From NCBI GenBank assembly GCA_903826865.1, contig CAIKGD010000073.1, forward strand, positions 1-60,596: a DNA stretch of 60,596 bases, written 5' to 3'. The notes beneath the pieces are model-generated. The model did not search any database. It saw only the letters and a list, made by a program, of their open reading frames with translations, and had not been told where the DNA came from. Shown piece after piece: positions 1-60,596 of the stretch. Origin of the DNA: an uncultured Verrucomicrobiota bacterium. GTDB lineage: Bacteria > Verrucomicrobiota > Kiritimatiellia > Kiritimatiellales > Tichowtungiaceae. The position numbers and the translations under genes were made by a program. Position 1 is the stretch's first letter. Each line of letters begins with the position of its first letter.

Positions 1-138
1 CCCCGGTGCCGGATCGGTGAACGCTGCCGGCTTGAACTGGCACCCTATTCCAGCCGCAACGAGTTGGAGGGAGAACGGCTGGTTATGGAACTTTCCGATA
101 TGCGGCATCCGCTCTTTTACGATACGGGGGGAAGGTAG
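1..138 (+). CDS. C-terminal end of an unidentified protein
   Basis: The frame starting at base 1 is open to a TAG at 136-138 and gives about 45 residues, so this is the 3' end of a gene that begins before the window. The tail contains ERLVMELSDMRHPLF and has no motif I recognise. The stop abuts the ATG of the MBOAT gene (TAGATG), which suggests one transcription unit. From its position it may belong to the same polysaccharide-modification locus, but that is inference only. Confidence 0.55.
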   Translation, partial: PRCRIGERCRLELAPYSSRNELEGERLVMELSDMRHPLFYDTGGR

Positions 139-1596
139 ATGGTTTTCAGTTCCCATCTGTTCCTGTTTTATTTTCTGCCGGTGGTGCTGGCAGTTTATTA
201 TCTGTTGCCCCGGCCGGCCCGGAACCTTTTTCTTACGCTGGTCAGCTACCTTTTTTACGGCTGGGCGAATCCGCTGTTTTTGATTCTTCTTTTCTTCTCC
301 ACGCTGGTGGATTACGTCGCCGGGCTGATGATGGCGTCGGGGGCCGGGCGTGAAGCGGACGGCTCGCCCGGATTGCTGGCCAAGGGAGTGCTCCGGCGGA
401 GCAGAGAAAAGTGGGCGCTGGGGATCAGTCTGGCGTCCAACCTGCTTCTGCTCGGGTTTTTTAAATACTTCAACTTCGGCGTGGACAGCTTTAACGGGCT
501 GGTCACGGCGCTGGGACTGGAGATGTGGAGGCTGGACGTGATGTTGCGCGTGGTGCTCCCGCTCGGGATCAGTTTCTACACCTTTCAGTCTATGAGCTAC
601 ACTATTGATGTCTATCGCGGAGATGCGCGAGCCATCCGCAACTTCACGGACTTTGCCTGCTTTGTTTCTATGTTTCCTCAACTGGTGGCCGGTCCCATTA
701 TCCGGTTCAGCGAAGTGGCTGACCAGTTGCGCGGACGCATCGAAACCCCTGAGCTGTTTGCACGGGGTGTCGCATTTTTCTGTCTGGGACTCGCGAAGAA
801 AGTCATTCTGGCCAATCCCTGCGGAAAAATCGCGGATACGCTGTTTGATGGAGGCGTTCTCGGCTGTCTGGATGCGTGGTACGGGGTGACAGCGTACGCT
901 TTTCAAATCTATTTTGACTTCAGCGCCTATTCTGACATGGCGATCGGACTGGGGTTGATGATGGGCTTTATTTTTCCGGAAAACTTTAATTCGCCGTACC
1001 GGTCGCAATCCATCACGGAATTCTGGCGGCGCTGGCATATTTCGCTTTCCTCGTGGTTGCGGGACTATCTCTATATCCCGCTTGGCGGCAGTCGGCTGGG
1101 CACGCGGCGAACCTATGTTAATCTGATGCTGGTGATGCTGCTGGGCGGCCTGTGGCACGGAGCCGCATGGAAGTTTGCGGTATGGGGCGGCCTGCATGGA
1201 AGTCTGCTGGCGCTGGAGCGCCGGATCGGGAAACAAAGCTTTTATCACCGGTTGCCGCCTTTTTTCAGAACAGCATTCACCTTTATATTTGTACTTTTTA
1301 CCTGGGTTTTTTTCCGGGCGGCCGACCTGCCGGCAGCCATAACCTTCTGCCGGAGTCTGCTGGGACTCGGCGCTTCGCCGGATAGTACGCTGCTTCTGCG
1401 CGGCGTGGTGTTTAAACCCTATTATCTGATGACTTTTGCACTTTGCGCAGTCATCGTATGGGCGGCTCCCAAGACGTGGGAGTGGACCCGCCGCCTTACC
1501 TGGTTCAAAACAGTAATCGCCCTGATGCTGTTTGTACTCTCCGTGATTCTGCTGAGTATGCAGAGTTATAATCCCTTCATTTATTTTATTTTCTAA
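139..1596 (+). CDS. MBOAT family O-acyltransferase (AlgI-like)
   Basis: A 485-residue polytopic membrane protein of the membrane-bound O-acyltransferase family, AlgI/DltB type. These proteins pass an acetyl group across the inner membrane for O-acetylation of an exopolysaccharide or wall polymer. Seen: a hydrophobic N-terminus, the SPYRSQSITEFWRRWHIS region, and the family signature LWHGAAW with the likely catalytic His at residue 340, followed by WGGLHG with His 353. A GGGGGGAAGG purine run lies just before the ATG. The next gene encodes an AlgJ-like partner 8 bp downstream, matching algI-algJ order. The polymer is unknown because no polymerase genes are in view. Confidence 0.92.
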   Translation: MVFSSHLFLFYFLPVVLAVYYLLPRPARNLFLTLVSYLFYGWANPLFLILLFFSTLVDYVAGLMMASGAGREADGSPGLLAKGVLRRSREKWALGISLASNLLLLGFFKYFNFGVDSFNGLVTALGLEMWRLDVMLRVVLPLGISFYTFQSMSYTIDVYRGDARAIRNFTDFACFVSMFPQLVAGPIIRFSEVADQLRGRIETPELFARGVAFFCLGLAKKVILANPCGKIADTLFDGGVLGCLDAWYGVTAYAFQIYFDFSAYSDMAIGLGLMMGFIFPENFNSPYRSQSITEFWRRWHISLSSWLRDYLYIPLGGSRLGTRRTYVNLMLVMLLGGLWHGAAWKFAVWGGLHGSLLALERRIGKQSFYHRLPPFFRTAFTFIFVLFTWVFFRAADLPAAITFCRSLLGLGASPDSTLLLRGVVFKPYYLMTFALCAVIVWAAPKTWEWTRRLTWFKTVIALMLFVLSVILLSMQSYNPFIYFIF

Positions 1597-1604
1597 GGAG
1601 ACCG

Positions 1605-2969
1605 GTGAATCAACAGAAGTCTAACTTGACAAGAGAAGACGAAGCGCGAGTCGAGATGGCACGCACAACGGTTTCTCCGGTGTGCGGAGCCTGGCTGATC
1701 AGTCTTTTCATTACGGCTTTGCTTGCGGTCTTCGTTATTCAGTATGCAGATGATTTAACACAGTATTTTCAGGGAGCTCGTCCGGATGCTGTTCCTGAGT
1801 TTGTCCGGATCAAGCCGCTGTGGATCACTCCCGGACGGGCTTTCCAAACATCGGAAGGTTCGCCGTGGGCCCGTCTGACAGCCGCGAATCGTGCGCTGCT
1901 TGGTGAGATGAAGCGCTATGAAACCCGTCTGGAAGAGACTTCCTGGCTGGCGCGACGGGTACTGCCGCAGGCACAGTATGTTTTCACCCGCTGGTTCCGG
2001 ATCGGAAACGAAAAAGTTTATTGCGGACGCAAAGGCGAGCTGTTCTATCGTCCGGATGTGGACTTCACGGCGGGTCGCGGTTTTCTTGATCCGGGACAGT
2101 TGCGCAGCCGCCGGCTTTCCAGTCCGGATCGCGGGATCCCGGTTCAACCCGATCCGCTGGCCGCCATCCGCGACTTTGACCGCGAATTAAAGGCAATGGG
2201 GATACGGCTGATTGTCATGCCGGTTCCGGCGAAACCGGCGCGGCAGCCTGCCCGGCTGTATAAACACTATTCTGATAAGCTTCCGCCTCCGTTAAACCCG
2301 TCGTATCGCGTGCTGGTTAGCACACTTCAGGCGGACGGTATTGAGGTATTCGATTGTCTGGAGACATTGTCGAAACATAAAAAGAGCGTTTATCTTAAGC
2401 AGGATACACATTGGCTGCCGTCAGGCGCGATGCTGGCCGCCGAGGCACTGGCACGGCGTATTCGTGCTATGGGGCTGCTGCCGGAGCAGCCGCCGGCAGG
2501 ATACACACGCCGCGAAGTGGACGTTGCGAACCGGGGAGACATTGCGGCTCTGCTGCGCCTGCCTGAAGAAGCCGGACTGTATGACCCGCAGTGGGTTGAA
2601 CTGTTTCAGGTGATTTCGCCGGATAAAAAATTATGGATGAGATCAGAACGTTCCGATGTGCTTTTGCTGGGTGACAGTTTCGCCAATATCTATTCGCTGC
2701 CGTCCATGAACTGGGGTGTGTCCGCCGGACTGGCGGAGCAGCTTTCATATTATCTTCAACGGCCGGTAGACCGTATCACCTTTAACGATAACGGGGCGTA
2801 TGCAACCCGCCTTGAACTGGCACGCAGACAGACGGCAGGAATGCATCCGCTGGAAGGAAAGCGGGTGGTGATCTGGGAGTTTGCCGCGCGAGAACTGGCT
2901 CAAGGTGACTGGAAGAAAATTCCGCTCAAGCCGGAAGAGGCGCGGCCACCATCCGCACTCACAGAGTAA
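1605..2969 (+). CDS. AlgJ/AlgX-like SGNH acetyltransferase, membrane anchored
   Basis: A 454-residue protein with one N-terminal membrane segment (about residues 27-48) and a periplasmic SGNH-hydrolase-like domain. Catalytic-type motifs are DTHW (Asp 267, His 269) and LLLGDSFAN (Asp 357, Ser 358), as in AlgJ/AlgX/WssH-associated acetylation proteins. Such proteins take acetyl groups delivered by the MBOAT partner and place them on the polysaccharide. The start is GTG, supported by TAAGGAG seven bases upstream. Its stop lies about 10 bp from the convergent downstream gene. Confidence 0.85.
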   Translation: MNQQKSNLTREDEARVEMARTTVSPVCGAWLISLFITALLAVFVIQYADDLTQYFQGARPDAVPEFVRIKPLWITPGRAFQTSEGSPWARLTAANRALLGEMKRYETRLEETSWLARRVLPQAQYVFTRWFRIGNEKVYCGRKGELFYRPDVDFTAGRGFLDPGQLRSRRLSSPDRGIPVQPDPLAAIRDFDRELKAMGIRLIVMPVPAKPARQPARLYKHYSDKLPPPLNPSYRVLVSTLQADGIEVFDCLETLSKHKKSVYLKQDTHWLPSGAMLAAEALARRIRAMGLLPEQPPAGYTRREVDVANRGDIAALLRLPEEAGLYDPQWVELFQVISPDKKLWMRSERSDVLLLGDSFANIYSLPSMNWGVSAGLAEQLSYYLQRPVDRITFNDNGAYATRLELARRQTAGMHPLEGKRVVIWEFAARELAQGDWKKIPLKPEEARPPSALTE

Positions 2970-2978
2970 ACCTTGGTA

Positions 2979-3680
2979 TCAGGCAGCTTCCCCGAGATCC
3001 TTGATGACATTTATTTTGTAAATCTGAAGGATCTTCAGGAGCAGTCTGAAGAAATGAAACTGCAATAGTCCAACCGGTCTGGACAGCAGATAATCACCGT
3101 CCAGCCTGTTTGTTTTATCGTAATTCCTGATGTTGGAAAAGTGCTCGTGGCGCGCCTTGATCAGAACGGACGGATTTAAAAACCGGTATCTTTTTTTGAA
3201 GAAGGCGAAGGCCAGCCGGCTTTCACAGCCTGGAACTCCCATAAAAAATCCGCAACTTTTCAGAGGCTCGGCCCGGCCGTAAAAAAACCATGAATCCTGC
3301 GAGTCGCCGTTTTTTTCCCGGAACAAGGTGCCGTCCGGCTCTGTACGGGTCAGTCCCAGCAGATCGTATTTATTTAAGAAAAGCCATTTGACCTTTTTCA
3401 GGCTTTGATCAAACCAGATATCATTATTCGACAGCAGGTTGAATCCGTCCGGATTCAGGTAGTCATAAAATTCAGAGAAGGTTGGTCTGTGCCGGACCGG
3501 GTAAACGCGGACTTTCGGGTTTGCGAGCAGTTCTTTTTCCTGAAACCCTTCGTCGAGGATGATGATTTCCGATATATAGGGATTAGAAATGTTTTTTTCC
3601 AGACAGCGGGTTATTTCCTGAAGCCTCCCTGTATCGCTAACAGGATACAAACTGATCAGTAAGCTGATTTTCTTTGCCAT
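2979..3680 (-). CDS. Glycosyltransferase-like protein, function unknown
   Basis: About 233 residues. The N-terminus (KKISLLISLYPVSDTGR) and the segment FNLLSNNDIWFD resemble the nucleotide-sugar half of a GT-A glycosyltransferase, with NDIWFD in the place of a DxD motif. The rest matches nothing I can name, and the GT assignment is tentative. I chose the ATG at 3678-3680 because GGAG sits six bases upstream (3687-3690); a TTG two codons earlier is possible. The gene is visibly more A+T-rich than its neighbours, which may point to transfer. It is convergent with the AlgJ-like gene and divergent from the next one. Confidence 0.6.
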   Translation of the reverse strand: MAKKISLLISLYPVSDTGRLQEITRCLEKNISNPYISEIIILDEGFQEKELLANPKVRVYPVRHRPTFSEFYDYLNPDGFNLLSNNDIWFDQSLKKVKWLFLNKYDLLGLTRTEPDGTLFREKNGDSQDSWFFYGRAEPLKSCGFFMGVPGCESRLAFAFFKKRYRFLNPSVLIKARHEHFSNIRNYDKTNRLDGDYLLSRPVGLLQFHFFRLLLKILQIYKINVIKDLGEAA

Positions 3681-3795
3681 AAACAACTCCCCGCCGGATT
3701 CAGGCTTTCGCTGTTTTAACCGGAAAAAGCGCTTTCATCCGTGCTCTGAACAGACATAATGCCCGAAAATTGAGCCAGTTCAAGGAGTGAGTCAT

Positions 3796-4746
3796 ATGTC
3801 TTGTACAACACCGGTTGTTTTTATCATCTTCCGACGCCCTGATCTGACAAGACAGGTTTTTGAAGCGATTCGTCAGGCTCAACCGGGGAAACTGCTGATT
3901 ATCGCCGACGGCCCGCGCAATCCGGACGAGGCCGTATTGTGCCGGGAGGCACAGGCTGTGACGGAGCAGGTGGATTGGCCGTGCGAAGTGCTGCGGAATT
4001 ATTCTGATGTCAATATGGGCGCCCGCCGACGGATCAGCAAGGGTCTGGACTGGGTGTTTGAACAGGTGGACGAGGCGATCATTCTCGAGGACGACTGTCT
4101 GCCTCATCCCTCGTTCTTCGATTATTGCACCGAACTGCTGGCGCGCTATCGGGATGATAACCGTATTTTCTGCATCAGCGGCGACAACTTTCAGCGGGGG
4201 CGGAGGCGGGGCGATGGAAGCTATTATTTTTCAAATTATCCGCACACCTGGGGCTGGGCAACCTGGCGGCGGGCCTGGTGTCAATATGACCATGAAATGA
4301 CCGGCTGGCCGGCGCTCAGGGACGGCCGTTATTTGGAAGGACTTTTAGATGACCCGCTGGAAGTTAAGTACTGGCGCACTGTTTTTGAAACGCTATACAC
4401 GCTGGGCCGGCCGGATGCCTGGGATTATATCTGGATCATGACCTGCTGGAAAAATCACGCACTGACCGTTCTGCCCAACGTCAATCTGGTCTCTAATGTC
4501 GGCTTCCGGAATGATGCAACGAACACAAAATCAAAATCCGGCACCAGTGAGAATATAAGGATGACGGCAGACATCGGATTGATCAGACACCCATCGGTTT
4601 TAACCCGTGATGTGGACGCCGACCGCTACACTTTCGACCATGTTTTTGGCGGAGCAGGAATGCGCAACGCGCTGCGCTGGCAATACCGTTTCAGAAGACG
4701 GCTATGGATAGTGAAGCAAAAGCTGCTGAACCGGCCGGTAAAGTGA
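3796..4746 (+). CDS. Glycosyltransferase (HlpA-like, GT-A fold)
   Basis: About 316 residues, resembling glycosyltransferases often annotated hemolytic protein HlpA-like. The N-terminus TTPVVFIIFRRPDLTRQVF, the acidic metal-binding stretch AIILEDDCLPHPSFF (EDD near residue 100) and YPHTWGWATWRRAW are typical of this group. It probably transfers a sugar in surface polysaccharide synthesis. The ATG at 3796 is preferred over a GTG at 3787 because the AAGGAG at 3782-3787 would overlap the GTG and is correctly spaced for the ATG. Confidence 0.75.
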   Translation: MSCTTPVVFIIFRRPDLTRQVFEAIRQAQPGKLLIIADGPRNPDEAVLCREAQAVTEQVDWPCEVLRNYSDVNMGARRRISKGLDWVFEQVDEAIILEDDCLPHPSFFDYCTELLARYRDDNRIFCISGDNFQRGRRRGDGSYYFSNYPHTWGWATWRRAWCQYDHEMTGWPALRDGRYLEGLLDDPLEVKYWRTVFETLYTLGRPDAWDYIWIMTCWKNHALTVLPNVNLVSNVGFRNDATNTKSKSGTSENIRMTADIGLIRHPSVLTRDVDADRYTFDHVFGGAGMRNALRWQYRFRRRLWIVKQKLLNRPVK

Positions 4747-4919
4747 AACAGGGCCGGACTGGATAGTTTTTAAATTGAAGACGATATAAACTGTCTGCTG
4801 CTCTGACGCCGGATGCGGGAAAATACGTATCGCAACCGTCTCGGTTGCCTTGTTGATAAACCGAATATCATGCGGTCTGATACAAAAAACGCATGATAAT
4901 CGGTAAAATGGCGGCATTC

Positions 4920-4995
4920 CAGGGGTAGGGCGCGGCGCCGACCGCGCCGCCAGTCCAGAGAGCGGACGGCTCGGCGAGCCGTCCCTTCTACCCCA
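4920..4995. repeat. GC-rich hairpin element between convergent genes
   Basis: The gap 4747-5030 holds no gene. Inside it a 76-bp block is closed by GGGGTAG and CTACCCC and contains two further palindromes, one around GCGCGGCGCCGACCGCGC and one GGACGGCTCGGCGAGCCGTCC-type hairpin at about 4966-4986. The second palindrome recurs at about 22250-22268, also between convergent genes and also within GTAGGG/CCCTAC ends. It could stop transcription from both sides, but there is no T-run. Confidence 0.75.
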
Positions 4996-5030
4996 ATCGA
5001 ATAAATACCGAATCATATACGGAACTGGTA

Positions 5031-5393
5031 TCAGGCGGTCTGCTTTTTCCAGTTGCGGATGATCTGCATAACCTCGCGCACCCAGATGCATTCGCATTCA
5101 ACCGGGCAGGGATTCAATTCGTTCCTTACGCAAAGTCCGGGACAGCCGTCCGGCTGCCTGCCGTGTGAAGCCAGCATAGGACGTTTGCTCAGTCCGGCGA
5201 ACGCTCCGACCGGAACGGCCAGTGTGGTGCCGCAGTTTCCCGGCAGATGGGTAAAGTAAAACAGGCCGCCTTTCAGATCGGCAAAATTAACCTGATAGCC
5301 CGACAGCTCCAGTTCGGGATCGGCCAGAAAATCTTCCAGCGTTTTCCAATGCCCGGAACAGGTCGGGCAGATTTTGAAGGGGGCTGTTTTCAT
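5031..5393 (-). CDS. Conserved cysteine-rich protein of unknown function
   Basis: A 120-residue protein with CPTCSGHW near the start, GNCGTTLAVP in the middle and a C-terminal cluster GCPGLC...NPCPVECECIWVRE ending in IIRNWKK. The CxxC pairs and C-terminal cysteines suggest a bound metal, zinc or Fe-S. I recall similar uncharacterised proteins in deltaproteobacteria, but know no function. It follows pfp on the same strand with a strong hairpin between them, so it probably has its own promoter or depends on read-through. Confidence 0.7.
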   Translation of the reverse strand: MKTAPFKICPTCSGHWKTLEDFLADPELELSGYQVNFADLKGGLFYFTHLPGNCGTTLAVPVGAFAGLSKRPMLASHGRQPDGCPGLCVRNELNPCPVECECIWVREVMQIIRNWKKQTA

Positions 5394-5413
5394 AAAGCAG
5401 ACTTAATGCAGAA

Positions 5414-5437
5414 CCGGGCGGCACGCGTGCCGCCCGG
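5414..5437 (-). terminator. Perfect 24-bp palindrome after pfp
   Basis: CCGGGCGGCACG followed directly by its exact reverse complement, just downstream of the pfp stop on the minus strand. It would form a very stable RNA hairpin. No U-tract follows, so it may act as an mRNA 3' stabiliser or attenuator rather than a classic terminator. Confidence 0.55.
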
Positions 5438-5443
5438 CAGAGG

Positions 5444-6673
<1,230 letters not shown>

Positions 6674-6768
6674 GGTACAAATCCTTTTCAGAATTAAGGT
6701 TTAAAATTTAAGCGCACCATGATGGGAAGTTCGGCTCCCAAGGCAAGGCAAAAAAACGTTTCTAGTGG

Positions 6769-6797
6769 TTGACTTCACCGCCCCGCATCGCTTTAAT
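6769..6797 (+). promoter_or_regulatory. Candidate sigma-70 promoter for rpsD with long leader
   Basis: TTGACT at 6769-6774 and TTTAAT at 6792-6797 are separated by exactly 17 bp. Transcription from here would give a 5' leader of roughly 120 nt before rpsD. S4 is known to repress its own synthesis in several bacteria by binding such leaders. Regulation here is inference; I see no conserved pseudoknot. Confidence 0.4.
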
Positions 6798-6926
6798 GCG
6801 CCCCTTGTTCCGCCGGAGGATTATCACAGAAGTGATCGCCTTAAATGAGTTTTCCGAAACAGGCGGCCCCGAAAACGGGCTTAATCGGGCGGGACAGCAG
6901 GAAACAGGAACCAAACGGAGAGTTAA

Positions 6927-7529
6927 ATGAAGTATAATGGACCCAAGGTCAAGAAGGCACGTCGTCTGGGCATTGCCCTTTCGCCGAAATGTGAAAAATT
7001 CCTCGAACGCCGCCCGCATCCCCCGGGACAGCACGGTCCCTCGCGCCGCCGCGGCAAACTGACGGACTACGGCAAACAGCTCATCGAAAAACAGCGTCTG
7101 CGGTATCAGTACAATCTGGCCGAGCGCCAGCTGCACGGCTATTACGTCAAAGCCTCGCGCAAAATCGGCAACACGGCCGACATCATGCTGCAGCTGCTTG
7201 AAACCCGCCTTGACGCCGTCGTGCTGCGTTCCGGTTTCGCCCGTTCCATCTATCAGGCCCGTCAACTGGTCGGTCACGCTCACTTCCTTGTCAACGGCAA
7301 GAAGATCAACATTCCTTCTTACCAGATGCGGGTCGGCGATGTTATCACCGTGCGCGAAAACAGCCGCGAACTCGAAATCTTCCCGTCCGCACAGCAGATT
7401 GCCAGCACACCGGCGTACCTGACGGTGGACGACAAGAAACTCACCGCCAGCCTGTGCCGCCTGCCGGAACACGGCGAAGTGCCGGTGCAGTGCGAAGCTT
7501 CGCTGGTCGTCGAGTTCTACTCGCGCTGA
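6927..7529 (+). CDS. rpsD: 30S ribosomal protein S4
   Basis: A 200-residue S4, the primary 16S rRNA-binding protein that nucleates small-subunit assembly. It begins MKYNGPKVKKARRLG, has the basic RRPHPPGQHGPSRRR N-terminal region, and carries the S4 RNA-binding domain from about residue 90 (LETRLDAVVLRSGFA, ARQLVGHAHFLVNGKK). The gene stands alone, not in the alpha operon beside rpsM, rpsK and rpoA. GGAGAG lies before the ATG. A clear intrinsic terminator follows. Confidence 0.97.
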   Translation: MKYNGPKVKKARRLGIALSPKCEKFLERRPHPPGQHGPSRRRGKLTDYGKQLIEKQRLRYQYNLAERQLHGYYVKASRKIGNTADIMLQLLETRLDAVVLRSGFARSIYQARQLVGHAHFLVNGKKINIPSYQMRVGDVITVRENSRELEIFPSAQQIASTPAYLTVDDKKLTASLCRLPEHGEVPVQCEASLVVEFYSR

Positions 7530-7537
7530 ACAAACCT

Positions 7538-7556
7538 TTTTCCAAGGTTTGGAAAA
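7538..7556. repeat. Dispersed 19-bp palindrome, perfect copy
   Basis: TTTTCCAA-GGT-TTGGAAAA, an exact 8-3-8 inverted repeat that extends one more base pair on each side. It lies between the rpsD stop and its terminator and shares its last A residues with the terminator stem. It is one of about 15 copies in the window, discussed in the findings. Confidence 0.8.
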
Positions 7557-7585
7557 AAGCCCGCTGTTCATCAGCGGGCTTTTTT
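7553..7585 (+). terminator. Intrinsic terminator of rpsD
   Basis: AGCCCGCTG, a short loop, CAGCGGGCT and then a run of T form a textbook Rho-independent terminator. The A-run on the left makes it potentially bidirectional. Confidence 0.9.
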
Positions 7586-7600
7586 GTTTATGGTTCTGTC

Positions 7601-8170
7601 ATGTTGATCCGCGAAACAACCCTGACTGTTCTCGACTTCGAAACCACCGGCTCCGTGCCGGGATTCGACACCGAACCTTGGCAGGTCGGCGCGGTTCTGC
7701 TCGTCAACGGCCGCGTTGATCCGGCCCGCATGTTCGAGAGCATGGTTCGTGTCGACATCAACCGTCCATTCAACGCCTATGCGCCGGGGAAACATCACAA
7801 ACTGCGCGAAGAAATTGCCGCCGCTGATGAAGTTTCCAGGGTTTGGAAAAAACTGGAAGGGTGGGTGACCGGGCGTCCGCTCGCCGCGCATAATGCGGCG
7901 ACCGAAAAGAAATTTCTGCGGCAGATGGCGCCCATGCACCATTTCGGTCCTTGGACTGATACGCTGGCGCTGGCACGGAAAGCCTGGCCGGCGGCGCCAA
8001 GCCACACACTCGAAGATTTAATCGCCGGACTCAAACTCGAAGCCCGCGTCCGCGAATGTTGTCCGCGCGGCGAAGCTCACGATGCCCTTTACGACGCCGT
8101 CTCCTGCGCCGTTCTCCTTGAATATCTCCTCACCCGGCCGGGATGGGAGCAATTGGCGACTGCTGATTGA
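7601..8170 (+). CDS. DnaQ-like 3'-5' exonuclease
   Basis: About 189 residues, an RNase T/DnaQ-type DEDD exonuclease. Motif I is VLDFETTGSV (Asp and Glu near residues 11-13), motif II LAAHNAATEKKF, and motif III HDALYDAVSCAVLL with the final His/Asp group. These proteins are DNA polymerase III epsilon-like or stand-alone proofreading or RNA-trimming exonucleases. I start at the ATG at 7601, just after the rpsD terminator, because upstream codons in this frame run through rpsD. It contains one copy of the 19-bp palindrome at 7832-7850. Confidence 0.85.
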   Translation: MLIRETTLTVLDFETTGSVPGFDTEPWQVGAVLLVNGRVDPARMFESMVRVDINRPFNAYAPGKHHKLREEIAAADEVSRVWKKLEGWVTGRPLAAHNAATEKKFLRQMAPMHHFGPWTDTLALARKAWPAAPSHTLEDLIAGLKLEARVRECCPRGEAHDALYDAVSCAVLLEYLLTRPGWEQLATAD

Positions 8171-8294
8171 TGATGGGCGTTCAGTGGTTAAACCCCGGGA
8201 AATCTGTTTTCCCCGCTTTCAAACTCTGGGCGAATCCGCTAAAAGTCCTCTGTTGTTCCGGAATTTAATCAAGTTTGCAAAGAAAAGGAGTGCC

Positions 8295-8822
8295 ATGAAA
8301 ATACGGATTCTGTTGTTAGCGGTGCTGTCAGTTGCCGGTTTTGCTTTTTCACAGACAATTACGCCGGAGTCCCGTGCTTCCGCAGAACGGCTTCTTCAGG
8401 TGCTCAAGATGGGTGAAAATTTTGACAACACAATGAAGCAGGCGGTAAATATGCAGCTCGCCGGAACGTTTGACCGGATGGATATTTCTGAAGAAAAAAA
8501 GGCTGAATTGCGCGAGTCAATGAATACGCTCACCCAGACTCTGCTGGAAAAATTTTCCTTCCAGTCCATGAAGGGCATGTTCATTGATGTTTACGCTGAA
8601 GTTTTCACCAAGGAAGAACTGGACGGAGTTATTGCTTTTTACGAATCACCGGCGGGGCAGAAGTTTGTCGTCAAGCAGCCGGAATTAACGCGGATTATGA
8701 TCCAGAAAATTCAGACGCTTATGGCGGAGATACAGCCGGAGCTGCGCAAAGAGGCTGAACTGCTGAAGAAACAAATGAAGGCGGAAGATACATCCGCATC
8801 TGCTCCCGCTGCCGGGAAATAG
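8295..8822 (+). CDS. DUF2059 domain secreted protein
   Basis: A 175-residue exported protein: signal peptide MKIRILLLAVLSVAGFAFS, then a helical DUF2059 domain with the characteristic VFTKEELDGVIAFYESPAGQ near residues 105-125. The domain is common in periplasmic proteins of unknown role. The C-terminus is Lys/Glu-rich and ends in a Ser/Ala linker. The ATG at 8295 is supported by AAAAGGAG six bases upstream; the frame extends further but without coding character. Confidence 0.85.
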   Translation: MKIRILLLAVLSVAGFAFSQTITPESRASAERLLQVLKMGENFDNTMKQAVNMQLAGTFDRMDISEEKKAELRESMNTLTQTLLEKFSFQSMKGMFIDVYAEVFTKEELDGVIAFYESPAGQKFVVKQPELTRIMIQKIQTLMAEIQPELRKEAELLKKQMKAEDTSASAPAAGK

Positions 8823-8838
8823 TTTTATAATCGGAATT

Positions 8839-10263
8839 TCAGCGGTCAAATTCAAGGCGCTGTCCACGGACAGCGCTTTCTGCTTTTCCATTCTTCCAGA
8901 CGATTTGGCCGGAGACGATGGTGGTATCGACTGACGAACGGAAGGTGACGCCTTCGAACGGCGACCAGCCGCATTTATAGAGGATGTTTTCTTTGGCGAC
9001 GGTCTGCGGTTTATTCAGGTCAACCAGCACCAGATCGGCCCAGTAGCCTTCGCGGATGAATCCGCGCTCTTTGATGTTAAAAATGCGTGCCGGATTGTGG
9101 GCGGTTTTGGCGGCAATGGTTTCCAATGAAAGTGCGCCGCGGTGAAAGTGTTCGAGGATAGCGGGCAGGGCTGACTGAATGACCGGCATCCCGGACGGAG
9201 CGGTCCAGTAGGTTCCCTGTTTTTCCTTCAAGGTGTGCGGCGCATGGTCGGTTCCGATGGTGTCGAGGCGGTCTGTGAGCAGTCCGCGCAGCAACGCATC
9301 ACGGTCGGAGGCGCGTTTGATGGCCGGGTTGCATTTGACCAGCGCACCTTTGGTTTCATAGGCGTTGCTGTCGAAGTGCAGATAATGGATGCAGGTTTCG
9401 GCCGTGATGTTTTTGCCCGCTTCGTCGCGTTCTTCGTAAAATTCGTTTTCGCGCGGACTGCTGACACGCACGGTGAGATCGTCAAAAAGTTCAAGCTCGC
9501 GGGCTGTACTGATATGCAGGACATGCAGACGTGTGCCGTGCCTGCGGGCGAGTTCAACGGCCAGCGCGCTGGAACGGTAACAAGCCTCTTCGCTGCGGAT
9601 GAAGGGATGGGCGGCAAACGGAGTTTGGTCGCCGTAGCGCTCGCGGAATATCTGTTCATGTCTCTGGATGATACCGGCGTCTTCACAGTGCGCGGTGAGA
9701 TTGACCGGGCATTCGCGGAAGAGTTCTTCCAGAGTTTGGAAACGGTCAACCAGCATGTCGCCGGTTGACGAACCCATGTAAACTTTTACGCCGCAGATAT
9801 TCTTCGGATCGACCGCTTTGATTTCATCAAGGTTGTTAAGCGAAGCGCCGAGGTAGAAGGAATAGTTGACGGCCATTTTCTGTGCGGCGAGCGCGAACTT
9901 TTCTTCGAGCCGTTCATTGGTGACAGCGGGCGGACTGGTATTGGGCATTTCCATGACGGAGGTGACGCCCCCGGCGGCGGCGGCGCGAGACTCGCTCTGC
10001 ATGTCGCCTTTATGGGTCAGGCCCGGTTCGCGGAAGTGGACGTGGCAGTCAATCATGCCGGGCAGGAGCGCTTTGCCCTCGGCGTCGATGATGAGATCGG
10101 CCTCTGCGGAAATTGCACAGTCAATCCGGTCAATGCGTCCATGACGGATAAGGACATCGGCGGACCGGGTGATGCCTTCGTTCACTACATCGGCGTTTTT
10201 GATCAAAATGCTTGGAATGTCGGAATGCTGGAATGTTGGAATACTGGAAGAAGGACTATTCAT
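8839..10263 (-). CDS. pyrC: Dihydroorotase
   Basis: A class I dihydroorotase/amidohydrolase that cyclises carbamoyl aspartate in pyrimidine synthesis. Metal site DCHVHFREPGLTHKGD, MEMPNTSPPA, HCED, HISTA and GTDHAPHTLKEK are all present. The start is uncertain. The conserved domain begins at LIKNADVVNEG, but the frame stays open upstream to 10374 and overlaps lgt by 20 bp. That upstream part, including SIPTFQHSDIPS, is encoded by the GGAATNNN repeat and is probably not functional protein. I chose the ATG at 10261-10263; a TTG at the domain edge is possible. Last gene of the nadK-esterase-lgt-pyrC operon. Confidence 0.9.
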   Translation of the reverse strand: MNSPSSSIPTFQHSDIPSILIKNADVVNEGITRSADVLIRHGRIDRIDCAISAEADLIIDAEGKALLPGMIDCHVHFREPGLTHKGDMQSESRAAAAGGVTSVMEMPNTSPPAVTNERLEEKFALAAQKMAVNYSFYLGASLNNLDEIKAVDPKNICGVKVYMGSSTGDMLVDRFQTLEELFRECPVNLTAHCEDAGIIQRHEQIFRERYGDQTPFAAHPFIRSEEACYRSSALAVELARRHGTRLHVLHISTARELELFDDLTVRVSSPRENEFYEERDEAGKNITAETCIHYLHFDSNAYETKGALVKCNPAIKRASDRDALLRGLLTDRLDTIGTDHAPHTLKEKQGTYWTAPSGMPVIQSALPAILEHFHRGALSLETIAAKTAHNPARIFNIKERGFIREGYWADLVLVDLNKPQTVAKENILYKCGWSPFEGVTFRSSVDTTIVSGQIVWKNGKAESAVRGQRLEFDR

Positions 10264-10383
10264 GGCTGGTTCCATATACTTCATTTGATTCCCGGATGAT
10301 AAACGAATCATCCCAGTCGCCGTTTTGCTGCTTTTCCTCAAAACCATCATTCCATTATTCCTTAATTCCATCATTCCGTTGCC
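10213..10383. repeat. Inverted pair of 8-bp-periodic GGAATNNN arrays
   Basis: At about 10213-10250 the plus strand repeats GGAATGYY with an 8-bp period; at about 10347-10380 it repeats the complement, ATTCCNNN, with the same period. The two arrays face each other around roughly 95 bp and could fold into a hairpin. They cover the lgt 3' end and the start region of pyrC, adding repeat-encoded residues to the open frames of both (FQHSDIP in pyrC, NDGIKE in Lgt). Related arrays occur at about 11178-11205 and 17924-18003. Confidence 0.75.
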
Positions 10384-11212
10384 ATAGACGTTTTATCGCA
10401 ATGACGACGACGGCTGCGGCGACCATGACGCTGGAGTAGAGCTGACCTTTGGTGAGCCAGCCGAAGTAAATGGTGCTGTCGGGTTCGCGGAAAAATTCAG
10501 ATGCGATGCGCACGATGGCGTAGAGAATGAGAAAAGCGGCGCTCAAAACGCCTTCGCGTTTGCCCCATGCGGTGCGGCGGATCAGCCAGAGTAATGCGAA
10601 GAGCAGAAGGCCCTCGCCGCAGGCTTCATAAAGCTGCGACGGGTGACGCGGTGTCGGCGTCAGGTCTTCCGCCTGAGGAAAGATGACGGCCCAGGCAACG
10701 TCCGTCGGACGGCCCCATAGTTCACCGTTGATGAAGTTGGCGATGCGTCCGAAAAACAACCCGGCCGGTGCGGCGAGGGCGAGGCCGTCGGTGAGGTTCC
10801 AGAAAGAAATTTTCTTTTTCCATGCCGTCCAGAGAATCACCAGAATTACGCCGATCATGCCGCCGTGGCTGGCCATGCCGCCTTCCCAGACGCGGAAAAG
10901 AAAGAGCGGGTCATGGATAAAGATATCCCAGGCGTAAAAAAGAACGTAGCCGAGCCGTCCGCCGAGGAAGACGCCGTAGATGGCAATGTGAATGATGAAG
11001 TTGCCGAGTTCCTGCGGCGGTACGGCAAATTCGCCGCGTTTGGACATCTGGAGCAGGAGCAGGTAGCCGCTGAGAAAACCAAGCAGATAGGCGATTCCAT
11101 ACCAGCGGACGGCCAGCGGCCCCCAGAGGTGGAAAATGACGGGGTTGAGGTTATGAACATAAAAAGACAGAGATAACGGAATGGCGGAATGTTGAAATAT
11201 CGGGAGAATCAT
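10355..11212 (-). CDS. lgt: Prolipoprotein diacylglyceryl transferase
   Basis: A 285-residue inner-membrane enzyme that adds diacylglycerol from phosphatidylglycerol to the lipobox Cys of prolipoproteins. Seen: WGPLAVRWYGIAYLLGFL, the Lgt signature region GGRLGYV, GGMASHGGMIG, and FGRIANFINGELWGRPTD, with several hydrophobic segments. Several lipoproteins with lipoboxes occur in this window, so substrates are plentiful. The first dozen residues (MILPIFQHSAIPLS) derive from a GGAATNNN repeat; the true start may lie just after it at a non-ATG codon. Confidence 0.95.
   Translation of the reverse strand: MILPIFQHSAIPLSLSFYVHNLNPVIFHLWGPLAVRWYGIAYLLGFLSGYLLLLQMSKRGEFAVPPQELGNFIIHIAIYGVFLGGRLGYVLFYAWDIFIHDPLFLFRVWEGGMASHGGMIGVILVILWTAWKKKISFWNLTDGLALAAPAGLFFGRIANFINGELWGRPTDVAWAVIFPQAEDLTPTPRHPSQLYEACGEGLLLFALLWLIRRTAWGKREGVLSAAFLILYAIVRIASEFFREPDSTIYFGWLTKGQLYSSVMVAAAVVVIAIKRLWQRNDGIKE
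11178..11205. repeat. Short GGAATNNN array at the lgt start
   Basis: GGAATGGC, GGAATGTT and a degenerate third unit occur in succession with an 8-bp period, overlapping the annotated 5' end of lgt. This belongs to the same family as the arrays at 10213-10383 and 17924-18003. Confidence 0.6.
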
Positions 11213-11234
11213 ATTTTAAGTTCCTTTGGCTGCA

Positions 11235-12017
11235 TTACGCTATTCCCATTGGGATCCATTCAAGAATCCGCTGGATTTGTGCATCCCAGTAACCCCATTC
11301 ATGGGTTCGTCCGTTGTGTTCTTCGTAGGTTAAATTCAATCCACTGGAGCGGGCCTGGTCGCGGAAGGTGATATTTTCGTCATAAAGAAAATCGCCGGTT
11401 CCGCAGCACTGGTAGAATTTTGTTTTCGCGGATTTCGGAAAACGGCCGGTCAGCGCGAGCAGATCGTTGGAACTGCCGGGCACTTCAGCTGTCGGGCCGA
11501 AAATACCTTCGTATTCAGTCCGGTCTGCGACTTTGTTTTTCGCGATGACGGCATTGATGTCGAGGCAGCCGGAAAGACTGGCGGCGGCGGCGAACCGCTC
11601 CGGATGCGTCAAGGCCAGTTTAAAAGCTCCGTAACCGCCCATCGACAGACCGGCGACGAAGGTTTTTTCCCGGTCCGTGGAGACCTTGAAGAATGACTGC
11701 ACGATTTGCGGCAGTTCTTCGCTGATGAATGTCCAATAGGCGGCTCCGCCGCAGGCCATATCAGTGTAAAAACTGCGGTTGACCGCAGGCATAACGACGG
11801 CCAGCGGATACGAAGCGGCATAGCGCTCGATGGAAGTGCGGCGCAACCAGATAGAGTGGTCGTCCGAGAGTCCGTGGAGAAGGTAGAGCACGGCAGGGTT
11901 TTCGGGCGGCGTGCTTTCCATGCCGATCTGCTGCATGGATTTCTGCGGCAGGATGACGTTCATGGCGGTGGATATTTTTAGTGCGTCGGAGAAAAAACTG
12001 CATTGAAAAAGGGCCAT
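11235..12017 (-). CDS. Alpha/beta hydrolase, esterase D / FrmB-like
   Basis: A 260-residue serine esterase of the S-formylglutathione hydrolase / tributyrin esterase group. Seen: VLYLLHGLSDDHSIWLRRTSIE with the oxyanion region, the nucleophile elbow FVAGLSMGGYGAFKLAL (Ser near residue 124), and a C-terminal catalytic His in NGRTHEWGYWDAQI. There is no signal peptide, so it is cytoplasmic. The ATG has AAAGG upstream and lies 10 bp after nadK, inside a four-gene minus-strand operon. Whether it acts on S-formylglutathione or another acyl ester cannot be told. Confidence 0.85.
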   Translation of the reverse strand: MALFQCSFFSDALKISTAMNVILPQKSMQQIGMESTPPENPAVLYLLHGLSDDHSIWLRRTSIERYAASYPLAVVMPAVNRSFYTDMACGGAAYWTFISEELPQIVQSFFKVSTDREKTFVAGLSMGGYGAFKLALTHPERFAAAASLSGCLDINAVIAKNKVADRTEYEGIFGPTAEVPGSSNDLLALTGRFPKSAKTKFYQCCGTGDFLYDENITFRDQARSSGLNLTYEEHNGRTHEWGYWDAQIQRILEWIPMGIA

Positions 12018-12027
12018 GAAACACCTT

Positions 12028-12888
12028 TCAGTAATTGGAGCCCCGCCAGTGAAGTTTCTGGCTCAGGACAGAGAAGTAGCTGTAGCCGGGCAGGTGCAGG
12101 AAGGTGACAGGTTTTTCACTGCGGGTGATCCGGAGGCTGTCGCCCGCGTCGAGTTCTTCAACGTCCTGTCCGTCGGTGGAAAGAATCAGTTTTTTGTACG
12201 TATGCTGCACGGCGATTTCAATGACGTGCGAGTCCGGCAGAACCAGCGGCCGGTTGCTGAGGGTGTGCGGGCAGATAACGCTGATGCCGAAGACGTCTGT
12301 GCCGGGCTGGATGATAGGGCCGCCGGATGCGAGGAAGTGGCCGGTACTGCCGGTCGGGGTGGTGACGATCATGCCGTCGCAGGCGAAAGAGGTGATCGGT
12401 TCGCCGCTTACCGAGAGCCCGAGCGTGACGATATGCGAGGAACCGCCGAAGCCGATGACGGCGTCGTTCAGAATCCGGTAGGTGGCCGCCGGGCTGCCCT
12501 GGTGCAGAACGGTGCAGTCAGCCACTGTGCGGATTTCGCGTGCGCATTTCCCGGCCGCCAGCGCGTCGAGCGCCTTTTCGAGTGTGTCTTCGCCGGTGCC
12601 GGTGAGAAAACCGAGGCTGCCGAGGTTGATTCCAAGGATCGGAACATCAGCACCCGCGAGCAGACGGGCACAGAAGAGGACGGTGCCGTCGCCGCCGAGC
12701 GCGAGCAGCACATCGACAGTCTTCGTGAATTGATCGAAACCGAGGACGGTTGCGGAAGGCAGATAGGCCGCAGTCTGTTCATCGGCGAACAGTTCAATGC
12801 CGAACGCTCCGGCTTTGCGGGCGAGCCGTTCAAAGATGTCGGCGGCGTGCGGACGTTTAGGGTTTGCAATGACACCTGCTTTTTTCAT
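12028..12888 (-). CDS. nadK: NAD kinase
   Basis: About 286 residues. It phosphorylates NAD to NADP. Seen: LLALGGDGTVLFCARLL with the GGDGT motif, ILGINLGSLGFLTG, the central nucleotide-binding loop TPTGSTGHFLASGGPII, and VILS-like C-terminal strands. The usual TPTGSTAY reads TPTGSTGH here, a minor variation. I start at MKKAGVIANPKRP (ATG at 12886-12888), which matches the family N-terminus, rather than 11 codons earlier. First gene of the nadK-esterase-lgt-pyrC unit; divergent from a glycosyltransferase. Confidence 0.95.
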   Translation of the reverse strand: MKKAGVIANPKRPHAADIFERLARKAGAFGIELFADEQTAAYLPSATVLGFDQFTKTVDVLLALGGDGTVLFCARLLAGADVPILGINLGSLGFLTGTGEDTLEKALDALAAGKCAREIRTVADCTVLHQGSPAATYRILNDAVIGFGGSSHIVTLGLSVSGEPITSFACDGMIVTTPTGSTGHFLASGGPIIQPGTDVFGISVICPHTLSNRPLVLPDSHVIEIAVQHTYKKLILSTDGQDVEELDAGDSLRITRSEKPVTFLHLPGYSYFSVLSQKLHWRGSNY

Positions 12889-12953
12889 ACCTTGATTGTT
12901 GCCGCAACCGGTCGGGCGCACAAGATTTATTCGGGGAGAAATGGACGCCGCAC

Positions 12954-13901
12954 ATGAGTTCTAAAACCATTGTTACCGCCTGCGATCACAACTTTGTCTG
13001 GGGCACTTTTCTGCTGCTGCTTTCGCTACGCCGCCGGGGGGTCAGACTGCCGGTGCATGTGGTGACGCACAATCTTGGCGAAACGGATCGCGCGCTGCTG
13101 CACCAGATCGAGGGCGTAACCCTTTTCCCGGCCGCAGATGAGATCGACCACCGCAACATTGTTTATCAGAAAACCGCGGCCATCCTTACGGCGGGAACCG
13201 ATCTGATTATGTGGATCGATTCCGACTGTATTGTTACCGGCGACATTACGCCGCTGATCGAAGCCGCCGGCGAGGGATTGCAGATACGGATGCGTCCGGA
13301 GTCGGAAATCGCCTATCTCTTCAAAAAGCGCTACGCCGCCGGCGAAAAGCGGGGGACACTGCCGCACAAAGTGCTCGAAATCTGGCGCAATGATGTCGGC
13401 AGTCGCCAGACGCCCGCTATCGGCACCTCCTGCAATGCGCACTGTTTCACGGTGCACCGCAAGCACCTTGATTTTATACGCCGCTGGGACGCGCAGATTC
13501 GCAAAGTGATTCCGGATGATGCTGCCGGTTGCATAGTGAACGACCGCAGCTTCGCCTATTTTCTGCTCGACGAAGCGGTTATGAGTTCCATGCTGGCCTT
13601 TTCTGAAGCGCCGCCGCCGATCCGGCATTATACTATGGATGCCGATCCCGCCTGTGCTGTGATTCATTTTGGCGGGCGGCCTAAACCCTGGAAACGCTGG
13701 CTGATGCGCAATATGGAGTATTTCGACGAAATAGCCGGGCTGCTGGAATGGGCGGAGAAACAGGGCTGGACGCTTCCGCATAAACCGTGGTACCTGCAGA
13801 GGAAGTATAAAGCGTTCTGCTGGCTCCACGCTTTGCTTTTTGAAGTACAGCGCCATATCCGGCGCAACGTACACGGACTGAGAAAGAAAAACTACTGTTG
13901 A
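12954..13901 (+). CDS. Glycosyltransferase, GT-A type with DSD motif
   Basis: A 315-residue protein whose N-terminus (TIVTACDHNFVWGTFLLLLSL) and LIMWIDSDCIVTGDITPL with a DSD metal-binding motif near residues 88-90 fit a retaining GT8-like nucleotide-sugar transferase. No membrane helix is evident. The gene ends eight bases before a flippase gene, and the pair probably serves assembly and export of a surface glycan. Donor and acceptor are not predictable. Confidence 0.75.
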   Translation: MSSKTIVTACDHNFVWGTFLLLLSLRRRGVRLPVHVVTHNLGETDRALLHQIEGVTLFPAADEIDHRNIVYQKTAAILTAGTDLIMWIDSDCIVTGDITPLIEAAGEGLQIRMRPESEIAYLFKKRYAAGEKRGTLPHKVLEIWRNDVGSRQTPAIGTSCNAHCFTVHRKHLDFIRRWDAQIRKVIPDDAAGCIVNDRSFAYFLLDEAVMSSMLAFSEAPPPIRHYTMDADPACAVIHFGGRPKPWKRWLMRNMEYFDEIAGLLEWAEKQGWTLPHKPWYLQRKYKAFCWLHALLFEVQRHIRRNVHGLRKKNYC

Positions 13902-13908
13902 GCATCTA

Positions 13909-15504
13909 ATGGATATGAACGAACAGATACCGGGTGAGGAACAGGACGGCGCTTTTTTTTCCCGTGAAGCCGTTTCCGGTGTTCCGTGGATGGTGGCCAG
14001 CAAAGCGATTCTCTTCTTCGTTTATTTTGCTATTTCCGTACTGGTGGTGCGGTTCCTCGGCAGTACCCAGTACGGCGTTTATGCCATCTGTATAAACATC
14101 GGCGAATGGGCGGGCGTCTTCTGCGGGTTAGGACTGGTTTCCGCGCTTTTCCGGTTTGTGCCCGAACTGGTGGTGCAGCACAACGCCGCCGGCCTTAAAC
14201 GGCTGATCTGGAAATCGCTCTGGCTGCAGCTTGCGGCGACGGTTGCGGGTACGGTGATCATGGTGCTCATGAAACCGTGGCTCAACAACTGGTTCCACAT
14301 TGATTTCGGCCCCTATCTGCTGCTGACCGGACTGCTGATCGGTTTCAGTCTGCTGAAAGAAAATGTCTCTGCAGTAGAAACATCGCTGTTTCGCACCAAA
14401 CACATCTCCATACTCACCCTTGCCCGCGGAGTGCTCTGGCTCGCGCTGATTTGCACTATGTTGCGCGTTGCACCGACCGCAGGCTCCGCCATCTGGACGC
14501 AGATTCTTTCGTATGCGCCGGTCTATATCATCGGTGCGTGGCTCATGTTCCGCTACATCTACAGCTTTAACTGGCGCTCGCCGCCTTGCGGCATCGGCCG
14601 CCTCCGCACCGCGCAATATTCTTTTGCCATTCTCAGCAACACCGTTGTGCGCATGATGATGATGAAATATACCGAGGTGTTTTTCCTCGGCCTCACCGTC
14701 ACGCCTGCCGTGATCGGAGCTTATGACCTGGGCTATTCCCTGCCGCCGCTGGTCATCTTCTTTATACCGGATTCACTGCACATGCTCTTCACCTCCGGTT
14801 TTGCCGAGGCCTACAGCCGCGACCAGAACTGCCTGGGACGGCTCATCAAGGCCTACTACAAAATGACGATCCTTTTTATGATGCCGCTGGCCATCTTCGG
14901 CTTCTTTTTCGCGCCGGCCGCCGTGATTATGGTATATGGCGATTCCATGGCTCTTGCCGGAGTTCTTGCATCCGGCTTCTGCATCATTCATCTGCTGTCT
15001 ACAATCTCTACGCCGCTGTCCATGGCCATCAAGGCCAAGGAGAAAATCATGGCCACGATGCCCGTCATGATTCTCCAGATCGTGATCAATCTGATTCTCG
15101 ACTGGCTGCTGATCGTCCACTATAACTTCGGCGTCTGGGGCGGTATGGGCGCGGTGGCCGGAACATTCCTGATTTCCGCGCCGATCCGCCTCTCGGTTGT
15201 CAAAAAAATTCTGGGCGGCATCTTTTTCCCGACGGCGTACATGGTCCGCATGGCCTTTACGCTTTTTATTCTGGCCAGCATCATGATTGTGGTTTCCGAT
15301 CATTGGCACCTGCTGAGCCTGTTTGAAACCCGCTGGCTTAACGTGGCCACCCTCTTTGGACTCGGCGCCATTTATCTGCTGCTTTTCTTTGCCGCTATCC
15401 GGATGTTCAAACTGGTGCGCGACGAAGATGTTTCCGACTTCCGGTCTCTCAATATCAAAAAACTGAATTTTGTTTTTGATCTACTCAGCCCCCGCGCAAA
15501 ATAG
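13909..15504 (+). CDS. Polysaccharide flippase (Wzx/MATE-like)
   Basis: A 531-residue polytopic membrane protein of the MOP superfamily. About 12-14 hydrophobic segments follow a short soluble N-terminus; the segment MVASKAILFFVYFAISVLVVRFLGSTQYGVYAIC is typical of Wzx-like lipid-linked oligosaccharide flippases. It would move lipid-linked glycan units across the inner membrane. It is probably cotranscribed with the preceding glycosyltransferase. No polymerase or ligase gene is nearby. Confidence 0.85.
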   Translation: MDMNEQIPGEEQDGAFFSREAVSGVPWMVASKAILFFVYFAISVLVVRFLGSTQYGVYAICINIGEWAGVFCGLGLVSALFRFVPELVVQHNAAGLKRLIWKSLWLQLAATVAGTVIMVLMKPWLNNWFHIDFGPYLLLTGLLIGFSLLKENVSAVETSLFRTKHISILTLARGVLWLALICTMLRVAPTAGSAIWTQILSYAPVYIIGAWLMFRYIYSFNWRSPPCGIGRLRTAQYSFAILSNTVVRMMMMKYTEVFFLGLTVTPAVIGAYDLGYSLPPLVIFFIPDSLHMLFTSGFAEAYSRDQNCLGRLIKAYYKMTILFMMPLAIFGFFFAPAAVIMVYGDSMALAGVLASGFCIIHLLSTISTPLSMAIKAKEKIMATMPVMILQIVINLILDWLLIVHYNFGVWGGMGAVAGTFLISAPIRLSVVKKILGGIFFPTAYMVRMAFTLFILASIMIVVSDHWHLLSLFETRWLNVATLFGLGAIYLLLFFAAIRMFKLVRDEDVSDFRSLNIKKLNFVFDLLSPRAK

Positions 15505-15508
15505 AACG

Positions 15509-15708
15509 ATTTCCAAACCTTGGAACTTCAACCGCGAATGCACGCGAAGTTTTACAAAATCATTTTTGACAAAATAATGAAGAACTCTTTTCTGCTCCGC
15601 TGTTGAAAATGATTTGAACCGCTTCGCTATTTCCTGCGGAAATTATCCGTCGCTACGCTCGGGGTCGGCCATGATTTTGTAAAAAATTCTTTGGTTGCGG
15701 CTTTGCCG
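15509..15708. repeat. Composite palindromic intergenic repeat
   Basis: The 235-bp gap between the flippase and hisF holds no gene but several nested repeats. They are: a 19-bp palindrome copy at 15509-15527; AACCGCGAATGCACGC at 15530-15545, repeated exactly at 32710-32725; an inverted pair TTTTACAAAATCAT (15550-15563) and its complement (15671-15684); an inner inverted pair around AAATCATTTT; and TTTGGTTGCGGCTTTGCCG (15690-15708), repeated with one change at 35241-35259. The block resembles a small non-coding repeat element. Confidence 0.7.
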
Positions 15709-15739
15709 GACGGGCCAATAGTGGTTAACTCCGGAATCT

Positions 15740-16498
<759 letters not shown>

Positions 16499-16547
16499 CG
16501 CTTCGGGTCTTGATTTTGGCGCGTAGTGCCAAATATCATGCGCTCGG

Positions 16548-17123
16548 TTATTCGGCTTTGTTTATGGCTTGTGCTGCGGTTCCATTGGTCTGGCCTTGTA
16601 TTCCAGCTACCCAGATTGGCAAGACCTTCTTTCCAAGGAACAGATCCACTACGCTATTGCGGATGAAAAGATTGTGGGCTTCCGCCTGTCCGTGGCCTTT
16701 GGGGAAGTACACAGCCTTCTTCAAATGCACCTCATCAAAGTCATACCCTACCGCTTTGCCCATCTTGTGCAGCAGTGCAGCATGCATCTCCGCTTCACGG
16801 TCACTCCAAGAGTCGAGCTTAGCCTGAAACTGAGGGTCGGTTTGATCCTGTGGTCCTGAAGAAAAATGGTCCAGCAAAACCTTCCATGCAGTGATGACAT
16901 CTTTCTCTACAAGGCGACGACTGCCGAACTCGATATCTATCATATTGAGAGCTTCCACGTGCGGAACCGAAATGGGCGTACCACGAGTGGTCATAAGTGT
17001 CTTGAATATCCGAAGTTTGCGTGACCGCTTTTCTTCGCTCGTCTCGATGAGCTTTTGAACCTGCACGGCAAGAATCGGCCCCAGTATGACCGCAACGATC
17101 ATGATGCCATCGCTAATTGTCAT
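16548..17123 (-). CDS. Membrane-anchored protein, DUF6680-like
   Basis: A 191-residue protein with one N-terminal membrane segment (MTISDGIMIVAVILGPILAV) followed by a charged helical domain with the phrase LRIFKTLMTTRGTPISVPHVEALNMID. I recognise the N-terminal pattern as that of DUF6680 proteins, whose role is unknown; the assignment is from memory. It lies between hisF and hisI on the opposite strand, with hairpin-rich DNA on its upstream side, so it looks like an insertion into a his cluster. Confidence 0.7.
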   Translation of the reverse strand: MTISDGIMIVAVILGPILAVQVQKLIETSEEKRSRKLRIFKTLMTTRGTPISVPHVEALNMIDIEFGSRRLVEKDVITAWKVLLDHFSSGPQDQTDPQFQAKLDSWSDREAEMHAALLHKMGKAVGYDFDEVHLKKAVYFPKGHGQAEAHNLFIRNSVVDLFLGKKVLPIWVAGIQGQTNGTAAQAINKAE

Positions 17124-17283
17124 TGTTCTTCACCTTTCCCCATGTGTGGCATACCAAATGCCTCGTATTCGCTGACCGAACAGTGTTATTGAACGGACTT
17201 TAAATTCGTTGTTTTCTGGACGTCTGGTCGAATCACTGCGTAAACTACACGCCGCAACAATCAGCTTCAAGTTCAAATAAGGT

Positions 17284-17440
17284 AAGTAGACACGACGTTC
17301 TCGTCGCGTCTACTTTGTGGTCGGGATAGTTGCGCCCAACTGTCCAGAGGTGGAGCGGGCGCTCCGTGCACACTTGAATTAAACGCGCCGGGACGGCGCG
17401 TTCCAACTATAAAACAACGCGGCGAGGGCGTCGCGTCTAC
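17284..17440. repeat. Cluster of four GC-rich hairpins
   Basis: The 379-bp region 17124-17502 has no gene I can support. Its second half contains successive palindromes: AAGTAGACACGACG with CGTCGCGTCTACTT (17284-17315), GGAGCG/CGCTCC (17352-17365), AACGCGCCG/CGGCGCGTT (17382-17402), and a partial relative of the first at about 17414-17440 ending CGTCGCGTCTACC. The first half, 17124-17280, is A+T-richer and featureless to my eye. Confidence 0.7.
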
Positions 17441-17502
17441 CTTAATACTGGCAAGGCTTGGTTCGGCTGTGTATATTGCCGGCCTTCAAAACGGAGAAGA
17501 TC

Positions 17503-17916
17503 ATGAGCAAGGAATTGGAAGAAGGGCAGAATCTCGAACTCGACTGGAACAAGCTGGAGAAGGCGGTTGCCGGTACTAAAGGCATTATTCCTGTCGCTGT
17601 CCAGCACGCTGACACCAAAGAGGTGATTCTAGTCGCCTACATCAATAAGCTGGCGTTTGAAGAATCGCTGAAGCGCAAGATGCTGGTGCTTTGGAGTTCG
17701 TCGCGGCAGGAGCTTTGGATCAAAGGACTTACCTCCGGCGAAACGTTTGAACTGCTCGAAGCGCGCGTCAACTGCGAGCAGAACTCGCTTCTTTTTATCG
17801 TGCGTCCGAACCGCGGCGGCATCTGCCACACCAAGAACACCAAAGGCGAACCGCGCAACTGCTATTACCGCAAAATAGATTTCGCGACACTCAAACTCGA
17901 AAACCTCAATCAATGA
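17503..17916 (+). CDS. hisI: Phosphoribosyl-AMP cyclohydrolase, variant metal site
   Basis: A 137-residue HisI that opens the purine ring of PR-AMP in histidine synthesis. VLWSSSRQELWIKGLTSGE matches the family segment SRSRQKLWxKGETSG. The three zinc-binding cysteines are present (VNCEQN, GGICHTK, RNCYYRK). The usual DCDxD magnesium site, however, reads NCEQN, so all three acidic residues are changed (Asp to Asn, Glu, Asn). No HisE domain is attached. The ATG at 17503 follows CGGAGAAG; upstream codons in frame are not conserved. Confidence 0.85.
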   Translation: MSKELEEGQNLELDWNKLEKAVAGTKGIIPVAVQHADTKEVILVAYINKLAFEESLKRKMLVLWSSSRQELWIKGLTSGETFELLEARVNCEQNSLLFIVRPNRGGICHTKNTKGEPRNCYYRKIDFATLKLENLNQ

Positions 17917-17923
17917 ACAGCCG

Positions 17924-18003
17924 TGGAATAATGGAACGATGGAATAGCGGAATATTGTTTCCTCTCATCATCCCATCATTCCTCTGTTCCAACATTCCAT
18001 TTC
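17924..18003. repeat. Inverted GGAATNNN / ATTCC array
   Basis: Between hisI and the Gre-like gene, GGAATAAT GGAACGAT and two further 8-bp units are followed after a short spacer by CATTCC/GTTCC units in the opposite sense. The whole 80 bp can fold as an imperfect hairpin. Same family as 10213-10383. Confidence 0.7.
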
Positions 18004-18007
18004 TCTT

Positions 18008-18475
18008 ATGAACAAACCCGCTCTATTGCACGCCATCATTGCTGAACTCGAAAACGAACTCCGGCGTCAGCAGGCGGCGAATGCTCAGGCCTCCGCCGGC
18101 GCGACCGATGGCGAGGCGCGCGCGGAAACCAAATGGGATACCTGCGGACTGGAAGCGTCGTATCTGGCGCGCGGTCATGCACTCCAGTTCAAGGCGCTCG
18201 CGGCGGATGTTCATGCGTTGCGGGCTTTTTCCATTCCGGTTTTTTCCGGGCAGCCCATTGATTCAGGCGCTTTGGTTGAGGTGGAACTGGATAAAGCGAA
18301 GGTTCTTTTCTTTCTGCTGCCTTGCGCGGGCGGCACGGAATTGCATGTCGAGGGACGGGACGTGACGGTGATTACGCCTGAGTCGCCCGTCGGCGCGGCG
18401 CTGTTTCAGAAAAAGAAGGGCGATAAATTTTCCTTCCGCGCCGGTTCGTCCGGAAAGGTTCTTTCTGTTTCATGA
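18008..18475 (+). CDS. GreA/GreB-type C-terminal domain protein
   Basis: A 155-residue protein. The first 80 residues are helical and charged, like the Gre coiled coil, and the C-terminal half (ALVEVELDKAKVLFFLLPCAGG and VITPESPVGAALFQKKKGD) matches the Gre factor FKBP-like domain, where SPxGxALxGKxxGD is the usual signature. Canonical Gre factors rescue backtracked RNA polymerase; this variant has a shorter coiled coil and could instead bind the secondary channel in another way. No operon partner is evident. Confidence 0.65.
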   Translation: MNKPALLHAIIAELENELRRQQAANAQASAGATDGEARAETKWDTCGLEASYLARGHALQFKALAADVHALRAFSIPVFSGQPIDSGALVEVELDKAKVLFFLLPCAGGTELHVEGRDVTVITPESPVGAALFQKKKGDKFSFRAGSSGKVLSVS

Positions 18476-18479
18476 AAAC

Positions 18480-18545
18480 GCCCGGTCAGGTGACCGGGCC
18501 TACAGTTTCAGGAGCCATGTTGTAGGCCGGGTGCCCGCACCCGGC
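18480..18545. repeat. Nested GC-rich palindromes
   Basis: GCCCGGTCA-GG-TGACCGGGC (18480-18499) and GCCGGGTGC-CC-GCACCCGGC (18526-18545) are perfect hairpins. GGCCTACA and TGTAGGCC also pair across the interval, making a cruciform-like block between two codirectional genes. Confidence 0.75.
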
Positions 18546-18558
18546 GGAATAATAAGCT

Positions 18559-19242
18559 ATGAGCGCACCGCACAGACATCGCCCGAAAGGGCTGGAAATT
18601 ATTTACGAAGACCGCGATCTGCTGGTGATCAATAAAGACGCCGGGCTGCTGACGATGAGCACGCCCAGAGACGAACTGCAAACCGCCCAGCACCTGCTGA
18701 CGGATTACATGCGCAAAGGCGCGGCGCGTTCGCGACTGCGCGCTTATGTGGTACATCGCCTTGACCGCGACACTTCCGGTCTGCTGATTTTCGCCAAGAC
18801 GGAAGCGGTTCAGCAGAAGCTCAAAGGCGACTGGCCGACGACGGAGAAAGAATATCTGGCCGTCGTGCACGGTCATTTCACCGAAAAATCCGGAAAAATT
18901 TCGAGCTATCTGGCAGAGAACGAGGCGCAGTTTGTTTATTCAACCAGTCAGACCAAAGGCCGCTGGTCCGAAACGGAATACACCGTTGTCCGTGAGAATA
19001 AAGAGTTCAGCGAACTGAAAATCAATCTGTTGACGGGGCGCAAAAACCAGATCCGGGTGCATATGGCCGAGGCCGGCCATCCGGTGGTCGGCGATACGAA
19101 ATACGGACGGAAAGAGAAAAAGTTTGAGCGTATGACGCTGCACGCCCGGTCGATTTCTTTTAATCATCCGCACAGCGGGAAGCGGATGTTTTTCGAAGTA
19201 CCGGCTCCGAAGTTTTTTAACCGGCTGATGAACCAGCCGTAG
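18559..19242 (+). CDS. RluA-family RNA pseudouridine synthase
   Basis: A 227-residue pseudouridine synthase of the RluA family. The catalytic motif HRLDRDTSGLLIFAK has its Asp near residue 76; IIYEDRDLLVINKDAGLL and LLTGRKNQIRVHMAEAGHPVVGDTKYG are family landmarks. No S4 domain is present, so it is a catalytic-domain-only member acting on rRNA or tRNA; the target site cannot be told. Its TAG is immediately followed by the TTG start of mprF. Confidence 0.93.
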   Translation: MSAPHRHRPKGLEIIYEDRDLLVINKDAGLLTMSTPRDELQTAQHLLTDYMRKGAARSRLRAYVVHRLDRDTSGLLIFAKTEAVQQKLKGDWPTTEKEYLAVVHGHFTEKSGKISSYLAENEAQFVYSTSQTKGRWSETEYTVVRENKEFSELKINLLTGRKNQIRVHMAEAGHPVVGDTKYGRKEKKFERMTLHARSISFNHPHSGKRMFFEVPAPKFFNRLMNQP

Positions 19243-21870
19243 TTGCCGCGCAAAAGAGAATCTGCTAAGAACAAGCCGTCGCAGGTAATGATACGGAACC
19301 GGGAAACCCGCGTGAGAAAACATTCTATAAATTTCCGTGCGCACGCCAGCTACCTGATCAGCGTTACGCTGTTCACTGTAGCGCTGGGAGTGGTTCATCA
19401 CAAACTCAAGCAGTATCACCTGCATGATGTGTTGCGTCAGCTGCACCAGGTGCCGGTCATGGCTTTACTGCTGGCTGGCGGACTGACGGTAATCAATTAC
19501 CTGATGCTGACGCTGTACGACACGATGGCGCTGCGTTATCTGGGCCGAAAAATAAAGTATTTGCGCACCGCCGGCGCGTCCTTCATCGGTTATGCGTTCA
19601 GTCATAATGCAACCGTTCTCGGCGGCGGTGCCGCGCGCTACCGGATTTATTCTTCGCTCGGACTGTCCGCGCCGGAAGTTGCCCGGCTGGTTCTCTTTTG
19701 CGGTCTGACATCCTGGCTGGGTTTTATTACGACCGGCGGTCTGGCATTCAGTCTGTTTCCCGGCGACGTGCCGTACATTCCCCATGGACTGCTGCCGGTG
19801 CTGGGTCCGGTGATGCTGGGAATTTCCTGCGGCTATCTGCTGTTCGCTTTGTTTCGTAAACAACCGCTGCGAATCGGCGCGGTGGAGTTTGCCGTCCCAT
19901 CGGTTCCGCTGGCGGCGGGGCAGGTTGTAACGGCTGCACTGGACTGGATGCTGGCGGCCTCGGTTTTCTACATGCTTCTGCCGGCCGGTGCAGGAATCAG
20001 CTTCCCGCAGATGCTTCTGATTTTTATGTCCGCACAGCTGGCCGGCGTGGCGAGTACCGTTCCGGCCGGGCTTGGAGTTTTTGACTCGGTCATTCTGATT
20101 CAGCTCGAGCCGTTCATTGATCCGTCGGCGATCGCCGGGCTTCTGCTGCTTTACCGCCTGATTTATTATATACTTCCGCTAATGGGCGCTTCGCTGCTGC
20201 TGGCGGGTGCGGAAGTCTTTCAGCGCCGTTCCGTTATTCAGCAGGCCGGTAAAATTATAGGGCGCTGGAGCGGCTATCTGATTCCTTATCTGGCGGCGAT
20301 TTCCTGTTTCATCGCCGGACTCGTTCTGCTTATTTCAGGTGCTTTGCCGTCCGATCATGGACGACTCGCCTGGCTGAACAACTTTTTACCGCTGCCTGCC
20401 GTGGAGCTTTCGCACTTTTTCGGCAGTCTGACCGGTCTGCTGCTTTTGATTCTGGCGCGCAGTTTACAACGGCGGCTGGATGCCGCATGGCATTTGACGG
20501 TCCTGCTGCTCGGAACGGGTGCTGTACTTTCTCTGCTGAAAGGAATGGCGGTTGAACAGGCCGCCATTCTGCTGATCATGCTCGCGGTAATCTGGCCGTT
20601 TCGCAGCCAGTTCTACCGTAAAACATCGTTGATTCACGAACGGTTTACCGGCGGCTGGATGGCGATGGTGACTGCGGCGCTCGGCTGCACCGTTTGGATC
20701 GGCCAGTTCGCCTACAAACACATCGAATACCGTGATGAATTATGGTGGCGGTTTACGCTGCATCATGGCGACGCGCCGCGCTTTCTCCGCGCCACGGCCG
20801 GCGCTGCGGTTCTGTTTGCAGTGTTTGCACTCTACCGCCTGCTGGATTCTCCGGAACCGGACGAGCCGACGGCAGATGACGATAAGGCGGCCATCGAAAA
20901 AGCCCGGCAGATTGCGGCAGCATCGTTTTCGACGCAGGCCTGGCTATCTGTGCTCGGCGACAAGAAGTTTCTGTTCAGCAGCAGCGGAAATTCTTTCATC
21001 ATGTACGCCGTTGTAAACCGCAACTGGATTGCAATGGGCGATCCGGTCGGAGTCGAAGACGAGTGGGGCGAACTGATCTGGCAGTTCTGTGAGCGGTGCG
21101 ATGAATTTAACGCCTGGCCGGTTTTTTATCAGATCAGCAACCGCCGGCTGGATTTGTATATTGATGCCGGGTTCACCTTTATCAAGCTCGGTGAAACCGG
21201 GCGGGTTAACCTGACCGGGTTCACGCTGGAAGGTTCCTCCCGCAAGGAGCTGCGTTATATTGAGCGCAAGTTCAGTAGCGAGGGCTGTGTCTTCGAAATC
21301 GTGCCGGTGGAGCAGGTCGAAGCTTTGCTTCCGGAACTGCGGCGGATTTCCGATGCCTGGCTCGCCATCAAGAATACCCGCGAAAAAGGATTCTCTCTCG
21401 GATTCTTCAGCGAAGACTATCTGCGGAACTTTCCGGTGGCGGTTGTCCGGCAGAATGGAAAGCTGATTGCCTTTGCCAATGTCTGGTGCAGCGGCGGACA
21501 GGAAGAGCTGTCGCTCGATCTGATGCGCCATCTGTCGGAAGCACCTCACGGTACCATGGATTTTCTCTTCGTCGAACTGATGCTGTGGGGACTCCGGCAT
21601 GGATACCGCTGGTTCGATCTCGGAATGGCTCCGCTTTCCGGACTCGAAAACCGCGCGCTGGCGTCGCTGTGGGCCCGTACCGGAACCTTCATCTTCAGTC
21701 ATGGCGAACATTTCTACAACTTTCAGGGGCTGCGCCGGTACAAAGAGAAATTCGGTCCGGAGTGGGAGCCGCATTATCTGGTGTGCCCGAAGGCCCGCCT
21801 GCTGCCGACGATTCTGGCCGACCTTGCTGCGCTGATTTCCGGCGGGTTTAAAGGATTGGTCAGTAAATAG
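19243..21870 (+). CDS. mprF: MprF-like phosphatidylglycerol aminoacyltransferase
   Basis: An 875-residue two-part protein. Residues about 30-540 are a polytopic flippase-type domain (UPF0104/LPG synthase TM), and about 570-850 form the cytoplasmic DUF2156 GNAT-like domain that transfers an amino acid from aminoacyl-tRNA to phosphatidylglycerol. Seen: FLFSSSGNSFIMYAVVNRNWIAMGDPVG, SLGFFSEDYL, DLMRHLSEAPHGTMDFLFVELM and RYKEKFGPEWEPHYLV. Lipid aminoacylation lowers surface charge and resists cationic peptides. The start is TTG abutting the RluA stop; an ATG at 19288 is an alternative. Confidence 0.93.
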   Translation: MPRKRESAKNKPSQVMIRNRETRVRKHSINFRAHASYLISVTLFTVALGVVHHKLKQYHLHDVLRQLHQVPVMALLLAGGLTVINYLMLTLYDTMALRYLGRKIKYLRTAGASFIGYAFSHNATVLGGGAARYRIYSSLGLSAPEVARLVLFCGLTSWLGFITTGGLAFSLFPGDVPYIPHGLLPVLGPVMLGISCGYLLFALFRKQPLRIGAVEFAVPSVPLAAGQVVTAALDWMLAASVFYMLLPAGAGISFPQMLLIFMSAQLAGVASTVPAGLGVFDSVILIQLEPFIDPSAIAGLLLLYRLIYYILPLMGASLLLAGAEVFQRRSVIQQAGKIIGRWSGYLIPYLAAISCFIAGLVLLISGALPSDHGRLAWLNNFLPLPAVELSHFFGSLTGLLLLILARSLQRRLDAAWHLTVLLLGTGAVLSLLKGMAVEQAAILLIMLAVIWPFRSQFYRKTSLIHERFTGGWMAMVTAALGCTVWIGQFAYKHIEYRDELWWRFTLHHGDAPRFLRATAGAAVLFAVFALYRLLDSPEPDEPTADDDKAAIEKARQIAAASFSTQAWLSVLGDKKFLFSSSGNSFIMYAVVNRNWIAMGDPVGVEDEWGELIWQFCERCDEFNAWPVFYQISNRRLDLYIDAGFTFIKLGETGRVNLTGFTLEGSSRKELRYIERKFSSEGCVFEIVPVEQVEALLPELRRISDAWLAIKNTREKGFSLGFFSEDYLRNFPVAVVRQNGKLIAFANVWCSGGQEELSLDLMRHLSEAPHGTMDFLFVELMLWGLRHGYRWFDLGMAPLSGLENRALASLWARTGTFIFSHGEHFYNFQGLRRYKEKFGPEWEPHYLVCPKARLLPTILADLAALISGGFKGLVSK

Positions 21871-21913
21871 CGGATGTGTTGTAAACGGTGCTGAAAGAGC
21901 GTAATACCCATCT

Positions 21914-22225
21914 ATGAAAAAGTGTCCGTTTTGCGCAGAAGAAATTCAGGACGATGCCATTCTGTGCCGGTTTTGCGGACAGTTCCTTGTGCAGAAAACC
22001 AAGGTGCCGTGGTATCTCCGTCCCGGCTGGCTTGTTACGGCGGTACTTTGTGTCGGCCCGTTTGCCATCCCGCTTTTCTGGCTTCATCCGAACTTCAGTT
22101 TGCGAAAAAAGATCGTCTGGACTGCGGTTGTCATCATCCTTACCTGGGTGACGTGGGTTCTAATGCAGAAATCCGTTCAGTCGATCTCGGACTATTACGG
22201 GATACTCAATCAGTTGATGAGGTAG
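21914..22225 (+). CDS. Zinc-ribbon membrane protein
   Basis: A 103-residue protein with an N-terminal zinc ribbon ([19 protein letters not shown], two CxxC pairs) and two hydrophobic segments (about residues 40-57 and 68-86). Such small proteins are common and have no known function. The stop TAG falls in the hairpin element at 22219-22269. Confidence 0.8.
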
Positions 22226-22269
22226 GGCGATTTCGCCGAAAGCGCCACGGACGGCTCGGCGAGCCGTCC
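22219..22269. repeat. GC-rich hairpin element, second copy
   Basis: AGGTAGGGCG and its counterpart CCCTACCT close a block that contains the GGACGGCTCGGCGAGCCGTCC palindrome also seen at 4966-4986. It fills the gap between the convergent zinc-ribbon gene and rsgA, and the zinc-ribbon stop codon lies in the repeat. Confidence 0.75.
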
Positions 22270-23289
22270 CTACCTGTTCTTCCACTTCTGCTCACGCAGG
22301 GAACGTTCGTTGGCGGCGGTTTCCTGCCGCATGCGGATAAAGTTTTCGTAGCGCGCTTTCGGAATAGTTCCGGCCTCAACGGCCGCTTCGATGGCACAGC
22401 CTTTGGTTTTGGTGTGCGCGCAGTCGCGGAAGCGGCATTGTCCTTCCAGCGCCGTCAGTTCCTCGAAGGTATCTTTGATTCCGCTGCCGGTGTCCAGATG
22501 GCCGAGCTCGCGCATGCCGGGCGTATCAATCACCAGCGCGCCGTTATTCAGCACAATCAGTTCGCGCCAGGTGGTGGTATGAATGCCTTTGCCGTCACAT
22601 TCCCGGACGGGCAGGGTGAAGTACCGGTCTTCTTCGCCGACCAGACTGTTGATCAGCGAGGTTTTTCCGGTGCCGGACGGGCCGAGCAGACAGCAGGTTT
22701 TTCCGGGCTTAAAAAGCGCTTTTACTTTCCGCAGTCCGGAACCGGTGGTGTTGCTGAAGGCGAAAACCGGCGTGTTCGGCATACGGGTCTCAACTTCCGC
22801 CAGCCGTTCTTTCAGTTCGCCGGCCGACAGCAGATCTTTTTTGCTCAGTAGAACGACCGGCTCGATGTTGCTTTCATTCACGATCGACAGATAGCGTTCC
22901 AGCTTCGGCAGATTGAATCCTTTGTCGAGCGTATGGACGACGAAAGCCGTGTCAATGTTGACGGCGATCAGCTGGTGACTGACTTCGCGGCCCGCTGTTT
23001 TGCGTTTCAGGGTGTTCTGCCGTTCCAGCACGGAATGGATCATCGCAAAATCCGCGCCGTTAAAATCCGTTGCGCGCACCCAGTCGCCGACCGTCAGATA
23101 ACCGTCGTTCGCCCGGGCTTCGCGCCGCAGCTTGCCGGTGGTTTTTGCAAGGCAGGTTTCGCTGCCGTCGCTGATGTCGCACCAGCCTTTATGAACGGCG
23201 GTCACGCGCGCAATCGTCCACTTGTCCGTTGTGGCGGGATCAATCTGGTTTTGAAACCAGGGCGTAAAACCGAATTCTTCGAGTGTCAT
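22270..23289 (-). CDS. rsgA: Ribosome small subunit-dependent GTPase A
   Basis: About 339 residues. RsgA is a circularly permuted GTPase that checks 30S maturation. Order seen: OB-fold with VGDWVRATDF, G4-like LLSKKDLL, G1 LLGPSGTGKTSLINSL, G3 VIDTPGMRELG, then a C-terminal zinc motif QCRFRDCAHTKTKGCAI. I start at MTLEEFGFTPWF (ATG at 23287-23289), five bases after aguB, rather than 12 codons upstream inside aguB. Third gene of the aguA-aguB-rsgA unit. Confidence 0.95.
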   Translation of the reverse strand: MTLEEFGFTPWFQNQIDPATTDKWTIARVTAVHKGWCDISDGSETCLAKTTGKLRREARANDGYLTVGDWVRATDFNGADFAMIHSVLERQNTLKRKTAGREVSHQLIAVNIDTAFVVHTLDKGFNLPKLERYLSIVNESNIEPVVLLSKKDLLSAGELKERLAEVETRMPNTPVFAFSNTTGSGLRKVKALFKPGKTCCLLGPSGTGKTSLINSLVGEEDRYFTLPVRECDGKGIHTTTWRELIVLNNGALVIDTPGMRELGHLDTGSGIKDTFEELTALEGQCRFRDCAHTKTKGCAIEAAVEAGTIPKARYENFIRMRQETAANERSLREQKWKNR

Positions 23290-23294
23290 AAGGA

Positions 23295-24179
23295 TTAATC
23301 CAAAAAGCGGGCGCTGAGTTCGCAATAAGCATCAATGCGACGGTCGCGCAGGAACGGCCAGATGCGCCGGACGGATTCGCTGCGTTTGCCGTCGAGTTCA
23401 ACAAGGAGTTCTGTTTCACGGTCTGGTTTCGCCTGCGCCAGCAGTTCGCCCTGGCAGCCGGCGACGAAACTGGAGCCCCAAAACTGTGCGCCGCCTTTGC
23501 CGCAGGGCGACGGTTCAAAACCGGTGCGGTTGATGCTCAATACCGGGATGCCGTTGGCAATGGCGTGTGAGCGCTGAATGGTGATCCACGCGTCGTGCTG
23601 GCGCGCCTTTTCGCCTTCATTATCATTCGGATCCCAGCCGATTGCGGTGGGATAAATCAGCAGATCGGCACCGGCCATCGCCATCAGGCGCGCGGCTTCC
23701 GGGTACCATTGATCCCAGCAAACCAGCACGCCGAGTGTGCCGACGGAAGTTTTGACCGGTGTAAATCCGAGGTCGCCGGGCGTGAAGTAGAATTTTTCGT
23801 AATAACCGGGGTCGTCCGGAATGTGCATTTTGCGGTACTTGCCCGCAATCGTTCCGTCGCTCTCAAATACCACGGCGGTGTTATGGTAGAGACCGGCCGT
23901 GCGCTTTTCGAAAAGCGACGTGACGAGCACAAGGCCGAGCTCCTTTGCCAGCGCGCCGAAAATTTTTGTGGACGGGCCGGGGATTGTTTCTGCGAGATTG
24001 AAGTTATGCGTATCTTCGGTCTGGCAGAAATAAAGACTCGTATGAAGTTCCTGCAAAGCGACCAGCTGCGCGCCTTGCGCCGCGCAGCGGCGGATGGCGG
24101 CAATGCTCTTTTCGATGTTGGCTTCGCGGTCGGCTGTGCACGACTGCTGAACCAGTCCGGCTTTCAATTTTTTCGTCAC
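23295..24179 (-). CDS. aguB: N-carbamoylputrescine amidase
   Basis: A 294-residue nitrilase-superfamily enzyme that hydrolyses N-carbamoylputrescine to putrescine, CO2 and ammonia. The catalytic triad is visible: Glu in VALQELHTSLYF, Lys in KYRKMHIPDDPGYYEKFYF and Cys in GVLVCWDQWYPEAARL. The start is a GTG at 24177-24179 with AAAGGAG upstream; it overlaps the aguA stop as GTGA, indicating translational coupling. The combination with AguA is diagnostic of the agmatine route. Confidence 0.95.
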   Translation of the reverse strand: MTKKLKAGLVQQSCTADREANIEKSIAAIRRCAAQGAQLVALQELHTSLYFCQTEDTHNFNLAETIPGPSTKIFGALAKELGLVLVTSLFEKRTAGLYHNTAVVFESDGTIAGKYRKMHIPDDPGYYEKFYFTPGDLGFTPVKTSVGTLGVLVCWDQWYPEAARLMAMAGADLLIYPTAIGWDPNDNEGEKARQHDAWITIQRSHAIANGIPVLSINRTGFEPSPCGKGGAQFWGSSFVAGCQGELLAQAKPDRETELLVELDGKRSESVRRIWPFLRDRRIDAYCELSARFLD

Positions 24180-25183
24180 AGAACTCCTTTGGGAATCTGC
24201 ATCGTCACGCAATGAAGCGAACCGTGCTGCAGAATCAATTCGGAACAGTCTATACCGATGATTTCGCGGCCGGGGAAGGCCTTTTTTACAGTGGCGAGCG
24301 CGCAGGCATCGTTGGGAGGATCGTTGTAAACCGGCACCAGCACCGCGCCGTTGATGATCAGAAAGTTGGCATAGGTGGCCGGCAGGCGGTTGCCGTTCCT
24401 GTCACATCTGGCTTTCGGCCAGGGCAGGGAAAGCAGGCGGTATCCTTCCGTTTTTTTCAACTCGTCTTCCATGTTGCGGAGTGCAGGGAAGTGTTCGTCA
24501 GCCGGGTCTTCACATTTGACATAGAGAATCGTGTTGTCCGGGCAGAAGCGTGCAAGCGTATCGATGTGTGCATCGGTATCGTCGCCGGACAGCCAGCCGT
24601 TTTCCAGCCAGAGGAATTTGCGGATTCCGAGTTCTGCGGCGAGCCGGGTTTCGATCTCTGTTTTATTCAGCGCGGCATTGCGGTTGGGATTGAGCAGGCA
24701 TTCCGCCGTTGTCAGCAGGGTGCCTTTGCCGTCGCTTTCCATGCTTCCGCCTTCGAGAATCAAATCAACCGTTCGCAGCGGTGTTTTACCGAGTGCACCC
24801 GCCGCGTGGAGCCTGGCGGTAATCTGATTGTCGAGTCCGGCCTCAAACCTGCCGCCCCAGCCGGTAAAGGTAAAGTCCAGCAGTACCGGCTTGCCGTCTT
24901 CGCAGATCGTGATCGGCCCGAAGTCGCGCGCCCAGATATCGTTGGATTCAATCCGGTAAAGCGCGACGTTCGCCATATTGACGCCGCGCGCCGCCAGCTT
25001 GGTACGAACGCATAGTTCATCGGGCACCACGACGATCAGTTTTTCGAAGCGCGCGACCGCTTGAGCAATATCCATAAAAACGGCTTCAGCCTCGTTCAGG
25101 TGCGGAGCCCAGTCGGTCTTTTCGTGCGGCCAGCAGATCAGTACGGCATCCTGCGGCTCCCATTCAGCGGGTAAACGTTTCAT
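24176..25183 (-). CDS. aguA: Agmatine deiminase
   Basis: A 335-residue guanidino-modifying enzyme that converts agmatine to N-carbamoylputrescine. Seen: MKRLPAEWEPQDAVLICWPH, IWARDFGPITI, ILEGGSMESDGKGTLLTT, LWLENGWLSGDDTDAHID, and the C-terminal catalytic Cys in LQHGSLHCVTMQIP. It heads the aguA-aguB-rsgA operon. An arginine decarboxylase to make agmatine is not in the window, but a Pot-type polyamine importer lies 10 kb away. Confidence 0.95.
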   Translation of the reverse strand: MKRLPAEWEPQDAVLICWPHEKTDWAPHLNEAEAVFMDIAQAVARFEKLIVVVPDELCVRTKLAARGVNMANVALYRIESNDIWARDFGPITICEDGKPVLLDFTFTGWGGRFEAGLDNQITARLHAAGALGKTPLRTVDLILEGGSMESDGKGTLLTTAECLLNPNRNAALNKTEIETRLAAELGIRKFLWLENGWLSGDDTDAHIDTLARFCPDNTILYVKCEDPADEHFPALRNMEDELKKTEGYRLLSLPWPKARCDRNGNRLPATYANFLIINGAVLVPVYNDPPNDACALATVKKAFPGREIIGIDCSELILQHGSLHCVTMQIPKGVL

Positions 25184-25207
25184 AAGTTCGTCCTCAAAGT
25201 CCGGCGC

Positions 25208-25235
25208 ATTCTAACGGAAACGGATTCAGTTACAA
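25208..25235 (-). promoter_or_regulatory. Candidate promoter of the aguA operon
   Basis: On the minus strand TTGTAA (25230-25235) and TAGAAT (25208-25213) are separated by 16 bp, about 25 bp before the aguA ATG. It lies in the 114-bp divergent gap shared with the NagZ-like gene. Confidence 0.4.
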
Positions 25236-25297
25236 TGTTTTGCATAACGGCTGAGCGAGGGATTGATTCGTACCGTCCGGTGTGGGAAGAATGATAC

Positions 25298-26404
25298 ATG
25301 AAAACAAGGTTTCTGCTTTTGCTGCTGTTTCCCGCGCTTGTTTCCTGCACGGCAGAGCCGCCTGCGGTTAAATGTTCACTTGAACAGAAAATCGGCGCGA
25401 TTTTGATGGTCGGGTTCAGGGGGATGTCGGTTGACCGGAGCAGTCCGGTCGTCCGGGACATTCTCGAATACAATCTCGGCGGGGTGATTTTATTCGACGC
25501 TGATCTCCAGCTGCAAACGAATGAGCGGAATATCCGTTCGCCCGATCAGCTGGCGCAGCTGACCGGAACACTCCAGTCCTATGCAAAAAGTCCGTTGCTG
25601 ATCGCGATTGATCAGGAGGGCGGAATCGTCAACCGGCTCAAACCGGCGTATGGATTCCCGCCTGCACTTTCACAAAAGCATCTGGGAGAACGTAACGACC
25701 CGGACTTTACGTACCGGCAAACCTTGCAGCTGGCCGCTGCGCTGAAAGCGGCGGGTATCAATCTGAACCTGGCGCCGGTCGTGGATTTGGCCGTTCATCC
25801 TGAAAATTTTATTGTCAAAAAAGAACGCACCTTTTCACCTGACTCTGCGACGACGGTTCGCCACGCATCCTCATTTATCCGCGCCCACCACGATCAGGGC
25901 GTACTCTGCACCCTCAAGCATTTCCCCGGTCACGGCAGTTCAACCGCCGACTCGCACAAAGATATGACCGACGTTACAGAAACATGGCAGGCGTCCGAGC
26001 TGGAACCGTACCGGCAGCTTTGCAAAACGACTGATGTCGTGATGACCGCCCACATTTTCCAGCGCAATCTTGATCCGGACCGGCCGGCGACGCTTTCGAA
26101 GCGCATCATCACCGGTTTGCTCCGGAAAGAGATCGGTTACGACGGAGTCGTGATGACAGACGATCTGGGCATGAAGGCTATTGCCGACCACTACGGTTTT
26201 GAGACGGCGCTTGCGGACAGTCTGAATGCCGGTGTGGACCTGCTCCTGATCGCCAACAACGAAACCTATGATCCTGATTTGGTTCCGAAAACAGTTCGGA
26301 TTGTCGCCGGGCTGGTTCGTTCCGGCCGTGTGCCGGAAGCGCGGATTGATGAGGCCTGCCGCCGCGTCGCTCAGCTGAAAAACAGAATCAGCGCGAGCCG
26401 TTGA
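25298..26404 (+). CDS. GH3 beta-N-acetylhexosaminidase lipoprotein (NagZ-like)
   Basis: A 368-residue glycoside hydrolase family 3 protein with a lipoprotein signal (MKTRFLLLLLFPALVSC, lipobox Cys at 17). The GH3 N-terminal barrel shows AIDQEGGIVNRLKPAYGFP, the NagZ-type catalytic loop KHFPGHGSSTADSHKDM, and VVMTDDLGMKAI with the nucleophile Asp. It likely removes N-acetylglucosamine from muropeptides or chitooligosaccharides. Being lipidated places it in the envelope, unlike cytoplasmic NagZ of enterobacteria. The stop is five bases from the convergent DAHP synthase gene. Confidence 0.9.
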   Translation: MKTRFLLLLLFPALVSCTAEPPAVKCSLEQKIGAILMVGFRGMSVDRSSPVVRDILEYNLGGVILFDADLQLQTNERNIRSPDQLAQLTGTLQSYAKSPLLIAIDQEGGIVNRLKPAYGFPPALSQKHLGERNDPDFTYRQTLQLAAALKAAGINLNLAPVVDLAVHPENFIVKKERTFSPDSATTVRHASSFIRAHHDQGVLCTLKHFPGHGSSTADSHKDMTDVTETWQASELEPYRQLCKTTDVVMTAHIFQRNLDPDRPATLSKRIITGLLRKEIGYDGVVMTDDLGMKAIADHYGFETALADSLNAGVDLLLIANNETYDPDLVPKTVRIVAGLVRSGRVPEARIDEACRRVAQLKNRISASR

Positions 26405-26409
26405 TTGTA

Positions 26410-27435
26410 TTATGCAATCAGCAGGGCTTCGGTGGTTTTCCAATCCATGCAGGCATCGGTAATCGACAGGCCGTATTTCAGTTTGCCGCTGACCGGTTGA
26501 TTACCTTCTTCAATAAAGCTTTCAAGCATGGCCCCGATGACCGGGCAGCCCGGCTGTTTGCGCTGATCGAGCAGCTCTTTCCAGACATCGGCCTGCCGCG
26601 CCGGAACCTTACCGGAGTTGGCATGCGAGCAGTCCATCATAAGAATTTCCGGCAGACCGGCAGCCTGCAGCTTTTCAGCGGCTGCGGCAACTTCATTGGC
26701 GTGATAGTTGGTTTTTCCGCCGCCGCCGCGCAGAACGAGATGGACGTCGGGATTGCCGTGCGTTTTGACAATACTGCTGCGGCCGTCCTGATCGATCCCG
26801 AGAAAACTGTGCGGGGTGCGGCAGGCGAGCAAGGCATCTATGGCACGCTGAACGTTTCCGTCGGTGGCATTCTTCAGGCCGACGGGCATGGAGAGTCCGC
26901 TGGCCATTTCACGGTGCGTCTGCGACTCAATCGTGCGTGCGCCGATTGCTGCCCAACTGACGAGATCAGCCGTGTACTGCGGAATGATCGGATCAAGAAA
27001 TTCAGTGGCGACCGGCAGTCCGAGGCCGGTAATCGCCAGCATCAGTTTCCGCGCTTCGCGCAGGCCGTATTCCATGTCGCAGGAATCGTCAAGGTGCGGG
27101 TCGTTGATAAACCCTTTCCAGCCGATGGTGGTGCGCGGTTTTTCAAAATAGACCCGCATCACGATCAGATAGCGGTCTTTGACTTTTTCGCCGAGCGCGG
27201 CGAGCCGGCGGGCGTAGTCGAGTGCGGCCTCAGGGTCGTGGATCGAGCAGGGGCCGGCGATAACGAGCAGGCGCGGATCGCGGCGCTCCAGAACGGCGCG
27301 GACAGCGTCGCGTCCGCACACGACTGTTTTCATCGGCACGTCTGTAAGCGGCAGTTCATTTTTAAGTTCCCACGGCGTGATAAGCGGGGTGACGCTTTCG
27401 ACGCGCAGGTTTTCAATAGGGCAAAGTATCTTCAT
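26410..27435 (-). CDS. 3-deoxy-7-phosphoheptulonate synthase (DAHP synthase)
   Basis: A 341-residue type I DAHP synthase (AroF/G/H class) for the first step of the shikimate pathway, joining PEP and erythrose 4-phosphate. Seen: LLVIAGPCSIHDPEAALDYA, VMRVYFEKPRTTIGWKG, ARTIESQTHREMASGL, PVGLKNATDGN, and LMMDCSHANSGK. It is divergent from trpE across about 100 bp, so both may respond to aromatic amino acid supply. Which amino acid inhibits it cannot be read with confidence. Confidence 0.95.
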   Translation of the reverse strand: MKILCPIENLRVESVTPLITPWELKNELPLTDVPMKTVVCGRDAVRAVLERRDPRLLVIAGPCSIHDPEAALDYARRLAALGEKVKDRYLIVMRVYFEKPRTTIGWKGFINDPHLDDSCDMEYGLREARKLMLAITGLGLPVATEFLDPIIPQYTADLVSWAAIGARTIESQTHREMASGLSMPVGLKNATDGNVQRAIDALLACRTPHSFLGIDQDGRSSIVKTHGNPDVHLVLRGGGGKTNYHANEVAAAAEKLQAAGLPEILMMDCSHANSGKVPARQADVWKELLDQRKQPGCPVIGAMLESFIEEGNQPVSGKLKYGLSITDACMDWKTTEALLIA

Positions 27436-27454
27436 GAGCCGGAACTATGGCAGA

Positions 27455-27473
27455 TTTTCCAAACCTTGGAAAA
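27455..27473. repeat. Dispersed 19-bp palindrome, perfect copy
   Basis: TTTTCCAA-ACC-TTGGAAAA in the divergent region between the DAHP synthase gene and trpE. A lone half site, TTTTCCAA, follows at 27529-27536 directly before the trpE ATG. Position makes it a possible operator here, but other copies lie inside genes. Confidence 0.8.
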
Positions 27474-27536
27474 GCTGAACTTGCGCCGGACGCCGGTTGC
27501 AGGTACAAGAGCACCTTTAAAACGGGACTTTTCCAA

Positions 27537-29069
27537 ATGAGTGTGCAGCCGAGCCGAGACGTTTTTCACAAGAAGGCGAAGCAGGGAAACCTGATTCCGG
27601 TCTGGAAAGAAATTCTGGCCGATCAGGAGACGCCGGTTTCCGCTTACGAGCGCGTACGTAAATTTCTGCGCGAAAAAGACCGCGCCTTGCACACCTGGCT
27701 GCTGGAGAGCGTCGAAGGCGGCGAACACATCGGACGCTATTCATTCATCGGTGGCAAGCCGCGCGCCATCCTTCGTGCCTACGGTGCCGTCACCGAGATC
27801 AGCGAAGAGGGCACGACGACGATCATCAAGAACACCGACCCGCTTAATGCGCTTAAAACCTGTATGAGCCGGTATCAGCCCGTCCGCGAACCGGCCTTGC
27901 CGCGTTTCACCGGCGGAGCCGTCGGTTTTATCGGCTACGACATGATTTCCATTTTTGAGCCGCGCGTGCCGGTGGTCAAAGAAGACGTCATCGGCAATCC
28001 CGACATGGTGATGATGATCACCAACGCCATTATTATTTTCGACCGCGTCAATCACACCATGAAAGTGGTGGCTAACGCCTATGTAGACAGCGATCCGGAC
28101 AAAGCTTATGACGAGGCGCTGGCGGAAATCGACGAGCTTTGCGCGGCGCTGCTGCAACCGGTGAACCGCGTGCTGATTGATGCGCATCTTGATGTCGAGC
28201 CGGTTGTTCCGGAGTCGAACATGACGGTTCCGGAATACCGCGCAATGGTGGAAAAGGCGAAAGAGTATATCTGCGCCGGTGACATCATTCAGACGGTTCT
28301 TTCGCAGCGGTTTGAGGTGGAGAATACAGCAGATTCACTGGATGTTTACCGTGCACTGCGCGCGATCAATCCGTCGCCGTACATGTTCTGCCTCGACCTC
28401 GGCGAAAGCGCACTGGTCGGTTCTTCTCCGGAAGTTCATGTGCGCTGCGAGGATCGCCGGGTGGAACTCCGTCCGATTGCCGGCACCCGCCCGCGCGGCA
28501 AAACCGACGCCGAAGATCGGGCACTGGAAAAGGAACTGCTGGCCGATCCCAAAGAGCTGGCTGAACATGTCATGCTGGTCGACCTCGGGCGCAATGATGT
28601 CGGTCGCGTTTGTGAATTTTCAAGCGTCAAAGTACCTGAGCAGATGGTTATCGAGCGCTACAGTCACGTCATGCATATCGTTTCAGATGTCATTGGCACA
28701 CTTTCGCCGGAGTACGATGCGTACGACGTCATGAAAGCAACGTTCCCCGCCGGAACGGTCAGCGGCGCACCCAAGATCCGCGCCATGGAAATCATCGCCG
28801 AACTTGAAAAAACAAAACGCGGACCTTACGCAGGCGCAGTCGGCTATTTCAGCTTCGACGGCAACCTTGATTCCTGCATCACCATTCGCACCGTCGTGCT
28901 CGATAAGAACAAGGCCTACGTGCAGGCCGGCGGCGGCATTGTGGCGGATTCGGTTCCGGAAACCGAATATCAGGAAACCCGCAACAAAGCCGGGGCTGTC
29001 ATGAAAGCGCTTGCTCTCGCGAAGCACTACGCCGCCGCTAGAGAAAAAAATGTCTCGCAAAGTCGCTAA
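27537..29069 (+). CDS. trpE: Anthranilate synthase component I
   Basis: About 510 residues. It uses chorismate and ammonia from TrpG to make anthranilate. Seen: GGAVGFIGYDMISIFEP, the PIAGTRPRGKTDAEDRALE active-site segment, EHVMLVDLGRNDVGRV, FPAGTVSGAPKIRAMEIIAELE and GAVGYFSFDGNLDSCI. I start at ATG 27537. The last residues (NVSQSR) and the stop are encoded by the end of the inserted GxxExxY element. Without the insertion the frame would have run into trpG and stopped within its first codons, indicating former trpE-trpG overlap. Confidence 0.95.
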   Translation: MSVQPSRDVFHKKAKQGNLIPVWKEILADQETPVSAYERVRKFLREKDRALHTWLLESVEGGEHIGRYSFIGGKPRAILRAYGAVTEISEEGTTTIIKNTDPLNALKTCMSRYQPVREPALPRFTGGAVGFIGYDMISIFEPRVPVVKEDVIGNPDMVMMITNAIIIFDRVNHTMKVVANAYVDSDPDKAYDEALAEIDELCAALLQPVNRVLIDAHLDVEPVVPESNMTVPEYRAMVEKAKEYICAGDIIQTVLSQRFEVENTADSLDVYRALRAINPSPYMFCLDLGESALVGSSPEVHVRCEDRRVELRPIAGTRPRGKTDAEDRALEKELLADPKELAEHVMLVDLGRNDVGRVCEFSSVKVPEQMVIERYSHVMHIVSDVIGTLSPEYDAYDVMKATFPAGTVSGAPKIRAMEIIAELEKTKRGPYAGAVGYFSFDGNLDSCITIRTVVLDKNKAYVQAGGGIVADSVPETEYQETRNKAGAVMKALALAKHYAAAREKNVSQSR

Positions 29070-29495
29070 GGCGCAAAGAGATGAATGAAAATGACATAGC
29101 TAAAATTATCGTAGATGCTGCGTTTCAAATTCATCAGGCAACAGGTCCCGGGTTGCTGGAAAGCGTTTACGAAATTATTTTGGTCGATGAACTTGAACGA
29201 AGAGGGTTAAGTGTAGAACGGCAAAAGCCGATCCCGGTTGTTTATAAAGGAAGAATTTTTGATGAAGGATTTCGGGCGGATTTAGTGGTTAACGGGAAAG
29301 TAATTGTGGAGCTGAAATCCGTTGAAATGGTAAAAGATGTTCACAAGAAGCAACTACTGACATATTTGAAGTTAGCTGAAATGAAACTGGGATTGTTAAT
29401 CAATTTTGGTGATGCGTTAATCAAAAATGGAATTACACGGGTCGTGAACGGCCTATAACCTTGGCGTCTTTGCGCCTTTGCGAGAGAAAAAAATG
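29041..29495 (+). mobile_element. IVS-like insertion with GxxExxY gene between trpE and trpG
   Basis: The block is bounded by a 12-bp direct repeat GAGAAAAAAATG (29041-29052 and 29484-29495). Just inside lie inverted ends TCTCGCAAAG (29053-29062) and CTTTGCGAGA (29476-29485), each extended by related GCGCAAAG units. The two outermost bases can be counted in the inverted end or in the direct repeat, so the duplication is 10-12 bp. The interior is one A+T-rich GxxExxY gene. The right copy of the direct repeat provides the trpG ATG. No transposase is present. This has the form of an insertion with target-site duplication. Confidence 0.75.
29081..29458 (+). CDS. GxxExxY protein (PD-(D/E)XK-like)
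   Basis: A 125-residue protein of the GxxExxY family (PDDEXK_3). The name motif is present as GLLESVYE near residue 25, and the nuclease-like core reads [20 protein letters not shown], with the Asp and the ExK pair in place. The C-terminal [15 protein letters not shown] is conserved in the family. The function is not known; an intact nuclease motif suggests activity on nucleic acid. It is visibly richer in A+T than trpE and trpG. A 12-codon mini-ORF from the left direct-repeat ATG overlaps its start. Confidence 0.9.
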
Positions 29496-30056
29496 ATTTT
29501 GGTCATCGATAACTACGATTCGTTCACCTACAACCTTGTGCAGTACCTCGGCGAGCTGGGTGCGGAGATGAAGATTTTCCGCAACGACAAAATCACCGTC
29601 GCGGAAGCCGTTGCGCTCAAACCGGCCAAAGTGCTAGTAAGCCCCGGTCCGTGCTCGCCGAGAGAGGCGGGCGTTTCGTGCGGCATTATCCGCGAATTCG
29701 GCCCGCGCGTACCGCTGCTCGGCGTCTGCCTAGGCCATCAGGCCATCGGCGATGTATTCGGCGGAAAAGTCGTCCGTGCCGGACGGCTGATGCACGGCAA
29801 AACCTCGCCGATTCTGCACAAAGGTGAAAGCGTATTCAAAGGACTGCCCAGTCCGTTCGACGCCACACGTTACCACTCGCTGCTGGTCGAACGCGAAAGT
29901 CTGCCGCTATGCCTGAAGATCACCGCAGAAACCGCCGAAGGCGAAATTATGGGGCTCATGCACACGAAATATCCGGTTCACGGTGTACAGTTTCATCCTG
30001 AATCCATCCTTACCCAGTGCGGTAAACAGCTTCTGCAGAATTTTCTGAACATGTAG
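29493..30056 (+). CDS. trpG: Anthranilate synthase component II (glutamine amidotransferase)
   Basis: A 187-residue class I glutamine amidotransferase that feeds ammonia to TrpE, and may also serve p-aminobenzoate synthesis. Seen: [31 protein letters not shown], nucleophile Cys in [15 protein letters not shown], and [11 protein letters not shown] with His/Glu. The ATG at 29493 lies inside the right copy of the direct repeat that bounds the inserted element; its upstream region is therefore element sequence. Confidence 0.96.
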
Positions 30057-30066
30057 GCGCGTGATT

Positions 30067-30858
30067 ATGTTTTTCGATACCCATGTTCATTTTGATGATT
30101 TTGTAAAAGACGGAACGCTGGAAGGCGTTCTGGAGCGCGCGGACACTTCCGAGGTTTGGAAGATGATTGCGGTCGGCGGCTCGCCGGAAGCCAATGAACT
30201 GGCGCAGATGCTGGCCGCCGCTTTTCCCGGGCGGATTTATGCCGCCGCCGGTTATGACCGGCACCTCGCCGGACCGGTTTATGATATCACCGCACTGCGC
30301 GAACTGGCGGCGAAGGACACAACCGTTGCCATCGGTGAAACCGGACTCGACTATTTCCACGAACCGGAAAAAGCCAAAGAACAGCAGCGGCTGTTTTTCC
30401 AGTGCCTGGAAACCGCTATTCATGTCCGCAAGCCGGCAATTGTCCATACGCGCGACGCTGACGATGACACGCTCTCGATCCTCACCGATTTTTCCAGGCA
30501 TTGGAAAGGCGATCCGGCTTGTGTCGGAGTAATTCACTGTTTTACCCGCGATCAGAAAATGGCCAAGGCACTGCTTGACTTGGGTTTTTTCATCAGTTTC
30601 AGCGGCATCGTCACCTTTGCCAACGCTGATCCGTTGCGCGAGGTGGCGAAGTTTGTGCCTGACGACCGCCTGCTGATCGAAACCGATGCGCCGTATCTTG
30701 CGCCGGTGCCGCATCGCGGCGAACGTTGCGAACCCGCTTTTGTGGCGGATACTGCCAAACGGCTTGCCGAACTGCGTGGCTGTGCAGTAGAGTCGCTGGC
30801 GAAAACAACCGCACAGAATGGTGTCCGTCTGTTCGGACTGAAGGAGGAGCCGCTATGA
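30067..30858 (+). CDS. TatD family metal-dependent hydrolase
   Basis: About 263 residues, a TatD-type metallo-deoxyribonuclease with amidohydrolase fold. Seen: FFDTHVHFDDF, AIGETGLDYF, IVHTRDADDDTL, VIHCFTRDQ and LLIETDAPYLAPVPHRGERCEP. Members act in DNA repair, oxidative-stress response or D-Tyr-tRNA processing. A GTG two codons upstream (30061) is an alternative start. Three 8-3-8 relatives of the 19-bp palindrome fall within this gene. It overlaps the next gene by ATGA. Confidence 0.9.
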   Translation: MFFDTHVHFDDFVKDGTLEGVLERADTSEVWKMIAVGGSPEANELAQMLAAAFPGRIYAAAGYDRHLAGPVYDITALRELAAKDTTVAIGETGLDYFHEPEKAKEQQRLFFQCLETAIHVRKPAIVHTRDADDDTLSILTDFSRHWKGDPACVGVIHCFTRDQKMAKALLDLGFFISFSGIVTFANADPLREVAKFVPDDRLLIETDAPYLAPVPHRGERCEPAFVADTAKRLAELRGCAVESLAKTTAQNGVRLFGLKEEPL

Positions 30859-31688
30859 AAAAAATTCTATTTGCACTGTTCGCGCTGACGCTGGCCGCCT
30901 ACGCACAGGAAACTGCACCGGGAACCGGAAAAGTGAAAGTGACAGGTGTCCGTGTGAGTCTGCGCGCTGCGCCGGAGGTTACGGCCGTTCTGCTTGACCG
31001 CGCGATGACCGGCGACGAGCTGGTGCTCAAAGACAACAGTCTTACGGACTGGGTCGGTGTGCTGCCTCCTGAAACCGTTGATCTCTGGGTCAAGAGCGAA
31101 TTTGTCAGCAGTAATTCCGTTTTGCCTGAACTGCTCAATATCCGTTCCGGCCCGAGCCTCAGCCACAGCACAGTGGGCACGGCGCATAAAGGGGATGTTC
31201 TGACTGTGCGCGGCGAGATGGCGCAGTGGTTGCGGGTTGCTCCGACTTCTAACACGGTGGTCTGGATCAGCCGCAAGTATGTTGACGCCCCTGCGCCGGT
31301 GATCATCGAGCCGGTTGCGGCTCCGGTGGCGGTTCAGGCAACGCAGACGGTCGTACAGGTTGTCGCGGATCCAACCGTTCAGCAGATCATCGGGGCGTAT
31401 TCGGAAACGATGCAGAAAAAGCTGACCAAAGATACGGCCAAACCGCAGGGCGCTGAAGGAACGTATTACGGCATTTTAAAACCGGTGGATGCCATGCTCT
31501 ACAAACTGGTCGATGATCATTTCGCCGATATCATTGTCTGCTATGTGCGCGGAAACAAACCCCAGATGCAGACCTTCACCGGCATGAAGATTGAAATCAC
31601 CGGAAAAATTTACTGGGCGGAAGGCAAGGATCTGCCGGTGATTGTTCCTGCCCGGATCAAACTGATTCCCTCAAAGTCGGGCAAGTGA
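30855..31688 (+). CDS. Secreted bacterial SH3 domain protein
   Basis: A 277-residue exported protein: signal peptide MKKILFALFALTLAAYA, then two SH3-like modules (about residues 30-85, VRVSLRAAPEVT..., and 90-135, LLNIRSGPSLSHSTVGTAHKGD), a Pro/Val-rich linker, and a C-terminal region of unknown type (GTYYGILKPVDAMLYKLVD). Bacterial SH3 modules usually bind peptidoglycan. The ATG has AAGGAGGAG upstream and overlaps the tatD stop. Confidence 0.85.
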   Translation: MKKILFALFALTLAAYAQETAPGTGKVKVTGVRVSLRAAPEVTAVLLDRAMTGDELVLKDNSLTDWVGVLPPETVDLWVKSEFVSSNSVLPELLNIRSGPSLSHSTVGTAHKGDVLTVRGEMAQWLRVAPTSNTVVWISRKYVDAPAPVIIEPVAAPVAVQATQTVVQVVADPTVQQIIGAYSETMQKKLTKDTAKPQGAEGTYYGILKPVDAMLYKLVDDHFADIIVCYVRGNKPQMQTFTGMKIEITGKIYWAEGKDLPVIVPARIKLIPSKSGK

Positions 31689-31755
31689 TTCTCTGGACGG
31701 AAACGCGGTATTCGCGATACAGGATTCTAGTTGCGAACATTCTGTATCCCGCAAC

Positions 31756-32697
31756 TTATTCCAGCTCCTCTTTGCAGAGTTCGTAGAAGTTGCAGCTTTT
31801 GCAGGAATCGGGATCGGCGGCCAGTTCCCATTCCTCTTTGGGAAGCGGCTCGTTGCGCTGGCGGTTGAAATCAACTAAGTATTCGGTCATTCCGGCCACG
31901 GAATCCTCAATGCGCGCTTCGAGCAGCATAAAATCTCCGGCGGTCAGCTGAAACGGTGCCACCAGTCCTTCGTTGAGATATTCGACATAAAGGAAGGTGT
32001 CTTCCGGTTTGGCACGGAATTTTTCGCGAGCCCAGAGCGCGTAAAGCCCCAGTTGTTCGCGGTGGGATTCTTTGACTTTTCCCGCCTTCCAGTCGTGAAT
32101 GTGAAACTGTCCGCCGAGGCGGTAGGCGTAGTCAGGAATCACGTACATCTTCACGCCCTTGAATTCGATATTTTCCGGGTCGCCGCCCGCATCCGGCGTC
32201 TTCACCGGTAACTCCTGCTCGCGCGTGACGGTTCCAATCCTTGGAAGAACCTTGCCGATGAAATTCACGATGCAGTTTTTAATTTGCGCGCTCATTTGTT
32301 CGGCCGCGGCCTTTTCGTCGCCCATCACGCCGTAATAGTGCTCACGCAGACAGCAGAACTGCTTCGGACTGTTTTTCCATTCGCCGCGTTTCGATTCGGT
32401 CCATTTCTGCCGCAGGAAAGGGCGGGCGACGGTTTCAAACGCTTCGTCGGCGGTGATCGGATTACCCGCCTGATGCTGACGCAGGACTCGCATTACCGAA
32501 TTTTCGGCCGCCTGACCCATCAGTCCCCAGCGGTTATCCATCTTATTGAGCTGGTAGGCTTTTTTCGTTTCCGGCGCGGCGTTCTTTTCCCAGCCGCCCC
32601 ACATGCCGTACTTGCTCCAGTAGCGCCGCCGGCGGCACTCGTCAAAATCGGCCGCCGCGCTGAACGACCACGAAAAGGTATTTTCCAGTTTTCCCAT
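31756..32697 (-). CDS. RecB-like PD-(D/E)XK nuclease with probable Fe-S cluster
   Basis: A 313-residue stand-alone nuclease of the PD-(D/E)XK RecB/Cas4 type. The core is VIPDYAYRLGGQFHIHDWKAGK, with the metal-binding Asp residues and the catalytic Lys. One Cys lies near the N-terminus (FDECRRRRYW) and three near the C-terminus (SCKSCNFYELC), the arrangement of the 4Fe-4S cluster in Cas4 and AddB. A QLGLYALWA helix follows the core, as in RecB nucleases. No helicase or cas genes are adjacent, so its role in repair or defence is open. Confidence 0.8.
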   Translation of the reverse strand: MGKLENTFSWSFSAAADFDECRRRRYWSKYGMWGGWEKNAAPETKKAYQLNKMDNRWGLMGQAAENSVMRVLRQHQAGNPITADEAFETVARPFLRQKWTESKRGEWKNSPKQFCCLREHYYGVMGDEKAAAEQMSAQIKNCIVNFIGKVLPRIGTVTREQELPVKTPDAGGDPENIEFKGVKMYVIPDYAYRLGGQFHIHDWKAGKVKESHREQLGLYALWAREKFRAKPEDTFLYVEYLNEGLVAPFQLTAGDFMLLEARIEDSVAGMTEYLVDFNRQRNEPLPKEEWELAADPDSCKSCNFYELCKEELE

Positions 32698-32733
32698 GCG
32701 GGGGAATCTAACCGCGAATGCACGCCAATGGAA

Positions 32734-33471
32734 TCAGGAATTTTGAGCGGACTTTGTATGGGTGCGCAGAAACTCCCAGATCGTCAGGCTGGTATCAAGA
32801 TCAGCGCTGAGCCGCCAGGAATGCCTGCCGCCTTCGATCCAGCGGGACTGAACTTCAATACCGGTTTGGTTCTGTCGGCGGTTATGTTCCTGCCAAAGCC
32901 AAACCGTTTCATCAACCGGTAGGAACGGCCCGATTTTTGAACCGCCGGAGCCGAAAAACTCATCACGGCTTCCGGTAAGCAGCAAAACCGAAACAGGCGG
33001 CGCGGACGCGATTTGCTTTTGCAGAACGGCGGGGAGCGTAGCGCCGACACAGGCGATGGCGGCGAGCTGTGATTCAGGGCGGATAGCGAGAAGCTGGCAC
33101 AGCGCGCCGCCGTTGGAAAACCCGCAGGCGTAGATGCGGCGGGAATCAACGGTAAATTCTTTGCTCAGTGCGGTCAGGATGGCGTTAACAAAAGCGGGTT
33201 CGTCAGCGTTGCCGGTGGCTTCCACTTCATCCGGTTGCAGAGCGTTCCACCGTCCGCCGAGGCCGTCCGGCGCGGCCAGCAGGAATCCGTCACGGTCCGC
33301 CAGCGCGCGGAATTTTTTGATCATGGAAACGCCGGTTCCTTCCGCACCGTGAAAAACCAGCAGCAGCGGAGCCGGATGCGCGGGATCAAGCGTTCCGGGA
33401 ACATACACGGGACATTTGCGGCTGCGTCCGTCAACGGTCAGTTCCAAGGTGCGGATAGAAATATTTTCCAT
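32734..33471 (-). CDS. PHB depolymerase-like esterase
   Basis: A 245-residue alpha/beta hydrolase of the LpqC/poly(3-hydroxybutyrate) depolymerase-like group. Seen: PLLLVFHGAEGTG oxyanion region, nucleophile elbow IYACGFSNGGALCQLLA, acid in LLTGSRDEF, and His in GGRHSWRL. It lacks a signal peptide, so a cytoplasmic acyl ester is more likely than extracellular polymer. The first 40 residues and the DNA upstream are duplicated at 35080-35250, where they are fused to an EttA fragment. Confidence 0.8.
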   Translation of the reverse strand: MENISIRTLELTVDGRSRKCPVYVPGTLDPAHPAPLLLVFHGAEGTGVSMIKKFRALADRDGFLLAAPDGLGGRWNALQPDEVEATGNADEPAFVNAILTALSKEFTVDSRRIYACGFSNGGALCQLLAIRPESQLAAIACVGATLPAVLQKQIASAPPVSVLLLTGSRDEFFGSGGSKIGPFLPVDETVWLWQEHNRRQNQTGIEVQSRWIEGGRHSWRLSADLDTSLTIWEFLRTHTKSAQNS

Positions 33472-33501
33472 AAGTGCAGCAGTCTAGCGGCAACCCGCGC
33501 C

Positions 33502-33520
33502 TTTTCCAATGGTCTAAAAA
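33502..33520. repeat. Degenerate 19-bp palindrome upstream of the esterase
   Basis: TTTTCCAA-TGG-TCTAAAAA: intact left half, decayed right half. The same position before the duplicated esterase start at 35230-35248 carries TTTTCCAA-TGT-TTTGGTTG, so the motif was copied with the flank. Confidence 0.55.
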
Positions 33521-33534
33521 GGTTTCGCGACGGA

Positions 33535-34386
33535 TTACTTAAGATGACTGTCAAAAAATGCGGCGACTTTATTTGCCGTTTCGGGCGAAGAAAACGCCGG
33601 GCCGCCGTGTCCGGCTCCCGGAAAAACAATCAGTTCGGTTTTTACTCCTGCCTTGCGCAGCGCCGCATCCATCCGGCGGCTTTGGTCTAACGGTACGGTG
33701 CGGTCGCTGTCGCCGTGGACGATTAAAAACGGCGGATCATCCGGCGTGACATGACTGACCGGACTGGCCGCTTTCGCGGTCTCAGGTTTTTCTGAAGCAG
33801 TTCCGCCGAGCAGTGCGGATTCCGGTGAGTCGGCGCGTGCATGCCGTTCAAACCCCTGAACATCACCCATAGTGTTAAAATCGGACGGGCCGTAATAATC
33901 GCAAACCGCCTGCACCCGGCTGGAAACTTCGAGGTTTGCGCCGGTGTCAAACCCGGCCACATCGCCGCTGGTGCCGAGCAGAGCGACCAGATGGCCGCCC
34001 GCCGAAGAACCCCATGCGCCGAAACGGCCGGCATCAAGGCCGTATTCTTTGGCGTGGGCGCGCAGCCAGCGCACCGCCGCTTTGCAGTCTTCAATCTGCG
34101 CAGGGAAGGCGGCTTCGCCGGTCAGCCGGTAATTGATGCTCGCCACTGCATAGCCGCGCTCCGTGAACCCCAGCCGGACCGGCAGGCAGTTTTCTTTGGA
34201 GCCGTTTTTCCAGCCGCCGCCGTGAATCCAGATAATCAGCGGAACCGGAGCTTTGGCATTCGCCGGAAGATAGAGATCCAGCAGTTGCGGCCCGCTGGGG
34301 GTTCCGGCGTAGGTGATGTTCTTTTGAGCCTGAGCATTCAGGCCGGCCAGAAACAGCGAGAAAAGAACCAGCAAACGGATTTTCAT
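33535..34386 (-). CDS. Secreted alpha/beta hydrolase (BD-FAE/esterase-lipase type)
   Basis: A 283-residue exported esterase: signal peptide MKIRLLVLFSLFLAGLNAQA, oxyanion motif IIWIHGGGWKNGSKE, nucleophile GAWGSSAGGHLVALLG, acid in LIVHGDSDRTVP, and His in GAGHGGPAF. Similar enzymes deacetylate hemicellulose or release feruloyl groups, so a role in plant or algal polysaccharide use is plausible. An adjacent esterase on the same strand may act with it. No glycan hydrolase genes are nearby. Confidence 0.85.
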   Translation of the reverse strand: MKIRLLVLFSLFLAGLNAQAQKNITYAGTPSGPQLLDLYLPANAKAPVPLIIWIHGGGWKNGSKENCLPVRLGFTERGYAVASINYRLTGEAAFPAQIEDCKAAVRWLRAHAKEYGLDAGRFGAWGSSAGGHLVALLGTSGDVAGFDTGANLEVSSRVQAVCDYYGPSDFNTMGDVQGFERHARADSPESALLGGTASEKPETAKAASPVSHVTPDDPPFLIVHGDSDRTVPLDQSRRMDAALRKAGVKTELIVFPGAGHGGPAFSSPETANKVAAFFDSHLK

Positions 34387-34459
34387 ATTCAGCTCCTTGG
34401 AACGAAGAACGCCCGGTTGCCGGGTTTATTGCAGGTCGGGATGAAATTGGATAAGCGCG

Positions 34460-34840
34460 CTATAAAAGTTTTTTCGTCAGAAGCGCTAAGCCAACTCCAA
34501 CTGCCACATGCACAAGTTGGTAAAATGGCAGAAAAATGAAAATAATGCCGCTCTGCGGATCAAGATGCACGATAAAGGTTTCAACAAGGGCGTAAACTCC
34601 GCCAAAGGTAATGATTATGGATGTTATAAAAAGGATGAACGCACTGGTGAGACCTTTGGATAAACACTTAGTTGCAGTTGCAATGCCGACAAAGGGGATT
34701 GCTGTCCAGACGAAGAACACGAGTTCTCCAGTCCACCACCAAAGCTTGTCGGGCTCTCCATTTGTCAACATGAAGTAAACGTTCGCAAGTATGCCAATGG
34801 CAACAAGTGCGTAAGTAAGCTGTCTGACTGCCTTGTGCAT
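34460..34840 (-). CDS. Four-helix membrane protein, unknown function
   Basis: A 126-residue protein with about four hydrophobic segments (YALVAIGILANVYFML, LVFFVWTAIPFVGIA, AFILFITSIIITFGG, LPFYQLVHVAVGVGLALL) and little else. I recognise no family. It is A+T-richer than the flanking esterase genes, which hints at recent arrival. The ATG is followed by a coding-like stretch and lies next to the chimeric relic. Confidence 0.6.
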   Translation of the reverse strand: MHKAVRQLTYALVAIGILANVYFMLTNGEPDKLWWWTGELVFFVWTAIPFVGIATATKCLSKGLTSAFILFITSIIITFGGVYALVETFIVHLDPQSGIIFIFLPFYQLVHVAVGVGLALLTKKLL

Positions 34841-34860
34841 TGCGGTTTCCGGGTAAGGGG

Positions 34861-35199
34861 TTACTTGTGTGAGACCGGTCGGAACTTGATCCGGTGCGGT
34901 TTGTCGGCTTCGTCGCCGAGCAGGCGGCGGCGCTGTTCGTGGTAGGCTTCGTAGTTGCCTTCGAACCAGGTGACTTTGCTGTCGCCTTCAAACGCCAGAA
35001 TGTGCGTGGCGATGCGATCGAGGAACCAGCGGTCATGGCTGACGACAACCGCGCAGCCGCCGAAGCTGATCGTGCCGGGGAAAACCAGCAGGAGCGGGGC
35101 GGGATGCGCAGCATTCAGCATAGATGGAATGTATACGGGGCATTTGCGATCGCGGCCGTTGACGGTCAGTTCCAAGGTTTGGATAAGGATATTTTCCAT
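34861..35199 (-). pseudogene. Chimeric relic: esterase N-terminus fused to EttA C-terminus
   Basis: The 112-codon frame joins two unrelated parts. Residues 1-41 (MENILIQTLELTVNGRDRKC to LLLVFPG) copy the start of the esterase at 32734-33471. Residues from about 43 (SFGGCAVVVSHDRWFLDRIA, then ILAFEGDSKVTWFEGNY and DKPHRIKFRPV) are the last 70 residues of the ABC-F translation factor EttA. Walker A and the rest of EttA are missing, as is the esterase active site, so it can do neither job. It probably arose by deletion between a duplicated esterase and an ettA gene. Confidence 0.8.
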
Positions 35200-35229
35200 A
35201 AGTTCAGAATTCTATCGTTACCACACACC

Positions 35230-35248
35230 TTTTCCAATGTTTTGGTTG
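35230..35248. repeat. 19-bp palindrome copy upstream of the chimeric relic
   Basis: TTTTCCAA-TGT-TTTGGTTG, a copy with a weakened right half. It runs straight into TTTGGTTGCGGCTTCGCCG (35241-35259), a sequence repeated with one change at 15690-15708. The remaining gap up to potA (35260-35395) shows no gene. Confidence 0.6.
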
Positions 35249-35395
35249 CGGCTTCGCCGTAGCAGGCGATTGTTGTTACAACGACATTTATGTCTATATA
35301 CGGAAACCCTGATATTTTATTTGCGGGCGCTTGTGTCGGCGGGATTTTTGCTTTAGAAAAGCGGCACATTCATAACCGGTACGGAGCGGAAAACG

Positions 35396-36553
35396 ATGGC
35401 CGATTTTCTTGTATTCGAAGGGGTATCCAAACACTACGGCGAAATCCGCGCGGTCGATTCCGTTTCGCTCTCCATCAATAAAGGTGAAATTTTTTCCCTG
35501 CTCGGTCCGTCCGGCTGCGGCAAAACCACCTTGCTCCGCTGCTGCGCCGGATTTGAGGCTCCTGATGCGGGCCGCATCATTCTCGACGGACGCGACATTA
35601 CCGGTCTGCCGCCTCACGAGCGCAAGGTGAACACGGTTTTCCAGAACTACGCGCTTTTTCCGCACCTCACCATCCGCGACAACATTGCTTTCGGCCCGCG
35701 CATGGCGCGCTGGACCAAAGGCGAGATCGATAAGGAAGTTGCGCGGATGCTCGAACTGATTCAGATGGAAGATTATGCCGACCGCAAAGTGACCGAAATC
35801 AGCGGCGGGCAGAAACAGCGCGTCGCCATTGCCCGTGCGCTGATCAACCGTCCACAGGTGCTGCTGCTCGACGAACCGCTGGCCGCACTCGATCTCAAAC
35901 TGCGCCAGCGGATGCTGGTCGAACTCGATGCGATTCATGACGAAGTCGGCATTACGTTCGTGTATGTCACGCACGACCAGGGCGAGGCGATGGGCATCAG
36001 CGACCGCATTGCCGCGATGAACCGCGGGCGCATTGAGCAGATCGGCCGTCCGGTGGAAATCTATGAAGCGCCCCGCAGCAGTTTTGTCGCCGCCTTTATC
36101 GGCGACACCAATTTTTTCGACGGGATAGTGACCGAAGTGATGGACGGGCCGTACTGCCGCCTGCGCATTGAGGGCTTTCCCGATGTGCTGGCGTGGAACG
36201 ACAAAGGCCTTTTGCCGGGTAATGCCGTTCATCTTAGTCTGCGGCCCGAAAAGTTCAAAATCTGGCGCGAGCTGCCTGAACCGCTGCCGAACCGTAATTT
36301 GGTGCAGGGAACTGTCGAAGATGTCATCTATCTTGGTTCACACACGAAATACTGGGTGCGCGTCGAAGACTACCGCCTCGGCCTTCACCAGCAGCACAGC
36401 CGCTATCTGCTCGATACGCGTCCGATCACCTGGGGCGAAAAGGTCTGGCTGTCATGGTTTGCCGACGACTCCTGCATGCTGGAACGCTATAAAGCCGAGG
36501 ACGAAAACCTGCTTGTTCTGCCGGATACGGAAGCGGAGCCCGCACGTGCATGA
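35396..36553 (+). CDS. potA: Spermidine/putrescine ABC transporter ATP-binding protein
   Basis: A 385-residue ATPase of the polyamine importer. Walker A LLGPSGCGKTTLL, Q-loop VFQNYALFPHLT, signature EISGGQKQRVAIARAL, Walker B VLLLDEPLAALD, H-loop VYVTHDQGEA, then a TOBE regulatory domain from about residue 280. First gene of a potABCD operon in which each gene overlaps the next by ATGA. Confidence 0.95.
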   Translation: MADFLVFEGVSKHYGEIRAVDSVSLSINKGEIFSLLGPSGCGKTTLLRCCAGFEAPDAGRIILDGRDITGLPPHERKVNTVFQNYALFPHLTIRDNIAFGPRMARWTKGEIDKEVARMLELIQMEDYADRKVTEISGGQKQRVAIARALINRPQVLLLDEPLAALDLKLRQRMLVELDAIHDEVGITFVYVTHDQGEAMGISDRIAAMNRGRIEQIGRPVEIYEAPRSSFVAAFIGDTNFFDGIVTEVMDGPYCRLRIEGFPDVLAWNDKGLLPGNAVHLSLRPEKFKIWRELPEPLPNRNLVQGTVEDVIYLGSHTKYWVRVEDYRLGLHQQHSRYLLDTRPITWGEKVWLSWFADDSCMLERYKAEDENLLVLPDTEAEPARA

Positions 36554-37434
36554 CAACGGTTGCAAAGAAAAAGTGGCACGAATGGCTGATTACCGGCCCG
36601 TCCTTCATCTGGCTGCTGATTTTCTTCATTATTCCGACGATGATTGTTTTCGCAATCACCTTTAAGCCTTCGACGCCGTTTGGCGGCATCGGAGACGGGT
36701 GGACGCTCAACACGCTGTTCAGTCTGCGCAACCCGAACTATCCGGCCATCATCTGGCGCACAGTCTGGCTGAGCGTCGTTTCCACCGCCATCTGCCTGCT
36801 GCTGGCGGTACCGTGCGGCTACTGCATTGCCCGCGCCCCGAAGCGCAGCCGCGATATTCTTCTTCTCCTTGTTATCATTCCGTTCTGGACCAACTTTCTG
36901 ATTCGTATTTTTGCCTGGAAAGTACTGCTGCATCCCGAAGGCATGCTCAAGCAGGCGCTGGTTTTTTTACACCTCTGCTCGCCCGACGCCACGCTCCTCT
37001 ACAATCCGGTCACGGTTCTGCTGGTGATCATCTACACCTACCTGCCTTTCGCCATTCTGCCGGTTTATGCCGCCGCCGAGAAATTCGACTATTCGCTCAT
37101 CGAAGCCGCGCGCGACCTGGGCGCTTCCCATTTCAGAGCCTTCCGGCGGATTTTTCTGCCGGGTATCAGCCGCGGCGTCTGGACGGCCGTCCTGATGGTT
37201 TTTATTCCGGCGCTCGGCTCCTATGTTATTCCCGACATTGTCGGCGGGCCGGGCAGTGAAATGATCGGTAATAAAATTGCCCAGCGCACCTTTGTCGACC
37301 GCAACCTGCCGCACGCCAGCGCACTGGCCGCGCTGTTGACGCTGGCCGTCATGGTTCCGCTGATGATTACACTGGTGCATCATTACCGGCAGCCGCCGGT
37401 TGCACCGAAGAAAGGGAAGGAGGCGGCGCAATGA
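36550..37434 (+). CDS. potB: Spermidine/putrescine ABC transporter permease PotB
   Basis: A 294-residue inner-membrane permease with about six hydrophobic helices and the cytoplasmic EAA loop (LIEAARDLGASHFRAFRRIFLPG) near residue 195 that contacts PotA. It overlaps potA and potC by 4 bp at each end. Confidence 0.93.
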   Translation: MTTVAKKKWHEWLITGPSFIWLLIFFIIPTMIVFAITFKPSTPFGGIGDGWTLNTLFSLRNPNYPAIIWRTVWLSVVSTAICLLLAVPCGYCIARAPKRSRDILLLLVIIPFWTNFLIRIFAWKVLLHPEGMLKQALVFLHLCSPDATLLYNPVTVLLVIIYTYLPFAILPVYAAAEKFDYSLIEAARDLGASHFRAFRRIFLPGISRGVWTAVLMVFIPALGSYVIPDIVGGPGSEMIGNKIAQRTFVDRNLPHASALAALLTLAVMVPLMITLVHHYRQPPVAPKKGKEAAQ

Positions 37435-38201
37435 AACGCAGCCGCGTCCCGTTCTACACCACGCTGGCCGTGCTGGTTTTCTTCTACCTGCCGCTCATTA
37501 TTCTGTCGGTGAACTCCTTTAACGATTCACGCTACGGCGGGCCGTGGAACGGTTTTACCGTTCGCTGGTACGTCCGGCTTTTTCAGGACCGCCAGATATG
37601 GCATGCACTGCAGAACACGCTGGTCATCGCCGTCGGTGCGACGGTTGTTTCAATGGTGGTCGGCACCATGGCGGCTTTTGCGCTGAACCGTTACCGTTCA
37701 CGGCTCCAGATGACACATTACGGTATGATTTACGCGCCGCTCATTGTTCCTGACATTCTCATGGGTATGAGTCTGCTGCTGTTCTTCGTCGCGCTGAACG
37801 TCAAGCTCGGCCTTTTCACCATCTTTCTGGCCCATGTCACGTTCTGCGTCAGCTATGTCGCCATGGTCGTTCTCAGCCGGTTGCAGGACTTTGACTTCAG
37901 CCTGATGGAGGCGGCGCAGGATCTGGGTGCCAGCCACTGGACAGCCTTCCGCCGCGTTATGCTCCCGCTGATCATGCCCGGCATCGCCGCAGGCGGACTG
38001 CTGGCTTTCACGCTGTCGCTCGACGATTTCGTTGTGACCTTTTTTGTTGCCGGGCCGGGCTCGACAACTCTGCCGATTCACATTTACAGTATGATGAAAC
38101 ACGGCGCGCCGGCCGTCATCAACGCACTTTCAGTGATCCTTTTGCTGGTCACGTTTGTGCTGGTGAGCGCCAGCCGCACAATAAGGGAGAAACTATCATG
38201 A
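37431..38201 (+). CDS. potC: Spermidine/putrescine ABC transporter permease PotC
   Basis: A 256-residue permease, partner of PotB in the channel. About six helices; EAA loop LMEAAQDLGASHWTAFRRVM near residue 165; LSLDDFVVTFFVAGPGSTTLPI is a PotC/PotI landmark. Start and stop both overlap neighbours (ATGA). Confidence 0.93.
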   Translation: MKRSRVPFYTTLAVLVFFYLPLIILSVNSFNDSRYGGPWNGFTVRWYVRLFQDRQIWHALQNTLVIAVGATVVSMVVGTMAAFALNRYRSRLQMTHYGMIYAPLIVPDILMGMSLLLFFVALNVKLGLFTIFLAHVTFCVSYVAMVVLSRLQDFDFSLMEAAQDLGASHWTAFRRVMLPLIMPGIAAGGLLAFTLSLDDFVVTFFVAGPGSTTLPIHIYSMMKHGAPAVINALSVILLLVTFVLVSASRTIREKLS

Positions 38202-39235
38202 AGAAAATGACCGCGATGATCCTGCCGGGGCTTCTCTGTGCGATGCTGCTCAGCGGTTGCTCCGATCCCCGTCCTGTCCTCAACATCTACAACTGGGCGG
38301 ACTATATGAATCCCGCTGTTCTCAAAAAATTTGAGAAGCAGTACAACTGCCGCATCGTGCTCGACACCTTTGACTCCAACGAGGCCATGTACGCCAAGCT
38401 CAAAGCCGGCGCGCAGGGTTACGATCTCATCTTCCCCACTTCCTATATGGCCGGTATCATGAAAGAGCAGGGGATGCTTCAGCCGCTTAAACAGGAACTC
38501 ATTCCGAACATTAAAAACGTGGACCGCAAATATCTGGCGCTCACGCAGGATCCGCAGATGGAATACGGCGTGCCCTACCTGATCAGCGTCTCCGGTATCG
38601 GTTACAACAAAGCCCGGCTTGGCGAACTGCCGCCCACCTGGGAACTTTTCGGCCGGCCGGATATCACCCGCCGCTGCACCTTGCTCAACGATATGCGCGA
38701 ATCCATCGGCGCGGCACTCAAAGGTCTTGGTTACAGCCTTAACACAACCAGTTCTAAAGAGCTCGCTGAAGCGCAGCAGGTGCTGATTGCGTGGAAGAAA
38801 AATATCGCCAAGTTTGAAGTCGAAGAAGCCCTGCGCGGACTTTCTTCCTCCGAATTCCTGCTCGTGCACGCCTATAACGGCGACATCCTGCAGGCCATGA
38901 CCGAGAATAAAGACCTCGGCTTCCTGGTTCCGAAAGAAGGCACTTCGATTGCCAGTGACGATATGGTCATTCCGGTCACCGCCGATCAGGTCGAGCTCGC
39001 CCATGCCTTCATCAACTTCATTCATGAGCCGGCCAATGCCGCCGAAAACATGGAGTTTGTCTCCTACCTCTCGCCCAATCTCGAGGGGCAGGAACTGGTC
39101 AGCGAAGCATTCCGGACGAACCCCGCTATCTTCATTGATCCGGCGGTTATCGCGAAGAGCGAAGTCATCCGCGATCTGGGTAAAGACAACGATAAATATA
39201 CCCGCGTCTGGGATGCTGTAAAAGCTGCCGAATAA
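38198..39235 (+). CDS. potD: Polyamine-binding lipoprotein PotD
   Basis: A 345-residue solute-binding protein with a lipoprotein signal (MLLSGC lipobox, Cys near residue 22). LNIYNWADYMNPAVLKKFEK, DLIFPTSYMAGIM and YGVPYLISVSGIGYN are characteristic of PotD/PotF. It delivers polyamine to PotBC in the periplasm. With AguAB elsewhere in the window the cell appears able to make and import putrescine. Specificity between putrescine and spermidine is not clear. Confidence 0.93.
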   Translation: MKKMTAMILPGLLCAMLLSGCSDPRPVLNIYNWADYMNPAVLKKFEKQYNCRIVLDTFDSNEAMYAKLKAGAQGYDLIFPTSYMAGIMKEQGMLQPLKQELIPNIKNVDRKYLALTQDPQMEYGVPYLISVSGIGYNKARLGELPPTWELFGRPDITRRCTLLNDMRESIGAALKGLGYSLNTTSSKELAEAQQVLIAWKKNIAKFEVEEALRGLSSSEFLLVHAYNGDILQAMTENKDLGFLVPKEGTSIASDDMVIPVTADQVELAHAFINFIHEPANAAENMEFVSYLSPNLEGQELVSEAFRTNPAIFIDPAVIAKSEVIRDLGKDNDKYTRVWDAVKAAE

Positions 39236-39240
39236 CTGCC

Positions 39241-39259
39241 TTTTCCAAAGTTTGGAATT
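39241..39259. repeat. 19-bp palindrome copy after potD
   Basis: TTTTCCAA-AGT-TTGGAATT, six bases after the potD stop and directly before the terminator stem, the same arrangement as after rpsD. Confidence 0.75.
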
Positions 39260-39262
39260 GCC

Positions 39263-39289
39263 GCCGCGTCCGTTGGGCGCGGCTTTTTT
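39263..39289 (+). terminator. Intrinsic terminator of potABCD
   Basis: GCCGCGTCC-GTT-GGGCGCGGC followed by TTTTTT. The T-run reaches the stop codon of the convergent AmrS-like gene. Confidence 0.88.
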
Positions 39290-40163
39290 ATTTGGCGATA
39301 TGAATGTTGCCGAGGTGGACGCGCCGCAGGCCGTTGTGTTCGGCGATACTCTTGGCCTGAAGCAGACTTTCCACCGGCGTCGGCGGTGCTTCGTTCCATT
39401 CGCGGGTCGGGCGGTAAGCGCTGAAGTGCCACGGAACGTCCGGCCCGAGGCTGGCAACCGCCCATTTGGTCATGGCATCAATCTCGGCAGGCGAATCGTT
39501 CCATCCCGGTATAAGCAGGGTTGTCACTTCGAGATGAACGCCGGTTTCCCGCATGATGTAAACCAGTGTGTCGAGTACCGGCTGGAGCGTCGCGCCGCAC
39601 AGTTTCTGGTAGAATCGGTCGGTGAAAGCTTTTAAATCCACGTTGGCGGCGTCCATGTACGCATAAAATTCTTTGCGCGCATCCGCTTCAATCCAGCCGT
39701 TTGTCACCGCCACTGTTTTCAATCCGTATGCATGGCAGACCTTGGCCGTATCCACGGCGAACTCCAGAAAGACGAGCGGTTCGTTGTAGGTGAAAGCCAC
39801 GCTTTCGCAACCGGACCGGATCGCTGCTTCGGCTATCTCTTCCGGCGTAATGGCGGTTCCCTCTAGTCTGGCGGCGCGGCTCAAATGGCAGTTCTGGCAG
39901 AATTTACATGTCAGATTGCAGCCGACGGTGCCGAACGACAGCACGCTGGAGCCGGGAAGAAAATGGTAGAGAGGCTTTTTCTCAATCGGATCCACCGCCA
40001 GTCCGCAGATGAGTCCGTAGGACGCGGCGATCAGTTCGTCACCATTCCGCTGTCGCACCAGACAGGCACCGTGTTTCCCGTCCGCGATGCGGCAGTGCCG
40101 CGGGCAGAGCGTACACTCAATCAAGGCATCATCCCTCAAATGCCAGTAACGCGCCGTTTTCAT
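39288..40163 (-). CDS. amrS: AmmeMemoRadiSam-system radical SAM enzyme (AmrS-like)
   Basis: About 291 residues. N-terminal CTLCPRHCRIADGKHGAC cysteine region, radical SAM motif CNLTCKFCQNCHLS, then AFTYNEPLVFLEF and DLKAFTDRFYQKLCGATL. The family is of uncertain function and usually occurs with AmrA and AmrB proteins, which are absent here. The protein ends at VHLGNIHIAK, whereas the relatives I recall continue past the LGN point with a CxxC zinc-like segment, so the C-terminus looks short. I start at ATG 40161-40163, MKTARYWHL. Confidence 0.85.
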   Translation of the reverse strand: MKTARYWHLRDDALIECTLCPRHCRIADGKHGACLVRQRNGDELIAASYGLICGLAVDPIEKKPLYHFLPGSSVLSFGTVGCNLTCKFCQNCHLSRAARLEGTAITPEEIAEAAIRSGCESVAFTYNEPLVFLEFAVDTAKVCHAYGLKTVAVTNGWIEADARKEFYAYMDAANVDLKAFTDRFYQKLCGATLQPVLDTLVYIMRETGVHLEVTTLLIPGWNDSPAEIDAMTKWAVASLGPDVPWHFSAYRPTREWNEAPPTPVESLLQAKSIAEHNGLRRVHLGNIHIAK

Positions 40164-40238
40164 AATCCGATCATACAAACGCCTTTCATAAAGAGCAAAT
40201 ATAGAGAACGGAACGTGACGTCAAACGGTGGAAGAAAA

Positions 40239-40257
40239 GTTTCCAATGGTTGGAAAA
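40239..40257. repeat. 19-bp palindrome copy in the amrS-lipA divergent gap
   Basis: GTTTCCAA-TGG-TTGGAAAA within the 183-bp region between divergent amrS and lipA. The rest of the gap is A+T-rich and probably holds both promoters, though I cannot assign hexamers with confidence. Confidence 0.75.
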
Positions 40258-40346
40258 GCGGTTATCCTTATTCCTGATTGGGTTTTGCATAGAATTCGGC
40301 AGTGTATATGGTGAAATGAACGAAATGGCAACCGGTCTGATTTGAA

Positions 40347-41225
40347 ATGAATGATCTGCCTCTATCTGAAAAACTGAGACCAAAGGCGCAGCGGCTGCCG
40401 TCGTGGATGCGGCGGCCGATTGCGACGGATGAGCAGTATCCGGATGTGCAGAAACTTTTGGCGAGTCTTCAGCTGAATACGGTTTGCGCCAGCGCGAAGT
40501 GTCCGAACCGTCACGAGTGCTGGAACCGCGGAACGGCGACGGTAATGATTCTCGGCAATACCTGCACGCGCAACTGCCGCTTCTGCAATGTGAATACCGG
40601 CAAACCGGAACCGGTTGATGCCGGTGAACCGGCGCGCGTGGCCGAAGCCGCCAAGCGGCTGAATCTGAAACACATCGTGATTACCAGCGTGACGCGTGAT
40701 GACCTGCCTGACGGCGGCGCGAACGCTTTTGCAGTGACGATTCGTGCGGTGAAGGAGGCGATGCCGGGAGCGTCGGTCGAAGTTCTGACACCTGATTTTG
40801 TGGAACACCTCGATACGGTGCTGGATGCAAAGCCGGACGTATTCAACCACAATGTTGAAACCGTAAAGCGGTTGCAGGCGGTGATCCGTCCGCAGGCGAG
40901 TTATGAAAAGTCGCTTGCCACATTGCGCAAGGCGGCGGAGCGGGGCGGGGTGCAGGTCAAGTCGGGTCTGATGCTGGGACTGGGCGAAACCGACGAAGAA
41001 ATTTTCCAATGTCTGGAAGATTTATATACGGCAGGTGTCCGCCTGCTGACGCTGGGACAATATCTGGCTCCGACGAGGGATCATTATCCGGTTGAACGCT
41101 TTATTTCTCCGGAGCATTTTGATGTACTGGCTGTACGGGCCAGGGCAATCGGATTTGAAGGCGTGGCGGCCGGGCCGCTGGTGCGCTCTTCTTACCGGGC
41201 CGACGAGCTGGCTCGCGCAAACTGA
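40347..41225 (+). CDS. lipA: Lipoyl synthase
   Basis: A 292-residue radical SAM enzyme that inserts two sulfurs into protein-bound octanoyl groups to form lipoate. Auxiliary cluster cysteines in TVCASAKCPNRHECWNRG and the radical SAM motif CTRNCRFCNV are both present; HIVITSVTRDDLPDGGA, FNHNVETVKRLQ and LTLGQYLAPTRDHYPVERF are typical. No lipB is adjacent. Confidence 0.96.
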   Translation: MNDLPLSEKLRPKAQRLPSWMRRPIATDEQYPDVQKLLASLQLNTVCASAKCPNRHECWNRGTATVMILGNTCTRNCRFCNVNTGKPEPVDAGEPARVAEAAKRLNLKHIVITSVTRDDLPDGGANAFAVTIRAVKEAMPGASVEVLTPDFVEHLDTVLDAKPDVFNHNVETVKRLQAVIRPQASYEKSLATLRKAAERGGVQVKSGLMLGLGETDEEIFQCLEDLYTAGVRLLTLGQYLAPTRDHYPVERFISPEHFDVLAVRARAIGFEGVAAGPLVRSSYRADELARAN

Positions 41226-41337
41226 AGTTTGCTTGAATTTTAAAATCTGACCGCCGCAGGCAGAGGCCATCGAAAAGCGATGGCAATGAGCGAAGTGAAT
41301 GGCAATACCGAAGTACGAAACAAAACTTTAAATCATG

Positions 41338-41398
41338 AAATTCAAAACACCAAATGGTTCGAAATAATTCCGGATTTCGTGTTTAGTGTTTCGAATTT
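41338..41398. repeat. A+T-rich inverted repeat
   Basis: AAATTCAAAACACCAAA (41338-41354) and TTTAGTGTTTCGAATTT (41382-41398) are complementary at 15 of 17 positions around a 27-base loop. It fills the lipA-GT2 gap and encodes nothing. Similar A+T-rich palindromes border the two IVS-like elements, so it could be an empty remnant of such an element. Confidence 0.6.
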
Positions 41399-41419
41399 GC
41401 GAAGGGAACCCGAATTGAC

Positions 41420-42157
41420 ATGGCAATCATTGAACAGCGCAGAGAAGTGGAAAAGGTTGCGATACTGATCCCGGCTTTTTGCGAGGAACGGACCGTCGCC
41501 GACGTGGTGACGCAGGCCCGGATATGCGTACCGGATGTGATTGTGGTGGACGATGCTTCGACGGATGAAACCGCCGCGCGCGCCGAAGCCGCCGGAGCGC
41601 TGGTAATCCGTCGCAAGGTGAATCACGGTAAAGGGGCCGCGCTGACTGAGGGATTCAGGTACATACTGGCGCAGGGATTCGATGCGGTGATCGCGCTGGA
41701 TGCCGACGGGTTTCATGATCCGTCTGAGATTTCAAAATTTCTGGAGACCTATTACCGGACTCATCTGCCGGTACTCATCGGTAACCGCATGGCGGATGTC
41801 CGGCGCGTGCCGGTGGTACGGCGCTGGACGATCCGGATGATGAGTTTCTGGCTCGACCGTCTGCTGGGCGTATATGTGCCTGATCCGCCATGCGGTTTCC
41901 GTTTTTACCGCTGCGATGTGCTGCCGTTTCTTCTCGAGGAGGAGTCGTCGCTTCCATCCGAATTTGAAACACTGCTCAATATCGCTTCCCGGCGTATTCG
42001 GGTCGGTTCGGTTCGCGTTACCAAGTTGCCCAAACGCCACAAGAGTCTGATTGCTCCGTTTCGCGATTTAATCCGTTTTGCCCGGGCACTCCGTAAATAC
42101 TATAAAAAAATACGCAAATCCCGGAAAACAGTCCGGCTTGTTGAGGAAGAAATATGA
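41420..42157 (+). CDS. Glycosyltransferase family 2 (DPM1-like)
   Basis: A 245-residue GT2 enzyme: AILIPAFCEERTVADVV, VIVVDDASTDETAARAEAAG (DDAS), a DxD-type LDADGFHDP, and a basic C-terminus with no clear membrane anchor. It resembles dolichyl/polyprenyl-phosphate mannose synthases, which charge a lipid carrier with sugar. The GT-C type membrane protein at 46829-48625 could use such a sugar-phosphate lipid; this link is inference. Confidence 0.85.
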   Translation: MAIIEQRREVEKVAILIPAFCEERTVADVVTQARICVPDVIVVDDASTDETAARAEAAGALVIRRKVNHGKGAALTEGFRYILAQGFDAVIALDADGFHDPSEISKFLETYYRTHLPVLIGNRMADVRRVPVVRRWTIRMMSFWLDRLLGVYVPDPPCGFRFYRCDVLPFLLEEESSLPSEFETLLNIASRRIRVGSVRVTKLPKRHKSLIAPFRDLIRFARALRKYYKKIRKSRKTVRLVEEEI

Positions 42158-42179
42158 GGTCCGCAACGGCGGCCTTCTT

Positions 42180-42209
42180 TTGACAACCTATGGGGCGATG
42201 AATTACGTT
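42180..42209 (+). promoter_or_regulatory. Candidate promoter of the NifU-like gene
   Basis: A perfect TTGACA at 42180-42185 is followed 18 bp later by TACGTT (42204-42209), about 25 bp before the ATG. The -10 is weak. Confidence 0.35.
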
Positions 42210-42233
42210 TTATTAAATGAGAGGATATAAATT

Positions 42234-42482
42234 ATGAACGATGCGGAAATTCTTGAAGCGGTGGAAAAAGTAATGAGTGCGGAAGTGAGTCCGGCGCTGG
42301 CTGCTCACGGCGGCGGCGCAAAGATTGTCACCGTCAAAGACGGCAAAGTTTACGTGGAACTGCAGGGCGGCTGCCGCGGCTGCATGGGCGCGCGCATGAC
42401 GATGAAAAACGGTATCGAACGTCTGCTCAAAGAAAAAATTCCCGGCGTTCTGGAAGTCATTGATGCCACCAACCACGGCTAG
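42234..42482 (+). CDS. NifU-like Fe-S scaffold domain protein
   Basis: An 82-residue stand-alone NifU C-terminal (Nfu) domain. The cluster-binding motif is GGCRGCMGARMTMKNGIE, a CxxC near residues 45-48. Such proteins carry and deliver 4Fe-4S clusters. It sits just downstream of lipA, amrS and a probable Fe-S nuclease in the same region, whose products would need clusters. AGAGGATATAA precedes the ATG. Confidence 0.93.
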   Translation: MNDAEILEAVEKVMSAEVSPALAAHGGGAKIVTVKDGKVYVELQGGCRGCMGARMTMKNGIERLLKEKIPGVLEVIDATNHG

Positions 42483-42523
42483 AGAGCATCAGGAAATGTC
42501 ATGGCCATTTACTTTGTTTGTGG

Positions 42524-42569
42524 CGCAGGCGCCTTCGCCTGCGAAATTCGGCAGACGGGGGCGTCTGCC
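42524..42569. repeat. Two tandem perfect GC-rich hairpins
   Basis: CGCAGGCG-CCTT-CGCCTGCG (42524-42543) and GGCAGACG-GGGG-CGTCTGCC (42550-42569), in the 150-bp gap after the NifU-like gene. They may end its transcript. Confidence 0.75.
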
Positions 42570-42632
42570 CCACGTGTGTTCAGAGCGGCACAGGCTACCG
42601 TTTTTCCCAGCCCGCTCTAACGGAGGCCGGAT

Positions 42633-43193
42633 TTGAGCTGGCACATTCTATTGATCGGGCTTTTGATTTTCTGCGCCCGCATTGTAGACGTTTCCATCGG
42701 TACGCTCCGGACGATTGTCACCGTGCAGGGGCGGACGCGGCTGGCGTTTGCGCTCGGCTTTATGGAAGTCACGCTCTGGGTGACCATTATTTCCACCATT
42801 GTAAAACAGATCCACACTGCACCACTGCTGGCGGTTTTTTACGGACTCGGCTTTGCCACCGGCAACGTCGTCGGCATTGCGCTGGAGCGCAAACTCGCGC
42901 TGGGGCATGTGGCACTGCGCGCGTTCACCCGTAAATCCGGCGGTGCGATTGCCCGGCAGTTGCGCGTCGCGGGGCAGGTTGTTACCACGTTTGAGGGCGA
43001 AGGGCGGAATGGCCCGGTGACGGAACTGCTGGTGGTCTGCCGTCGCAGAGACATCAAATGGATTCTTGATCTCATCAAAGCGGAAGATGCCGACGCCTTC
43101 TACATCATCGAACAGGCCCGCGAAGTCAGCCATCCGCAAATGCCGGTCTACGAAGAACCGACCGGCTGGCGCGCCGTCCTTAAACGGAAGTAA
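42633..43193 (+). CDS. UPF0316/DUF2179-type membrane protein
   Basis: A 186-residue protein with three hydrophobic segments in the first 90 residues (ILLIGLLIFCARIVDVSIGTLRTI, FMEVTLWVTIISTIV, LLAVFYGLGFATGNVVGI) and a soluble C-terminal DUF2179-like domain (LRVAGQVVTTFEGEGRNGPV, AEDADAFYIIEQAREV). The function is unknown. The start is TTG at 42633, chosen because GGAGG lies six bases upstream. Confidence 0.85.
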   Translation: MSWHILLIGLLIFCARIVDVSIGTLRTIVTVQGRTRLAFALGFMEVTLWVTIISTIVKQIHTAPLLAVFYGLGFATGNVVGIALERKLALGHVALRAFTRKSGGAIARQLRVAGQVVTTFEGEGRNGPVTELLVVCRRRDIKWILDLIKAEDADAFYIIEQAREVSHPQMPVYEEPTGWRAVLKRK

Positions 43194-43207
43194 AGTTTCG
43201 AAAGAAT

Positions 43208-43471
43208 TTAGGCGTCATTGGCTTTTTTTAGAGCACCTATTAAGCGTTGGAGCCAATAGAGTAGCAACCCAACAGCATAGATAGTTCCTAGAACTGTGAC
43301 GGGGATAACTAATAATTCTGCTGGTCCTTGAAGTAGCATGAACCCTATCGCGTACCCAGCGAGACAACAGGCCACCGAGTGTGCAGTTCGGTTTAGCCAT
43401 TTCGGGTAGGAATTAGTCTTTGGCATAGCTATTTCTCCAGAGTAGGTGTCTAGCAGTTTGGAATTATTCAT
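43208..43471 (-). CDS. Small membrane protein, unknown function
   Basis: An 87-residue protein with two hydrophobic stretches (SVACCLAGYAIGFMLL, LLVIPVTVLGTIYAVGLLLYWL). No recognised family. A second in-frame ATG at codon 16 (MPKTNSYPKW) could be the true start. It is A+T-richer than its neighbours and convergent with the UPF0316-type gene. Confidence 0.5.
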   Translation of the reverse strand: MNNSKLLDTYSGEIAMPKTNSYPKWLNRTAHSVACCLAGYAIGFMLLQGPAELLVIPVTVLGTIYAVGLLLYWLQRLIGALKKANDA

Positions 43472-43548
43472 AGGTAACTACCTTTATCTTGCTCGGAAGT
43501 CAAACTTGCGGTCTGAAAGTTGTTGGTCATTCTGGCGCTATTAAGCGG

Positions 43549-43576
43549 TTGAAATCCGGCGGGTGTGTGGTACAAA
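43549..43576 (+). promoter_or_regulatory. Candidate promoter of the kinase operon
   Basis: TTGAAA (43549-43554) and TACAAA (43571-43576) are separated by 16 bp, about 30 bp before the kinase start codon. Confidence 0.35.
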
Positions 43577-43605
43577 TTGTCCCGGTTTAAGCGGAGTATT
43601 TCCCT

Positions 43606-44781
43606 GTGAAATCGAAGTTTTTAGACAAATTAATCAATCGTCTTGAGCAGATGGACGCCGACAGCGTTCAGGCGCAATTTCTGCATCTGGCGCGTGAGAA
43701 GGGGTTGCTGGAGACGATTTTTCAGGCGATTCAGGAAGGTATCGTGGTGGTCGGGCGCGGCGCGCGCATCCGCTATGCCAACCGTATGGCGGAAGCGCTT
43801 TTCGGTTTCAAACTGGATGCGGCCGAAGGCCAGCCGATTGCCCGTTATATCCGCGACATTGACTGGGATAAGGTGCTCAGTCTGGACGGCGACGAATGGG
43901 AACGGCTGGTTCGCCGGGAAATCGAGGTGACTTACCCGGATCACCGTTTCGTGGAATTTTATGTAGTGCCGCTTTCAGCCATTGAAGAACGCGAGCAGGG
44001 GGCGGTGGTGATTTTCCGCGATGTGACGCGTGAGCGCGAGACAACAGCCGAGTCCATCGAATCGGAACGAATGAAGGCGCTGACGCTGCTGGCGGCGGGC
44101 GTGGCGCACGAGATCGGTAATCCGCTCAATGCGGTGACGATTCATCTGCAGCTGATGGAGCGCGAGCTGGCGGAACTGGCCGATTCCGAAGCGCGCGAAA
44201 GTCTGAAGGAGATGGTTGAGGTTTCAAAACGCGAAGTGCACCGCCTTGACCGGATTATTACGCAGTTTCTGCGGGCGATCCGTCCGTCGCTTCCCGACCG
44301 TAAACCGGTGCAGATGGAGCGGCTGCTGGACGAAACGCTGGAGCTGCTGCACTACGAAATTGAAAACCGCCGCATTCTGGTGGAGCGCATGCAGCCGGAA
44401 CATATTTCTCCGGTTCCGGCTGACGAGACGCAGGTGAAGCAGGCTTTCTTCAACATCATCAAAAACGCGATTCAGGCGATGGATGACAGCGGCATTCTGA
44501 AAATCAGCATCGAAGTGTCGGCGCGTTTTGTGAGTATCTGTTTTGCGGACAACGGGCCGGGCATTTCTCCGGAGAATCTCGGCGCGATCTATGAGGCCTA
44601 TCACACGACCAAGGCGACCGGTTCGGGGCTTGGTCTGATGATTGTGCAGAGGATTCTGCGCGACCACGGCGGTGAGATCGAAATTTGCAGTACGCCGGAG
44701 CGCGGCACGGCCTTTACGCTGCATTTCCCGCGTGATGATGTGCGGATGTCGCTGCTGGAAGCGCCAAAGCGTGACGAGTGA
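43606..44781 (+). CDS. PAS-domain sensor histidine kinase, NtrB-like
   Basis: A 391-residue soluble kinase. A PAS domain at about residues 35-145 (LETIFQAIQEGIVVVGRGAR...) is followed by HisKA with phospho-acceptor His in LAAGVAHEIGNPLNAV near residue 168. The HATPase domain follows: FFNIIKNAIQAM, FADNGPGIS, GSGLGLMIVQRIL. No membrane helix is seen. It starts with GTG after GGAG. The partner regulator is 620 bp downstream, past the inserted element. Its last residues (RDE) and stop are encoded by repeat sequence. Confidence 0.93.
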   Translation: MKSKFLDKLINRLEQMDADSVQAQFLHLAREKGLLETIFQAIQEGIVVVGRGARIRYANRMAEALFGFKLDAAEGQPIARYIRDIDWDKVLSLDGDEWERLVRREIEVTYPDHRFVEFYVVPLSAIEEREQGAVVIFRDVTRERETTAESIESERMKALTLLAAGVAHEIGNPLNAVTIHLQLMERELAELADSEARESLKEMVEVSKREVHRLDRIITQFLRAIRPSLPDRKPVQMERLLDETLELLHYEIENRRILVERMQPEHISPVPADETQVKQAFFNIIKNAIQAMDDSGILKISIEVSARFVSICFADNGPGISPENLGAIYEAYHTTKATGSGLGLMIVQRILRDHGGEIEICSTPERGTAFTLHFPRDDVRMSLLEAPKRDE

Positions 44782-45380
44782 TGCGTAATCCGTAACGAGT
44801 AATACGTAAACTGGAGAAAGATAAATGACGTATAACGAGTGGGAATCAACTGTTCCGGGAGTCATCCGACAGGATGTCTTGTGGACTGTGACAGCTTATC
44901 GGCTGGCTCTTTTTGTAAGTGATATTACATGGCATGACGTTCAGCGACTGGCCAAAGAACCCTGTACCCGCTCTTTGGCCGATCAATTATACCGTTCTGC
45001 AGGCTCGATATGCGCAAATGTTGAAGAGGGTTATTCAAAAATAAGCGCAAAAGATCGCGCCCGGTTTTATGAGTATTCCCTTGGGTCAGCCAGGGAAAGC
45101 CGCGGTTGGTTCTATCGTGGACGCCATGTGCTTGGTGAAGAAGTTACAAACCATCGGATGAATTTGCTGACAGAAATAATCCGGCTGTTACTGACGATGG
45201 TTCCTGAGCAGAGGAGCAGCACGGTGTGTGAAGATGCGGTGGAGTATTGTTCGGCCAGCTGGAAGGCGGAAGAGGCTCCTTGCAGCGAATGCGTAACGAG
45301 TAATACGTAATTCAGGAAAGAGAGAACTGAAAGAAGAGCGTTTTTCAGTTACGTATTACTCGTTACGAATTACGTAATGC
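44770..45380 (+). mobile_element. IVS-like element with four-helix-bundle gene between kinase and regulator
   Basis: Inverted arms at 44784-44809 and 45349-45374 match at 25 of 26 positions; their core is CGTAACGAGTAATACGTAA. A diverged tandem copy precedes the left arm (44770-44788) and encodes the kinase C-terminus. A direct copy at 45292-45310 encodes the last residues and stop of the internal gene. No clear target duplication is visible, only a weak GACGA on both sides. No transposase is present. The arms would pair in the polycistronic mRNA and put the gene in the loop. Confidence 0.75.
44825..45310 (+). CDS. Four-helix-bundle protein (23S rRNA IVS protein family)
   Basis: A 161-residue member of the family found inside 23S rRNA intervening sequences (S23/four helix bundle). 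The core LADQLYRSAGSICANVEEGYSKISAKDRARFYEYSLGSARE matches the family pattern LxxQLxRAAxSIxANIAEG...FxxxLxIAxGSxxE. The function is unknown; it is probably a small helical oligomer. The last residues, VTSNT, come from the repeat. It is A+T-richer than the kinase. GGAGAAAG precedes the ATG. Confidence 0.9.
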   Translation: MTYNEWESTVPGVIRQDVLWTVTAYRLALFVSDITWHDVQRLAKEPCTRSLADQLYRSAGSICANVEEGYSKISAKDRARFYEYSLGSARESRGWFYRGRHVLGEEVTNHRMNLLTEIIRLLLTMVPEQRSSTVCEDAVEYCSASWKAEEAPCSECVTSNT

Positions 45381-45400
45381 GGACGAAGGAGTTGATATAT

Positions 45401-46765
45401 ATGAACACAAAACCCCTTATTCTCATCGTGGACGACGAAAAGAACACGCGTGAAGGGCTGGCGCGGGCGCTGCGCCGGTCGTATGAAGTGCTTGTGGCGG
45501 AAAGCGGGTCGGCGGCTTTGAATATTCTGAGCGAGCGTCCGGTTGATGTGATGCTGAGCGATCTGCGGATGCCCGGCATGGACGGAATGACGCTGATGCA
45601 GCGCGCGCTGGCCGGGTCGCCGCAGCTGGTCTGCATTCTGCTCACCGCCTACGGGAATATTGAAACGGCGGTGGAGGCCATGCGGCGCGGCGCGACCGAT
45701 TTTCTGACGAAGCCGGTGAACCTGGAGCAGCTGGAGCTGGTGCTGCAGCGCGTATTGCGTTCGCGCCGGGCGGAAACGGAAAACCGCCAGCTTCACGAGC
45801 AGCTGGACAGTAAGTTCGGGATTGAGAATATCATCGGCAATTCGCCGGAGATGCAGCAGGTTTTTGATACGGTGCGGCAGGTGGCCGCCTCGCGGGCGAC
45901 CGTGCTGATTCAGGGCGAGAGCGGAACCGGCAAAGAACTGGTTGCCAAGGCGATTCACCGGCTTAGCCCGCGCAAGCACGGAGCTTTTATACCGGTGCAT
46001 TGCGCGGCACTTTCTTCGACGCTGCTGGAGAGCGAGCTGTTTGGCCATGAGAAGGGGGCTTTTACCGGCGCGGCGGAACGGCGTAAAGGACGGTTTGAGC
46101 TGGCGGACGGCGGTTCTCTGTTTCTGGATGAGATCGGCGAAATCGATGCCAGCGTACAGGTGAAAATCCTGCGCGCGCTGGAAGAGCGGCGCTTTGAGCG
46201 CGTCGGCGGACAGGAGTCTATTGATGTGGATACGCGGCTGATTGCGGCAACCAACCGCGACCTCAAGAAGATGGTGGCGGAGGGTAAATTCCGTGAAGAT
46301 CTCTATTACCGGCTCTATGTGGTAATGATTCATCTGCCGGCATTGCGTGAACGCAAGAGTGACATCCCGCTGCTGCTCAAACATTTTCTGACAGTGTTTA
46401 ATCAGGAAAATGGCCGCACGATTGAGGGATTTTCTCCGGACGCGCTCGATCTGCTGACCGCTTATCCGTGGCCGGGCAATGTGCGCGAGCTGCGCAATGT
46501 TGTAGAACAAATGGTGGTGCTGTCCCGGTCGCAGCGTATCAGTGCGCGCGATCTGCCGGTCCATGTCCGCGAAGCGGGCGGTCCGGACGGTACGCTCCAG
46601 ACCGGAAACGGTACTCTGGAGGAGATGGAAAAACAGGCCATCCTGCTGGCGCTCAAGGAGACAGGCGGCAATCGCACTCATGCGGCGGACAAACTGGGCA
46701 TCAGCCGGCGTACGTTGCACCGCAAAATTGCAACATATGGTTTTACCGAAGTCGACGGAGTTTAA
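45401..46765 (+). CDS. Sigma-54-dependent response regulator, NtrC family
   Basis: A 454-residue enhancer-binding protein. The receiver domain has DDEKNTREG, phospho-acceptor Asp in VMLSDLRMPGMDG, and LLTAYGN and TKPVN. The AAA+ domain has Walker A GESGTGKELVAKAI, the sigma-54 loop GAFTGAAERRKGRF, and DEIGEIDASVQ. A Fis-type helix-turn-helix ends it (GGNRTHAADKLGISRRTLHR). It would activate sigma-54 promoters under control of the upstream kinase. The ATG at 45401 is chosen for AAGGAG nine bases upstream; an earlier in-frame ATG lies in the repeat. Confidence 0.95.
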   Translation: MNTKPLILIVDDEKNTREGLARALRRSYEVLVAESGSAALNILSERPVDVMLSDLRMPGMDGMTLMQRALAGSPQLVCILLTAYGNIETAVEAMRRGATDFLTKPVNLEQLELVLQRVLRSRRAETENRQLHEQLDSKFGIENIIGNSPEMQQVFDTVRQVAASRATVLIQGESGTGKELVAKAIHRLSPRKHGAFIPVHCAALSSTLLESELFGHEKGAFTGAAERRKGRFELADGGSLFLDEIGEIDASVQVKILRALEERRFERVGGQESIDVDTRLIAATNRDLKKMVAEGKFREDLYYRLYVVMIHLPALRERKSDIPLLLKHFLTVFNQENGRTIEGFSPDALDLLTAYPWPGNVRELRNVVEQMVVLSRSQRISARDLPVHVREAGGPDGTLQTGNGTLEEMEKQAILLALKETGGNRTHAADKLGISRRTLHRKIATYGFTEVDGV

Positions 46766-46828
46766 GATTGAAGAAGCGGGAGTGTTCAAGGATGCTCTGA
46801 GCACTATTTACCGGAGCCGGAGAACAGT

Positions 46829-48625
46829 ATGGCAAAGCAAAAACAGCAAGCTTTTGAATCAACTCTGCAGGATCTTGTGTACAGCGTGGATGCCGGGCTT
46901 GGCCTGAAGATTATCCGTACGACCCTTCTCTGCCTTTTTATTCTCGGGATGATCATTATTATAACCGCCCGGCAGTTCCGCGGGTTCGATACCGAGGCGG
47001 CGATGGATTATGCACAGCTGGGCCGGAATCTGGCACAGTCCAACCGCTATATCACGCAGTGCGTCCGGCCGGCTTCTATTGCTGAGGTATCGGCTCACAG
47101 TTTCGCCGGCGACGCACGGATTGACCGCCACCCCGAACTCATCAAACCGCCGCTCTATCCGGCGATTCTTGCGGCGAATTTCAAGTTTTTTAATCTGATC
47201 GGCATAGATATTTTTCCGGTCAGTACGGCTTTTCAGGGTGTTCGGATCTATCCTGCTGAGCAGTGGGTGATTATTCCTCTGCACCATTTTTTCACCGTGC
47301 TTTCCGGCTTGTTGCTTTACCTGCTGGGGCTGAAGCTGTTTTCACATAAACTGGCATTGCTGAGCGTGTGGACTTATTTCCTTAGTGAAATAGTCTGGAT
47401 GGACAGTCTTCACGGGACAGGGCTGCCCATCCTCATGTTTTTTGTGCTGGGAGCCACTTATTTTGCTCTGCTGGCAATGATTCATCGCCGGGAACGGAAG
47501 CCGCTCTGGAACTGGATGTCTTTTTTTTCCCTTTCTATCCTTTTTTCGGCGGCGGCGTTTTTGACGCATTATGCGGCGGTTGCGGTAATTCCCGGTCTTA
47601 CATTGTTCATCTGGATGATGAGCTCGCGGACACAGCGTGGCGGCCATCTGGCATTTTTTTATATCGCGTTAATATTTCTGGTGGTGTCTCCATGGCTGCT
47701 GCGCAATTATCAACTTTCCGGATCACCGCTCGGTCTTGCGCCGCATACGGCGTTGATTGATTCCGCCAAGTATCCCGGTGATTCGCTGATGCGCACATTG
47801 AAGCCTGACTTCAAGCTTGTAGAAGGCATCCAAATAGCTCGGGCCAAATGGTCGAAGAATTTCAGTGAGCTCTACGAAAGCGGACTTACTTCCATGGGCG
47901 GCGGCCTGCTGATTGCTTTTTTCATGGTAACTTTTTTTTACCACTTTGTGCGTGTGCATGTTCACAATCTGCGCTGGGGTATCGGACTGTCGATGGTTCT
48001 GTTTTTTATCGGTACCGGTTTTTTTGATAAAGAGACATTGCGGCTCTACCACATCTTCTGGCCGTTTGTAATCCTCTACGGTCTGGCCTTTTTCTCAATC
48101 CTGCTCGACCGGCTGGATCTGAGTATTCAGCTTTATAAAATGGGACTGACCGTTCTGGTAATCGCACTGACGGCGCTGCCGCTGATCGTCACGATTTTTC
48201 TGTCGCCTTCACCGGGACTTCCCTATCCGCCGTATTACGCACCGTTTATTATGCGTGTAAGCGAGCTGCTCAAACCGAATGAAGTGATGTGCACCGATAT
48301 GCCGTGGGCGACTGCATGGTATGGAAAACGCATTTCCATTTTGCTGCCCCAAACGCTCGATGACTATTATGAAATCAATGACTACCGCAAATATATCAGC
48401 GGTCTTTATATCACCACTCTTACCAAAGACCGTCCGTTTGTTTCGTCGCTGCTCGAAGGGTCGGAAAAAACCTGGCTTCCTATAACCATGGGCCGTCTGC
48501 CGCAGAACTTCCCGTTGAAACAGGGCTTTGCGCTTAACAAACAGGATCAGCTGTTTTTGACCGATACCGTCCGCTGGGGCGCCGATCAGGTGCGAAAGGC
48601 TGAGGACGGCGAACAGAAAAAATAA
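46829..48625 (+). CDS. GT-C type membrane glycosyltransferase (GT39/ArnT-like)
   Basis: A 598-residue membrane protein with about ten hydrophobic segments and a soluble C-terminal third. An early loop with FDTEAAMDYAQLGRNLAQ and LIKPPLYPAILAA resembles the DxE/PPL region of polyprenyl-phosphate-sugar dependent transferases (PMT/ArnT type). It would transfer a sugar from a lipid carrier on the outer face of the membrane. It lies between the NtrC-type regulator and fmt. Confidence 0.75.
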   Translation: MAKQKQQAFESTLQDLVYSVDAGLGLKIIRTTLLCLFILGMIIIITARQFRGFDTEAAMDYAQLGRNLAQSNRYITQCVRPASIAEVSAHSFAGDARIDRHPELIKPPLYPAILAANFKFFNLIGIDIFPVSTAFQGVRIYPAEQWVIIPLHHFFTVLSGLLLYLLGLKLFSHKLALLSVWTYFLSEIVWMDSLHGTGLPILMFFVLGATYFALLAMIHRRERKPLWNWMSFFSLSILFSAAAFLTHYAAVAVIPGLTLFIWMMSSRTQRGGHLAFFYIALIFLVVSPWLLRNYQLSGSPLGLAPHTALIDSAKYPGDSLMRTLKPDFKLVEGIQIARAKWSKNFSELYESGLTSMGGGLLIAFFMVTFFYHFVRVHVHNLRWGIGLSMVLFFIGTGFFDKETLRLYHIFWPFVILYGLAFFSILLDRLDLSIQLYKMGLTVLVIALTALPLIVTIFLSPSPGLPYPPYYAPFIMRVSELLKPNEVMCTDMPWATAWYGKRISILLPQTLDDYYEINDYRKYISGLYITTLTKDRPFVSSLLEGSEKTWLPITMGRLPQNFPLKQGFALNKQDQLFLTDTVRWGADQVRKAEDGEQKK

Positions 48626-48638
48626 CCGGAGCGGCACC

Positions 48639-49562
48639 ATGCGCATTATTTTCTTCGGGTCGGCCGCGATAGGATTTCCTTTGCTGGCGGCACTGCTCGC
48701 GAGCACACAGGATGAAGTCGCTGCAGTGGTCACTCAGCCGGATCGGCCTGCCGGGCGCAGTCAGCGACTGACACCATGCCCGGTTAAAACCTTTGCGCGG
48801 GAACGCGGTCTTCCGGTGCTCTCGCCGGAAAAAGTCAAAGACGGTCTGCAAGAGCTGGACAGTTTTAAAGCCGATCTTTTTGTTGTAGTCGCTTACGGGC
48901 AGTATATTCCGCAGTCTGTTCTGGCGCTTCCGAAGCACGGAGCCATCAACCTTCATCCTTCGCTGCTTCCTAAATACCGCGGCTCGTCGCCTATTCAATG
49001 GGCTGTGGCCGCCGGCGACACCGTGACGGGCGTAACCATTCTCTATGTGGGCGAAAAAATGGATGCAGGGGATATTATCCTGCAACGCAAAATGTCGATT
49101 GGTCCGGACGACACATCGGTCATACTTGAACCGGTGCTGGCGGCGGCGGGCGCGGAGTTGCTGATGGAAGCGGTTGAGCAGATCCGGCACGGAACGGTTC
49201 GGCGTCATCCGCAGGACGATTCGGTTGCGACCGAAGTACATAAGCTTACTAAAGAAGACGGGCGGCTCGACTGGACGCTTTCTGCCGAAACCCTTCGCAA
49301 CCGGATTCGCGGGTTTACGCCGTGGCCCGGCTGTTTCTGTGAAATACCGGATGGGCAGCGTCTGAAAGTCTTGCGTGCTGCCGTTGAAGAACCGGCGGGA
49401 TTTCCCGGCGAAATTCTTGAAGCATCCGGAGCCGGACTTTTAGTGGCGGCTGGCAAAGGCGCTCTGCGGCTGCTCGAAGTCCAGCCGTCCGGCCGGTGTG
49501 TTATGGACGGGGCGGCGTATTTACGGGGCTATCCGCTGACACCGGGCGTTCGTCTGGCCTGA
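48639..49562 (+). CDS. fmt: Methionyl-tRNA formyltransferase
   Basis: A 307-residue enzyme that formylates initiator Met-tRNA. Seen: MRIIFFGSAAIGFPLLAALL, VVTQPDRPAGRSQRL, the catalytic region AINLHPSLLPKYRGSSPIQWAV, GVTILYVGEKMDAGDII, and the C-terminal domain with RNRIRGFTPWPGCF. def is not adjacent. Its last 62 bp overlap the 3' end of the convergent TPR lipoprotein gene. Confidence 0.96.
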   Translation: MRIIFFGSAAIGFPLLAALLASTQDEVAAVVTQPDRPAGRSQRLTPCPVKTFARERGLPVLSPEKVKDGLQELDSFKADLFVVVAYGQYIPQSVLALPKHGAINLHPSLLPKYRGSSPIQWAVAAGDTVTGVTILYVGEKMDAGDIILQRKMSIGPDDTSVILEPVLAAAGAELLMEAVEQIRHGTVRRHPQDDSVATEVHKLTKEDGRLDWTLSAETLRNRIRGFTPWPGCFCEIPDGQRLKVLRAAVEEPAGFPGEILEASGAGLLVAAGKGALRLLEVQPSGRCVMDGAAYLRGYPLTPGVRLA

Positions 49563-51525
49563 TGCCGTTCGCTTCGAGTCGGCCGATCAACTGTTGTGAC
49601 TCCGGCGCAAGCTCCAGCGCCTTCCCCCAATGTTCAATAGCGGCAGCGCGATTGCCGAGCTTGAGATAGGTGTCGCCTAAATGCTCCCAGACGGTGGGGT
49701 CGCCCGAAAAAAATCCCTTGGCTTTCTGCAATTCCTGCAGTGCTTCAGGATAGCGACCCTGCATATAATAAATCCATCCAAGGGTATCGAGAAAAGCGCC
49801 GTTTTCGGGATCTTCGGCAAGAGCTTTTTTAATCAACTCCAGTCCCGCATTCAGTTTTTCGCCGCGCTCGGCCCACATGTAGGCGATATAATTCTGTGCA
49901 GCGGCGGTGACTTCTCCGCTCATCTCGATGGCTTTTAAAAACAGTTTTTCGGCGGTTTCGAGCTGACCGGCACGCTCATAGAGTGATGCGAATTGATAAT
50001 AGAACTGTCCGCTGAGCAAAGCGGTTTCACCGCTCTTTTGCACGACTGATTCAAACTGCTGTGCTGTTTCGATAGCTTTTTCATACTGCTTTTGTTTTGC
50101 CTGCAGCACCATCAGGTAATAGAGCGCTTCATCAGCTTCAGGACGCAAGGAGTGAAAAATATTCAACAATTCAATAGCACCTTCGGTGGAAACCGGGGTC
50201 TGACCGGTGAGCAATGACTGCATGTACCGGTTCAGAATCACCGGATTATTGGTATATGTAGAGGCCAGAGTCTTTGCCGCTTCTTCCAGATGCCCGCTTT
50301 TCTGTGCGGCGACCAGAAAGTTGAACAGAAAAAAAGGATTAGCCGACCACTCGGACTCCGGGGACTTTGCACGAACCTGTTCAAGCCCGGTATAGGCTTC
50401 ATCATAGCGTTCCTGTTGCAGGTTAAGGAAGCCCAGCACAATGCGCAATCGGTTGTTGTCAGGATACAGAGCAAGCGCCTTCAGCAGAATGTCTTCTGAT
50501 TTCTGGTTTTTGTGCGCTCCGATGTATAAGGTGCCGAGTTGCGCATAATGGGAAACCGGTGATTGAGGCTGCTCGCGAATTTCCGTCGCAAGAATTTCTG
50601 TTAGCCGGGCACGCGCTTCTTCCGGCATATTTTCAGAGAGGTATTGGAGCCACAGCTCTGGATATGTTGCTGTTTCGGCGGCCAGTTGATCGCAGGCCGC
50701 CACCGCCTCGTCATATTTACCGCTCTGAATGAGAAGGTCGAATATCTGTCGCGCCAGCGGCAGGTCGGCGGGTACTTTACTGAGGGCCTTTTGAAACGCA
50801 TGCAGAGCCTCGACCGGCTGTTTAACGGCTATCAGCGCGAGGCCGAGTTGCTGCCAGCGGAGCGGATCTTCCGGGGCGATTTCGAGCGCTTTCTGTAAAA
50901 AGTGGATTCCTTTCTGGATGGTTGTCTTTGCGAGCGGCGTGTCGCCCATTTCACGGACGCTGTCGATACAGAGTGTTCCCAGCAGATGAAGCAATTCTGC
51001 ATTTCCACTTTGCACCTCTGCGGCAGCGCGGAGTGTTTCAAGTGCATTTGTGCGCCGCTCCTGCGAGAGATAAAATTTTGCAAGAAAAACAGGGGTTTCC
51101 GGATGCTGCGGAAACTCAACAAAGGCCTGCCGGAAAAGCGCTTCGGCCTGATCAGGGTGCTCTGTTAACGCATAGACTCTGGCGAGCAGAAGCAACGGAT
51201 CAACAGCGCCGGAACGGCGCTTAACCAGTTCGCGTGCCAGCCGGACGGCATCGTCCGGCTGTTTCAGCTTCAGCGCAATCGCTACAGCCGGAGCATAAAG
51301 TTTATCTTCATTCGGATCCAGCCGGATGGCGGCCTTAAAGTGATTAAGCGCGCCGGCAGAATCACCTCCCGCCTCGGCCAGCAGGCCGAGACTGAAATGA
51401 GACAAAGCCTCAGCCTGCACATTTGCATTCAGCTGAGGCTTCGAAGGGGATGCGCAACCGCTGATGCCCAGCAGGATGCCGAGCGCAGCAACTCCGGCGA
51501 CCCGGACTTTGCGGGATGCGCACAT
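49501..51525 (-). CDS. TPR-repeat lipoprotein
   Basis: A 674-residue protein with a lipoprotein signal (GILLGISGC, Cys near residue 25) and about a dozen tetratricopeptide repeats from residue 40 to the end, such as ALNHFKAAIRLDPNEDKLYAPAVA and ALQELQKAKGFFSGDPTVWEHLGDTYLKLGN. TPR lipoproteins scaffold envelope complexes or glycan machinery. The final codons overlap fmt on the other strand, and both stops look genuine. Last of pilT-hisG-small basic protein-TPR on the minus strand. Confidence 0.9.
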   Translation of the reverse strand: MCASRKVRVAGVAALGILLGISGCASPSKPQLNANVQAEALSHFSLGLLAEAGGDSAGALNHFKAAIRLDPNEDKLYAPAVAIALKLKQPDDAVRLARELVKRRSGAVDPLLLLARVYALTEHPDQAEALFRQAFVEFPQHPETPVFLAKFYLSQERRTNALETLRAAAEVQSGNAELLHLLGTLCIDSVREMGDTPLAKTTIQKGIHFLQKALEIAPEDPLRWQQLGLALIAVKQPVEALHAFQKALSKVPADLPLARQIFDLLIQSGKYDEAVAACDQLAAETATYPELWLQYLSENMPEEARARLTEILATEIREQPQSPVSHYAQLGTLYIGAHKNQKSEDILLKALALYPDNNRLRIVLGFLNLQQERYDEAYTGLEQVRAKSPESEWSANPFFLFNFLVAAQKSGHLEEAAKTLASTYTNNPVILNRYMQSLLTGQTPVSTEGAIELLNIFHSLRPEADEALYYLMVLQAKQKQYEKAIETAQQFESVVQKSGETALLSGQFYYQFASLYERAGQLETAEKLFLKAIEMSGEVTAAAQNYIAYMWAERGEKLNAGLELIKKALAEDPENGAFLDTLGWIYYMQGRYPEALQELQKAKGFFSGDPTVWEHLGDTYLKLGNRAAAIEHWGKALELAPESQQLIGRLEANGIRPDERPVSADSPVNTPPRP

Positions 51526-51551
51526 GACACTTCCCCTTACTTTAGTAAAAG

Positions 51552-51641
51552 CTATTTCTTTTTATGACGGACTTCGCGGCGCCGTTTGCGCCGTTTGTGT
51601 TTCGACATTTTAGTCTTACGCCATTTCTTAATGGTACCCAT
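51552..51641 (-). CDS. Tiny basic protein, AURKAIP1/COX24-like
   Basis: A 29-residue frame, MGTIKKWRKTKMSKHKRRKR followed by RREVRHKKK. It is extremely basic and resembles the short AURKAIP1/COX24-domain proteins of bacteria (mS38-like), thought to be small-subunit ribosomal proteins. AAAGGA lies 12 bases upstream of the ATG. It lies between hisG and the TPR gene, same strand, and is short enough to be missed by ordinary gene callers. Confidence 0.75.
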   Translation of the reverse strand: MGTIKKWRKTKMSKHKRRKRRREVRHKKK

Positions 51642-51663
51642 GGTTCTGTATTCCTTTATGCGC

Positions 51664-52536
51664 TTATGCTACCACTTTATTTAAGCCGATTTCAATGATT
51701 CCCTCGGCACCGGCAGTTTTGAGCTCGGGAATAATTTCCCGCACCACCGATTCGTTCACCACCGTTTCAACGGCATACCAGCCGGCATCGGAAAGACCGC
51801 TTACGGTCGGCGAGTGCAGAGCCGGAAGCAGTTTTTTTACCCGGTCAATATTCTTTGCTTCCACGTTCATTTTGAGAAGCACCTTGTCGCTGGCATTCAG
51901 TGCGGCCGTCAGCAGCAAGGCGATTTTTTCAAGCTTCGAACGTTTCCAGCCATCGGCCCAGGCCGCTTTGTTGGCGAAAAATTTGGTGTAGGATTCCATC
52001 AACGTGTCCACGATACGCAGATTGTGCGCACGCAGGGATGATCCGGTTTCGGTAATGTCCACGATGGCATCGGCGAATTCCGGCACCTTGACTTCGGTCG
52101 CGCCCCAGGAAAATTCCACCGTGGCCTTTACGCCGTTTTTGGCGAGCCAGCGCTCGACGATGCCGACCCCTTCGGTGGATATTCTTTTGCCTTCCAGATC
52201 TTTAACCGACTGAATCGGTGAGTTTTCAGGGACGGCCAGCACCCACCGCACAGGGCGTTTGGTCTGTTTGGAATAAATCAGACTGCATACATCCTGAACA
52301 TCCGAGCCGTTGGCCTCAATCCAGTCCAGTCCCGCAATGCCGGCATCCAGCATACCGTTTTCGACATAACGGCTCATTTCCTGCGGACGGAGCAGGCGGA
52401 GTTCGATTTCTTTATCGTCAATGGAAGGAAAATAGGAGCGCGAGCTGCCCGATATGTTAAATCCGGCTTTCGCGAACAGGGCGTAGGTGGAATCCTGCAG
52501 ACTGCCCTTCGGTAATCCTATAATCAGTTTCTTCAT
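51664..52536 (-). CDS. hisG: ATP phosphoribosyltransferase, long form
   Basis: A 290-residue HisG that starts histidine synthesis by joining ATP and PRPP. Seen: [30 protein letters not shown], the PRPP loop [20 protein letters not shown], and a C-terminal ACT-like regulatory domain (about residues 215-290). The extra domain means it needs no HisZ and should be inhibited directly by histidine. I start at [11 protein letters not shown] (ATG at 52534-52536). Confidence 0.96.
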
Positions 52537-52703
52537 GTTGTAGAAATGTATCCCTTTTCTCAAATTAGAGCGACGGACTATACGGAAACCCGCCGGAGCC
52601 GTCTACCGTTATTTGCCATTTTTCCAAGACAAGTGGAAAGAAGTCCTGTTTTTTTACAAAGGTCAGGAAAGACGGTTGCTGTATTCCGGCCGCTAAACCC
52701 GGT

Positions 52704-54158
52704 CTACGCCACCGCGCCGGGATGAACGCGGGCTTTTTTATAATAGCTCAGGTGTTGCGGCAATTCGCGCAGGCACTCTGTGTTGTGTTCCTGTTTGGCA
52801 AGCCGCAGCGCTTTTTTTGCAGTTTCCACTGCGTCTTTAAAATTTCTGCTTTCTGCCTGCGCGGCGGCCAGAATCATAAAAGATTCTGCATTATATTCGC
52901 CGAGAATGATGGCGCGCTGGATCAGCTCAATCGCCTTGATCCCGTCACGGGCCTGTGAATTACGGTCCGTGGACAGCTTCCAGGCTCGTTTCTTGAGGAT
53001 GGAGGGCGAGTTCATGTCGGCGCTGGCCATTTCCAGTGTTCCGTCCGCGTTGACTTTTCCGATATCGGTGGCCGACTTGTCCAGTGAGATGCCCGCCGTT
53101 GAAAATTTTTGTTCAAGTGAAAGTTTGTCTACGGCTTGCAGATAGGCTTCGCGCGGGGCGATCATGCCGTCCTGTACCAGATTGAAGAGGCTGTCCGTAA
53201 AGGAGCGCATACCGACGGCGTGGCCGGTCTGAATGGCAGTGGGCAACTGGTGGGTTTTTCCGTCGCGGATATTGGCGCGCACCGCCGATGTGGCAAGCAG
53301 TATTTCAGCCGCGACAACCCGCCCGCCGTCCATTCGCTTGCAAAGGGTCTGGGCGATGACGCCGGTGAGGGTGTTGGCCAGCAGGGTGCGTATCTGATTC
53401 TGCCGGTCGCCGGGGAATTTATCAATAATACGGTCTACGGTGGAGGTGGCGGTGTTGGTATGCAGCGTAGCCAGCACCAGATGACCGGTTTCAGCGGTTT
53501 CAAGCGCAATTTCGGTGGTTTCCAGATCGCGCATTTCGCCGAGCAGAACAATGTCGGGATCTTCGCGCAAGGCCGCGCGCAGGGCTCCCGCGAAACTGCG
53601 GGTGTGCCGGTGCACTTCACGCTGGTTGATCAGGCAGCCTTTGGATCGGTGCATAAACTCAATCGGGTCTTCAATGGTGATGATGTGCTCTTTACGCGTC
53701 CGGTTGATGAGGTCGAGCATCGCGGCAAGGGTGGTGGATTTTCCGCTGCCGGTCGGGCCGGTGACGATGATGAGTCCCTTGGTGTGCATGCACAGGTCGC
53801 GCAAGGTGCCGGAAAAACTGAGGCCGAGGTCTTCCAGCGCGGGCACCTGCTCCGGAATGGTGCGGAATACGCCGCCTGTTCCGCAGATGTCTTTGAATAC
53901 GTTGACGCGGAAGTTTCCGATACCTTCCAGTTTGTAGGCAAAGTCGGTATCCCAGAGCTTCGCAAATTCAAGTGCATTATACTCGGGCATGATGGATTGC
54001 AGCATCGCTTCATTCTCACCCGGAGTCAGAACCGGAAACTCATTCAGAAAGCACATCTCGCCGTCGACGCGGATGCAGGGACAGAAGTCGGCGGAAAGGT
54101 GCAAATCGCTGGCACCGCGTTCTACAGCGAGTTTCAGCAGCTCATCAAGTCGGTTCAC
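52704..54158 (-). CDS. pilT: PilT-like twitching ATPase with C-terminal extension
   Basis: About 484 residues. The first 350 are a type IV pilus retraction ATPase: VERGASDLHLSADFCPCIRVDGEM, Walker A VTGPTGSGKSTTLAAML, ALREDPDIVLLGEMRDLETT, and TGHLVLATLHTNTA. About 110 further residues carry a TPR-like pair of helices (AESFMILAAAQAESRNFKDAVETAKKALRLA), unusual for PilT. The start is GTG at 54156-54158, with GGGAG upstream; the frame extends further without conservation. No other pil genes are in view. Confidence 0.88.
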   Translation of the reverse strand: MNRLDELLKLAVERGASDLHLSADFCPCIRVDGEMCFLNEFPVLTPGENEAMLQSIMPEYNALEFAKLWDTDFAYKLEGIGNFRVNVFKDICGTGGVFRTIPEQVPALEDLGLSFSGTLRDLCMHTKGLIIVTGPTGSGKSTTLAAMLDLINRTRKEHIITIEDPIEFMHRSKGCLINQREVHRHTRSFAGALRAALREDPDIVLLGEMRDLETTEIALETAETGHLVLATLHTNTATSTVDRIIDKFPGDRQNQIRTLLANTLTGVIAQTLCKRMDGGRVVAAEILLATSAVRANIRDGKTHQLPTAIQTGHAVGMRSFTDSLFNLVQDGMIAPREAYLQAVDKLSLEQKFSTAGISLDKSATDIGKVNADGTLEMASADMNSPSILKKRAWKLSTDRNSQARDGIKAIELIQRAIILGEYNAESFMILAAAQAESRNFKDAVETAKKALRLAKQEHNTECLRELPQHLSYYKKARVHPGAVA

Positions 54159-54264
54159 ATTAATACTCCCGTTTGAATACGTCTTTCGTTGTAACGATCT
54201 GTAAAATAGCAGGATGCGTTCCAAAACAGTATTAAAAACTGCCATTTTTAAAAGAGGTAAAACC

Positions 54265-54313
54265 TTGACGGGACAGTCTCTTTGCTGATTAATGCTAGCC
54301 TTTCGCGTATAAT
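54265..54313 (+). promoter_or_regulatory. Candidate promoters of rpoD
   Basis: TTGACG (54265-54270) and ATTAAT (54288-54293) are 17 bp apart; a perfect TATAAT follows at 54308-54313 with only a weak -35. Two overlapping starts are possible. Transcription from either favours the ATG at 54351 as the rpoD start. Confidence 0.45.
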
Positions 54314-54350
54314 GGAATCGTTGTATCTTTCTCAGGAATCGGAGATTTTC

Positions 54351-56279
<1,929 letters not shown>

Positions 56280-56307
56280 GCGAAAAGTTTTATTAACCTT
56301 TCTTCAG

Positions 56308-56338
56308 CCGGTATTTGGTTGCTGATAACAAATGCCGG
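56308..56338. terminator. Hairpin between convergent rpoD and transglutaminase gene
   Basis: CCGGTATTTG (56308-56317) and CAAATGCCGG (56329-56338) pair at 9 of 10 positions. It lies midway in the 64-bp convergent gap and may serve both transcripts. No long T-run follows. Confidence 0.5.
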
Positions 56339-56343
56339 GAAAC

Positions 56344-59300
56344 TCAACGCTTGCGTAAAAGAATGGCGCGGGCGGACGGGGCGGTCAGGCGGTTGTTGAG
56401 CTCCAGCAGTTTGTCGTAGTCGCCGGGCGGAATAATGGCGGCGTTGAGTTGTGCCTGCTGCAGGATAATGATCCGTCCGGTTTCTGCCGTAACTTTAACT
56501 TCTACGAAACCGGCATCGGCAGGCAGTTCGGTGTGGAATGTTTCAGGAATCAGGGCGGGCTCCCAGCCTTCGGGCAGCGCGATTTCGTAGAGGAAGGCTC
56601 TGCGAACCGGCTGCTCGATATAAAAAGGATTTTCGCGGCGGCTGGCCTGAAGGTTGAGCAGGTTGCCGAGGCCTTCCGGCAGGCTGAAGTACATCCGGTT
56701 TTCTGCACGCACAGCATAGGACGGCAGGCTGGCGGCGAACTGGAGCTGCCCCGGATGGGCGAAGGAGGTTTGAAGTTCGCCGGACGCCACGGCGGATTGC
56801 GATATCTGGCTGAGCAGACTCTGGTGTGTCCGCCGCCGATCTTCCGGCGTGAATTGGGCAAACTGCTTGTGGAATTTTTCGAACTCAGTTCCGGAGAAAA
56901 CTGTTTTTTTATTCAAGGCAACATTGCCGTTTTCAGAGACTTTAAGCTCAAAGCCGGTTTGGACGGCATCGGCGAATCCGGTGCGCGGGATTTCAAATTT
57001 TCCGTTTTTCAGATCAATGGCGGGCCGGTCGGCGTGGGCCAGCGTGCCGGGTTCTGCGTATTGGCCGCTGTCACCCAGGTAAATTATTTTTTTATCATCA
57101 CCGGCGACGGCAACGAGGACGGTGTCAAAGAAGTTCCGCTGCAAGGCGGTCATCACCGGCGCGCCGGGACCTGCATTGCGTGGCAGGCTGGAAGAGAGGA
57201 CGAAGCGCGGTTTGAGTCCGGCGGCGTCGAGCAAGGCGTAGAGCAGAACGGCGCGGTCGGACGTGTTGCCGCAGCCTTCAGCCAGCACCTGATCGGCGGG
57301 CGTTATGGCGGAGAGCGGCAGGGCGGATAGACCGGGCCCGGCTTCGCGGACAGTGCGGTCAACAAAGTCCCGCAGGACGGTTATTTTGCCGGTCCGGGTT
57401 TTAATTCCTTTGGTCAGCGCGCGCGCTTTAGCGGCGGCGGCCTTATCTTTTCCGGCGGCTGCGGTCAGTTTTTTTTCAACCTGAGCGGCGTAGCCGGCGG
57501 TGTCGCCGCAGGAAAGCAGTAGCGCCGGTCTAAAGGTCCAGTCGGGCGGCAGCCGCTCTTCTTTTCTGACCATGTCGCGGTTCTGTGCGGCCCATTCATG
57601 GACGATGTTATCGTTTTTGTGTGTCGTGCGCCGCCGGATGGCGAGCGGATCAGTGTTGTTGATTTTCAGATCCAGCCCGTGCGGCATTTCAACGCGGACG
57701 GTTTTGCTGACCAGCGGGTTGTGGCCGGAGAAATATTCTGCCGCAGAGAAGAAGGGCAGATCGCGGTAAAAGCTGAGGACGCGGTATTCGATAATGCTGC
57801 CGACCTCGACGCCGGGCAGGCTGGCAACCATGATTTTCTCCGCCGGATAGCGCGGTGCTTCGCCGGTCCATTTAGCATCCATGACATTGATTTCTTTTTT
57901 GGGATCAATGTACTGCACTTTTCCATCCGGCGCGGTAACGGTGGCGCTGCCCAGCATGGTGCGCTGCATCTCGGGGTTATAGGCGAATCTGAGATCGGAG
58001 GCCTGTTTTTTTCCGGCGTAGGTGAGCACCTGCTGACGGACAGTGCGCTCTTCTTTCCAGTTATGCGCATCATAAAGGGTGTATTGAACGGTTTCGTCCA
58101 GCGTGGCGAGGTCGGCTTCGGACGGAAAGCCGCTGCGCTCCAGAATAACCCGTTTGCGGGCATTGCGTTCGGAAGTTTTCAAATTCTGTTTAAGCGTCAG
58201 ATATTGTCCGGGGCTGAACTCGACCGTACGAAGCCTGATGTCGGCGCGGCTGATAAGCAGGGCATTGGTCGAGCTGACGGCGCGGCTGATGTAAAGCTCC
58301 GGGGTGTCAACCGTTTCATAACCGGGCAGGGCGGAAGAACGCAGCCCGCTCCGGCTGAGATCCAGCCGGACGGTTTCGGCGATCCCGCAGGTGAAGCCGG
58401 TATTGAGCGGATAGCGGCGCTTTTCCAGCCCGGTTCCGTCGCCGAGTACGCGCCCGAAAAGTCCGAAATGGTTGATGAGCGTCGGCACTTGCAGCAGCGC
58501 GGTTTCTGTTCCGGCGGCCAGCGCATTTTCAACCTCAAACGCAAGAGTGACAGAGAGCGGCACGGAAGTGTCGCGCACATTTTCCGGACGGATTTTCAGC
58601 TCCGTAAGCCGCGCCGCGCCGAGCGCCTGTTTCAGGAGTTCCTCGAAATACGGTTCGCGCTCTTCCGGTTTGAGCATGGCGAGCCGTCCGCGATACGAAG
58701 TGTCGTTGATTCCGCTGAACGAGAGAACCGCCTTCGCGGTGATCAGCCGGTCTTCGTCCAGCGCGGCATCCATTTCGATGGTGAGCATATTTTTTTCAGG
58801 CGGAACCACCGGCGAAGTCTGCAAGGTGGCGCCTTCCGGCGTAGCGACGAGATAACTGCGGTCGGAGAGATACGCCGGGAGCAGATCGCGCGTGTTTTCG
58901 TTGGTGGCATCCATCAGCTGCCAGCTTCCGTCTTCGTTGCGGACGGCGGTGATGGCGTGGTTAAACCACGGTTGCGGCACTTCGGGGTCTTTTTTCGGTC
59001 CGACGTAGATGAGGACGGGGCGGGCATCGAATCCGGCCAGGCGCAGCATGGACACGAGCAGAGCGGCTTTGTCGCGGCAGACCCCGTAGCGGTTGTCAAA
59101 GGTCAGCGAAACGTCATGCGGCTCGTAGCCGGGGGCTTCATTTTCAATCGTGAGCCCCATATAGCGAACGTCCTGCGAGACAAAGCGGAAGATGGACTCA
59201 ATTTGTTCCTGCCGGTTGGTGAGGCCCGCCGTCAGCTCACGGACTTTTTCTTTCATGGCCGGATTCGTGCGGTCGAGACGCGGACTGGAAAGCTCCCAGT

Positions 59301-60096
59301 ACCATTTCGAGAGCGTTTCCCAGTCGGGGATTGTGCTGATCAGCAGACGCTGCACCACAGTATAACTTTCGGGCATCTTCGGTTCTTCAAACATCCGCGG
59401 TACATCGCGCACCTCCCAGATGTAACGGATACGGTCGCCGTTTTTTTCAATCCGGCTGGTAACGGTTCCGGGAATTCCGGCTTTCAGTTCAATGCGCGCC
59501 GGCGGCAGGGCGGCGGGGGCATCAACTTCGTACACGGCATAGCTGATCGGGAACGTTTCTTCGAGTGTGAACAGATCGCCCCAGGTTCCGGGAACGACGG
59601 TTTTGGTCTGTTCGCTGGATACAGTGTAACGCAGAACATCGCCGATGCCGAGGTCAGGAACCGTCAGTTTGACGCTCTTTTCGTTGGGGTCGTAGATGTT
59701 GGCCTCCATCTGCCCCTGATTGATGGATTCGCGGCTCTGGGCGGCTAGGTCAACCGGAATAATGCGCCCGTCCGGCTTCGCCACTTCGGCGCGCACGAAG
59801 CGCATGGTGCCGTAAGCGGTGCTGTAGCCGATTTCGATATTCGATTTTTCCTGCCGGCCCTTTTCGGTCAGGATTTTAAAGGCCATATCGGTGATATAGC
59901 GGTAGGTTCCGTCGGTTTCGTACCGGATTCGGGTCTGGTCTTCGACCAGCAGCATATCGGCATCGGGATACTTTGCGGCGGAGCGGGCGGCCGCTGTAAG
60001 TGTATGGCGGGCAATTAATTCAGCCGACAGATCAAACTGTGCAGAAGCCAGGCCGGCGCTCACGACGATTAAGGCGGTCAAAAACTGTTTTTTCAT
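56344..60096 (-). CDS. Tandem DUF3857/transglutaminase-like exported protein
   Basis: A 1250-residue protein with a signal peptide (MKKQFLTALIVVSAGLASA). Residues about 40-225 are DUF3857. A transglutaminase core follows with Cys in FDNRYGVCRDKAALL, His in WFNHAITAV and Asp in LMDATNENTRD, near residues 330-410. The second half repeats the plan: a DUF3857-like part near residues 660-850, then AEGCGNTSDRAVLLYALL with Cys, but NFFDTVLVAV where His is expected and YLGDSGQYAEPG with Asp. The second domain may therefore be inactive. Target unknown. A 716-residue opposite frame is a shadow. Confidence 0.88.
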   Translation of the reverse strand: MKKQFLTALIVVSAGLASAQFDLSAELIARHTLTAAARSAAKYPDADMLLVEDQTRIRYETDGTYRYITDMAFKILTEKGRQEKSNIEIGYSTAYGTMRFVRAEVAKPDGRIIPVDLAAQSRESINQGQMEANIYDPNEKSVKLTVPDLGIGDVLRYTVSSEQTKTVVPGTWGDLFTLEETFPISYAVYEVDAPAALPPARIELKAGIPGTVTSRIEKNGDRIRYIWEVRDVPRMFEEPKMPESYTVVQRLLISTIPDWETLSKWYWELSSPRLDRTNPAMKEKVRELTAGLTNRQEQIESIFRFVSQDVRYMGLTIENEAPGYEPHDVSLTFDNRYGVCRDKAALLVSMLRLAGFDARPVLIYVGPKKDPEVPQPWFNHAITAVRNEDGSWQLMDATNENTRDLLPAYLSDRSYLVATPEGATLQTSPVVPPEKNMLTIEMDAALDEDRLITAKAVLSFSGINDTSYRGRLAMLKPEEREPYFEELLKQALGAARLTELKIRPENVRDTSVPLSVTLAFEVENALAAGTETALLQVPTLINHFGLFGRVLGDGTGLEKRRYPLNTGFTCGIAETVRLDLSRSGLRSSALPGYETVDTPELYISRAVSSTNALLISRADIRLRTVEFSPGQYLTLKQNLKTSERNARKRVILERSGFPSEADLATLDETVQYTLYDAHNWKEERTVRQQVLTYAGKKQASDLRFAYNPEMQRTMLGSATVTAPDGKVQYIDPKKEINVMDAKWTGEAPRYPAEKIMVASLPGVEVGSIIEYRVLSFYRDLPFFSAAEYFSGHNPLVSKTVRVEMPHGLDLKINNTDPLAIRRRTTHKNDNIVHEWAAQNRDMVRKEERLPPDWTFRPALLLSCGDTAGYAAQVEKKLTAAAGKDKAAAAKARALTKGIKTRTGKITVLRDFVDRTVREAGPGLSALPLSAITPADQVLAEGCGNTSDRAVLLYALLDAAGLKPRFVLSSSLPRNAGPGAPVMTALQRNFFDTVLVAVAGDDKKIIYLGDSGQYAEPGTLAHADRPAIDLKNGKFEIPRTGFADAVQTGFELKVSENGNVALNKKTVFSGTEFEKFHKQFAQFTPEDRRRTHQSLLSQISQSAVASGELQTSFAHPGQLQFAASLPSYAVRAENRMYFSLPEGLGNLLNLQASRRENPFYIEQPVRRAFLYEIALPEGWEPALIPETFHTELPADAGFVEVKVTAETGRIIILQQAQLNAAIIPPGDYDKLLELNNRLTAPSARAILLRKR

Positions 60097-60179
60097 AAGA
60101 CTCCGGAGTTTTACAGACAGACAGGGTAGCGGCAGATGCCGTTCAATACAATCTCTGCCGGATCGTAAATCTCCACTGA

Positions 60180-60596
60180 ACCGGCCAGTCAGAAATCGGC
60201 GCGTTCGACTCCGCGCACGCTCTCACCCAGCTCCGCATTCTCGGAGAGGGCATGGGCAACGAAATCGGTGCGGCGGTTACTGTTGAACCGGGCACGAACC
60301 GCTATATTTCCGTCCATGACCAGCGCGGCAGCGTCGCCGTTCTGCTCAATCCCGCAGGAAGCGTCGCGGAAAGCTACCGCTACGACGCCTACGGCAATGT
60401 GAAAATCTATGACGGACTCGGCAACCCTGTCACGCCGGAGTCTGGCGTAGGCGGATCGGCAATTGGCAACCCGTGGATGTTCAGCTCCAAGCGGTTTGAC
60501 AAGGAAACCGGCCTCATCAACTTCGGCCGCCGCTTCTACGACCCAACCGTTGGCCGCTTCGTCACCGCCGACCCGTCCGGTTTCGCCGACGGCCCC
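60180..60596 (+). pseudogene. 5'-truncated Rhs/YD-repeat core, running off the window
   Basis: The frame is open from just after a TGA at 60177 to the last base, 139 codons. It encodes the end of an Rhs shell: RYISVHDQRGSVAVLLNPAG, YRYDAYGNVKIYDGLGN and the core motif FDKETGLINFGRRFYDPTVG ending RFVTADPSGFADGP. Family similarity begins near LRILGEGMGN, right after the stop, and hundreds of YD-repeat residues expected upstream are absent. It is either a displaced Rhs tip, which can carry a variable toxin end beyond the window, or a decayed relic. An ATG at 60252 could start it. Confidence 0.7.

Follow-up and report, generated by a model that had tools for sequence, protein, structure and literature searches.

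A four-helix-bundle gene lies between inverted heptad arrays at a kinase-regulator junction

The window analyzed here, a stretch of 60,596 nucleotides from the genome of an uncultured Verrucomicrobiota bacterium, contains a two-component locus whose kinase and regulator genes are separated by a third gene, with all three on one strand. The ORF listing, family profiles, and the corresponding junctions of relatives identify an upstream histidine kinase gene (positions 43606 to 44781, forward strand; PAS, HisKA, and HATPase domains) and a downstream NtrC-type response regulator gene (45401 to 46765, forward strand; receiver, sigma-54 activator, and HTH_8 domains). The host is therefore a kinase/NtrC-type operon and not rRNA, in agreement with the original prediction. 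The gene between them (44825 to 45310, forward strand; 161 aa) was recognized as a four-helix-bundle gene from profile matches and a structure model, and it is the sole ORF between the flanking repeats with a family match.

These repeats form periodic arrays. The 5′ array, (CGTRAYN)n (44770 to 44809, forward strand), reads in sevens as CGTGACG, AGTGATG, CGTAATC, CGTAACG, AGTAATA, and CGTAA, a degenerate 7-bp periodicity. The 3′ array (45349 to 45381, reverse strand) is an inverted copy that stays in heptad phase to approximately 45381. Arms 44784 to 44809 and 45349 to 45374 are complementary at 25 of 26 bases, just as had been claimed for the 26-bp inverted ends. The last residues and stop codon of the kinase are encoded within the 5′ array, in the copy at 44770 to 44788. 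This stretch had been described as a diverged tandem copy; the kinase stop codon does lie inside it, but it and the 19-bp “core” are better described as one 7-bp periodic array. A direct copy of the array (45288 to 45310, forward strand), also complementary to 45349 to 45371, supplies the C-terminal end and stop codon of the four-helix-bundle gene, as proposed earlier. Allowing up to 3 mismatches, the 19-bp core occurs four times in the window, always at this element (0.01 copies expected from dinucleotide shuffles). A Shine-Dalgarno-like AAGGAG of the regulator gene (45386 to 45391, forward strand) lies outside the element and was compared with the empty sites described below. No sigma-70-like promoter was found, and Rfam gave no structured RNA match in 43500 to 46800.

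The internal protein scores 62.7 bits against TIGR02436 (cutoff, 24) and 55 bits against PF05635 (cutoff, 33.8); with both cutoffs passed, its assignment to the family encoded in 23S rRNA intervening sequences (IVSs) stands. An AlphaFold model (mean pLDDT, 87) predicts a four-helix bundle, confident for residues 1 to 134, followed by a low-confidence tail (residues 135 to 161) whose end is encoded by the direct array copy. The best structural matches in the PDB are 2RLD (BT_0352) and 2GSC (XCC0516), both solved as proteins of unknown function, and a profile search found these two as the only PDB relatives. Those intact pairs that allowed a calculation gave a dN/dS of approximately 0.1, with synonymous sites often saturated, indicating that the protein is in use.

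The cassette was inserted as a unit and is absent from the same junction in some relatives

We read the kinase-regulator junction in 30 kinase loci, from the source genome and 29 relatives, one of which (G001) was unreadable. The original prediction held that the element is an insertion for which relatives should retain empty sites. Such sites exist, both within one genus and across the order, and the junction is not fixed: in 12 of the 30 loci (G003, G005, G008, G009, and G013; G016, G017, G019, G022, G023, G034, and G041) the regulator follows the kinase stop codon directly, by overlap or abutment, whereas 14 carry the element or a relative of it, intact or decayed, at exactly the same position. 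Broken copies include two with frameshifts (G042 and G033), one with an internal deletion (G037), and a remnant (G018). Inverted repeats without a gene lie at the junctions of G010 and G027, and a 71-nt spacer at that of G032. No recent jump was seen among the junction copies, which are old and in several cases broken. Separately, spacers of the genus contain hairpins of a second type, with TTCCAA...TTGGAA halves, at the G010 junction (L038) and near position 1520 of L029.

Across the filled genomes of the genus, the array mostly gives the kinase an RDE* or RNE* terminus. The nearest empty genomes have KENKE* or a similar kinase terminus, with the Shine-Dalgarno sequence of the regulator inside it. 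The empty sites belong to other species and are too diverged to fix the exact ends of the element or a target-site duplication. Within the genus, this protein subtype occurs only at the kinase-regulator junction, in 5 of 14 genomes. We conclude that the cassette is a unit insertion between adjacent codirectional genes, which gave the upstream gene a new end and stop codon while the downstream gene kept its own ribosome-binding site.

Two types of element occupy this junction, type A (arms CGTAACGAGTAAT...) and type B (arms GCGTATTGCGTACT...), each present in both host families. Their distribution is discordant with the host phylogeny: the kinase tree separates the host families at 100/100, whereas a one-family clade is rejected for the four-helix-bundle protein (AU test, P = 0.0003 to 0.004). 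The ratio of protein to kinase divergence is 0.9 to 1.0 between families versus approximately 1.7 within them, a difference to which saturation may contribute. Reading by eye revealed A-arm remnants beside the B copies of G007, G012, G026, and G033, suggesting that A and B once lay together. The protein tree was set aside as proof of lateral transfer, since both types split internally by host family and A-arm remnants flank some B copies. An ancestral tandem pair followed by differential loss is a possible source of the mixed types, beside lateral movement.

Cognate inverted arrays flank most sampled members of the protein family

Scoring of the architecture covered 199 distinct family genes, taken from the source genome, from other members of its genus and class, and from 80 GTDB loci in phyla that include Bacteroidota, Nitrospirota, Planctomycetota, and Desulfobacterota. 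Genes of the broad sample were picked by their similarity to a single canonical member, since aligned diverse members proved too variable for scanning the collection. For each gene, the upstream flank was aligned with the reverse complement of the downstream flank by Smith-Waterman (SW) local alignment, and ORFs from the same loci served as controls, 266 of them distant from any family gene. A score of at least 16 was reached by 79% of the 199 family genes versus 21% of the 266 controls (P ≈ 1e−37), and at a score of at least 14, 88% of the family genes lie between mutually inverted repeats. Per-gene shuffles gave P ≤ 0.01 for 64% of family genes versus 3.5% of controls. When arms were cross-paired between different genes, the fraction scoring at least 16 fell to 10%; the pairing of the arms is therefore cognate. 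Periodicity was raised only at lags 7, 8, and 14 among lags 3 to 14. The arrays are also polar, with G exceeding C in the 5′ arm in 146 of 156 cases (P = 4e−32), and the upstream neighbor is codirectional in 93% of cases with a near neighbor on each side. Direct repeats were rejected as a family feature: direct similarity between upstream and downstream flanks was no higher than in controls.

In 24 Flavobacteriaceae-like genomes, a single orthologous site has arms that vary among species, and cognate arms pair better than noncognate ones (mean scores, 23.7 versus 18.8; permutation P = 5e−5). All eight plasmid cases inspected have arms; two of these elements lie within cas operons, one separating cas6 from cas4 and the other cas10 from cmr3. 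In the source genome, which has 18 TIGR02436 matches, inspection by eye showed most family genes to be flanked by short 7-bp repeats that have an inverted counterpart, the heptad differing from gene to gene. The 19-bp core had been expected near other four-helix-bundle genes. It does recur at orthologous copies and at three gene-less sites, but as an exact core it is absent from the other four-helix-bundle loci of the source genome, where only this element and the three gene-less sites have it. A single family-wide end sequence is accordingly rejected; what is shared is the architecture. Most sampled family members share this cassette architecture, with gene-specific repeats that codiverge on both sides.

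Arm complementarity looks like a property of the DNA

In mRNA the arms could form a long stem enclosing the gene in its loop, the layout of an rRNA IVS. The predicted RNA fold does pair the arms (z = −4.05), and to this extent the proposed stem is upheld. If an RNA stem were under selection, G·U mismatches would, on general grounds, be expected to outnumber A·C mismatches on the transcribed strand. Over 158 elements, arm mismatches comprised 70 of the G·U type and 73 of the A·C type. This absence of a G·U excess favors a DNA-level inverted repeat over selection on an mRNA stem and weakens the RNA-level part of the claim.

An RNA-level IVS, in which RNase III cuts such a stem and separates the kinase, four-helix-bundle, and regulator transcripts, with selection acting on the stem, nevertheless draws some support beyond the fold itself: the elements lie mostly among codirectional genes, and the rRNA IVS of Coxiella forms a 28-bp stem that is cut by RNase III (PMC4990558). 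Set against these points are the balanced mismatches, where RNA selection on one strand should favor G·U, and the gene-less arms that also occur inside coding sequence, for example in enzyme linkers, where cutting of the mRNA would be harmful. We consider this explanation unlikely. The arm complementarity looks like a DNA property, and we favor a DNA-level role, in which the arms would be the ends of the element, protein-binding sites, or sequences kept alike by template switching.

Gene-less hairpins outnumber gene-bearing units

The core of the element occurs at three gene-less sites, namely, the accD-folC spacer (L027), L028, and L029, and at L029 the array codes for the beginning of a sequence that resembles a signal peptide. 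Heptad or octad arrays distant from family genes numbered 21 in 457 kb of the source genome and 20 in 284 kb of G003. In G097, where the family gene was not found, two contigs hold approximately 14 such arrays; in G016 and G046, which also lack the family gene, there were no convincing gene-less arrays. A simple link between the number of family genes and gene-less hairpins was therefore discarded, since G016 and G046 fit it and G097 does not. Gene-less hairpins of the same type are dispersed in both sampled genomes of the genus and outnumber gene-bearing units.

Individual cases vary in setting. At 10207 to 10381 of the window, a gene-less octad (GGAATGNT) inverted repeat lies between lgt-like and dihydroorotase-like genes and overlaps their ends. 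In L246, genes resembling those for pyruvate dehydrogenase E2 and lipoamide dehydrogenase carry heptad inverted repeats (5499 to 5650 and 7337 to 7435) in frame in their linkers. A phage-portal-like gene in L241 has several GGTCAGA heptad arrays, direct and inverted, at its end and downstream of it (14750 to 15470), and GGTAAAT heptad hairpins are clustered in two contigs (L305 and L318) of G097, a genome without a detected TIGR02436 gene.

A putative mobile cassette and its alternatives

On balance, the locus is likely to be a small, IVS-like mobile cassette, with a four-helix-bundle gene between inverted, G-polar arrays of 7-bp (elsewhere 8-bp) units. We infer that the four-helix-bundle protein has a role in mobility. 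The arrays would be the DNA ends of the element, and an oligomer of the protein could bind them, or bind the single-stranded hairpin at a replication fork, and promote copying of the hairpin into new sites with the help of the host's own enzymes for replication and recombination. The arms would be kept alike by switching of templates between them while the heptads expand and drift. Gene-less hairpins may be nonautonomous derivatives of gene-bearing forms, and the 23S rRNA IVS would be such a cassette situated in an rRNA helix. Counting against a mobile cassette are the lack of an encoded recombinase, the age and decay of the junction copies and the absence of a recent jump among them, the possible tandem ancestry of the mixed types, the choice of the broad sample by similarity, and G097, with its heptad hairpins and no family gene found.

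That same genome would be easier to account for if another agent moved the hairpins, and Y1 transposases are the main rival to the four-helix-bundle protein in that role. RAYT-like enzymes of this kind might move heptad hairpins in the manner of REPINs, with the four-helix-bundle gene a passenger that some hairpins acquired. Y1 transposase matches occur in all 14 genus genomes, and gene-less hairpins exceed gene-bearing ones as REPINs exceed RAYTs. A passenger, however, would not be expected within cognate heptad arms across Bacteroidota, Cyanobacteriota, Nitrospirota, and other phyla, and the arms are degenerate 7- or 8-bp arrays that differ for each gene, so we regard this scenario as improbable. 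Slightly less probable again is an origin of the arrays as by-products of slippage and quasi-palindrome correction in spacers, spots that the gene merely tolerates or prefers while its protein serves an unrelated cellular function. As general mechanisms, slippage and template switching would account for tandem heptads and codivergence of arms without selection, and the low dN/dS is compatible with a cellular function; yet controls from the same loci lack arms, the polarity is fixed relative to the gene, and empty sites lack both the arrays and the gene. The old and conserved junction position across an order, together with purifying selection, might instead point to a fixed regulatory module, in which the protein adjusts expression of the host operon by binding the repeats that flank its own gene. 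The patchy distribution at this junction, with its empty and broken copies, and the presence of other family members in unrelated operons make such a module very improbable.

Relation to known elements and repeats

If the mobile-cassette reading is correct, this is an element without a recognizable nuclease. On this view, the classic 23S rRNA IVS appears to be a single instance of a far broader class of small mobile elements. IVSs with an S23p ORF (Coxiella and Leptospira; PMC4990558) share with the cassette a gene of the same family enclosed by complementary ends, and insertion as a unit that leaves the host gene usable. The cassette differs in lying outside the 23S rRNA gene, in a protein-coding operon, in having degenerate 7-bp arrays as ends, and in arm mismatches without a sign of RNA-strand selection. 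REPIN-RAYT and MITE systems likewise combine many gene-less inverted-repeat units with fewer gene-bearing ones; in contrast, the gene of the cassette encodes a four-helix bundle with no known nuclease, and its heptad or octad repeats are gene specific. The element contains no Y1 gene, such genes lying elsewhere in the genome, and the one ORF with a family match between its arms is not a transposase, which sets it apart from insertion sequences and MITEs.

Intergenic 7-bp tandem arrays like those of the cassette have been described as the heptameric repeats of Xanthomonas and Nostoc, often in inverted pairs in Xanthomonas (PMC4692102), and as the TAACTGA repeats of Beggiatoaceae (PMC4679880). 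A term search of these two papers returned no mention of four-helix-bundle or S23 proteins, and no gene is tied to the arrays there. Heptamer repeats and IVS proteins are each already known. We found no paper joining the two in the open-licence literature, and earlier notice elsewhere is possible. More tentatively, TIGR02436 proteins may be mobility or maintenance factors of pan-bacterial, recombinase-less elements with self-diversifying inverted heptad or octad ends, a class that would take in 23S rRNA IVSs as well as the heptamer repeats known from Xanthomonas, cyanobacteria, and Beggiatoaceae. Such a system would bear both on what IVS proteins do and on how intergenic heptamer repeats arose. 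If protein family and repeat type do belong together, the IVS is no longer a peculiarity of rRNA, a context emerges for many genes annotated as “four helix bundle protein,” and whether the protein binds and moves its own heptads becomes testable.

Other associations of the protein were considered and rejected. The accessory protein Avd of diversity-generating retroelements has the same fold (8UBE and 4DWL match the model with a TM of approximately 0.8 on the length of those target structures), and the relation of PF05635 to Avd has already been noted (PMC10053308); the 98% complete source genome has no PF00078 (RVT_1) match, which argues against a diversity-generating retroelement or movement driven by reverse transcriptase. 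For anti-phage defense, the canonical member had no PADLOC match, and 1 of 13 gave one weak match (0.0048) to a restriction-enzyme model; for phage cargo, there was no match in 50,697 phage records. Finally, several genus genomes encode longer proteins of approximately 250 to 300 aa with a partial TIGR02436-like segment (L022 and L023, from G000:C42 and G000:C2, respectively), which may constitute a separate chromosomal subfamily.
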